Shown here: one piece after another, positions 1 to 33,739 of the stretch
Layout of the letters: each line of letters begins with the position of its first letter
Position numbering within the stretch: position 1 is the stretch's first letter
Assembly: GCA_021203865.1 (NCBI GenBank)
Contig: JAJQAJ010000071.1
Location: 1 to 33,739 of the forward strand
Direction: 5' to 3'
From: Clostridia bacterium
GTDB taxonomy: Bacteria > Bacillota > Clostridia > Christensenellales > Borkfalkiaceae
DNA: 33,739 nt
The notes under the pieces: generated by a model
The model's input: the letters and a program-made list of their open reading frames with translations, nothing else
The model's database searches: none
Told to the model about the DNA's origin: nothing
Translations under genes and position numbers: made by a program

Positions 1-1
1 G

Positions 2-31
2 AAAAGGGCGCGGGCCCCGAGACCCGCGTCC
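2..31 (-). terminator. Intrinsic terminator after amt-PII gene
   Basis: Read on the minus strand, a nine-position stem (GGACGCGGG with CCCGCGCCC, one A-C mismatch) closes an eight-base loop and runs into CTTTTC at the window edge. It begins about 35 bases past the stop codon of the ammonium transporter gene, so it probably ends the glnN-amt transcript. Confidence 0.6.
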
Positions 32-65
32 TCAAACACTTATGAGAGAGCGTGTAAACAAATTG

Positions 66-1934
66 TTACGTTTTCGCTTCGTCCGGGACGCTCATGCCGG
101 TTTCCGCGCCCGCATCCTCCGGAGGAGTGTTGTCCAAAGCCTCCACCCCGGTTTCCCCGGTGCGAATCCTCATGACGTTTTCGACATCGGTGACAAATAT
201 CTTCCCGGCACCTATCTTTCCGTCGTCCAAAACCTTTCTCGCTACAGCCACCACAAGCTTAGGATCGACCGTCGAAACGACTATTTCGACCTTGACCTTC
301 GGATTAAGATGCATCGAGGTCTTAACGCCCCTGTACTGCCCGGTCTTGCCGGCCTGGACACCGCAGCCCATGACCGTCGACACGGTCATTCCGGTCACGC
401 CTATCTTCGCCATGGCATCCCTCAGAGGAAGGAACTTCTCCTGGTTGGTTATGATGGTTATTTGTGTGTACCTCCCCGCGGGAGCCTCCGCGGAAAGATC
501 CATCACGGCAGGTTCAACGCCGGCAATGTCTATATCCTCGCTCTCCCCGTCATACGACGGAATCGTGGGAAGGAAGTCCGCGTAAGCTGAGGGAAGTCCG
601 TGCTCCGTCATGTCAAGCCCCTGGATTTCATCCTCGGGCGCGCACCTAAGTCCGTTCCAGCCCTTCTCTTTCGCGACCTTAACCGCGCGTATCGGTCCGC
701 ACTTGAATTTCACCATCACAGGAATATATTTGATGCAGTAGAATATGACTATCATCCAGATCGTCGCCCACGCCAGGATGGAAACTATCCCCAGAACCTG
801 GACGCCAAGCTGAGCCCATCCGCCGCCGTAGAAAAGCCCTGTGTCGGTCGCGAAAAGCCCGCATGCGAACGTGCCCCAGATACCGTTGGCAAAATGCACG
901 CCGACTGCGCCCACAGGGTCATCTATGTGGAGCCTATTGTCAAGCAGTGAGCAGACTCCTATTACCAGCAGTCCCGACACTAGGCCCACGCACACCGCGC
1001 CAACAGGGTCCATGCACGAACACCCGGCGGTAATCCCCACAAGTCCCGCGAGCGACGCGTTGAGACACATGCCGACATCCGGCTTCTTGTTTTTCACCCA
1101 GGTGAACACCAGCGCCGCGCACGTCGCGACCGCCGGGGCTATCGTCGTGTTTATGAATATCGTAACGAGCTCGTCAATGGATGTCGCCGCCGCACCGTTG
1201 AAGCCGTACCATCCGAACCAGAGGATGAACACGCCGAGCGCCGCGAGGGTCATGGAGTGACCCTGTATGGCGTTGGTCTTCACGACCTTGCCGTTCGCGT
1301 CCCTGTCGAATTTTCCTATCCTCGCGCCCTCAAATATCGCGCCTATCAGCGCCGCGCATCCGCCGACCATATGGATGCAGGAAGAGCCCGCGTAGTCAAT
1401 GTAGCTTATGGCCTCGCCAGCGGCGCTTGCCAGTCCCGTGAGAGAACCAAAGTTTGCGAGCCATCCGCCGCCCCACACCCATCCTGCTTCAACGGGATAT
1501 ACTATGAGGGATATGAGCGCGGAATAGACGCAGTATGAGACAAATCTTGTCCTTTCCGCCATGGCGCCGGAAACTATCGTCGCCGCCGTCGCGCAGAAGA
1601 CGAGGTTGAAGATGAATTCCTTTCCGCATTCGGAGACAAAGTTATGGAAATCCCCGAAAAGCCCCATGCTTGGCGCGCCTATGAAATAATTGACAGTGTC
1701 CTGTGCATAAAGAAGTCCGAACCCCAGCAACATGAAGACCACGGTGCCTATGCAAAAGTCCATGAGGTTCTTCATTATTATGTTGCCGGCGTTTTTCGCG
1801 CGCGTCAAGCCCGTCTCCACCATTGCGAACCCGCACTGCATGAAGAACACGAGCGCCGTACCTATCAGAAACCATACGGCAAACGTGACTACGTCGGAAC
1901 TTTCGACGGCGCTTTCCAAAAGAAGTGCGTTCAT
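66..1934 (-). CDS. amt: Ammonium transporter fused to a C-terminal PII (GlnB/GlnK) domain
   Basis: A 622-residue inner-membrane ammonium channel carrying its own nitrogen sensor. Residues 15-405 are a typical Amt fold: the segment ending FGWYGFNGAAA, the pore histidines at about 188 (HMVGG) and 347 (GVHFANG), and many membrane helices. After an acidic linker, residues 490-600 form a full PII domain: YTQITIIT start, T-loop with QYRG (Tyr about 534, the site uridylylated in proteobacterial GlnK), B-loop GKIGAGKIFV and the RIRTGETG C-loop. Free PII proteins of the GlnK type plug Amt pores when nitrogen is plentiful; here plug and pore are covalently joined, so gating is presumably intramolecular and set by ATP/ADP/2-oxoglutarate. 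The start has GAAGGT upstream. The gene lies 136 bases downstream of glnN on the same strand. Family assignment is firm; the gating mode is inference. Confidence 0.95.
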   Translation of the reverse strand: MNALLLESAVESSDVVTFAVWFLIGTALVFFMQCGFAMVETGLTRAKNAGNIIMKNLMDFCIGTVVFMLLGFGLLYAQDTVNYFIGAPSMGLFGDFHNFVSECGKEFIFNLVFCATAATIVSGAMAERTRFVSYCVYSALISLIVYPVEAGWVWGGGWLANFGSLTGLASAAGEAISYIDYAGSSCIHMVGGCAALIGAIFEGARIGKFDRDANGKVVKTNAIQGHSMTLAALGVFILWFGWYGFNGAAATSIDELVTIFINTTIAPAVATCAALVFTWVKNKKPDVGMCLNASLAGLVGITAGCSCMDPVGAVCVGLVSGLLVIGVCSLLDNRLHIDDPVGAVGVHFANGIWGTFACGLFATDTGLFYGGGWAQLGVQVLGIVSILAWATIWMIVIFYCIKYIPVMVKFKCGPIRAVKVAKEKGWNGLRCAPEDEIQGLDMTEHGLPSAYADFLPTIPSYDGESEDIDIAGVEPAVMDLSAEAPAGRYTQITIITNQEKFLPLRDAMAKIGVTGMTVSTVMGCGVQAGKTGQYRGVKTSMHLNPKVKVEIVVSTVDPKLVVAVARKVLDDGKIGAGKIFVTDVENVMRIRTGETGVEALDNTPPEDAGAETGMSVPDEAKT

Positions 1935-1987
1935 GAGAGTGTACCTTCGTAATTTTAAAATTTAAGTTTCAATTTTAACGCGCGTTT

Positions 1988-2056
1988 TTTTGTCCACCCT
2001 CTCGCCGCTCTCCGGCGTCGGGGTGATATGGCGGCCTTCACGGCCGCAAATTTTTT
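1988..2056 (-). promoter_or_regulatory. Two consecutive hairpins in the glnN-amt intergenic RNA
   Basis: On the minus strand the RNA between glnN and amt can fold into GCGGCC-GTGAA-GGCCGC (2053-2037) and then a nested stem, CACCC...GGGTG outside and GCCG-GAGAG-CGGC inside (2028-1998). Neither is followed by a T-run in the direction of transcription, so they do not look like ordinary terminators. They could stabilise the upstream mRNA or control read-through into amt. Both loops are five bases, unlike the six-base loops of ANTAR targets. Confidence 0.4.
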
Positions 2057-2070
2057 ATGTTACGAATGAG

Positions 2071-4155
2071 TTACTTCACGCTGTAGAGAAGATCGTATGT
2101 CGAGGAGAACGGCCAAAAGTCCGCGGAAACCATGGTTTCCATTCTATCCGCTACCTCTCTCACTTTCTCCATGTCGGGGACTATGACATGCGCCATGGCC
2201 TGGGATGAACCCTCGGCGTCGTCCATGTCTATGGGATTTAGGTCGGCTTCGAGTTTTTTCACAGCGTCGTAGAGTTCGTCGTTGAGGGCTGAGAGCTTTT
2301 CTATCGTCTCCGTCTCCCCCTTGCATGCCAGCCTTTCGTTCACCGCCTTCTTGCATTCGACGTTCTGGCAAAGATTCGCTATGTAATCGCTCACCGCGGG
2401 CATGATGTCTTGCTTCGCCATCTGCAGCATCGTCAGAGCCTCGATGTTTATGGTCTTCGCGTAGTTTTCCAGCTGCACCATAGCTCTCGCTACGGCCTCG
2501 CTCTTCGTGTACACGCCCTGGCGCACGAAAACGTCTATGTTCTCATCCTCAAAACATACCTTCACTGCGTCGGCGGTGTTTTTGTTGTTGAGAAGTCCTC
2601 TTTTTTCCGCTTCCCTTTCCCACTCAGCGTTGTAGCCGTCCATGTTGAAGATTATCCTGTGATGCGCCTTTATCTCCCTTTCACAAAGACTATGGAGCGC
2701 CTTATCGAAGTCGGGAGCTTTTTCAAGCTCGTCGGCGAATTTTGCGAACGTGTCAGCGACTATCGTGTTGAGGACAATGTTGGGGTCCGCGACGTTCGCG
2801 GAAGAGCCCATCATCCTGAACTCAAACTTGTTTCCGGTGAAAGCGAAGGGCGACGTCCTGTTTCTGTCTGTCGCGTCCTTAGGGAATATCGGCGATTCGG
2901 GAACGCCGATTGAGCCCCTCTGCGGTTCGGAAGGAACATAATTTCTGCCCTGCACGATGCTCTCCACCATCTCCCCGAGCTCATCTCCGAGGTACACGGA
3001 TATTATGGCAGGAGGAGCCTCATTGGCGCCGAGCCTATGGTCGTTTCCGGCGGAAGCAACCGATGCCCTCAAAATTCCCTGGTAGTCGTCAACGGCTTTA
3101 AGGACGGCCGTAAGCGACAAAAGGAACAGCCCGTTCTCTTTGGGATTGTCGCCCGTTTTGAACATGTTCACGCCGGTGTCCGTCTTGATGCCCCAGTTGT
3201 TGTGCTTGCCGGACCCGTTTATGCCCTCGAAGGGTTTCTCGTGCAGAAGACAGGCGAGCCCGTGTCTTGCCGCGACCTTTTTCATGAGCTCCATCGTCAG
3301 CATGTTGTGGTCCACGGCGACATTGGACGTGCTGTATATGGGAGCCACTTCGTGCTGCGCGGGCGCCACTTCGTTATGCCGCGTCTTGGAATGTATGCCG
3401 TAGCTCCAGAGCGTCTCGTCAAGGTCGCGCATGTAGTCTATGACGCGCTGTTTCAAAACGCCGAAGTACTGGTCCTCAAGCTCCTGTCCCCTCGAGGCGG
3501 GAGCCCCGAAAAGCGTCCTTCCCGTGAGAACGAGGTCCTTTCTCTTGTTGAACTCCTCCTCCGTTATGAGGAAGTATTCCTGCTCGGGCCCTACCGTCGT
3601 CGCCACTTTGCTGCACTCTATCCCAAAAAGTTTTAAAATCCTCTTCGCCTGCCTGTCCATGGCGTTCATGGACCTAAGAAGCGGCGATTTCTTGTCCAAA
3701 GTCTCGCCCGTGTACGACACGAACACCGTGGGGATATAGAGCGTCGCGTCCTTGACGAACGCGGGTGACGTCGGATCCCACGCCGTGTAGCCTCTCGCCA
3801 TGTACGTCGCGCGCGAGCCCGCGGAAGGGAAACTGGACGCGTCCGGCTCGCCCACAATGAGACTCTTGCCCGTGAGACGCATTATTATCTCGTCGCCGTC
3901 GTCCTTTTCTATGAAGCTGTCGTGCTTCTCCGCCGTGAGTCCCGTGAGTGGCTGGAACCAGTGCGTGTAATGCGTCGCGCCCTTGGAAACCGCCCAGTCC
4001 TTCATGGCGGCGGCGACCGCTCCCGCTATTCCGACATCGAGCTTCTTGCCCGATTCGATGGTGTCGCGAAGCGCTCTGTACACTTCCTTCGGAAGCATCT
4101 CTTTCTGCACGGAATCGCTGAAAACGTTTTCCCCGAACTCTAAAGATAAATTCAT
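2071..4155 (-). CDS. glnN: Glutamine synthetase type III
   Basis: Makes glutamine from glutamate, ammonia and ATP in the cytoplasm. At about 694 residues it has the type III length, far longer than the roughly 450-residue GlnA. Visible signatures include GPEQEYFLI (glutamate/metal site), GSGKHNNWGI, and NRTSPFAFTGNKFEFRMMGS near the C-terminal half. An in-frame ATG also exists at 4191. I chose 4155 because AAGGAG (4167-4162) sits six bases before it, and the promoter at 4243-4215 puts the transcript start only a few bases before the alternative. The amt-PII gene follows, so ammonia uptake and assimilation are paired. The operon link to amt is probable but not proven. Confidence 0.95.
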   Translation of the reverse strand: MNLSLEFGENVFSDSVQKEMLPKEVYRALRDTIESGKKLDVGIAGAVAAAMKDWAVSKGATHYTHWFQPLTGLTAEKHDSFIEKDDGDEIIMRLTGKSLIVGEPDASSFPSAGSRATYMARGYTAWDPTSPAFVKDATLYIPTVFVSYTGETLDKKSPLLRSMNAMDRQAKRILKLFGIECSKVATTVGPEQEYFLITEEEFNKRKDLVLTGRTLFGAPASRGQELEDQYFGVLKQRVIDYMRDLDETLWSYGIHSKTRHNEVAPAQHEVAPIYSTSNVAVDHNMLTMELMKKVAARHGLACLLHEKPFEGINGSGKHNNWGIKTDTGVNMFKTGDNPKENGLFLLSLTAVLKAVDDYQGILRASVASAGNDHRLGANEAPPAIISVYLGDELGEMVESIVQGRNYVPSEPQRGSIGVPESPIFPKDATDRNRTSPFAFTGNKFEFRMMGSSANVADPNIVLNTIVADTFAKFADELEKAPDFDKALHSLCEREIKAHHRIIFNMDGYNAEWEREAEKRGLLNNKNTADAVKVCFEDENIDVFVRQGVYTKSEAVARAMVQLENYAKTINIEALTMLQMAKQDIMPAVSDYIANLCQNVECKKAVNERLACKGETETIEKLSALNDELYDAVKKLEADLNPIDMDDAEGSSQAMAHVIVPDMEKVREVADRMETMVSADFWPFSSTYDLLYSVK

Positions 4156-4214
4156 AGCTTTCTCCTTATTTTTTACGGATCGCTCTCTCATGGCTTCGCC
4201 GTAAGTTTTCCTAA

Positions 4215-4243
4215 ATTATAATTCCATACCACAATCAAGTCAA
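4215..4243 (-). promoter_or_regulatory. Sigma-70/SigA promoter of glnN
   Basis: TTGACT at 4243-4238, 17-base spacer, TATAAT at 4220-4215. Transcription should begin near 4208, giving a leader of about 50 bases before the 4155 start. No operator palindrome is obvious around it. Confidence 0.8.
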
Positions 4244-4365
4244 ATGAAGCGATAGACAACCCGTTTCGCTAATTTTTATGAGAAATATAACTTGAAATTA
4301 TGGATAATGAATTATTGATTTGTACTCATTGGGGGCCTCGAACAAAACTTCCAGGACGTCAGAGC

Positions 4366-4391
4366 AAAAAAAACGGGCCTTTTCTGACCCG
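4366..4391 (-). terminator. Strong intrinsic terminator closing the rnj-trmR-trhP-aroA run
   Basis: Read on the minus strand: CGGGTC, loop AGAAAA, GGCCCG, then eight T. It lies past aroA and past the decayed nuclease fragment, so any aroA transcript would include that fragment before stopping here. Confidence 0.8.
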
Positions 4392-4443
4392 CGAAAATTA
4401 TGTTGCCGCCTCGCTTTGCCACCTCAAAAAGCGAGCGATAAGT

Positions 4444-4738
4444 TCAGAGAAACTTGGTATTGTCCAACTTGATGATTTCCTTCCCGACGCGGTGCTTTCT
4501 CGCCATTGAATCATACACGATGACGAAAAATATGACGTCGCCTCCGCACCCAAAGAAACTTTTGTGGTATTTGGAGTCTTTTATCTTTTCATGGCGCCGT
4601 CGACCGTGTCATCCACTTTAAATTCCATGACCATGGGAGAAGGTCTTCCCCTTATCTGGGCGTGAAAACAACATTCGCCCTCCCGCGGCCCGGATTGTCC
4701 GCGCGCCGTAAAATAAGTCTCATGACATCCCGTTTAAG
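4444..4738 (-). pseudogene. Decayed C-terminal fragment of an AAA-ATPase/PD-(D/E)XK nuclease gene
   Basis: Translating the minus strand with two frame changes gives a coherent protein tail: a first frame reading RADNPGRGRANVVFTPR, a second reading RGRPSPMVMEFKVDDTVDGA, and a third reading DSKYHKSFFGCGGDVIFFV and ending at a stop at 4446-4444. The order G-x-G-R-x-(D/N), then EFK, is the C-terminal nuclease pattern found in the AAA-ATPase_like/PDDEXK_9 proteins, which also occur intact at 22207-23895 and 31709-33313. No N-terminal ATPase half is left. In-frame stops sit at each junction, so it is not expressed as one protein. The presumed metal-binding Asp of GRxD reads as Asn. The fragment sits between aroA and its terminator. 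Family assignment is by eye. Confidence 0.65.
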
Positions 4739-4762
4739 GGGCCTTGGGACAATCGCAAAACC

Positions 4763-5992
4763 TCATCTTGTCATCTCATCCGTCATGCCGTCAATGACAT
4801 CAAAATATTCTTTGAACGTCTTTGAACACACGTCGGCGTTCTTTATCACCACGCCCTCGCACCTAAGTCCCAGCACCGCGAACGCCATCGCCACCCTGTG
4901 GTCCCCGAAAGATTCAATCTCACAGCCCTTAGGCGCGCCGGGATAAATTGTGACGGAGTTTTCCGTCTCCTCCGTCTTGATGCCGAGATTGGATAGATTA
5001 TACGTCATGGCGTGTATCCTGTCGCACTCCTGCTCCCTTATGTGCCCTATCCCCGTCATGGTCGTGGGATTTTTGAGGAAAGGCGCCACGGCTGCGAGCG
5101 TCAGGGCCTGGTCGGAAAAAGAAGACATGTCCACTTCTCCGCCCTGAAAGGTTTTGAGAAGTTCAATGAAGGCCGCGTCGGACTGCATGCTGTGTGGCAT
5201 GAGCCCCCGCACCTTTATGTCGGTGCCCAAAATTTTGTTCGCCGCGTAAAAATAGCACGCCGCGGAGACGTCGGGCTCCACTTCATACTGCTTTCCGACG
5301 TAAAAGCCCGGTTTTACTGCGAAAGACTTTTTATAGCGCCTGACGCTAACGCCGTACGTCCACATCATGTCGAGGGTCATGTCGACGTATCCGCTCCCGT
5401 GACTTCCGGCAAGGTTAATTTTAACCTGCTTTCCCAGAGTCGGCGCGCACATGAGATACGCGGAAAGATACTGACTGCTCTTGGTGACATCGATTTTTAT
5501 CTCATCCTTTATGTCCTTCGTCCCGCGCACGACGAACGGGAAAGAGTGCTCTACGCCGAGATACTCAAATTTCACCCCGGCGTCTTCAAGGGACGTCAGA
5601 AGCGGCTTCATGGGCCGGGCCTTCATCTGGTCGGAGGCGTCCACCTCGTACACCCCGTCGCTGAAAGAAAGAAGCACAGTCAGAAATCTCGCGGCCGTCC
5701 CGGCGCTTCCGACGTTTATTTTCGCCTCACTTTTTGGAAGTACTCCTTCGCAACCGTCAATGAAAAGTTTGTCCCCCTCCATCTCGCAAGGCACGCCGAG
5801 CGCTTTGAGACAGTCGATGAAAGTCCGGCAGTCGTCGGAAAATTGGGCGCCCGTGAGGGCCGATTCACCCCTCGCGAGAGCGCTTAAAAGAAGAGCCCTC
5901 GCCGTGATGCTCTTTGAGCCTGGGACGGTCACTAGGGCCGAATTGGTCCTGATTTTTTTGTAAACGCTCTCGCATCTATAATCCATGGTCAC
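4763..5992 (-). CDS. aroA: 3-phosphoshikimate 1-carboxyvinyltransferase (EPSP synthase)
   Basis: Joins shikimate-3-phosphate and phosphoenolpyruvate, the sixth shikimate-pathway step toward chorismate. The 409 residues show PGSKSITARA (24-33, substrate-binding Lys27/Ser28), GSAGT (95-99), the SDQMKARPM stretch (120-128), HIREQECDRI and FGDHRVAMA near the end. The start is taken as GTG at 5992: it overlaps the trhP stop by four bases (GTGA) and has GGAG six bases upstream; an ATG two codons in is possible. This implies translational coupling to trhP. The LRxKESDR motif reads IREQECDR, a divergence typical of distant AroA proteins rather than a sign of loss. Confidence 0.93.
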   Translation of the reverse strand: MTMDYRCESVYKKIRTNSALVTVPGSKSITARALLLSALARGESALTGAQFSDDCRTFIDCLKALGVPCEMEGDKLFIDGCEGVLPKSEAKINVGSAGTAARFLTVLLSFSDGVYEVDASDQMKARPMKPLLTSLEDAGVKFEYLGVEHSFPFVVRGTKDIKDEIKIDVTKSSQYLSAYLMCAPTLGKQVKINLAGSHGSGYVDMTLDMMWTYGVSVRRYKKSFAVKPGFYVGKQYEVEPDVSAACYFYAANKILGTDIKVRGLMPHSMQSDAAFIELLKTFQGGEVDMSSFSDQALTLAAVAPFLKNPTTMTGIGHIREQECDRIHAMTYNLSNLGIKTEETENSVTIYPGAPKGCEIESFGDHRVAMAFAVLGLRCEGVVIKNADVCSKTFKEYFDVIDGMTDEMTR

Positions 5993-7191
5993 TTTTGTCT
6001 CCGTCTTAGAATGTCGCCGGCGGAAAGCTCATAAGGACAGGAAAGCCTGTATACCTCCTGCACGAGTTTGCAGTCCGTGACGGCCTCGCCGTCCTCTCTG
6101 AAAGCTTCCTCCACTGTGAAGGATTTGCCGAAGTTTCCGGACGGCGACAGTATTTCCAGCGTGTCGCCTTTTTTGAAACGCGTCTTCATCTCCGCGAGCA
6201 CAAAGCCTCCTTCCATGCCCAGAACGTTCGCTATGTAGTCGCAGTCACCTTTCGCCTGGCTGTCGTCGTAATTGACGGTTTCGTCGTTTTTTCCGAAGGC
6301 GTACGCCGTGGTGTACTCCCTGTGCGCGGCGGTCAGAAGCTCCCTTTCCACCGCCTCGTCGAAGCCGAAGTCCATGCAGCGCCTGTACGCGTTTATGACA
6401 GTGGCAAGGTAATATTCGCTCTTCATCCTTCCTTCTATCTTAAAAGACGAGACCCCGGCTATGGCGAGCTTTTCGAGGTGCCCGGACATGTTGAGGTCCT
6501 TTGAGTTGAATATGTACGTCCCTCTCTCGTCTTCGCCTATCTCCATCCAGCCGGTGTCAGAGAGCTCGTCGGATTTTCTCACGTAATAGCTCCAGCGGCA
6601 CGGCTGCGCGCATTCGCCCCTGTTTGAACTCCTGCCCGTGAGATAGTCGGAAAGAAGGCACCTTCCGGAGTAAGAGATGCACATCGCGCCGTGCACGAAG
6701 GCCTCAAGCTCCAGACCCGGCACGAAGCCGTGTATTTCGGCAATTTCATCTATGGAGAGCTCTCTCGCGAGGACCACCCTCGACGCGCCCTCGTCCGCCC
6801 AGAACTTCGCGGCGTGTTTGTTTGTCGTGTTCGCCTGCGTGGATATGTGTGTTTTGAGTCCCGGCGCCGCCTTTCTCGCCACGGCGTGAACCCCGGGGTC
6901 GGATATGAGCACGGCGTCGACGCCGGCATACTCCAGAAACGAAAAATAATCTTCAAGCGCTCCGAAATCCTGATTTCTAGCGTAAATGTTGACGGTGACG
7001 TATATCTTCTTCCCGAGCGAGTGGCATGTTTTCACCGCGCGGGAAAGCTCGCCGTCCGAAAAATTATCCGCGAAGGCGCGGAGAGAAAAATTCTTGCCCC
7101 CGACGTACACGGCGTCCGCGCCAAAATAAAGCGCGGTGTCAAGTTTTTTGGGATTCCCCGCGGGAGCGAGAAGTTCGACATTTTTTGTCAT
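5989..7191 (-). CDS. trhP: U32-family tRNA 5-hydroxyuridine synthesis protein (TrhP-like)
   Basis: A peptidase-U32 family protein of 400 residues. The family signature is clear: LLAPAGNPKKLDTALYFGAD at residues 8-27, EAFVHGAMCISYSGRC at 163-178, then GECAQPCRW at 192-200, giving a cluster of cysteines (171, 178, 194, 198) of the kind linked to iron-sulfur binding. Despite the old peptidase name, characterised members act on RNA: TrhP makes 5-hydroxyuridine at tRNA position 34, RlhA acts on 23S rRNA. I prefer TrhP because the gene directly upstream, overlapping by ATGA, encodes the partner methyltransferase TrmR. Length is near E. coli TrhP. Cytoplasmic. Confidence 0.85.
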   Translation of the reverse strand: MTKNVELLAPAGNPKKLDTALYFGADAVYVGGKNFSLRAFADNFSDGELSRAVKTCHSLGKKIYVTVNIYARNQDFGALEDYFSFLEYAGVDAVLISDPGVHAVARKAAPGLKTHISTQANTTNKHAAKFWADEGASRVVLARELSIDEIAEIHGFVPGLELEAFVHGAMCISYSGRCLLSDYLTGRSSNRGECAQPCRWSYYVRKSDELSDTGWMEIGEDERGTYIFNSKDLNMSGHLEKLAIAGVSSFKIEGRMKSEYYLATVINAYRRCMDFGFDEAVERELLTAAHREYTTAYAFGKNDETVNYDDSQAKGDCDYIANVLGMEGGFVLAEMKTRFKKGDTLEILSPSGNFGKSFTVEEAFREDGEAVTDCKLVQEVYRLSCPYELSAGDILRRRQK

Positions 7192-7862
7192 GAGAGTTTC
7201 ACCGAGAGCGCGACCCCGTTGCCTATGTTGACTATGGTCGTGTGAAGGCCGGGATCGCCCGTCACCGCGTCAATGTATTCTTTTATGTGCCCTACAATCG
7301 ACTGTCTTTTCCGAGGTGTCTCCCTCTCGCCCGTCACATAACCGTACATAAGGACGTCGTCCGCGAAAAGCACTCCACCCGCGGGAAGCAGCCTTTTTAT
7401 GTCGGGAAGATATCTAAGATACTGAACCTTGGGCCCGTCCAGGAAAACAAAGTCGAAAGGTCCCAAAATGCCTTTCAGAATCTCCCCCGCGTCGCCTTCC
7501 AGAAGCCTCACACGGTCTTTAAGCCCCAGCGCCGCGAAATTTTCCCCGGCCTCCTTCAAAAAATCGGCGTCCTTTTCTATGGTAGTGACCTTGACTTTGG
7601 GCGCGGCGTCAAGGATGGCGGCCGCGGATATCCCCACCCCGCAACCTATCTCCAGGACGTTTTCCGCCCCGGATGAGAGAATTTCAAAAAGAAGAAAATT
7701 CAAAGTCTCGTCGTCCGCCGTGGGTATCTCCCTTTTTCTCGCCTCCGCACGAAGCGCCGAGATTTCGTCCGGGAGCTTCACCTTATTGAACGCCGCCGTG
7801 ACCGACGGTCTTTCCGCCTTTCCGGTGTCCCTGTGCGCGTATGTGAAATCTTTATCTTCCAT
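7188..7862 (-). CDS. trmR: tRNA 5-hydroxyuridine O-methyltransferase
   Basis: A 224-residue SAM-dependent O-methyltransferase of the catechol-OMT-like group: SAM-binding VLEIGCGVGIS at 69-79, acidic TTIEKD after strand 2, FVFLDGPK at 138-145, and ADD at 167-169 (probable metal ligands). In Bacillus subtilis the homologue TrmR (YrrM) methylates ho5U34 of tRNA to mo5U34 and sits beside trhP genes. The same arrangement here, with a four-base ATGA overlap with trhP, makes that function likely. Its ATG directly abuts the rnj stop codon, with GGTGG a short distance upstream. Confidence 0.85.
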   Translation of the reverse strand: MEDKDFTYAHRDTGKAERPSVTAAFNKVKLPDEISALRAEARKREIPTADDETLNFLLFEILSSGAENVLEIGCGVGISAAAILDAAPKVKVTTIEKDADFLKEAGENFAALGLKDRVRLLEGDAGEILKGILGPFDFVFLDGPKVQYLRYLPDIKRLLPAGGVLFADDVLMYGYVTGERETPRKRQSIVGHIKEYIDAVTGDPGLHTTIVNIGNGVALSVKLS

Positions 7863-9713
7863 CTAAATTTCCACCACCGTGGCCACCACCATGGGCGACT
7901 GACGGGTCTTTTTGAATATGTAGTTTTGGAGCGCGCGCTTTATGCGTTTTTTGAGCTCGTCCGAAGACCCTTTTTTGAGGTCGTAGTTTTCTATCACCTC
8001 GTCGACGACCGCCCGCATCTCCTTTTGATAGTTCCTGTGGAAGTCATAGACAAATCCCCTCGAGTTTATGACGGGCTCTCCGAGGACAAGTCCGTTCGAC
8101 ACGGCGACCGAGACAATGAAAAGTCCCTCCTCTGAAAGCTGCTTTCTGTCCTTGACAACGATGCTCGCTTTTTCGTCCTCAATCCCTTCCCCGTCGACGA
8201 GCCTCGACCCTGCGGGAATGTTCTGAACCCTTCTCACAACGCCGCCTTTGAGTTCGTACGCGCTGCCTATTTCGGCGAGGAAGATGTTCTGCTCCTTCAT
8301 GCCAAGCTCGACGGCGAGCCTCGCGTGCATCTTCTGGTGCCGGAACTCTCCGTGGATGGGGATGAAGTATTTGGGACGGAGCAGCGAATGCATTATTTTG
8401 TGCTCCTCGCGGCAGGCGTGCCCGGAGACGTGCACGTGCTCCAAAGCCTCATACACGACGTCGGCGCCCTTTTTGCAGAGGCTGTTTATGACCTTGTATA
8501 TGGACTTCTCGTTCCCGGGGATTGGAGACGCGGAGATTATGACCGAATCGTTCTTCCCTATGACGACGTCCCTGTTCTCGCCGTTCGCCATGCGCGTGAG
8601 TCCGCTCATGGCCTCTCCCTGGCTCCCCGTGGAGACTATGACAATCTGGCTGTCTTTGTAGTTTTTGAGTTTGCCGATGTCGACGAGGACACCCTGCGGC
8701 ACGGTTATCTCCTTTATCTTCTCCGCCGCCTCGATTATGGCGAGCATCGACCTGCCGTTAAGCGCGACCACCCTTCCGTGCGCCTTGGCGATGTCGCATA
8801 TCTGCTGGATCCTGTGAACGTTTGAGGCGAACGTCGCTATTATTATGCGCCTCGACGAATGCTCTTCAAAAATCCTGTCGAGTGCCTCACCCACGGTCTT
8901 CTCACTCATCGTGTACCCGGGCCGCTCTATGTTAGTGCTCTCGCCAAGATACAGCATAACCCCTTTTTCGCCGACGTCGGCTATGGATTTTAGGTCAATC
9001 GGCGCGCCCGCGACGGGCGTGAGATCTATTTTAAAGTCCCCGCTGTGGAATATGGTGCCCTGCGGCGTCGTTATGTCAAGCGCGAGCGACCCGGAAATCG
9101 AATGAGTGACGTTTATGAAATGAAAGCCGAACACGCCTATCTTAATCCTGTCCCCGGCTTTCACCGTCCGGGTATCGTATTCGGTTATCCTGTGCTCGTG
9201 GAGCTTATTGTCTATGAGCGCGAGGGAGAGCGCCGTGCCGAAGATTCTGACGCCTTTTATCTCTTTTAAAAGGTAAGGCACCCCTCCTATGTGGTCCTCG
9301 TGCCCGTGCGTTATTATGAGCGCGCGTATCTTGTCCCTGTTTTCCACGAGGTACGTGATGTCCGGCACTACGAGGTCTATCCCCGGCGTGTCCTCCGTGG
9401 GGAATATCGCCCCCGCGTCTATTATGACGATGTCACCCGCGCACTCAACGGCCGTCATGTTCTTGCCTATCTCGCCCACGCCGCCAAAAAACATCACCTT
9501 GACGCCGTCGTCTTTCTGTCCTTCACGCGTGGCTCCCATCTTCGCCGCGGGCTTATGAGCGGCCGGCGTCCCATGTCCCTTACCCCTGACGGAAAGTTTC
9601 TTTTTTGTGTCAATATCCGGGGCACCGGAAGATACGCCGCGCTGTCCGCCGCTCCTTCTGCGGCTCCCTTTCTGTCCGGAGCTTCCCTTCCTCTCATTTT
9701 TTTTGTCTTCCAC
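7863..9713 (-). CDS. rnj: Ribonuclease J
   Basis: A beta-CASP metallo-beta-lactamase RNase (endonuclease and 5'-3' exonuclease), central to mRNA decay and rRNA maturation in Gram-positive bacteria. The catalytic zinc motif HGHEDH is at 136-141; FFGGVGEIGKNM precedes it, HSGDFKIDLTPV and the beta-CASP region follow, and PIHGEFRH is the late conserved motif. The 616 residues exceed the usual 555 or so because of a basic, Ser/Gly/Arg-rich N-terminal tail of about 70 residues that looks disordered and may bind RNA. Start is GTG at 9713 with AAGGA close upstream. Only one J paralogue is visible here, so J1 or J2 cannot be told apart. Confidence 0.94.
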   Translation of the reverse strand: MEDKKNERKGSSGQKGSRRRSGGQRGVSSGAPDIDTKKKLSVRGKGHGTPAAHKPAAKMGATREGQKDDGVKVMFFGGVGEIGKNMTAVECAGDIVIIDAGAIFPTEDTPGIDLVVPDITYLVENRDKIRALIITHGHEDHIGGVPYLLKEIKGVRIFGTALSLALIDNKLHEHRITEYDTRTVKAGDRIKIGVFGFHFINVTHSISGSLALDITTPQGTIFHSGDFKIDLTPVAGAPIDLKSIADVGEKGVMLYLGESTNIERPGYTMSEKTVGEALDRIFEEHSSRRIIIATFASNVHRIQQICDIAKAHGRVVALNGRSMLAIIEAAEKIKEITVPQGVLVDIGKLKNYKDSQIVIVSTGSQGEAMSGLTRMANGENRDVVIGKNDSVIISASPIPGNEKSIYKVINSLCKKGADVVYEALEHVHVSGHACREEHKIMHSLLRPKYFIPIHGEFRHQKMHARLAVELGMKEQNIFLAEIGSAYELKGGVVRRVQNIPAGSRLVDGEGIEDEKASIVVKDRKQLSEEGLFIVSVAVSNGLVLGEPVINSRGFVYDFHRNYQKEMRAVVDEVIENYDLKKGSSDELKKRIKRALQNYIFKKTRQSPMVVATVVEI

Positions 9714-9739
9714 TAATCCTTGTCCTCTTCACGTTATGT

Positions 9740-9768
9740 GAGGGGTTGAACTTCTCATTCAACCCCTC
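9740..9768 (-). promoter_or_regulatory. Eleven-base-pair perfect hairpin just ahead of rnj
   Basis: GAGGGGTTGAA pairs exactly with TTCAACCCCTC around a seven-base loop. On the minus strand it lies five bases past the stop of the 1305-residue gene and about 27 bases before the rnj start. No T-run follows in that direction (ACATAACG), so it is not a classical terminator. It could protect the upstream transcript's 3' end or limit read-through into rnj; RNase J self-control is a guess. Confidence 0.55.
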
Positions 9769-9772
9769 ATTT

Positions 9773-12700
9773 TCACTCTTCTTTTCCGTCCTTTCCGGTC
9801 GTTCTGATGAGTTCTTCCTCTATGAGCTCCTCTGTCGTCTCATACGGGTACATCGCGACATAGTCTCTTTCGCGGACGTTCTGCTTTATGCCGCCGCGCC
9901 TCGCGAGAAGGTTGTCAATGAGACGGATGGCTTTCTTCGCGCCGAGCGGACTTTTCACTTTGACCATCATCGGCGTGTTCGCAACTGACTTGATGTCTGA
10001 GGCGTCAACCTGGTGATAGACGGTTTCTTTGAACTCCTGCGGATTGAGGGCGAGATACAAAACCAAAGTCTTGCCTCGAATTTTAAGCCGTCCTATCGTC
10101 TCCCGGCCTTTATTGAACCTCTCGCCGCCCCACGAGAGATTTGAGTTTACCTTCCTGTACGCGAGAAACGCCGTCTTTATTCTCCCGTAGAACGTCTTTA
10201 TGTCATCGGAGCCTTGGATTATCCTCGAAATGAAGCTCCTGTTGTACTTCATCATTGTCCCGAAATCAGCGGTGATGGGTTGTGATTCGTCTCTTTTCGC
10301 GGCGTGCTGGCGTACCTTGGGCACCGTCTGGTCAAGAATTATTAAAACCTCTTCAACGGGCTCTTTCTCTTTCGCTTCCTTCTCCTTTATCTTTACATCT
10401 TCCGTCTCGTCCTCTATCTCCATGTCGCCTATAAGGTCGCTTATGGTGATGAGCTCTCCGTCATCGACGTATTCGTCTTCCGCCTCGTCAAAATACGCCG
10501 TAGGGGCCGAAGTTTCCTCTTCGTCCTTTTCTTCTTCCGCCTCTTCGGGCCGCTCATCGGAAGGCGCCGTATTTTCCGGCCCTCTTACCTCATCCCCTGC
10601 AACTTCTCTTTCCGCCATGACGACGCCGCTTTCAAGGATGCCGAGAATCTCTTTTGCCCTTTCGTCTACCACGTCGACTTTTTTCTCTATCACCCCACCT
10701 TCGCCCAGGTACTTTTTGACCTCTTCAAGGACGATGTCGGAAATCCTTTCTATGGACGCGTCGTCGAGCCCCGCGAAATGCTCTGTCACGGTTTCGCTCT
10801 CGACTGTGAGCTTTTCTGCCACTTTCTCGGAAAGCTCGTCATAATTTATGTCGATTTTTAGACTGTCGGCGTTTATTTCGATGTGCTCGCCTTCCATGAC
10901 GGCGGTTATTCTGTCCACCACCTCATCTTTCGCGGTGTCGATTTTGTCATAAATCTCTACGCTTTCGCCCTGTATGGTTTCGCCCGAAAGCGCGTCGACA
11001 ATTTTTTTCGCGAGCTCGCCAGCGTCAATCCTTTCAAAGACGGCCCTCGCTATTTTTTCGCATCCTTCTTCGTCAACCGTGACGTCATACCCGGTGGGCA
11101 GAATCTCCGCCACGGATTTTGCTATGCTTTCGGAAAGTTCGTCAACTTTCTCCTCGCTTATCACGGCCTCCGCGGGGGCGTCGCTCTCCGCTCTTTTTTC
11201 GAGAATATCCGTCACGACCTCACGCACGATGTCGGATACCTTTCCGTAATCGACAAAATCGAAGTCAAGGTCTTCCTCGTCTTCGCCGTCCGTGTAGTCC
11301 ATGGCGTCAACGACCTTTTTGGCGACGACGTCGGAAAGCTCCTCATAATCGTTTTTCCTTACCTCGTCTATTCCCCTTGTCACGCCACGCTGAACTATGC
11401 GTCCTATTCTCGCGTAATCGACGTTTCCCTCTCCCTCGGAAGCATCCTCCTCATCGGGTATATTTTCCACCCCGTCGAACTCGCTTTCCTCTATCTCATC
11501 AATGTAATCTACTATGCTTTTTGCTATCTGCCTATAATCTATGTCGAGGGAAGCTATCGCCTCCTGGACCGCCGTCTCGACGACGTCAGTCAAAATTTCG
11601 TAATCGAGCTCTTCAATTGTCTCGTCGACGGCTTCGCGCTCAGCCCCCTCCTCATCGACATCCTCGGCCTCCGTCGCGGTCTCGACGATTTCCTCATTCG
11701 GATACTCCTCGCCTATGAGTCTTTCCGCGAGAAGCGCGGCGAGCTCTTCATAGTCTATCGTCACATCCATTATCTCCGTGAAATCGGGGATGTCCATCCT
11801 TTCGACTATTTTCTCCGCTATCTCCCCTGAATCAATTATTACCTCGGGCGAGGGCACGGCGACTTTCTCCGCTATCATTTCGGAGAGGCGTTCATAATCC
11901 ATGTTCAAAGCGGCGCCGGAATTTTCCGCATAGCTTTCCGTGTAGGTCTCTTCCGCGGTCTCCATTTTTACCTTTTTCGATATCAAATCGGAAAGCTCCT
12001 CTAAGTCCACGTCGACTGTTACCTCCACCGGCATGTCGTTCGCTCTTTCGGGAGTTTCGACGTTTATCCTTTTCGCGATAAGGTCGGATAAAAGCTCATA
12101 GTCTATGTCGGCGGCGATGCTTTGCGCGGCGTCCTCATCGTAGCCTCTCGCGGTCTCAAAGCTCGTCTCTTTGACGGTGACGGGCTCCGCCGTCTTCTGG
12201 GCGGGAATCAAAGCTGCAATTTTCCCCGCGAGAAGGTCGTAATCCATCTCGACGCTCACACTATTTTCCGCGCTTTGGAAGGAAGTTTCCGCCGCGGGCC
12301 ACTCAATCCTGTTCGCGAGAATGTCGGCGAGTTTCTCATAATCGAAGAACTCGTCAACCACTATGTCATCATGCTCGCTAAGCTTGTCCGCAACTAGCGC
12401 GGCGAGTCTGTCGTAATTCAAAGTTTCATAGAAACTGTGCGTCTCCTCCGAGACGGTGTGTGTCACGGGAGCGCTCATAACTTCCGTCACGGGCGTCTTC
12501 TCGCCGGAAAGCCTGTCCGCGATGATGTCGGCGACTCCCTCGACATCGAACTCCTCCTCAACATCTATCTTCTCGGCGAGCTTCCCCGCGAGCGCGCCGA
12601 TGTTTTCTTCGCTCGTGAGACGCTCCGTGATAAGTTCGGACAAAAGTTCATAGTTGAAGTCCTCGGCGTCTATGGCGTCGACATCGATGTATTCATCCTC

Positions 12701-13690
12701 GGCGCTAGATTTGGGCCCGGTTTCATAGGACGTGTCCATAACGCGCGTTTCACTCACGCGCGCGGGGCCGACTCTGTCAGCGACAAGCTTCGCGAGCCTG
12801 TCGTAGTCGATGTTCTCCTCCGTGTTTATTTCTATGCCGATTTTCTGTGCGATAAGATTCGAGAGTTGTTCGTAGTTTATCTCCGTGCCCGCCTCGGGAG
12901 CATTCACGCGGTCCGAGTTTATCTTCTCGGCGATGCTTTCCGCGAGCTCTTCCGTGTCTATGCCGGAGGAGGCGAACGCAAGCTGTTCGGCAACCTTGGC
13001 GGCGATGTCGTCGGCGGAGACAATCTCCTGCACGGGCGCGTTTGAAACGCGTATCATGTCGGCGACCTTTCTCGCAATATCCGAGCTGTCCGCTGTATCG
13101 TTCACGGAGACGGCCGCGGCATCTTCCTCCGTATCCTCTACCTCTTCCGCGGCGAAGTATTCGGCGAACACTTCCTCCACACCGTCGTTTATGGCGTCAT
13201 AGTCAATCCTCGACGCCACAGCGTCAGCGAGTTCACCGTTTCCGAGACGTGCCATGACGGCGTCGGCGAGTTCTCCGTTCCCAAGGCGCTTCATGACGGC
13301 GTCGGCGATGTCGTCCACGCTGAACGATGTGTTCTCCCCGACATGCGCGACGGACGCCTGGAGATCGTCAATCTTTTTGACGAGAAGACTTATCGCGTCG
13401 TTCATTTTGTCATACATCGACTGAGTCTGCTGTGCGATGTATTTGATCTGTTGCCTCAGCGCGGCGTTCTCTTCGAGCGTTCTCTCGAAGATTTCGCTGT
13501 TCTGCCGGGACAGGAACGACGTGTTGGACGCGGTCTTGTCAACCCTGCTGACTATGGCGTTGGATGTGCTGAGAAGACAGTCGACTTTCTCAATTATGAC
13601 ATCGGCCTTTTTGCGAGGTTCCGCAGGCTGCTGGGCGACTGGCGCCGGCGTCTGCCGGATTTCGTTTTGCGTTTGCTTGCCTTTACTCAT
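9773..13690 (-). CDS. Giant acidic repeat protein of unknown function with conserved C-terminal domain
   Basis: I do not recognise a named family. The 1305 residues divide into: a polar Gln/Pro-rich head (1-30); a likely coiled coil (31-115); about 25-30 amphipathic units at 123-995, each close to (I/L)(D/N)Y(E/D)xLSxxIAxx(I/V), e.g. INYEQLSNLIAQKI (271-284), IDYELLSDLIAKRI (529-542), INYDELSEKVAEKL (948-961); a very acidic stretch (1030-1115); and a basic globular domain (1123-1290) containing LSWGGERFNKGRETIGRLKI and GKTLVLYLALNP. The C-terminal domain resembles one I recall from hypothetical Clostridia/Bacilli proteins. No signal peptide or membrane helix, so probably cytoplasmic. Linkers are Glu/Asp rich and of variable length, so the units look like spaced helices, not a tight solenoid. 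It has its own promoter and lies upstream of rnj. Confidence 0.85.
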   Translation of the reverse strand: MSKGKQTQNEIRQTPAPVAQQPAEPRKKADVIIEKVDCLLSTSNAIVSRVDKTASNTSFLSRQNSEIFERTLEENAALRQQIKYIAQQTQSMYDKMNDAISLLVKKIDDLQASVAHVGENTSFSVDDIADAVMKRLGNGELADAVMARLGNGELADAVASRIDYDAINDGVEEVFAEYFAAEEVEDTEEDAAAVSVNDTADSSDIARKVADMIRVSNAPVQEIVSADDIAAKVAEQLAFASSGIDTEELAESIAEKINSDRVNAPEAGTEINYEQLSNLIAQKIGIEINTEENIDYDRLAKLVADRVGPARVSETRVMDTSYETGPKSSAEDEYIDVDAIDAEDFNYELLSELITERLTSEENIGALAGKLAEKIDVEEEFDVEGVADIIADRLSGEKTPVTEVMSAPVTHTVSEETHSFYETLNYDRLAALVADKLSEHDDIVVDEFFDYEKLADILANRIEWPAAETSFQSAENSVSVEMDYDLLAGKIAALIPAQKTAEPVTVKETSFETARGYDEDAAQSIAADIDYELLSDLIAKRINVETPERANDMPVEVTVDVDLEELSDLISKKVKMETAEETYTESYAENSGAALNMDYERLSEMIAEKVAVPSPEVIIDSGEIAEKIVERMDIPDFTEIMDVTIDYEELAALLAERLIGEEYPNEEIVETATEAEDVDEEGAEREAVDETIEELDYEILTDVVETAVQEAIASLDIDYRQIAKSIVDYIDEIEESEFDGVENIPDEEDASEGEGNVDYARIGRIVQRGVTRGIDEVRKNDYEELSDVVAKKVVDAMDYTDGEDEEDLDFDFVDYGKVSDIVREVVTDILEKRAESDAPAEAVISEEKVDELSESIAKSVAEILPTGYDVTVDEEGCEKIARAVFERIDAGELAKKIVDALSGETIQGESVEIYDKIDTAKDEVVDRITAVMEGEHIEINADSLKIDINYDELSEKVAEKLTVESETVTEHFAGLDDASIERISDIVLEEVKKYLGEGGVIEKKVDVVDERAKEILGILESGVVMAEREVAGDEVRGPENTAPSDERPEEAEEEKDEEETSAPTAYFDEAEDEYVDDGELITISDLIGDMEIEDETEDVKIKEKEAKEKEPVEEVLIILDQTVPKVRQHAAKRDESQPITADFGTMMKYNRSFISRIIQGSDDIKTFYGRIKTAFLAYRKVNSNLSWGGERFNKGRETIGRLKIRGKTLVLYLALNPQEFKETVYHQVDASDIKSVANTPMMVKVKSPLGAKKAIRLIDNLLARRGGIKQNVRERDYVAMYPYETTEELIEEELIRTTGKDGKEE
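9991..13330 (-). repeat. Degenerate tandem coding repeats inside the 1305-residue gene
   Basis: At DNA level the helical units recur as variants of a segment encoding YExLSxxIAxxI. The clearest exact repeat is the pair GNGELADAV (138-146 and 150-158) near the N-terminus. Most units have diverged in sequence while keeping the Tyr-x-x-Leu spacing, which points to old duplications kept by selection. The repeats also keep long reading frames open on the opposite strand, which are artefacts. Boundaries are approximate. Confidence 0.6.
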
Positions 13691-13768
13691 ATGTTAAAAA
13701 CCTCTCGAATCATGTCTTCCCGGTCTTAAATCGCACAATCGGCCCGGTAGACAAAATAATACTCTTGT

Positions 13769-13797
13769 ATTTTACAATATAAAAACGCAAATGTAAA
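13769..13797 (-). promoter_or_regulatory. Promoter of the repeat-protein gene
   Basis: TTTACA at 13797-13792, 17-base spacer, TAAAAT at 13774-13769. Expected transcript start is near 13762, leaving a leader of about 70 bases. The start codon at 13690 is preceded by AGAGG ten bases upstream. Confidence 0.6.
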
Positions 13798-13799
13798 TA

Positions 13800-14699
13800 G
13801 CATTGAAGCAAAAAATTCAGGTTAAAATTAAAAGACGGCCACTCAATCGGGCATATTTGCCCACGTACGATGGCGTAAATCCCCCGAAAACGACGATGAG
13901 ATGGCGGGCTTTTACGTGGCGTGGCTTACTTCGCCGTGTGCGTGAAAACGCAATATGTTGGGCGTAAACTTCAGCGCCGCGCCAAATGACGGACGGACGC
14001 GCCCCGGGAAAGTCTTTTTCCGACGCCCCTCAATATCCCCGCGCGAAAAAATTCTGACCGCGGGAAAGAAAAAATTTTTTTCCGAATGCCGAAAAATCAC
14101 TTTGAAACGGCGCCGCAAGACGGGGACTTTTCGCCGTCACCTTCGCTTTGCCCGCATCCGTGCGAAGAAAAAGGCCGCGCCCTACAAACCCGTCGGGCGG
14201 CGGCACAAATCGCGCGTGCCTCGAAAAGAGAAATGAAAACGCACGCCATATGTCCAAATGACCCAAGGTGCGAATATAAGACCCAACCCAAAAACCCGCG
14301 GGCTCGGCATATTCCCCGCCTTCTCATCCGGCGCTATGGCGAAACTTTCGCCGCGGCATATGTGCCGCTCTTGCGGGCGCTCCGCGGGGAAGAAAAGTCG
14401 GGCGTTGAAAAAAGCCCGGCGTCCTGCCCTCATGCCTTTTCGTTTTGTGATGTCTTCATGACGGAGTCACGCTCGGCAATCGGCAAAAGATTTAAAAACG
14501 CCCATAAAAGATGGCGCGGCGATTGAGGCGGGGATAAGGATAAAAATTCCACGAAGCGAAAGGGGCCACGGTCCCGTCCCATAAAAATAAAGGGGGAAGC
14601 GTTTTTGGCCGACCTTACAAAACCGGGTCCGCTTTATTGATTGACATTCAATTTTTGTATCCTTAGTCTCTGATTATTTGAACGCGCCGTCTTATTTTG
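13800..14699. other. Long stretch without a convincing gene
   Basis: About 900 bases between the repeat-protein promoter and the serC promoter. All six frames contain open stretches of up to about 145 codons, but they are Arg/Pro/Ser-rich, overlap one another, lack good ribosome sites and show no family motif. Small hairpins occur (GCGGCA-TATG-TGCCGC near 14354; CGGGC...GCCCG near 14399), none with a clear terminator tail. It may be a decayed locus, but I could not identify a parent gene. Confidence 0.5.
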
Positions 14700-14729
14700 T
14701 TGTACATCCGCGGCGTTTTCAGTTATAAT
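14700..14729 (+). promoter_or_regulatory. Promoter of serC-serA
   Basis: TTGTAC at 14700-14705, 18-base spacer, TATAAT at 14724-14729. Transcription should begin near 14736, directly at the edge of the TGCATA cluster. A second, weaker candidate lies upstream (TTGACA at 14641-14646 with TAGTCT 17 bases on). Confidence 0.65.
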
Positions 14730-14743
14730 CTTATTGTCGTGAA

Positions 14744-14812
14744 TATGCATGATTTATGCATAAATCCGGTTGTTTTCTGCATAATTTCGTGAAATATGCA
14801 ATTTTTTGCATA
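14744..14812 (+). promoter_or_regulatory. Cluster of TGCATA palindromes (probable operators) in the serC leader
   Basis: Four or five copies of TGCATA/TATGCA lie between the promoter and the serC ribosome site. They form a perfect 16-base palindrome, GATTTATGCATAAATC (14751-14766), within a wider repeat TATGCAT-GATTT-ATGCATA (14744-14762), and a second dyad TATGCAA-TTTT-TTGCATA (14795-14812) whose left arm also pairs with TGCATA at 14778-14783. Placement just after the start point suits a repressor. The size and TTGCATAA core recall ARG boxes of some Gram-positive ArgR proteins, but the regulator is not known. Confidence 0.6.
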
Positions 14813-14842
14813 AACAATGAATAAACCGTACGGAGGAACATT

Positions 14843-15916
14843 ATGAGAGTTTACAATTTCGCGGCCGGGCCGTCCTGCCTTCCGGAAGCCGTTCTGAAAA
14901 AAGCTCAGGCGGAGTTTCTGGATTTCGCGGGGACAGGGATGTCGATATGCGAGATATCGCACAGGGACAAGGCGTTCGGGGCAATGGTGTCTGAGACGGA
15001 GGCTCTGGTCCGCGAGCTTCTGAACGTCCCGGAGGACTACGCCGTGCTCTTTTTGCAGGGCGGGGCGAGCACACAGTTCGCGGCGGTGCCTTTGAATCTC
15101 ATGCACACCGGAAAGGCCGACTACATCGTGACGGGCAACTTCGCGAAAAAAGCCTGGCAGGAAGGGAAAATCTACGGGGACGCCGTGAAGATAGGTGACT
15201 CGTCCGACAAAACCTACACATACATCCCCGATCTTGACAAGCTCGAATACACACCGGGAGCGGACTACCTTCACATAACTTCAAACAACACAATCTTCGG
15301 TTCGGTTTACCCCGAGTTTCCGGTCACGGACGCGCCCCTCGTCGCCGACATGTCGTCGGAGATATTCTCGCGCGAAATTGACGTTTCAAAATTCGCGGTG
15401 ATATATGCGGGCGCGCAGAAGAACCTCGCCCCCGCCGGAGTGACGATAGTCATAGCGAAAAGGGAGCTCATCCAGGACCCTCTCAAAATCTGCCCGACCA
15501 TGCTTCAATGGAAGGTGCAGGATGAAAATTGTTCGCTCTACAACACACCCCCTTCTTTTTCCATCTACATGGCAAATCTCGTCCTCAAAGACTTGAAGGC
15601 GAAGGGCGGTGTCAAGGCGATTCATGAGAGAGACGTCTACAAAGCCGGACTTCTCTATGACTTCATAGACGAATCGAAGCTCTACAAAAACAACGTCGAG
15701 AAGAAATACCGCTCGATAATGAACATCCCCTTCGTCACGGGCTCGGACGAGCTCGACGCGAAATTCATAGCCGAGGCGAAAAAAGAAGGTCTGCTTTCCC
15801 TCAAGGGGCACCGTCTCGTCGGCGGCATGAGGGCGAGCATCTACAACGCCATGCCCGTCGAAGGCGTCGAGGCGCTCATAACGTTCATGAAGAAATTTGA
15901 GAAGGAGAACGCGTGA
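14843..15916 (+). CDS. serC: Phosphoserine aminotransferase
   Basis: Converts 3-phosphohydroxypyruvate and glutamate to phosphoserine and 2-oxoglutarate, the second step of serine synthesis. The 357 residues show the family start NFAAGPSCLP, GGASTQFAAVP at 73-83, TSNNTIFG, and the PLP-binding Lys193 in YAGAQKNLAPAG. GGAGG lies six bases before the ATG. First gene of a two-gene operon with serA; its stop is one base from the serA ATG. Expression is probably controlled at the TGCATA cluster upstream. Confidence 0.96.
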   Translation: MRVYNFAAGPSCLPEAVLKKAQAEFLDFAGTGMSICEISHRDKAFGAMVSETEALVRELLNVPEDYAVLFLQGGASTQFAAVPLNLMHTGKADYIVTGNFAKKAWQEGKIYGDAVKIGDSSDKTYTYIPDLDKLEYTPGADYLHITSNNTIFGSVYPEFPVTDAPLVADMSSEIFSREIDVSKFAVIYAGAQKNLAPAGVTIVIAKRELIQDPLKICPTMLQWKVQDENCSLYNTPPSFSIYMANLVLKDLKAKGGVKAIHERDVYKAGLLYDFIDESKLYKNNVEKKYRSIMNIPFVTGSDELDAKFIAEAKKEGLLSLKGHRLVGGMRASIYNAMPVEGVEALITFMKKFEKENA

Positions 15917-15917
15917 C

Positions 15918-17063
15918 ATGACGAAAATCCTCAAACTCAACAACATAAGTCCGCTCGCGGAAAAGCTCTTTTCCGGCTGTGAGTACGGCGACAAAATAGA
16001 AAATCCGACGGGCATCATGGTGCGTTCCGCGCAGATGGCGGACTACGTTCCCGGGCCCGAACTTTTAGCCGTCGCGAGAGCCGGCGCCGGAACAAACAAC
16101 ATACCCTGCGCCGAATACGCGGAAAAAGGCATAGCCGTCTTCAACACGCCGGGAGCGAACGCCAACGCGGTCAAGGAGCTCGTCATATGCGAACTCTTCC
16201 TCGGCGGGAGAAAGATAGTCGACGCGATAGACTGGGCAAAATCCCTGAAAGGCTGCGGGGATGTGTCCAAAGCCGTTGAAAAGGGAAAGGCCGAATTCGC
16301 TGGCCGGGAGATAATGGGCAAATGTCTCGGCGTCATAGGCCTCGGCGCGATAGGCGTGGACGTCGCCAACGCGGCGGCCGCCCTCGGCATGAACGTCTAC
16401 GGCGCGGACCCCTTCCTTTCGGCGGAAAGGGCGGTGCGGCTCTCGTCGTCCATAAAGCTTTCGACAAACGAGGAAATCTTCAAAACGTGCGACTTCATAA
16501 CCGTACACGTTCCTCTGACGCCGGAAACGAAGGCGATGTTTAACGATGATACGCTCGCTAAAATGAAAAGCGGCGCCGTCCTCATAAACAATTCAAGAGG
16601 CGATCTCGTCGACGACGCGGCCGTGATAAGGGCGCTCGAAAGCGGAAAACTTTCAAGGTACATAACGGACTTCCCCACGGACTCCCTCATCGGCGTCAAA
16701 AACGCCGTGTGCGTGCCCCATCTGGGCGCCAGCACCCCGGAGGCCGAGGACAACTGCGCCGTCATGGCGGCAAACGAGCTTTTGGCCTACATCAACAACG
16801 GCAACATCATAAACAGCGTCAACCTCCCGAACCTCTCCGCGGAAAGGGCAGGAAAGGCGAGACTTTGTGTCATCTACAGGGCCACCCCCGACATGATAGC
16901 GAAAATCACCGCACTCGTCCCCGGAAATTGCGTGAACAGCGCGAGCTCGACAAGAGGCGGCTTCGGATACGCCGTGTTTGACACGGACAAAAAAATAACG
17001 GACGAAGACCTCAAAAAAGTCGCGTCCGCATCAGGCGTGATAAGAGCGCGCGCCATTAACTGA
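15918..17063 (+). CDS. serA: D-3-phosphoglycerate dehydrogenase, short type
   Basis: Oxidises 3-phosphoglycerate with NAD+, the first committed step of serine synthesis. The 381 residues contain ARAGAGTNNI, NAD-binding VIGLGAIGVDVA (139-150), INNSRGDLVD with Arg227, and PHLGASTPEAEDN with His268. Residues from about 313 form a small ACT-like end domain; the long regulatory insertion of larger SerA proteins is absent. I place the start at 15918, after the serC stop, with GGAG ten bases upstream; an earlier in-frame ATG at 15897 would overlap serC. Whether serine inhibits it cannot be read from the sequence. Confidence 0.94.
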   Translation: MTKILKLNNISPLAEKLFSGCEYGDKIENPTGIMVRSAQMADYVPGPELLAVARAGAGTNNIPCAEYAEKGIAVFNTPGANANAVKELVICELFLGGRKIVDAIDWAKSLKGCGDVSKAVEKGKAEFAGREIMGKCLGVIGLGAIGVDVANAAAALGMNVYGADPFLSAERAVRLSSSIKLSTNEEIFKTCDFITVHVPLTPETKAMFNDDTLAKMKSGAVLINNSRGDLVDDAAVIRALESGKLSRYITDFPTDSLIGVKNAVCVPHLGASTPEAEDNCAVMAANELLAYINNGNIINSVNLPNLSAERAGKARLCVIYRATPDMIAKITALVPGNCVNSASSTRGGFGYAVFDTDKKITDEDLKKVASASGVIRARAIN

Positions 17064-17111
17064 CTGTAAGATGAAGCTTCGCCGACGCGCCGCCCCGGCA
17101 CGCCGGCTTAT

Positions 17112-18341
17112 TTATATGAGCCAGACGGGCACGACGAGATTGCGGCTGTCAAACGAATACAGCCTGTCGCTCGTGCAGATCACCGCGGAGGTCCCTCTTT
17201 CCAAGGGGGATTTTTCTATAAGTGAAAACGTCCTGGTTATCCTCCTGTCCGGAGATGCCGTCCTTTTGATTTCGACGGGACAAAGCTTGCCGTCACTTTC
17301 AATGAGAATGTCTATCTCATTGGTGTCTCTGTCTCTGTAATAGTAAAGTCCCGGCTCAATCCCGGCGTTGGTGTAGCTTTTCATAATTTCGGAGACGACA
17401 TAATTTTCAAAAAGAGCACCCGCCATAGCGCCGTATTCAGCAACCTCGGGTGATGTCCATCTCGAAAGATACGCGACAAGACCGGTGTCGGAAAAGTAAA
17501 GCTTCGGCGTCTTAATTGTGCGTTTCAAAGCATTGTTGGAATACGGACGCAAATAAAACACAACTCCAAGCGTTTCCAGAATGTTCAGCCAGTTTTTCGC
17601 CATGTCGTTTGATATGTCGGCGTCTTCGGCCATGGCGGTGACATTGACAAGCTGCGCGCACCTCGCGGCGGCGGAACGCACGAACGCGTTGAATTTTATC
17701 GCGTCGATATGTCCAACCAAATCTGCGACATCCCTGGCGACATAAGTCGAAATATACGAGGAATAATACTCCGCCCTATCTTTCTTTGTCCCTCTCAGCC
17801 TGCCGGGCATCCCGCCCATCCAAAGACTTTCGTATATTTCGGAGCGCGTCTTTGGCACGGCCTTTTCGCTTTCCTTCAAAAGACTCTCAAAATCCGTGGT
17901 GAAAGGAACATTGTCTTTGCCGTCTATCTCTCTTTGAGAGAGCGGAGACATTGAAAAAAGAATGACCCTGCCGGCAAGGGATTCCCGCACACCACGCATC
18001 AGACGGAATATTTGTGAGCCCGTGAGCCAGAAATCACCCGCCCCATGATGGGAATCTATGTAAATTTTGATGTATGTGAAAAGCCCGGGAGCATACTGAA
18101 CTTCATCTATGAGTACCGGCGGTGAGTACTGCTGCAAAAAGCCTTTGGGGTCGTTTATGGCCTGAGAACGGATATCGATGTCATCAAGCGAGACATACTT
18201 TCTCCCCCGGCCTTCCTCTTCCGACAATTTTTTGAGCATCGTCGTTTTTCCCGACTGACGGGGACCGGTCAAAAGAATGGCCGAATAATATTTGCTGACA
18301 TCTAAAATTTCCGCTTCCAGGTGACGTCTGATGTATTCCAT
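17112..18341 (-). CDS. ATPase of the AAA_14/DUF4143 type
   Basis: A 409-residue protein of a common but poorly understood family. Walker A GPRQSGKT is at 26-33 and Walker B VLIDEVQ at about 76-82; sensor-like FWLTGSQ follows. The second half is DUF4143-like, with YFSDTGLVAYL and a nuclease-like EIDILIESDGKLCPVEIKR (D...E-x-K). I start at 18341: GGGAGG is six bases ahead, whereas the ATG at 18365 nearly touches the -10 box at 18372-18367 and would lie upstream of or at the transcript start. It is monocistronic, convergent with serA. Proteins of this type are accessory genes; no substrate is known. Related in architecture, though not in close sequence, to the genes at 22207 and 31709. Confidence 0.88.
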   Translation of the reverse strand: MEYIRRHLEAEILDVSKYYSAILLTGPRQSGKTTMLKKLSEEEGRGRKYVSLDDIDIRSQAINDPKGFLQQYSPPVLIDEVQYAPGLFTYIKIYIDSHHGAGDFWLTGSQIFRLMRGVRESLAGRVILFSMSPLSQREIDGKDNVPFTTDFESLLKESEKAVPKTRSEIYESLWMGGMPGRLRGTKKDRAEYYSSYISTYVARDVADLVGHIDAIKFNAFVRSAAARCAQLVNVTAMAEDADISNDMAKNWLNILETLGVVFYLRPYSNNALKRTIKTPKLYFSDTGLVAYLSRWTSPEVAEYGAMAGALFENYVVSEIMKSYTNAGIEPGLYYYRDRDTNEIDILIESDGKLCPVEIKRTASPDRRITRTFSLIEKSPLERGTSAVICTSDRLYSFDSRNLVVPVWLI

Positions 18342-18366
18342 GTCATGCCTCCCGATATTTGACATG

Positions 18367-18394
18367 ATTATATCATTTTCACTACGCGAGTCAA
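18367..18394 (-). promoter_or_regulatory. Promoter of the DUF4143 ATPase gene
   Basis: TTGACT at 18394-18389, 16-base spacer, TATAAT at 18372-18367. Start of transcription near 18360 fixes the translation start at 18341 rather than 18365. Confidence 0.7.
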
Positions 18395-18483
18395 TAAATT
18401 TTTTCGGCTGATTTCGGAAAATTTCATTTTTAGCCGAGAACTCCGGCCGCGATTTTGCCGCGCATCAAAAAAAGGTCGCCACT

Positions 18484-18515
18484 AAAAAACGCCTTCCCGG
18501 ATTTTTGCGGAAAAG
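18484..18515 (-). terminator. Probable terminator of thrC
   Basis: On the minus strand CTTTTCCG pairs with CGGGAAGG (three G-U pairs) around an eight-base loop, then CG and six T. It lies about 33 bases past the thrC stop. Confidence 0.5.
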
Positions 18516-18547
18516 CGCCTCGCATGTCTTTTTTGATGAACGGTTTT

Positions 18548-20068
18548 TTAATCCTCCTCTGAAGGGCGGGCAACTTTATGGGACATGCCGTCCGCGAACT
18601 CCAAAACGACCTTTCCGGCGTCTTCGGGAGGTATGACCTTCTCAAATACAATGGGCTTATCTTTGAGCGAGGAAAGCTGTTTGGGGACGGGCATGGCCGT
18701 CGCGGCGTGAAGCCTCTTCATCCCCTTGAAACAGTCTTTGACGTCGTTGCCGGTGACGGCGTAGAGAACGTCCTGCGGGAACTTGTAGGGGCTCGCGGTG
18801 GAGACCAGCACCTGCGTCGTCTGGTCCTTTCTGTTGTTGGCGTGCCAGCTGTCCAAAACCTTCATCGCGCATCCGCTGTGGGTGTCCAGGGTATAGTTCG
18901 TGCGCACGAAGAGATTGTACATCGCCTCCACGCACTCGTCCTCATTGGCCGAACCCGCGTCGAAGATGAGCTGGATGTCACCCCTTTCCTTATCCGTCAC
19001 GCGGAACTTGCCGGTTTCTTTGAGCTCCTTCATGCGCTCCGCCGTGAGAGCGCCGTTGCGGCCGCTGACCTCGAATATGAGACGCTCTATGTTTGAGGCG
19101 ACGAGAATGTCCATCGCGGGTGACGTGGTCTTTATGAGCTCCCTCACGCTGTCATATTCACCGCGCTGGAAGAATTCCTCAATGACGTTATTGGAGTTGC
19201 ACGCGCAGTGCAGTCTTCTCACGGGAAGACCCATGAGTTTCGCGTAATATCCCGCGAGCACGTTCCCAAAGTTTCCCGTGGGCACGACAAAATCGGCCTC
19301 ATCACCCATCTCAATCCTCTCACCCGTGACGAGGTCGAGATAAGCGGAAAAATAATAAACTATCTGCGGACAGAGCCTGCCGAAGTTTATGGAGTTGGCG
19401 GAAGACACGACGTAGCCTTTATCTTTTAGTTTCGCCTTGAACTCCTCATCGGCAAAGAGGGTTTTCACGGCCTTCTGGCAGTCATCGAAATCACCCTGCA
19501 CGCCTATGACGTCTATGTTTTCACCCTCGGTCGTGCACATCTGGATCTTCTGCATTTTTGAGATGCCATCCGATGGGTAAAAAACGCATATCTTGTCCCC
19601 AAACGTGTTTTTGAAACCCTCCAAAGCGGCCTTGCCGGTGTCACCGGACGTGGCGACCAGAATCATGACGTCGTCCTTTATGCCGCAAAGCCTCAATCCC
19701 CTTCTCATGAGGTATGGCAAAATTGTCAGCGCGACGTCCTTGAAGGCGCAGGTGGGACCGTGATAGAGCTCCAGAACGTAAGGTCCTCCCTCCATGCAGA
19801 TGAGCGGCGCGACGTCATGCTCGAATTTAGAGTACGCCCTCCTGCATTCAGACAAAAGCTCGTCCATGTCGTATTCGTCAAGGAATTTACCCATGATGAG
19901 AGCCGCCCTTTCGGAATAATCCATCCTGAGCATCTCTTCAAGCTCGTCGTCCGTCACGCGCGGAAAACTCTCCGGCACGAAAAGTCCTCCGTCAGACGCG
20001 ATTCCCCTGACTATGGCCTCGGGCGAGGTCACCCTCTCGTCTCCCCCGCGGGTGCTTACAAAATACAT
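18548..20068 (-). CDS. thrC: Threonine synthase
   Basis: PLP enzyme converting O-phosphohomoserine to threonine. The 506 residues match the longer class: MYFVSTRGG start, ASDGGLFVPE (24-33), PLP lysine Lys110 in HGPTCAFKD, phosphate-binding ATSGDTGKAALEGF, and SSANSINFGRLCPQ. GGGAG lies upstream of the ATG at 20068. It follows the small P-loop gene on the same strand, but a terminator-like hairpin separates them. A CCCGT...ACGGG hairpin just before the ribosome site is the only leader structure I see; there is no T-box. Confidence 0.96.
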   Translation of the reverse strand: MYFVSTRGGDERVTSPEAIVRGIASDGGLFVPESFPRVTDDELEEMLRMDYSERAALIMGKFLDEYDMDELLSECRRAYSKFEHDVAPLICMEGGPYVLELYHGPTCAFKDVALTILPYLMRRGLRLCGIKDDVMILVATSGDTGKAALEGFKNTFGDKICVFYPSDGISKMQKIQMCTTEGENIDVIGVQGDFDDCQKAVKTLFADEEFKAKLKDKGYVVSSANSINFGRLCPQIVYYFSAYLDLVTGERIEMGDEADFVVPTGNFGNVLAGYYAKLMGLPVRRLHCACNSNNVIEEFFQRGEYDSVRELIKTTSPAMDILVASNIERLIFEVSGRNGALTAERMKELKETGKFRVTDKERGDIQLIFDAGSANEDECVEAMYNLFVRTNYTLDTHSGCAMKVLDSWHANNRKDQTTQVLVSTASPYKFPQDVLYAVTGNDVKDCFKGMKRLHAATAMPVPKQLSSLKDKPIVFEKVIPPEDAGKVVLEFADGMSHKVARPSEED

Positions 20069-20107
20069 ACATCTCTCTCCCGTAACAACCCGTCTTCTCG
20101 AACGGGC

Positions 20108-20141
20108 AAAAACGCAAGCGGCCGCATTCTCCGTGCAGCCG
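20108..20141 (-). terminator. Terminator after the small P-loop gene
   Basis: Minus strand: CGGCTGCA, loop CGGAGAA, TGCGGCCG, then CTTGCGTTTTTG. Eight pairs with one G-U. It begins five bases past the TGA at 20147. Confidence 0.55.
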
Positions 20142-20146
20142 GCTTT

Positions 20147-20554
20147 TCACATATATTTCCTAACGAACCCGGGGATGTCCTCCCCGGTGTAACTGCATGT
20201 CAGCGTTATGCTGATGTTTTCGACGGACCCCAGCTTCTGAAGCTCCAAAAGAAGGCTTTCAAGCTCCTCCGTGTCCTTGCCGCATATCCTCGCGGCCCCG
20301 TCCAGATAGAGGTATTCGGTGTCGCTGTTTGCCGCGGCCACTCCTTTGACGAACCCGAGAAAGGCCTCCTCCCCCGATATTTCGTACTCCTCCGCGTCTA
20401 TGAACTTGACGTTCCTGTCGAGCTCATACATGTAGTCTTTGCCTTTGGTGATGAAGATGCTTATGCCTTTGAGCTTTTTGGCATCCTCGTTCGCGAGGGC
20501 CAAAATCTCTTTTGACTTGCCGGCACCTTTGAGCCCGCATATTACTTTTAACAT
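20147..20554 (-). CDS. Small conserved P-loop protein of unknown function
   Basis: A 135-residue protein with a Walker A motif at its very start, GLKGAGKS (7-14). The rest includes FITKGKDYMYELD, DAEEYEISGEEAFLGFVKG and YLYLDGAARICGKD, a pattern I recall from a short conserved Clostridia protein sometimes labelled PilT-like or simply ATP-binding. At this size it is a minimal nucleotide-binding fold; there is no clear Walker B Glu. Cytoplasmic. Start: GGGAGG seven bases before the ATG. It has its own promoter and terminator, so it is probably not tied to thrC or the aminotransferase. Function unknown. Confidence 0.8.
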   Translation of the reverse strand: MLKVICGLKGAGKSKEILALANEDAKKLKGISIFITKGKDYMYELDRNVKFIDAEEYEISGEEAFLGFVKGVAAANSDTEYLYLDGAARICGKDTEELESLLLELQKLGSVENISITLTCSYTGEDIPGFVRKYM

Positions 20555-20591
20555 TTAACGTCCTCCCAATCTATCGCTAGACCTTACGGAC

Positions 20592-20619
20592 ATTTTACCA
20601 TAAAACGGGCAAAATTCAA
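20592..20619 (-). promoter_or_regulatory. Promoter of the small P-loop gene
   Basis: TTGAAT at 20619-20614, 16-base spacer, TAAAAT at 20597-20592, about 40 bases before the start codon. Confidence 0.5.
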
Positions 20620-20663
20620 TACCTTTGGCAAAAATTTCCCATAATTTTAACAAAACCGCCCGC

Positions 20664-21866
20664 TCACTTCACTTGCCGGAAAAAATCGGCAATTCTTTCA
20701 AGACCTTCTCGAAGTTCGCCTTCCGAGAGCGCGTAGGATATCCTTATGCAACTGTCGTCACCAAAACACACACCCGGGGTTATTGCTATCTTTTCGTGCG
20801 TCATGAGAAGGTCGGAAAGCTGCAAGGACCCCTCTATCTTCGTATCCTTGTAGCTTTTCCCGTAGAACATGTCGCAGACAAGCATGACGTAGAACGCGCC
20901 GTCCGGACGGATGTAGTCGAGTCCGAGCTCTTTTTTATAGCCTTCCAGAATGTCTATCGCGATGTCGTGGCGCCTCTCAAACTCCTTCACCATGTCCTCC
21001 ACCGGCTTCTCGTCGCCGTCGAGGGCGGCTATCGCGGCGTACTGCGTCATCGTGTTGACGTTGCTCGTGGCGTGGCTCTGAAACGACGAGCAGGCCTTGG
21101 CGACGTTTTCGGGCGCGGCGAGATATCCTAGCCTCCAGCCCGTCATGGCATACGATTTCGACACTCCGTTTATGATTATCGTGTGCGCCTTCGCCTCGTT
21201 AGACACCTCGGCGCAGGAGAAATGTTTCGCGCCGCCGTACACAAGTTTTTCGTAGATCTCGTCGGCGAGGATTATTATGTCATGCTTCACGCAGACATCG
21301 GCTATGGCCGTTATCTCCTCCTTCGTGTAGACGGCGCCCGTGGGATTGCAGGGGCTGTTGAAGATGAGCATTTTCGTCTTAGGGGTTATCGCCGCCTCAA
21401 GCTCTTCCGCGCTCATTTTGAACCCGCTCTCCTTTGTCGTGTTCACGTACCTGCACACGCCGCCGCAGCACGCCACGGTCTCGGGGTAGGTAAGCCAATA
21501 GGGCGCGGGAATTATGACCTCATCGCCCTCGTCTATCGTCGCGAAAACCGCGTTGTATATGGAGTGTTTCGCGCCGTTGGATATGACTATTTCAGAGGGT
21601 TTGTAATCAAGGCCGTTCTCTCTTTTGAACTTTCTCACGACCGCGTCCTTCAGGGCGGGAAGACCGCCCGCGGCCACGTATTTCGTGTACCCCTTGTCAA
21701 GCGCCTCTTTGCAGGCGTTTTTGATGTGCTCGGGAGTGTCGAAATCGGGCTCCCCCACGCCGAAGTTTATGACTTTCTCGCCCTGCGCGCGAAGTTCACT
21801 GGCTTTCGCTGACACGGCGAGCGTCATGGAAGGAGCTATCGCAGCCACTCTTTTGGAAAGTTTCAT
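20664..21866 (-). CDS. aspB: Class I pyridoxal-phosphate aminotransferase, aspartate type
   Basis: Most likely moves the amino group between aspartate/glutamate and their keto acids. About 400 residues with FGVGEPDFDTP, NSPCNPTGAVY, LADEIYEKLVY and the PLP lysine in GVSKSYAMTGWRLGY (about residue 237), the last typical of the AspB/Ib subgroup. I choose the ATG at 21866 because GGAGG is five bases ahead; the in-frame ATG at 21878 overlaps that ribosome site. Single-gene unit with its own promoter. Exact substrate range (Asp, aromatic, or other) cannot be settled by sequence alone. Confidence 0.9.
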   Translation of the reverse strand: MKLSKRVAAIAPSMTLAVSAKASELRAQGEKVINFGVGEPDFDTPEHIKNACKEALDKGYTKYVAAGGLPALKDAVVRKFKRENGLDYKPSEIVISNGAKHSIYNAVFATIDEGDEVIIPAPYWLTYPETVACCGGVCRYVNTTKESGFKMSAEELEAAITPKTKMLIFNSPCNPTGAVYTKEEITAIADVCVKHDIIILADEIYEKLVYGGAKHFSCAEVSNEAKAHTIIINGVSKSYAMTGWRLGYLAAPENVAKACSSFQSHATSNVNTMTQYAAIAALDGDEKPVEDMVKEFERRHDIAIDILEGYKKELGLDYIRPDGAFYVMLVCDMFYGKSYKDTKIEGSLQLSDLLMTHEKIAITPGVCFGDDSCIRISYALSEGELREGLERIADFFRQVK

Positions 21867-21895
21867 GACGTCCTCCAATAGGTTTTTATGTGACC

Positions 21896-21924
21896 ATTAT
21901 ACACCATGCCCCGCCTTTAATCAA
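21896..21924 (-). promoter_or_regulatory. Promoter of the aminotransferase gene
   Basis: TTGATT at 21924-21919, 17-base spacer, TATAAT at 21901-21896, leader about 25 bases. Confidence 0.7.
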
Positions 21925-22147
21925 ATGCTGGGACCCGACTTTTTTCTTATGCCCCGTATGCCCGACGCCTCATGAGAGACAAAAAAAAGCGGGATTCGAA
22001 ATCTGCCGGAAACTTGCCGGCTCGGGCGCGGCCGGCGCGCCGTCAAAATAGCGAAAAACCCGGAAAAACCCCGCATTTTTTTAAAATGGCGTGCGCACCT
22101 ACGGAAAAACCAACCAGACGTCGAAATAAGGGATGTGTATTGCGGGG

Positions 22148-22176
22148 TTGATTGTTTTCCCCTTACGTTGTATAAT
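22148..22176 (+). promoter_or_regulatory. Promoter of the AAA-ATPase gene at 22207
   Basis: TTGATT at 22148-22153, 17-base spacer, TATAAT at 22171-22176; GGGAGG follows at 22195-22200. The short leader rules out the upstream in-frame ATG at 22135, which precedes the promoter. Confidence 0.75.
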
Positions 22177-22206
22177 AAAGGGGTAAAAATTTACGGGAGG
22201 CGTTTT

Positions 22207-23895
22207 ATGCCTGAAACCGACAATGACAGAAAGAATATAGCTCTTCTTTCGTCCGACTTTGTCGACACGATGGAAAACGGTTATTTCGTCGACAAATCGC
22301 TCCTTATAAAAGACTTGATAGACACACGCTCAAAGGTCACACTCATAACGCGTCCCAGACGTTTCGGGAAATCTCTCAACCTTTCCATGATACAGACTTT
22401 TTTCGAGAAGACGGAAGAGGATAACTCCGTCTACTTCAATGGTCTCAAAATCTGGGAGTGCGGGGAAAAGTACAGAGCCGAACAGGGGAAGTATCCGGTC
22501 ATATACATGAATCTCAAAGGCCCCTCCGGAAGTAGCTGGGATGAACTGTACTCGGATATCAAAAATGAAATAGTGCACGAATACACGCGGCATCCTGAGC
22601 TTTACGGGAATGTCGAGATACTGGAAGCGCCTTTGTATGAACGCATCGTGAACGGCACGGGGTCTGATTCAGACTATAAAGAATCCCTGAGATTATTGTG
22701 CGAGCTTCTTCACAAATTTTACGGCGTGAAGCCCATAATACTTATGGACGAATATGACCACCCAATTCAGGAAGCCGTGAACGGCAGGTATTACGATGAG
22801 GCGATAAAATTTTTTAAGCCTTTTCTGTCCAATGCGTTAAAGGACAACAAGAGCCTTTCATTCGCCGTGATCATGGGAATTACCAGGGTTTCCAAAGAAG
22901 GGATATTTTCAGGGCTCAACAATCTTAGTGTATGCTCCGTTCTGAATGACAGGTACAGTCAGTATTTCGGGTTCACGGAAGAGGAAGTTGACAAGATATT
23001 GCAAGACTATGGCTGTTCAAAAAAGAAGAGAGAGGTCCGTGAGTGGTACAACGGATACCGTTTCGGGACGGGCAAGACGCGAATCTACAATCCCTGGTCT
23101 CTTATAAATTATGTCATGGCTGGATGCAAACCGAAGGCGTACTGGGTGAACACGTCTGAAAACGGGCTGATAAGCGGGATACTTTTTGACCCCAACGCCA
23201 GGATAAGAGCTAATCTCACAAAACTCGTGGAAGGCGGGAGCATTTCATGCAAGGTGGACGAGAACATAACGTACAGGGATCTTCAAATCGATTCGAAGCA
23301 CATATACAGCCTTCTTCTCATGTCCGGTTATCTCATGTGCGTGTCCTTAGAAGGTGACATGTGCGAGCTTACTATACCCAACAATGAGGTAAGAAAGGTC
23401 TACACATCCGAGATTTGTGACAGACTGTGTCTCGTCGATGACATACCGACCGGGGAGAAGGTTTCCACGGCGATAAAAAACAAGGACGCGAATGCCTTCC
23501 GCAAGGCACTGGAAAGATACATCGCAACTTCTCTGAACTTTACGCTTCTTGACAAAGAACACGCGTATGAACTTCTGACCGTGGGGATTTTGTCGAATCT
23601 CGATAACGTGTATTATATCATTCCCGAGGAGAAACTTCCGAGGACGCAGTCCGACCAGGTTCTCGTGCCGAAGGAAAAGTACAAGGACTTCCTTCCCGCA
23701 ATCGTCCTCGAATACGAAAAGTGCGACGATGAGAAAGATCTTGACGCGAAGGCCCAGGCGGGAAGAAACCAGATAGACGAAAAGGAATATGACATAAGGC
23801 TTAAAGCGTTCGGACACGAGGACATATTCAAACTCGGGGTGGCGTTCTGCGCCTCTCACGTCAGTGTGAAGACGGAGTACAGCGAGATGCCGTAA
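22207..23895 (+). CDS. AAA-ATPase_like protein with altered C-terminal nuclease-like domain
   Basis: A 562-residue protein. N-terminal: YFVDKSLLIKDLI, Walker A-like TRPRRFGKS (48-56), Walker B IILMDEYD (about 177-184), ITRVSKEGIFSGLNNL and YFGFTEEEVD, all hallmarks of the AAA-ATPase_like family. The C-terminus aligns by pattern with the PDDEXK_9 domain (SDQVLVP...LPAIVLEYEKCDDEKDL...QIDEKEYD), but the usual EFK reads EYE, so the catalytic lysine seems shifted or lost. Function of the family is not established. Monocistronic, own promoter. Starts six bases after GGGAGG. Divergent from aspB. Confidence 0.88.
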   Translation: MPETDNDRKNIALLSSDFVDTMENGYFVDKSLLIKDLIDTRSKVTLITRPRRFGKSLNLSMIQTFFEKTEEDNSVYFNGLKIWECGEKYRAEQGKYPVIYMNLKGPSGSSWDELYSDIKNEIVHEYTRHPELYGNVEILEAPLYERIVNGTGSDSDYKESLRLLCELLHKFYGVKPIILMDEYDHPIQEAVNGRYYDEAIKFFKPFLSNALKDNKSLSFAVIMGITRVSKEGIFSGLNNLSVCSVLNDRYSQYFGFTEEEVDKILQDYGCSKKKREVREWYNGYRFGTGKTRIYNPWSLINYVMAGCKPKAYWVNTSENGLISGILFDPNARIRANLTKLVEGGSISCKVDENITYRDLQIDSKHIYSLLLMSGYLMCVSLEGDMCELTIPNNEVRKVYTSEICDRLCLVDDIPTGEKVSTAIKNKDANAFRKALERYIATSLNFTLLDKEHAYELLTVGILSNLDNVYYIIPEEKLPRTQSDQVLVPKEKYKDFLPAIVLEYEKCDDEKDLDAKAQAGRNQIDEKEYDIRLKAFGHEDIFKLGVAFCASHVSVKTEYSEMP

Positions 23896-24274
23896 AAAAT
23901 CTTCTTCACGCGGCCAGAACTTTTTCGGTGCGACATAAATTTTGCATGAACCCGGCGACAAGCCGGGTCAGTTGCTTTTTCGGCGTCAACCCAGCCCCGG
24001 AAGCCTAAGGAGAACTAACGCGAATAAAAAATCCCATGGGGGCGAAGAGGCTCTTTTTATGCGGAATTCCCGACCGTTCCGGCGCGGAGGAGAGTTCATT
24101 ATCCCGGGACTTAGGCGAGACCGCGAATTTACCTGCTGTCTCCGCTTTATGGCGGCAACAAATCTGCCATTCGGTTTATATCCGCGAGAGCCGCACCTTA
24201 CGCTCTGACAGCCACGTGCCGGGGCTTAATCCAATCGCCACACAAGACGCGCCAAACTCGTGCCGGACAATCTG
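23896..24274. other. Gene-free stretch holding the intron's 3' flank
   Basis: No convincing gene in 379 bases; the open frames are short and lack ribosome sites or family motifs. It holds a hairpin after the plus-strand ATPase gene and, at its right end, the 3' exon of the group II intron. The interrupted target appears to be intergenic. Confidence 0.5.
23950..23980 (+). terminator. Possible terminator of the 22207 AAA-ATPase gene
   Basis: ACCCGGC-GACAA-GCCGGGT forms a seven-pair stem; a T-run (CTTTTT) follows only after five other bases, so termination may be weak. Confidence 0.4.
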
Positions 24275-24340
24275 GTAGGAGGGGGTGACTAGCCCCCGTC
24301 CTTCAACATCACCGTACGTACGGACCCGTATACGGCGACT
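24275..24340 (-). ncRNA. Intron domains V and VI
   Basis: Right after the maturase stop, CGCCGTATAC...GTACGTACGGTG folds as the catalytic domain V hairpin with a CGC triad in place of AGC, a IIC trait. It is followed by ACGGGGG-CTAGTCA-CCCCCT with a bulge-A region for domain VI. The intron appears to end at 24275 with exon CAGATTGTCC after it. Confidence 0.75.
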
Positions 24341-25753
24341 TCAATAGTTTTCGTGCATCGACTGGTATGCGGCGGATAAATCATAATATCCGTTGCGTTC
24401 CAGCCTTTTGTTATTCAGAGCCTTATTCACTTGTGGCAGTTGCGCACAGAACCATTTTCCCCGACTACAATTCGCCGCCATGTGTGCTTCGTATTCAGAG
24501 ATTCCGAACTTCATAAGATTTCTCACCTTCGTCCGCACCCTTTTCCACCGATTCCATATGCACATGCGTATTCTTCGCCGTAGCCAGCCACAGATTTCCT
24601 CTATGCGACTTTTCATACTCGCAATTTTGTAGTAATTCAGCCATCCTTGTGCGCAGCGCCTTATTCTCTTAAAGGCCTCCGACAGGGACTGCACCACTTT
24701 TCGTGAGGACAGCCTTCTCAACTCATCAACAAACTTCGTTATTGACTTCTTGTGTATTCGGATATAGAACCCGTCTTTCCCTTTCCCCAGCGTAAAGCCG
24801 AGAAACCTGAAATCGTTTCCGTCTCCTCCTCCACAATAACCGAGCGTGACTATTCTGCTCTTTTCCCGATTCACCTTCAATTTCAGCTTGCCTTCCAGGT
24901 ATGCCACACTGTTTTCAAGGAGTCTTTCCGCCGCACGCTTGCTTTTGGCGAGTAGAACTATATCATCCGCATAGCGGACAAATTTCACTCCCTTCTTCGC
25001 AAGTTCGTGGTCAAACTCATTCAGGTAGATATTGGCAAGCAACGGCGACAGCGGCCCGCCTTGCGGCGACCCCGTGTCGGTGTCCATTACCACCCCGTTT
25101 ATCATGACTCCGATTTTGAGAAACCGTTTTACGATTTGTATGACCCTCTCGTCCGTTATCACCTTCCGCAGAAACTGCAACAATAAGTCGTGGTTTATGT
25201 TGTCGAAGTATGCGGTCAAATCAAGGTCCACAGCGTACCTGTATCCCTCATTCGCATAATCTCTCACCTTAAACACGGCGTCATGCTGTTTCTTTCCGGG
25301 GCGGTATGCGTAGCTTTCGTCGAGGAACACGCCTTCGTAAATTGGTTCAAGAACAAGCGTCATGGCTTCCTGCACCACCCGGTCAACGACTGTCGGTATG
25401 CCCAACAGTCTTTTCTTGCCGTTCGGCTTCGGAATCTCTACCCTCCTCACGGGCGACGGGGAATATTTGCCTCTGGCAATTCTCTCCCTTAACTCCTGCC
25501 CGTGCTCTTTGAGATATGGCAATGCGTCCTTTACCGTCATGCCGTCTATCCCGGGCGAACCCTTGTTTGCCTTCACTTTCTTGTAAGCGTTGTTCATGTT
25601 GTTCCTGTCCAACACCTTTTCCAAAAGGTCCGGCGTTGCACTATCCCATTTCTCCCATATCAGACGAAAAGACCTATGCGCTTTCGGGTTGCCTTCATGT
25701 TCCGCACTATCCTCACCCGAATAGCCGCCGTTCCCGACGTTTTCTGCTTTCAT
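24341..25753 (-). CDS. ltrA: Group II intron reverse transcriptase/maturase
   Basis: A 470-residue intron-encoded protein: RT blocks from NNAYKKVKANKGSPGIDGM (52-70), IPKPNGKKRLLGIPTVVDRV, AVDLDLTAYFD (174-184), GSPQGGPLSPLLANIYL (229-245), YADD at 261-264; then a thumb/maturase X region with RRCAQGWLNYY. It stops without an HNH endonuclease domain, as expected for class C introns that invade terminators or replication forks rather than cut DNA. It assists splicing and copies the intron RNA into DNA. Start: AGGAGG eight bases before ATG. The stop codon directly abuts domain V. Intact frame. Confidence 0.95.
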   Translation of the reverse strand: MKAENVGNGGYSGEDSAEHEGNPKAHRSFRLIWEKWDSATPDLLEKVLDRNNMNNAYKKVKANKGSPGIDGMTVKDALPYLKEHGQELRERIARGKYSPSPVRRVEIPKPNGKKRLLGIPTVVDRVVQEAMTLVLEPIYEGVFLDESYAYRPGKKQHDAVFKVRDYANEGYRYAVDLDLTAYFDNINHDLLLQFLRKVITDERVIQIVKRFLKIGVMINGVVMDTDTGSPQGGPLSPLLANIYLNEFDHELAKKGVKFVRYADDIVLLAKSKRAAERLLENSVAYLEGKLKLKVNREKSRIVTLGYCGGGDGNDFRFLGFTLGKGKDGFYIRIHKKSITKFVDELRRLSSRKVVQSLSEAFKRIRRCAQGWLNYYKIASMKSRIEEICGWLRRRIRMCIWNRWKRVRTKVRNLMKFGISEYEAHMAANCSRGKWFCAQLPQVNKALNNKRLERNGYYDLSAAYQSMHENY

Positions 25754-26187
25754 GGTCGTTTCCTCCTTTCCCTGTTGTACTTGGGATTCCTATTGATTCG
25801 GTCCTTCGGCTTCGTTTCTTTCGCCTACATCTGACCTCAGCTGACTCCTGCGTGCTCAACGCCGCCTTGTTTCCTTGTACGACGCTTACCGAATTTAATC
25901 GGCGTACCACGCAGGCCTCCCTGGGTAATCGCGCGTTCTTTCCCTCCATGTGTCCGTCACAATTTATCAGCATGACTTCCGTGCAGTTATCGGGCTTCGA
26001 CTTCAACGGCAGCCTTACCCGTCATGCTGACCTCAAATGTGCTTCCTGTACGTCGGACCGGAGGTTTGCCGCCGGCTTCCTTCAGATTCCACCTCACGAT
26101 GGACACCCTTGCCATAAGCTATGCCCTTCCCACTGCCGGGCGGGCTCGGGACTTTCACCCGTTAGACCGTGCGCTTGCCAGGCACAC
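25754..26187 (-). other. Intron 5' structural region (domains I-III and start of IV)
   Basis: These 434 bases hold the RNA scaffold of the intron, not a protein. Recognisable stretches include GGGTGAAAGTCCCG, GGGTGTCC and GGAATCTGAAGGAAGC. The longer open frames on the opposite strand here have no family features. Confidence 0.75.
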
Positions 26188-26191
26188 CATG

Positions 26192-26215
26192 AAAAGGACT
26201 CCCCGAAGGGAGCCC
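26192..26215 (-). terminator. Terminator of the feo operon and intron target
   Basis: Minus strand: GGGCTCCC, loop TTCG, GGGAGTCC, TTTT. A stable UUCG tetraloop terminator nine bases past the last feo gene. The intron begins four bases after the T-run. Confidence 0.85.
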
Positions 26216-26224
26216 TCACTTTGT

Positions 26225-26434
26225 CTATTCTTTTTTGTCGGCGTTTTTCTTCGCTGCCTTTGCGGCTATTTTGCATGAGGAACAATGGCGGCCCGACGCG
26301 TGGCACGCCCGGCACCCCTCACAGCCGTCACATCCGCCGCCTTTGCCCTTTATGCGGTTGTATATCACCAGAGCGACCACGGCGACGAACACGGCACCGA
26401 AAACCGCTATAAAGACAATGTCAAAAACGCTCAT
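26225..26434 (-). CDS. FeoB-associated Cys-rich membrane protein
   Basis: A 69-residue protein with one N-terminal membrane helix (about 5-25) and a cytoplasmic Cys-rich tail of pattern C-x2-C-x2-C-x2-C-x6-C-x2-C, then a Lys-rich end. This is the FeoB-associated Cys-rich family, usually the last gene of Firmicutes feo operons; it probably helps FeoB or binds iron, but its exact job is unproven. Start at 26434 is two bases past the feoB stop with only a weak TAGGA ahead, so coupling to feoB translation is likely. The upstream extension in the same frame overlaps feoB and is not needed. Confidence 0.88.
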   Translation of the reverse strand: MSVFDIVFIAVFGAVFVAVVALVIYNRIKGKGGGCDGCEGCRACHASGRHCSSCKIAAKAAKKNADKKE

Positions 26435-26436
26435 TC

Positions 26437-28884
26437 CTATACGCCTGTATCCGCCGAGGAGGCGACTTCCGTGGCCTCGGCTTCCTTTCTTTTCTTGCGG
26501 AATTTGAACCGCTCGAGCTTTCCTTTGTTGTTGAGAACTATCATGAGGACGGTCACGGCTATGACGACTATCCAACACGCCGGAGCGGACCACCATGCCC
26601 CGCCGGCCTCAAAGGCCATGCCGCACGTGTAGAACATGCTCGCGGCCACATAGCTTGTGACGAACCAGAAAAGCACCGTCCATTTGAGTTTTCCCTTGGG
26701 AAGCTCCGCCCTCGCCGTCGCGACTGACGCGAAGCAGGGAATCGTGGTCATGTTGAAGACTATGAACGCCAAAACTCCCGATACGGTTATGCCGGACCCT
26801 TCGACCATGGCTACGGACGCGGCGACCTCGTTAGCCTCCCAGTCGACATACTGCGACGCCACGACCGCGGCGAGCGCCCCGAAGGTCGCTATGACGTTTT
26901 CCTTCGCGACAAGCCCGGTTATCGCGGCGACCGCGAACACCCATCCCATTGAATTGAGCTGGGAACCGAACCCAAGCGGTGTGAATATCGGCTGCAGTAG
27001 CATGCCTATGCTGCCCAAAATACTCTCATCCGTTCTGAGGTTGACCATGCTGTCGACTATGAGTTCGCCGTCCTCCATGAACATGTCAATGAAGTAATCG
27101 GGGTTCTCCGCGACTTCGGCGGCCTGGGCGGCCGTCAGTCCCTCGCCGGCTATGAGATCTTGAGGATCCTGCAAAAGGAACTCCCATTTCCATGAGAACG
27201 ACTGCAAAAACCATATGATGACGGTGGAGATGAATATTATCGTGAACGCCTTTTTGACGAAGTGCTTGCATTTGTCCCAAAGGTGTAACATGAGGTTTTT
27301 AAAGCCCGGCATGCGGTACGTCGGAAGCTCCATTATGAACGGCGGCACCGCCCCCCTCATGGTCGTGTTTCTCATGAGCAGAATGGCGACTATCGCCACA
27401 ATGACTCCCGTGAGATACATCGCGAAGGTTATCCAGTCGACGTTGCCCACGCCGAAAACCTCCAGGATGGCGCCCGCCATTCCCGTGAGAATGGGGAGCT
27501 TCGCCCCGCAGGAGAAGAACGGAATAACCCGTATCGTCGCCGTCCTTTCCTTTTCGTCGGACAGCGTCCTCGTGTTCACCATCGCCGGAAGCCCGCATCC
27601 GAACCCCATTATCATGGGCATGAACGCTCTTCCCGTCACTCCGAACCTTCTGAATATCCTGTCCAGAACGAACGCCACGCGCGCCATGTAGCCGGTGTCC
27701 TCAAGGATGGAGAATCCCAAAAAGAGGAAAAGAATCTGGGGAAGGAAACCTATAACCGCGAAGATGCCGCTCAGAACACCGTCACATACGAGGCTCGACA
27801 CCCATCCCGCGCCGTTTCCGATTTCAATGAGATACGCTATCCCGTCAGTGAAATGCCCACATATCCATTCGACTATGTTGGCCAGGATAACACCCGGTGA
27901 ATGCACCCCCGCGTCGTAGAACCAGCCTATGAACTCCAAAAGTCCTTCGTTTTCTATCCCCAGCTCGTCAAGGCCAGGCATCCAGCCCTGGGCCTCGGTG
28001 AAGCCGTTGAGGAAGAAGAGGTTTTCAGAGAACGTCAGGTGGAATATGAGAAAGAGAATGACTATGAAGATGGGAATGGACCACACCCTGTGCGTCAGCA
28101 CCTTGTCAATCCTGTCTGATTTGGTGAGCTCCCTTGTCTCTTTTTTGACCTTGGCGGTCGAGAAATTGGCGGATATGTACCTGTATCTCTCGTCCGCGAC
28201 ATCAGCCTCCATGTCCTCGGTTATGCCGAGCTCGTCATAAAATTTCTTCGCACCGGGGGACGAAAGTTCCTCCGTGTCACTTTCCAGAAGCTTTATCGCG
28301 TGGAAGAGTGCGGACGACGCACCTTCTTTTTCGTAATAATCCTGCGCTTTTTGGAGCGTGTCCCCGAGGGCGTCGGCTATGAAAGTCGTGCCTTTTCTGG
28401 GTTCAGTCTCCGCACAGCGCTTCATGAGCTCTTTGAGCCCGGTCTTTTTGAGGGCGGACACGGGCACAACCGGACATCCTAGGGCGCTTTCAAGGGCCCT
28501 GGCGTCTATGACGTCGCCGTTCGCCTCCACCTCGTCCATCATGTTGAGGGCGACCACCACGGGCACGTCAAGCTCCAGAAGCTGTGTCGTGAGATATAAG
28601 TTTCTTTCCAGGTTGGTAGCGTCCACGATGTCTATTACGCCGTCAGCCTCACCACTTAGAATGTAGTTTCTCGCTATGAGCTCCTCCGGCGTGTACGGGG
28701 AAAGAGAATATATCCCCGGAAGGTCGACGATGTTGATTTTTTCGGAACCCGATTTGTAAACTCCCTCCCTTTTGTCGACCGTGACTCCGGGCCAGTTGCC
28801 GACATGCGCCGTGGAGCCAGTTATGGCGTTAAAAAGCGTGGTCTTGCCGCAATTGGGATTCCCGGCCAAAGCGAATGTCTTCAT
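26437..28884 (-). CDS. feoB: Ferrous iron transporter FeoB
   Basis: Membrane Fe(II) transporter of 815 residues. The G-domain has G1 GNPNCGKT (8-15), VGNWPGVTVDK, G3 DLPG (54-57) and G4 NMMD (114-117), followed by the helical GDI-like region. The membrane part has paired Gate/FeoB_C segments, with conserved FMPMIMGFGCGLPAM and RVIPFFSCGAKLPI (Cys likely in the iron path). Start overlaps the feoA2 stop (ATGA), AAGGAGG seven bases ahead. Third gene of feoA1-feoA2-feoB-Cys-rich. Probably iron-repressed through the paired sites near 29401-29474. Confidence 0.97.
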   Translation of the reverse strand: MKTFALAGNPNCGKTTLFNAITGSTAHVGNWPGVTVDKREGVYKSGSEKINIVDLPGIYSLSPYTPEELIARNYILSGEADGVIDIVDATNLERNLYLTTQLLELDVPVVVALNMMDEVEANGDVIDARALESALGCPVVPVSALKKTGLKELMKRCAETEPRKGTTFIADALGDTLQKAQDYYEKEGASSALFHAIKLLESDTEELSSPGAKKFYDELGITEDMEADVADERYRYISANFSTAKVKKETRELTKSDRIDKVLTHRVWSIPIFIVILFLIFHLTFSENLFFLNGFTEAQGWMPGLDELGIENEGLLEFIGWFYDAGVHSPGVILANIVEWICGHFTDGIAYLIEIGNGAGWVSSLVCDGVLSGIFAVIGFLPQILFLFLGFSILEDTGYMARVAFVLDRIFRRFGVTGRAFMPMIMGFGCGLPAMVNTRTLSDEKERTATIRVIPFFSCGAKLPILTGMAGAILEVFGVGNVDWITFAMYLTGVIVAIVAILLMRNTTMRGAVPPFIMELPTYRMPGFKNLMLHLWDKCKHFVKKAFTIIFISTVIIWFLQSFSWKWEFLLQDPQDLIAGEGLTAAQAAEVAENPDYFIDMFMEDGELIVDSMVNLRTDESILGSIGMLLQPIFTPLGFGSQLNSMGWVFAVAAITGLVAKENVIATFGALAAVVASQYVDWEANEVAASVAMVEGSGITVSGVLAFIVFNMTTIPCFASVATARAELPKGKLKWTVLFWFVTSYVAASMFYTCGMAFEAGGAWWSAPACWIVVIAVTVLMIVLNNKGKLERFKFRKKRKEAEATEVASSADTGV

Positions 28885-29132
28885 TCCTCCGCCTCCTTTC
28901 CCTCTTCCGCGTCAACCTCCACGCACGCCGCCTCGGCTTTCCGCAAAGTCAGATTATATCCGCGGACGACGTAATCGACGGGATCCCCAAAGGGCGCCTT
29001 CTTTTTCATCTCAACCTCGGCGCCTGGAGTTATCCCCATGTCAAAAAGACGTCTTCTCACGCGTCCTTCACCGTTCACCTTGATTATGATCCCCTTCTCC
29101 CCCACGGTGAACTCACTCAAAAGCTTTGTCAT
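28881..29132 (-). CDS. feoA: FeoA-domain protein 2
   Basis: An 83-residue SH3-like FeoA: LLSEFTVGEKGIIIKVNG, RRRLFDMGITPGAEV and a late region PVDYVVRGYNLTLRKAEAACV, the classic iron-transport FeoA pattern. It probably binds the cytoplasmic side of FeoB. It has an acidic tail beyond the domain. Overlaps feoB by four bases and follows the first feoA by 36 bases. This copy is closer to canonical FeoA than its neighbour. Confidence 0.92.
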   Translation of the reverse strand: MTKLLSEFTVGEKGIIIKVNGEGRVRRRLFDMGITPGAEVEMKKKAPFGDPVDYVVRGYNLTLRKAEAACVEVDAEEGKEAEE

Positions 29133-29168
29133 TTTCAGCGAAACCCCTATGTGTGCAAAAAATTTCTC

Positions 29169-29381
29169 TCACGCGACGAGAATACCCCTCGCGAGCATCT
29201 TGTCAAGGCAGACCCTTCCTTCCAGGACCTTCATGACGACGTTTCCGCCGGCATGATCGATGACGGTCACGCGGCTTCCCACCGTGAGCCCCATCTCCTG
29301 CAGGTGATGTCTCACCTCCTGCTCGGCGCTTATTCTCGTTATCGTCACTTCCGTCATGAGCGGTGCCATGGCTATCGGCAT
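29169..29381 (-). CDS. feoA: FeoA-domain protein 1
   Basis: A 70-residue FeoA-like protein that opens the operon: VRHHLQEMGLTVGSRVTVID aligns with the RRLxxMGxxPG core, then GGNVVMKVLEGRVCLDKMLA. It is shorter and more divergent than feoA2, and has the look of FeoA forms with histidines (HHLQ) near the core. GGAGG six bases before ATG. Two FeoA proteins per operon are common in Clostridia; separate roles are not known. Confidence 0.9.
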   Translation of the reverse strand: MPIAMAPLMTEVTITRISAEQEVRHHLQEMGLTVGSRVTVIDHAGGNVVMKVLEGRVCLDKMLARGILVA

Positions 29382-29400
29382 ATGCCACCTCCGTTAAAAC

Positions 29401-29414
29401 TAAACCGCAGTTAA
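29401..29414 (-). promoter_or_regulatory. Putative iron-regulator site, proximal
   Basis: TAAACCGCAGTTAA on the plus strand, an imperfect dyad about 5-18 bases after the expected feo start point. A 12-of-14 copy lies exactly 60 bases away at 29461. DtxR-like repression is inferred; no Fur box is present. Confidence 0.55.
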
Positions 29415-29425
29415 TTTCACGTCCG

Positions 29426-29454
29426 ATTATAACCCCGCGTGAGCCCCTTGTCAA
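29426..29454 (-). promoter_or_regulatory. Promoter of the feo operon
   Basis: Perfect consensus: TTGACA at 29454-29449, 17-base spacer, TATAAT at 29431-29426. A promoter this strong needs tight control, consistent with the flanking paired motifs. Confidence 0.9.
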
Positions 29455-29460
29455 TGAAAA

Positions 29461-29474
29461 TAAACCAAAGTTAA
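29461..29474 (-). promoter_or_regulatory. Putative iron-regulator site, distal
   Basis: TAAACCAAAGTTAA on the plus strand, just upstream of the -35 box. It differs from the proximal site at two central positions, and AT-rich flanks are shared. Confidence 0.55.
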
Positions 29475-29492
29475 GAAATTTTTTGAAAATTT

Positions 29493-29514
29493 GAGCCCCG
29501 CCTTCCGGCGGGGC
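29493..29514 (-). terminator. Terminator-like hairpin after the lipoprotein gene
   Basis: Minus strand: GCCCCGCC-GGAA-GGCGGGGC, eight GC-rich pairs, then TCAAATTTTC. The T-run is imperfect but the stem is strong. It separates the lipoprotein gene from the feo promoter region. Confidence 0.6.
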
Positions 29515-29537
29515 CGTGCCAATCTCTCCTCACTTTT

Positions 29538-30500
29538 TTAGTATTTCGTTATCCTGACCTCTCGTATTATAATGGGAACCGCGGTTGTCCTGAAGGTGTC
29601 CGTCTGGCCCTGGTCATCCGTGGACAGCTCTTCAAGATTGTCGACATGCACATCACCTACCGACTCCGTGAACTCATCGCTCTCATCGTATGTGTCATCG
29701 ATGTAGTCCGCTATATCGTCCATGAGTTCATTTAGCTTGTCTTCCGACTTGCTGTTTTTAAGAACGGCGAAAATGCAGTAATCCTCTGTCGGAAGACTTG
29801 ACGCGGTGCCGGTCTGGATGGCAAAAAGGGAAGTCGCGCTGTTATACTTATAGTCAAGGGACAGGTACTCGTCCTTGCCGTTTTTGACGGTCACGAAACT
29901 TGTCGAAGTCTTGTCAGTGTAATACATTCTCAAAGACCCGAACTCTCCGGACAGCGCGCCGTTTTTGATGTTGTGGCCGTTGTTTTCAAATTCACCTATA
30001 AGTGTGCAGAGGGCGTTGTCTCTCGTGTAATTCGCCTCTCCGTCACGCCATACGGACGGGGTGAACGTCTTGTCATCGTATCCGTCTCTGACTATTTTGT
30101 AGTACTCCTCTTCTTTGGAGATGCTCTCATAGTAGCTCGCGTCCTTGTATCCGTCGGAATAGGGCTCCACGGAGTCGCGTTTTTCCGCTTCTTCATCGGA
30201 ATAGTATGCGTATCCGCCGGTCTTCCAGTCGTTAGTCTCATAATCATGGACTATCATGTTGTCATAAAATCCGGCGTTGGCGAGTTCTATGAAATGCTGC
30301 ACGGTGACGGGATACATGTTTCTGTACAATTTATATTTCAGCGTGTAGTCCTCATCGTTGAACGATATGGTAATCTGTGCGGTGGGATGTCTCGTCTTTA
30401 TACCGCCCCCGGATGAGCACGCGGAAAGACATGCGGCCGCGCCTATGGCACACACCGCGGTGAACGCAATCAGTGTTTTTCTTAAAATTTTGGTCTTCAT
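29538..30500 (-). CDS. Cyclophilin-like lipoprotein, probably catalytically altered
   Basis: A 320-residue exported lipoprotein: positively charged start, hydrophobic stretch, lipobox LSAC with Cys28. Residues 35-110 resemble the start of a cyclophilin-type peptidyl-prolyl isomerase (YPVTVQHFIELANAGFYDNM), and GALSGEFGSLRMYY recalls the GALSMA region. The catalytic block HRVIxxFMxQGGD reads HDYETNDWKTGGY, so the key Arg and Phe/Gln are missing. A Tyr/Asp/Glu-rich insert at about 100-150 is unusual. Role outside the membrane is unknown; it may be a binding protein on the same fold. AAGGTGAT precedes the start. Own promoter. Confidence 0.75.
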   Translation of the reverse strand: MKTKILRKTLIAFTAVCAIGAAACLSACSSGGGIKTRHPTAQITISFNDEDYTLKYKLYRNMYPVTVQHFIELANAGFYDNMIVHDYETNDWKTGGYAYYSDEEAEKRDSVEPYSDGYKDASYYESISKEEEYYKIVRDGYDDKTFTPSVWRDGEANYTRDNALCTLIGEFENNGHNIKNGALSGEFGSLRMYYTDKTSTSFVTVKNGKDEYLSLDYKYNSATSLFAIQTGTASSLPTEDYCIFAVLKNSKSEDKLNELMDDIADYIDDTYDESDEFTESVGDVHVDNLEELSTDDQGQTDTFRTTAVPIIIREVRITKY

Positions 30501-30539
30501 TGTGTAATCACCTTGACAGACGTAAACAATACTCCATGT

Positions 30540-30568
30540 ATTTTACTTTTAATTGGGAAAAGCGTCAA
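30540..30568 (-). promoter_or_regulatory. Promoter of the lipoprotein gene
   Basis: TTGACG at 30568-30563, 17-base spacer, TAAAAT at 30545-30540, about 40 bases before the start codon. Confidence 0.65.
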
Positions 30569-30663
30569 GCAAATATGAACATGCCCAAGCCTTTATAAAA
30601 CCGAAGCTTAATTTGAACATCAAAATCCTCGGCACAATCAGGGTATTATGACAAAATTGAAAC

Positions 30664-30747
30664 TCACCTCAAACCCAAACCGGCATTTAAGCTCCGCCCG
30701 TCACACTGTCCGTGAGGTGAAAACACAAAATCCCGAAACTTTTTCGG
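30664..30747 (-). terminator. Possible end of the araC-type transcript
   Basis: Just after the regulator gene, minus strand CCGAAA-AAG-TTTCGG (30747-30733) is followed by GATTTTG, a weak terminator. Beyond it an eight-base inverted repeat TCACCTCA / TGAGGTGA (30664-30671 and 30713-30720) spans 41 bases. Confidence 0.35.
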
Positions 30748-30766
30748 ATAATTCATCCTGCCACCG

Positions 30767-31498
30767 TCATCTATTTTTGTCCATGTAATCGGAAGGGGAC
30801 ACACCGCATATTTTTTTGAAGACACGCGAAAAATACAGGGGATCCGGAAAGCCGCAGGCCTCCGATATCTGGGAAACCGAAAACTCGCTGTATTTGTTTT
30901 TCGCTCCGCTATCCATCATGTTGCGGGCTCTTTCGATTCTCGCGAGCACCATGTATTCGTGCGGGCTCGCTCCCACCTCATTGTAAAACATCTTTCTCAC
31001 GTAGTCATAGCTCAAGGGGAGACTTCTTATGTAGTCTTCCAGGACGAACGTCGCGTCGCCCATGTTTTTCGCTATGACGTTCAAAAGGTCATCCACCACG
31101 GGGGAATGTGACACCCCGGCGTATGACGCGACAAGGGCCGACATCAAAGCTCCGAGGGCGTCCAGGACGGCCCTCTTTCCGTACTCATCGGAAGAAAACC
31201 ATGTCACAGCCCTCTCCATGGCGTCAGAAAGGTCTTTTCTGGGGCCCGGCAGGATGACGACTTCCCTGTTCGCGAACACGGCCTGTTCAATGAGAACCGA
31301 AAGCGCGTCGCCTTCCGGGACGCTTGCAATACCCTTCACGGCCGGCACGAGCGCGAAATCTCCCGCGTTGACCTCGGACTTTGCGCCGTCAATTCTGACC
31401 ATGCCTCCTTCCGGATAGAAAATTATTTCATAATATCTTTTGCTGGCGTTCAAAGAGGCCGCCCCCTTCGCGTCGCCCGCGTACACAATGTTGTTCAC
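30767..31498 (-). CDS. AraC-family transcriptional regulator
   Basis: A 243-residue DNA-binding regulator. Residues 1-90 fit a cupin-like sensing domain (YYEIIFYPEGGMVRIDG, NAGDFALVPA). Residues 140-240 are a double helix-turn-helix: SYDYVRKMFYNEVGASPHEYMVLARIE and FSVSQISEACGFPDPLYFSRVFKKICGVSPSDY, the second being the AraC signature. Start is GTG at 31498 with AAAGGAG five bases ahead. Its neighbour lipoprotein has its own promoter, so its targets are not evident. Such regulators often respond to sugars, but the ligand cannot be read here. Confidence 0.92.
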   Translation of the reverse strand: MNNIVYAGDAKGAASLNASKRYYEIIFYPEGGMVRIDGAKSEVNAGDFALVPAVKGIASVPEGDALSVLIEQAVFANREVVILPGPRKDLSDAMERAVTWFSSDEYGKRAVLDALGALMSALVASYAGVSHSPVVDDLLNVIAKNMGDATFVLEDYIRSLPLSYDYVRKMFYNEVGASPHEYMVLARIERARNMMDSGAKNKYSEFSVSQISEACGFPDPLYFSRVFKKICGVSPSDYMDKNR

Positions 31499-31689
31499 GG
31501 TTCTCCTTTACCTGCAATACGTCAAAAAACCTGTCCGGCGCTCTGAACGTGCCGCATCACGCCGCCGTCTTCCCGCATTTCCATATCTCCGCATCTTAGA
31601 AACACATGGCCGCGTTTTCCTTCGTTCTTTCCAGGTTAAAAAAAGCCTGTTTTCACTTTGGTTTGTGCCCGCCAAAGGCAGGGCATGAT

Positions 31690-32012
31690 AATAAAATTGG
31701 ATTCGACATCATATTTTTACAGTTTCAAATCTTACGGTGTATGTGCCGTCGGAGCCGTCTTTTTCCTTTCCTGAATCGTAATTTATTCCGACAAAAAGGA
31801 TGTCGCCTTTGTACGAGAATTTGTCGAAGTGTTTTACGTAGTGCCTGTCCCCAATCTTACCTATCGCCTCATCTGCCGTTTTGTTGTATTTGAGCTCCGT
31901 TACCATGGGTGGATTTCTGCCCACGTCGTAAGGCATGAATATGAGGTCGGCATAACCTTTCCCAGCCTGCGCTTCCGACTCTATCCTGTACTCGCTTTGC
32001 GCGGCGATGTAA
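31690..32012. repeat. Direct repeat, copy 1 (C-terminal third of the ATPase/nuclease gene)
   Basis: This stretch matches 33410-33739 in the same orientation, nearly all bases equal by eye, including about 20 bases past the stop codons. It marks a recent tandem duplication of the ATPase/nuclease gene. Confidence 0.8.
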
Positions 32013-33313
32013 GCGAATCTCATGACGTCCGCGAGTGTTGCTTCATCATTGAACGTCCTTGTGGGGGCGCAGGTCTCATGAAATTTCGCGATAAGATTCG
32101 CGAGCTTTTCTCCGTCTTTGTTGAGAGTTGTGTCAATTATTTCCAAAGAGAGACTCACGAGCATGCTTAGGGGGTCGTCGCCCATACCGCTTATGACTTC
32201 AATGAATTCTCTTTTGATCTCCAGATTGGGAATGTATACCGAGCTTTTGCCTCTGTCATATGCGAGATAGCCGAGATTTACAAGTTGCTTTAGGATTTTG
32301 TTAAGATATCGCTGGGTTGTGTCATCCTCGAAAAATATTTCCTCCTGAATTTGATAGGTGTCGCCGCACAGAAGCTTTGTCAGCACGTCATGAAGGCCGT
32401 CGCTGTTGAGCCTTATGTACTGTTTGAGATCCTCGAATGATTCGGTCCTCGGCCAGTAGCTCATAAGTTGATTGTCAAGAATGGCGGACACCACTGAATT
32501 TGAGTTGTACATGTGGAGGTCTTCACCGGGCTTATTTTCAAATATGTACCCGTCATACCAGTCCCGGATGCCGTCATATGAAAATCCGCGCTCGGCGCAA
32601 AGAGCCTTAACTTCGCCGTCCGTGAACCCGAAGTATTGTTTTACAGGTCCGGGAAATTCCATTGAAAACTCCTGGAACATGTTGAGAGAGGAGTTGGTGC
32701 AGAATTTCTTTATCCCGTGGATGCCCGTCATGTACGCGAGAGCGACATATTCCTGGTCCTTAAAAAGACTTCTCAAAAAGACGAGATAATCATCATGTCC
32801 GTCCGTGTCGGCTTTCTGTTCTCTGAAAGGACTGTCCCATTCGTCAATCAAAAACACAAATTTAATCTTCTTTTCCCCGTAGATTTTTTCAAGCATCGAG
32901 ATTGGCTCTTCTTTTCTGAACGTAATGTCCGGATACGCCGTCTTAAAGTCATCAACGAGATTTTCTTTTATAGTTTCTATCCCCGATTTGGTATCAACAG
33001 TTTTGTTGATAAATTTGACAACGTTGATGTACACGACGTTGTATTTGTTTATGTGGGTTTCATAAGTTTGGGCATTCGAGATTTGGAGCCCGTCAAACTG
33101 TGCGTGAGAATCACATCCACGGCAATAGTATGCCTCGAGCATCTCCGCGGCCATGGATTTTCCGAACCTTCTCGGCCTTGACACACATATGAAACGCTGT
33201 CTCGTGGATATTGACTTGTTTGTATATTCGATTAGCCCGGACTTGTCGACATATATTTCTGAGTTAAGTGAGATTTGAAATTTTTCGTTTCCCAAATTTA
33301 AATAATTACTCAT
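31709..33313 (-). CDS. AAA-ATPase_like/PD-(D/E)XK protein, intact copy
   Basis: A 534-residue protein: IYVDKSGLIEYTNK, Walker A-like SRPRRFGKS (45-53), Walker B FVFLIDEWD (about 160), TGIHGIKKF, YFGFTDGEV, then a C-terminal nuclease-like domain with GKGYADLIFMPYD and MVTELKYNKTADEA, i.e. G-x-x-x-D ... E-x-K intact. The family is accessory and of unknown activity. AAGGA lies eight bases before the ATG. A near-identical second copy begins just upstream and leaves the window. Compare 22207, where the E-x-K is altered, and the dead fragment at 4444. Confidence 0.88.
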   Translation of the reverse strand: MSNYLNLGNEKFQISLNSEIYVDKSGLIEYTNKSISTRQRFICVSRPRRFGKSMAAEMLEAYYCRGCDSHAQFDGLQISNAQTYETHINKYNVVYINVVKFINKTVDTKSGIETIKENLVDDFKTAYPDITFRKEEPISMLEKIYGEKKIKFVFLIDEWDSPFREQKADTDGHDDYLVFLRSLFKDQEYVALAYMTGIHGIKKFCTNSSLNMFQEFSMEFPGPVKQYFGFTDGEVKALCAERGFSYDGIRDWYDGYIFENKPGEDLHMYNSNSVVSAILDNQLMSYWPRTESFEDLKQYIRLNSDGLHDVLTKLLCGDTYQIQEEIFFEDDTTQRYLNKILKQLVNLGYLAYDRGKSSVYIPNLEIKREFIEVISGMGDDPLSMLVSLSLEIIDTTLNKDGEKLANLIAKFHETCAPTRTFNDEATLADVMRFAYIAAQSEYRIESEAQAGKGYADLIFMPYDVGRNPPMVTELKYNKTADEAIGKIGDRHYVKHFDKFSYKGDILFVGINYDSGKEKDGSDGTYTVRFETVKI

Positions 33314-33409
33314 AACGATTTCCTTTTATTCCTTGTGGCGCGAGAGCGTGAATTGGCCCCGCTGGATTGTTTCCGTCTCGTCCCAGTATTTATAGCTCCC
33401 TATGCGAAT

Positions 33410-33739
33410 GTAAAAAACGGGATTGGACTTATATTTTTACTGTTTCAAATCTCACTGTGTATGTGCCGTCGGAGCCGTCTTTTCCCTTTCCTGAATCGTA
33501 ATTTATTCCGACGAAAAGAATGTCACCTTTGTACGAAAATTTGTCGAAGTATTTTACGTAGTGCCTCTTCTCTATCTGTCCTATCGCCTCATCTGCCGTT
33601 TTGTTGTATTTGAGCTCCGTTATCATGGGTAGATTTCTGCCCGCGTCGTAAGGCATGAATATGAGGTCGGCATAACCTTTCCCAGCCTGCGCTTCCGACT
33701 CTATCCGGTACCTGCCGTACGCGGAGATGTAGGCGAGTT
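33410..33739. repeat. Direct repeat, copy 2
   Basis: Second copy of the repeat at 31690-32012, about 1.7 kb away, running off the window. Differences cluster in codons for a short loop (RHYVKYF versus RHYVKHF region) and near the window edge. Confidence 0.8.
33429..33739 (-). CDS. AAA-ATPase_like/PD-(D/E)XK protein, C-terminal part (cut by window edge)
   Basis: The last 103 codons of a second copy of the neighbouring gene; the frame stays open from the window edge (AYISAYGRYRIESEAQAGKG) to the stop at 33429. GKGYADLIFMPYD and MITELKYNKTADEA are kept, so the nuclease residues are intact. An internal ATG at 33656 is not the start. About 115 bases with no visible terminator separate it from the next copy. 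Whether the missing part is complete cannot be judged. Confidence 0.85.
   Translation of the reverse strand, partial: LAYISAYGRYRIESEAQAGKGYADLIFMPYDAGRNLPMITELKYNKTADEAIGQIEKRHYVKYFDKFSYKGDILFVGINYDSGKGKDGSDGTYTVRFETVKI

Follow-up and report, generated by a model that had tools for sequence, protein, structure and literature searches.

An acidic helix-string protein encoded directly ahead of RNase J in uncultured gut Clostridia

Introduction

PopZ of Caulobacter has few helical sites, a proline-rich acidic linker and no folded C-terminal domain. It is an acidic, multivalent bacterial scaffold that forms condensates (PMC8849385). In RNA decay, enzymes are gathered by disordered or coiled-coil scaffolds such as the C-terminal half of RNase E and RNase Y (PMC5289998), and RNase J of Helicobacter pylori carries a long disordered N-terminal extension of 132 residues (PMC10700544). 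YjbR has been called a CyaY-like, double-wing DNA-binding protein (PMC7641849).

Here we analysed a stretch of 33,739 nucleotides (the window) that encodes, next to RNase J, a 1305-residue protein made of a string of short helices. The protein is real, conserved and rapidly remodelled; the partners and roles discussed below are proposals. We tentatively favour an oligomeric, multivalent cytoplasmic sticker-and-spacer scaffold that would form a local RNA-decay focus, a reading to which we give somewhat less than an even chance. Given that the gene keeps its place immediately before rnj, RNase J or its RNA would be the likeliest client.

Results

The gene occupies positions 9773..13690 on the minus strand, which is its coding strand, with the start at 13690, the stop at 9773 and a ribosome-binding-like GAGAGG just 5' of the start. 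Reading the open reading frame directly, we recovered the coordinates and length given in the initial annotation, which had left the strand unstated; its cytoplasmic assignment agrees with a chain that has no transmembrane segment. The whole chain had no significant sequence relative in the PDB and no nuclease domain match in Pfam, and a literature search found no paper on an acidic helix-string family.

Residues 1-120 (13331..13690, minus strand) form a coiled-coil-like module that carries the family signature, QIKYIAQQTQSMY in the window and forms like EFKYLSQQNSAIY in others. A profile of 23 sequences matched other genera at E values down to 1e-10 (best shuffled sequence, 0.11), and the signature was common to all genera tested. 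An AlphaFold2 model of one relative (L041) placed long helices at residues 20-114 with modest confidence. This conserved N-terminal coiled-coil motif, together with gene position, defines the family. Its members belong to a single bacterial family of the gut, uncultured, in which they are spread over several genera (Candidatus Coproplasma, Gallimonas). The triple-C-domain proteins L101, L104 and L105, which do not lie beside rnj, were excluded; L101 was tested for the N-terminal signature and did not rise above the shuffled level.

An acidic linker at residues 1001-1135 (10286..10690, minus strand), disordered by Uversky plot and holding a conserved LITISDLIGD-like stretch in the alignment (LVTVSDIVE in relatives), leads to a C-terminal domain at residues 1136-1305 (9776..10285, minus strand; core about 1145-1297). 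This domain, delimited with a 91-sequence alignment and modelled by AlphaFold2 with a pLDDT of 91.8 and a pTM of 0.85, is folded and mildly basic (+0.07 per residue, with conserved Lys/Arg); its conserved set comprises Tyr1168, Trp1187, RGKT 1205-1208 and Pro1240. The top eight VIA-align rows were YjbR/DUF419, YdhG or MotA structures (Z 6.5-7.2, 92-109 residues, rmsd 3.1-4.1), except row 3, the NMR entry 2kl4, which is named only NB7804A. Matches included 9t2w (Z 7.2), 3h9x (7.0), 2fki and 2oc6 (6.5 each) and the MotA entries 1kaf and 5jlt (6.5). Foldseek ranked 2fki best, with a probability of 0.98 but a TM-score of only 0.40/0.53 and an E value of 0.029. These moderate scores suggest a MmcQ/YjbR-YdhG-MotA 'double-wing' (CyaY-like) fold, as a resemblance and not as proof of descent. 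In MotA-type double-wing proteins, DNA is bound by the surface of the wing.

In sequence searches, neither PF04237 (MmcQ/YjbR) nor PF18899 (DUF5655) matched the domain at E<=0.1, and each reached one of the 91 aligned relatives, at E values of 0.079 and 0.024, respectively. A profile of the domain found no significant sequence relative in the PDB, and a literature search found no discussion of DUF5655. The frataxin/YdhG-like fold could also be read as that of an iron chaperone; we rejected this, as conservation falls on aromatic, Gly and Lys/Arg residues and not on an acidic iron patch.

The domain was present in every genome searched of the window's genus; across the order, 71 of 151 genomes carry it, at up to 12 copies. 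It occurs in tandem copies and in fusions to ribosomal L15/L18e-type PF00828, DUF2357 and DUF1508. In 17 of 20 sampled paralogues a transmembrane helix precedes it, followed in most by basic residues, and in most it is the cytoplasmic end of a membrane protein. It is an undescribed, unnamed, order-restricted mobile domain. The initial annotation had proposed this domain as the functional anchor. A distinct, conserved domain is indeed there, but it is not an indispensable anchor, because genus g10 has, at this locus, a homologue devoid of it, and the truncated homologue of genus g12, which shows none, probably lacks it too; the g10 proteins match the N-terminal profile at E values of 1.2e-5 to 7.3e-5. 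The domain is optional in the family, absent from one genus and probably from a second.

The spread, fusions and membrane-side position of the domain would also suit a cell-organising hub with no role in RNA decay. Here the domain's ligand (protein, nucleoid or ribosome) would also be bound by the copies of the domain on the cytoplasmic ends of many membrane and surface proteins, the helix string would space or gather these and RNase J would be a mere operon neighbour. We consider this unlikely, although it deserves some weight. Such a hub would have to work without the C-domain in g10 and g12, the C-domains of membrane paralogues occupy a separate part of the tree, and adjacency to rnj is retained even at loci where serC has been lost.

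As the initial annotation had stated, RNase J follows: rnj (7863..9713, minus strand; TIGR00649, 557 bits) is the next gene downstream on the same strand, after a gap of 59 bases, and its product has a 75-residue basic N-terminal tail with a net charge of +11. Beyond it lie two conserved neighbours, a class I methyltransferase and a U32 protein (5989..7862, minus strand; NCBIfam and synteny), the latter nearest to the model for the tRNA U34 hydroxylase TrhP, below its cut-off. The helix-string gene lies directly before rnj in 75 of the 78 loci that reach far enough to tell, down to 41% identity, and the adjacency thus extends to other genomes. This is consistent with the suggested link to RNA decay; gene order alone, however, does not single out that process, because other genera and families have no such gene between serC and rnj, and the other operon neighbours (serC/serA and the methyltransferase, TrhP-like and aroA genes) are conserved as well.

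All scorable RNase J proteins beside the helix-string gene have a basic tail (median 103 aa, net +18). Such tails are also present without the gene in genera g6, g7 and g11 and in families f6, f13, f17 and f21. Among genera, six have the gene and all of these have the tail, three have the tail only and eight have neither, a pattern that a single gain inside the tailed clade explains equally well. Electrostatic co-evolution of the two proteins was rejected: at 69 loci the charge of the tail did not follow that of the acidic protein (rho -0.14, p 0.25), and tails occur without the partner. Gene order is the only tie between the two that the sequences provide.

One could also imagine the acidic string as a nucleic-acid mimic that holds RNase J back by competing with RNA for binding to the enzyme or its basic tail, with unit number tuning the dose. 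Net charges are strongly opposite in every gene pair (-31 to -290 for the acidic region of complete proteins, +11 to +39 for the tail), and in the window the two genes are co-oriented and closely spaced. We nevertheless regard this as improbable: the lack of charge covariation and the tails without an acidic gene argue against it, and a simple mimic would need neither conserved hydrophobic unit positions nor a C-domain.

The acidic repeat region, residues 121-1000 (10691..13330, minus strand), holds 17-residue helical units, 19 of them strong and about 10 degenerate, separated by acidic linkers, as judged by a profile scan against shuffles and a unit alignment. With a simple position matrix derived from the protein itself, 21 units of at least 5 bits were found in this region, against a mean of 0.47 (maximum 2) in 200 shuffles. 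In a scan of its own genome the units were restricted to this protein, and the top match was residues 528-544 (DIDYELLSDLIAKRINV; 12059..12109, minus strand; 28.5 bits). Gap-free alignment of the 19 units gave the consensus (I)(D/N)Y(E/D)xL(A/S)xx(I/V)Axx(I/L/V), or in summary Ile-Asp-Tyr-Glu-x-Leu-Ser/Ala-x-x-Ile-Ala-x-x-Ile, with Leu at position 7 in 16, Ala at position 12 in 14 and Tyr at position 4 in 13. The initial figure of 25-30 helices is fair if degenerate ones counted by eye are included (such as SVDDIADAVMKRL, DYEILTDVVETAV and DASIERISDIVLEEV, for a total of about 28-30), but the clear count is 19-21.

Unit spacing in the window copy is irregular, as first described (17-72 residues, with a single gap of 95), but it is regular in relatives with young arrays: 20-24 residues in L036, which has a fresh 72-base tandem DNA array, and 23-residue units in L160. 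At the DNA level, the window copy retains a single tandem repeat, at 13221..13308 (minus strand; 39 bases x 2.3, LGNGELADAVM/ASRL(I) units; Tandem Repeats Finder score 120). The linkers span 0-55 residues, contain Pro/Gly, plot as disordered (Uversky) and are as acidic as proposed, with a net charge of -0.23 per residue against -0.13 for the units. No family in Pfam, NCBIfam or the PDB covers the units; the best Pfam E value for the whole protein, 0.016, was to DUF948, whose match at residues 71-121 falls outside the repeat and below the gathering score. With no Pfam repeat family at gathering score and with single short amphipathic helices between acidic linkers, the distinction drawn earlier from TPR and HEAT repeats holds. 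Full-length AlphaFold2 used 11 orthologues and gave no confident model, with very low confidence in the repeat region; for a 593-aa orthologue it drew separate 11-15-residue helices and no solenoid, at a pLDDT of 44. These properties fit each helix as a candidate docking site, and would fit helices that associate with one another just as well.

The hydrophobic moment of the units peaks at the hendecad value of 98 degrees, but on a unit so short periodicities of 94-102 degrees are indistinguishable. This peak, the long N-terminal helices and the roughly 55-residue tandem units of L086, which read as long helices, would fit 3-4-4 units joined into a rod that sets a length, either a coiled-coil spacer or a cytoskeletal filament. 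The irregularly spaced units of the window, broken by disordered acidic linkers, and protein lengths that differ freely even between close relatives (about 500 to 1850 aa across the family) make this a doubtful reading.

Unit types are lineage-specific but keep their chemistry: IDYExLSDLIAEKI in the window, VNVDEIAAKTAERIVLPEVKIPE many times in L160 and EEDYTALSEAVASEVERRV... many times in L086. Unit number changes by lineage. Against L036 the window gene is under purifying selection, with dN/dS, at a dS near saturation, of 0.04 for the C-domain, 0.16 for units and 0.30 for linkers; the units are under more constraint than the linkers. Reading frames are long and open throughout relatives, and no pseudogenes or premature stops were seen in the complete relatives read. 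A fast-drifting repeat protein of little function, maintained by slippage of its repeats within GC-rich DNA, might account for fresh tandem arrays and for the 198 columns with gaps in the alignment to a relative that shares 89% identity in the C-domain, but it is very improbable given the constraint on units and C-domain, the open frames and a C-domain match in every genome searched of the genus.

Discussion

In the favoured scaffold reading, several chains would associate through their N-terminal coiled coils, and 20-30 short amphipathic helices would act as weak, interchangeable sticky sites, pairing mutually or with a partner through a Tyr/Leu/Ile/Ile face with 3-4-4 spacing. The acidic linkers would give flexible spacing and hold the assembly in solution. 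In the members that have it, the predicted double-wing domain would contribute a single specific binding site, for which nucleic acid or a shared cytoplasmic ligand is the simplest candidate. The basic tail of RNase J could bind the acidic region, and RNase J or its RNA would be concentrated. The analysis itself shows the unit array, its selection, the lineage-specific change in copy number, the N-terminal signature, the predicted fold of the C-domain and the gene order; oligomerisation, stickiness, nucleic-acid binding and the choice of RNase J as client are what we infer from these features.

Several observations speak against this reading. The genome encodes RNase Y, the usual Gram-positive degradosome scaffold (PMC5289998), as a separate gene on another contig. 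RNase J tails occur without the scaffold, charges do not covary, other neighbours are conserved too and the AlphaFold2 repeat model has very low confidence.

A more specific version strikes us as a long shot. It would make the protein a new kind of bacterial condensate former, family-specific and dedicated to RNase J, in which repeat slippage tunes the number of interchangeable amphipathic helices (5-30), and with an undescribed double-wing domain, shared with the inner ends of many membrane proteins, that ties together RNA decay, surface proteins and nucleic acid.

If the scaffold reading is true, these uncultured Clostridia of the gut would have evolved a multivalent organiser of their own next to a principal enzyme of RNA decay, apart from RNase E and RNase Y, and its copy-variable helices would offer a natural valency series (about 5 to 30 units) on sticker number and assembly in bacteria. 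Naming the C-domain, with its predicted nucleic-acid-binding-type fold, would aid the annotation of many unannotated membrane proteins.

Among known systems, MmcQ/YjbR (PF04237), YdhG/DUF1801, DUF5655 and the T4 MotA C-terminal domain are closest to the C-domain, whose model matches solved YjbR, YdhG and MotA structures. It differs from them in an extra C-terminal part of about 35 residues and in its own conserved residue set, without a Pfam match at E 0.1. The repeated helical units recall TPR, HEAT and other solenoids, but here they are single short helices with irregular linkers. Like Helicobacter RNase J, the RNase J here bears a long N-terminal extension; its tail, however, is K/R/P/A-rich and occurs with and without a scaffold gene. 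Unlike RNase E and RNase Y, the helix-string protein has neither a nuclease domain nor a membrane anchor. As a scaffold it would share with PopZ (and SpmX) an acidic, disordered and multivalent character (PMC8849385), with acidic disordered linkers between putative interaction helices. No PopZ-type Pfam match was found at E<=1. Where PopZ has few helical sites, the helix-string protein repeats its helix 20-30 times, and its chain ends in a folded domain.

Helical units of the putative scaffold protein

The array of short helices that the initial annotation had claimed for the 1305-residue protein proved real. A position matrix built from clear units of the protein found 21 units at a threshold of at least 5 bits in residues 121-1000, compared with a mean of 0.47 and a maximum of 2 in 200 shuffles. 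Because the matrix was trained on this protein, its use on relatives is the fairer test; it found 27 units versus 0.5 in shuffled sequence at L036 (the nearest relative), 17 versus 0.3 at L099, 15 versus 0.4 at L046 and 5 versus 0.04 at L103. Genome-wide, all 19 matches to the unit profile fell inside the scaffold gene. In a gap-free alignment of 19 units, mean hydrophobicity was highest at positions 2, 7, 11 and 15. Tyr takes position 4, and the hydrophobic moment peaked at 98 degrees. Judged from its sequence, the unit is a predicted amphipathic helix with 3-4-4 spacing. As had also been described, the units are irregularly spaced (17-72 residues, plus a single gap of 95) on acidic linkers, which are disordered by plot. 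The structure model of the repeat region (pLDDT 44) is consistent with separate helices and is by itself no evidence.

Unit sequences differ between lineages. L036 carries a young array of EIDYDAVAEKVAERI units (72-base period, 2.7 copies), L160 has many copies of VNVDEIAAKTAERIVLPEVKIPE, and L086 has long repeats of EEDYTALSEAVASEVERRV. Like chemistry is thus rebuilt from differing units in separate lineages, as would be expected if number and stickiness outweigh exact sequence. At L160, positions 2-947 of the reverse-complemented locus encode a truncated homologue in the scaffold position, whose PEVNVDEIAAKTAERIVL repeats are nearly identical and make up a young array with a 23-residue unit.

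Locus, conservation and origin

The scaffold gene (9773-13690, minus strand) has its ATG start codon at 13690, with a GAGAGG site upstream. RNase J (rnj; 7863-9713, minus; TIGR00649, 557 bits) lies 59 bases downstream, and beyond it come genes for a methyltransferase, a U32 protein (closest model TrhP, scoring below that model's cut-off) and aroA; serC and a serA-like dehydrogenase lie upstream in divergent orientation. Between the scaffold gene and serC, about 1.15 kb (13691-14842) of this compact 1.7-Mb genome has no clear gene, its sole ORF (146 aa) being of uncertain standing. The window also encodes a group II intron reverse transcriptase/maturase (24341-25753; TIGR04416, 411 bits) and, on opposite strands, two related-looking ATPase-like proteins (22135-23895 and 31709-33313) that share an RPRRFGKS motif, neither with an NCBIfam match.

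We compared 80 loci in which relatives of the C-terminal domain (residues 1136-1305) are encoded; those named are mostly Candidatus Coproplasma and Gallimonas, and Coproplasma belongs to Borkfalkiaceae, order Christensenellales (PMC8035907). The suggested check for rnj in other genomes found it directly downstream on the same strand in 75 of 80 loci, or 75 of the 78 testable, since the L037 and L048 sequences stop before this could be judged. In several loci that include 8 kb of upstream sequence, serC had no match, yet rnj was in place. L101, L104 and L105 were rejected as scaffold loci; they encode a different, triple-domain protein.

Complete orthologues range from about 500 to 1850 residues. 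Aligned between the window and L036, the C-terminal domain shows 89% identity and 3 gap columns, the repeat region 53% and 198. dN/dS was 0.04 for the domain, 0.16 for units and 0.30 for linkers; with dS near saturation, this ranking counts more than the values.

The C-terminal domain had been proposed as the functional anchor, a role that does not hold generally: in genus g10 the protein encoded ahead of rnj (577-617 aa) has 2-3 units and lacks the domain, and a contig-truncated g12 protein has 11 units and ends without one. A profile of the N-terminal module (residues 1-120), which carries the family signature, was built from 23 sequences and matched other genera at E 1e-10 to 2e-3; for the g10 proteins E was 1.2e-5 to 7.3e-5, and for the best shuffled sequence 0.11. 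These observations place the family core in the signature at the N terminus, the units and the position before rnj; the C-terminal domain is usual but optional. The scaffold gene is absent, and serC adjoins rnj, in genera g4, g6 (L167), g7, g11 (L161), g14 and g18, one g5 genome (L163) and family f17 (L149); the remaining families examined have different genes at that position. One gain inside Borkfalkiaceae would be the simplest history.

The link to RNase J

All RNase J proteins scored beside a scaffold gene bear a basic tail at the N terminus (median 103 aa; net charge +18), the reverse of the acidic scaffold. Across 69 loci the two charges did not covary (rho -0.14, p 0.25); genera g6, g7 and g11 and families f6, f13, f17 and f21 have long basic tails without a scaffold gene. 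Both results weaken the support from charge. Among RNase J of the window and L138-L177, some genera and families have a long basic tail and others none, with gain or loss apparently at genus to family level. The genome encodes RNase Y, so the usual RNA-decay scaffold is not missing. The suggested link to RNA decay thus comes down to persistent gene order and a plausible charge match, no more. A multivalent scaffold is the best of several readings, one we hold tentatively, and its RNA-decay part is weaker than its scaffolding part.

The C-terminal domain

Within the order, 71 of 151 genomes encode the domain, with at most 12 copies each; 198 other genomes of the phylum gave a single weak match (E 1.2e-7). 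In a tree, rnj-linked copies group together (3 label changes versus 29 in shuffles), and the window copy falls in a clade of 39 members (support 100/96). Of 20 paralogues sampled, 17 have a transmembrane helix ahead of the domain, and in most of them basic residues follow the helix, which should put the domain in the cytoplasm. Its partners include ribosomal L15/L18e-type PF00828, DUF2357, DUF1508 and MBG.

Elsewhere, 1-4 tandem copies of this unnamed mobile domain form the cytoplasmic end of membrane proteins and of long surface proteins (L116, L117-L124, L125, L126, L129, L130, L132-L134 and L136). PF00828 fusions at L133 (2582-6661, E 6e-12) and L130 (1999-4086, E 3e-10), and by eye L132, sit at a membrane-protein C terminus, an odd site for a ribosomal-protein fold. 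Soluble proteins at L127, L128 and L131 carry DUF2357 (above cut-off in L127 and L131, by eye in L128) and then two copies of the domain.

No Pfam family spans the window domain. Its AlphaFold2 model, from 91 sequences, reached pLDDT 91.8 and pTM 0.85. The top Foldseek match was E. coli YjbR (prob 0.98, E 0.029), and the best eight VIA-align rows comprised YjbR/DUF419, YdhG/DUF1801 and T4 MotA C-terminal structures and one unnamed NMR entry at Z 6.5-7.2; frataxins scored lower (4-5). These are moderate scores, and Z under 8 may reflect a common arrangement. The agreement of the best rows on one fold group helps to place the modelled domain with YjbR/YdhG/MotA; the YjbR fold is described as CyaY-like, double-wing and DNA-binding (PMC7641849).
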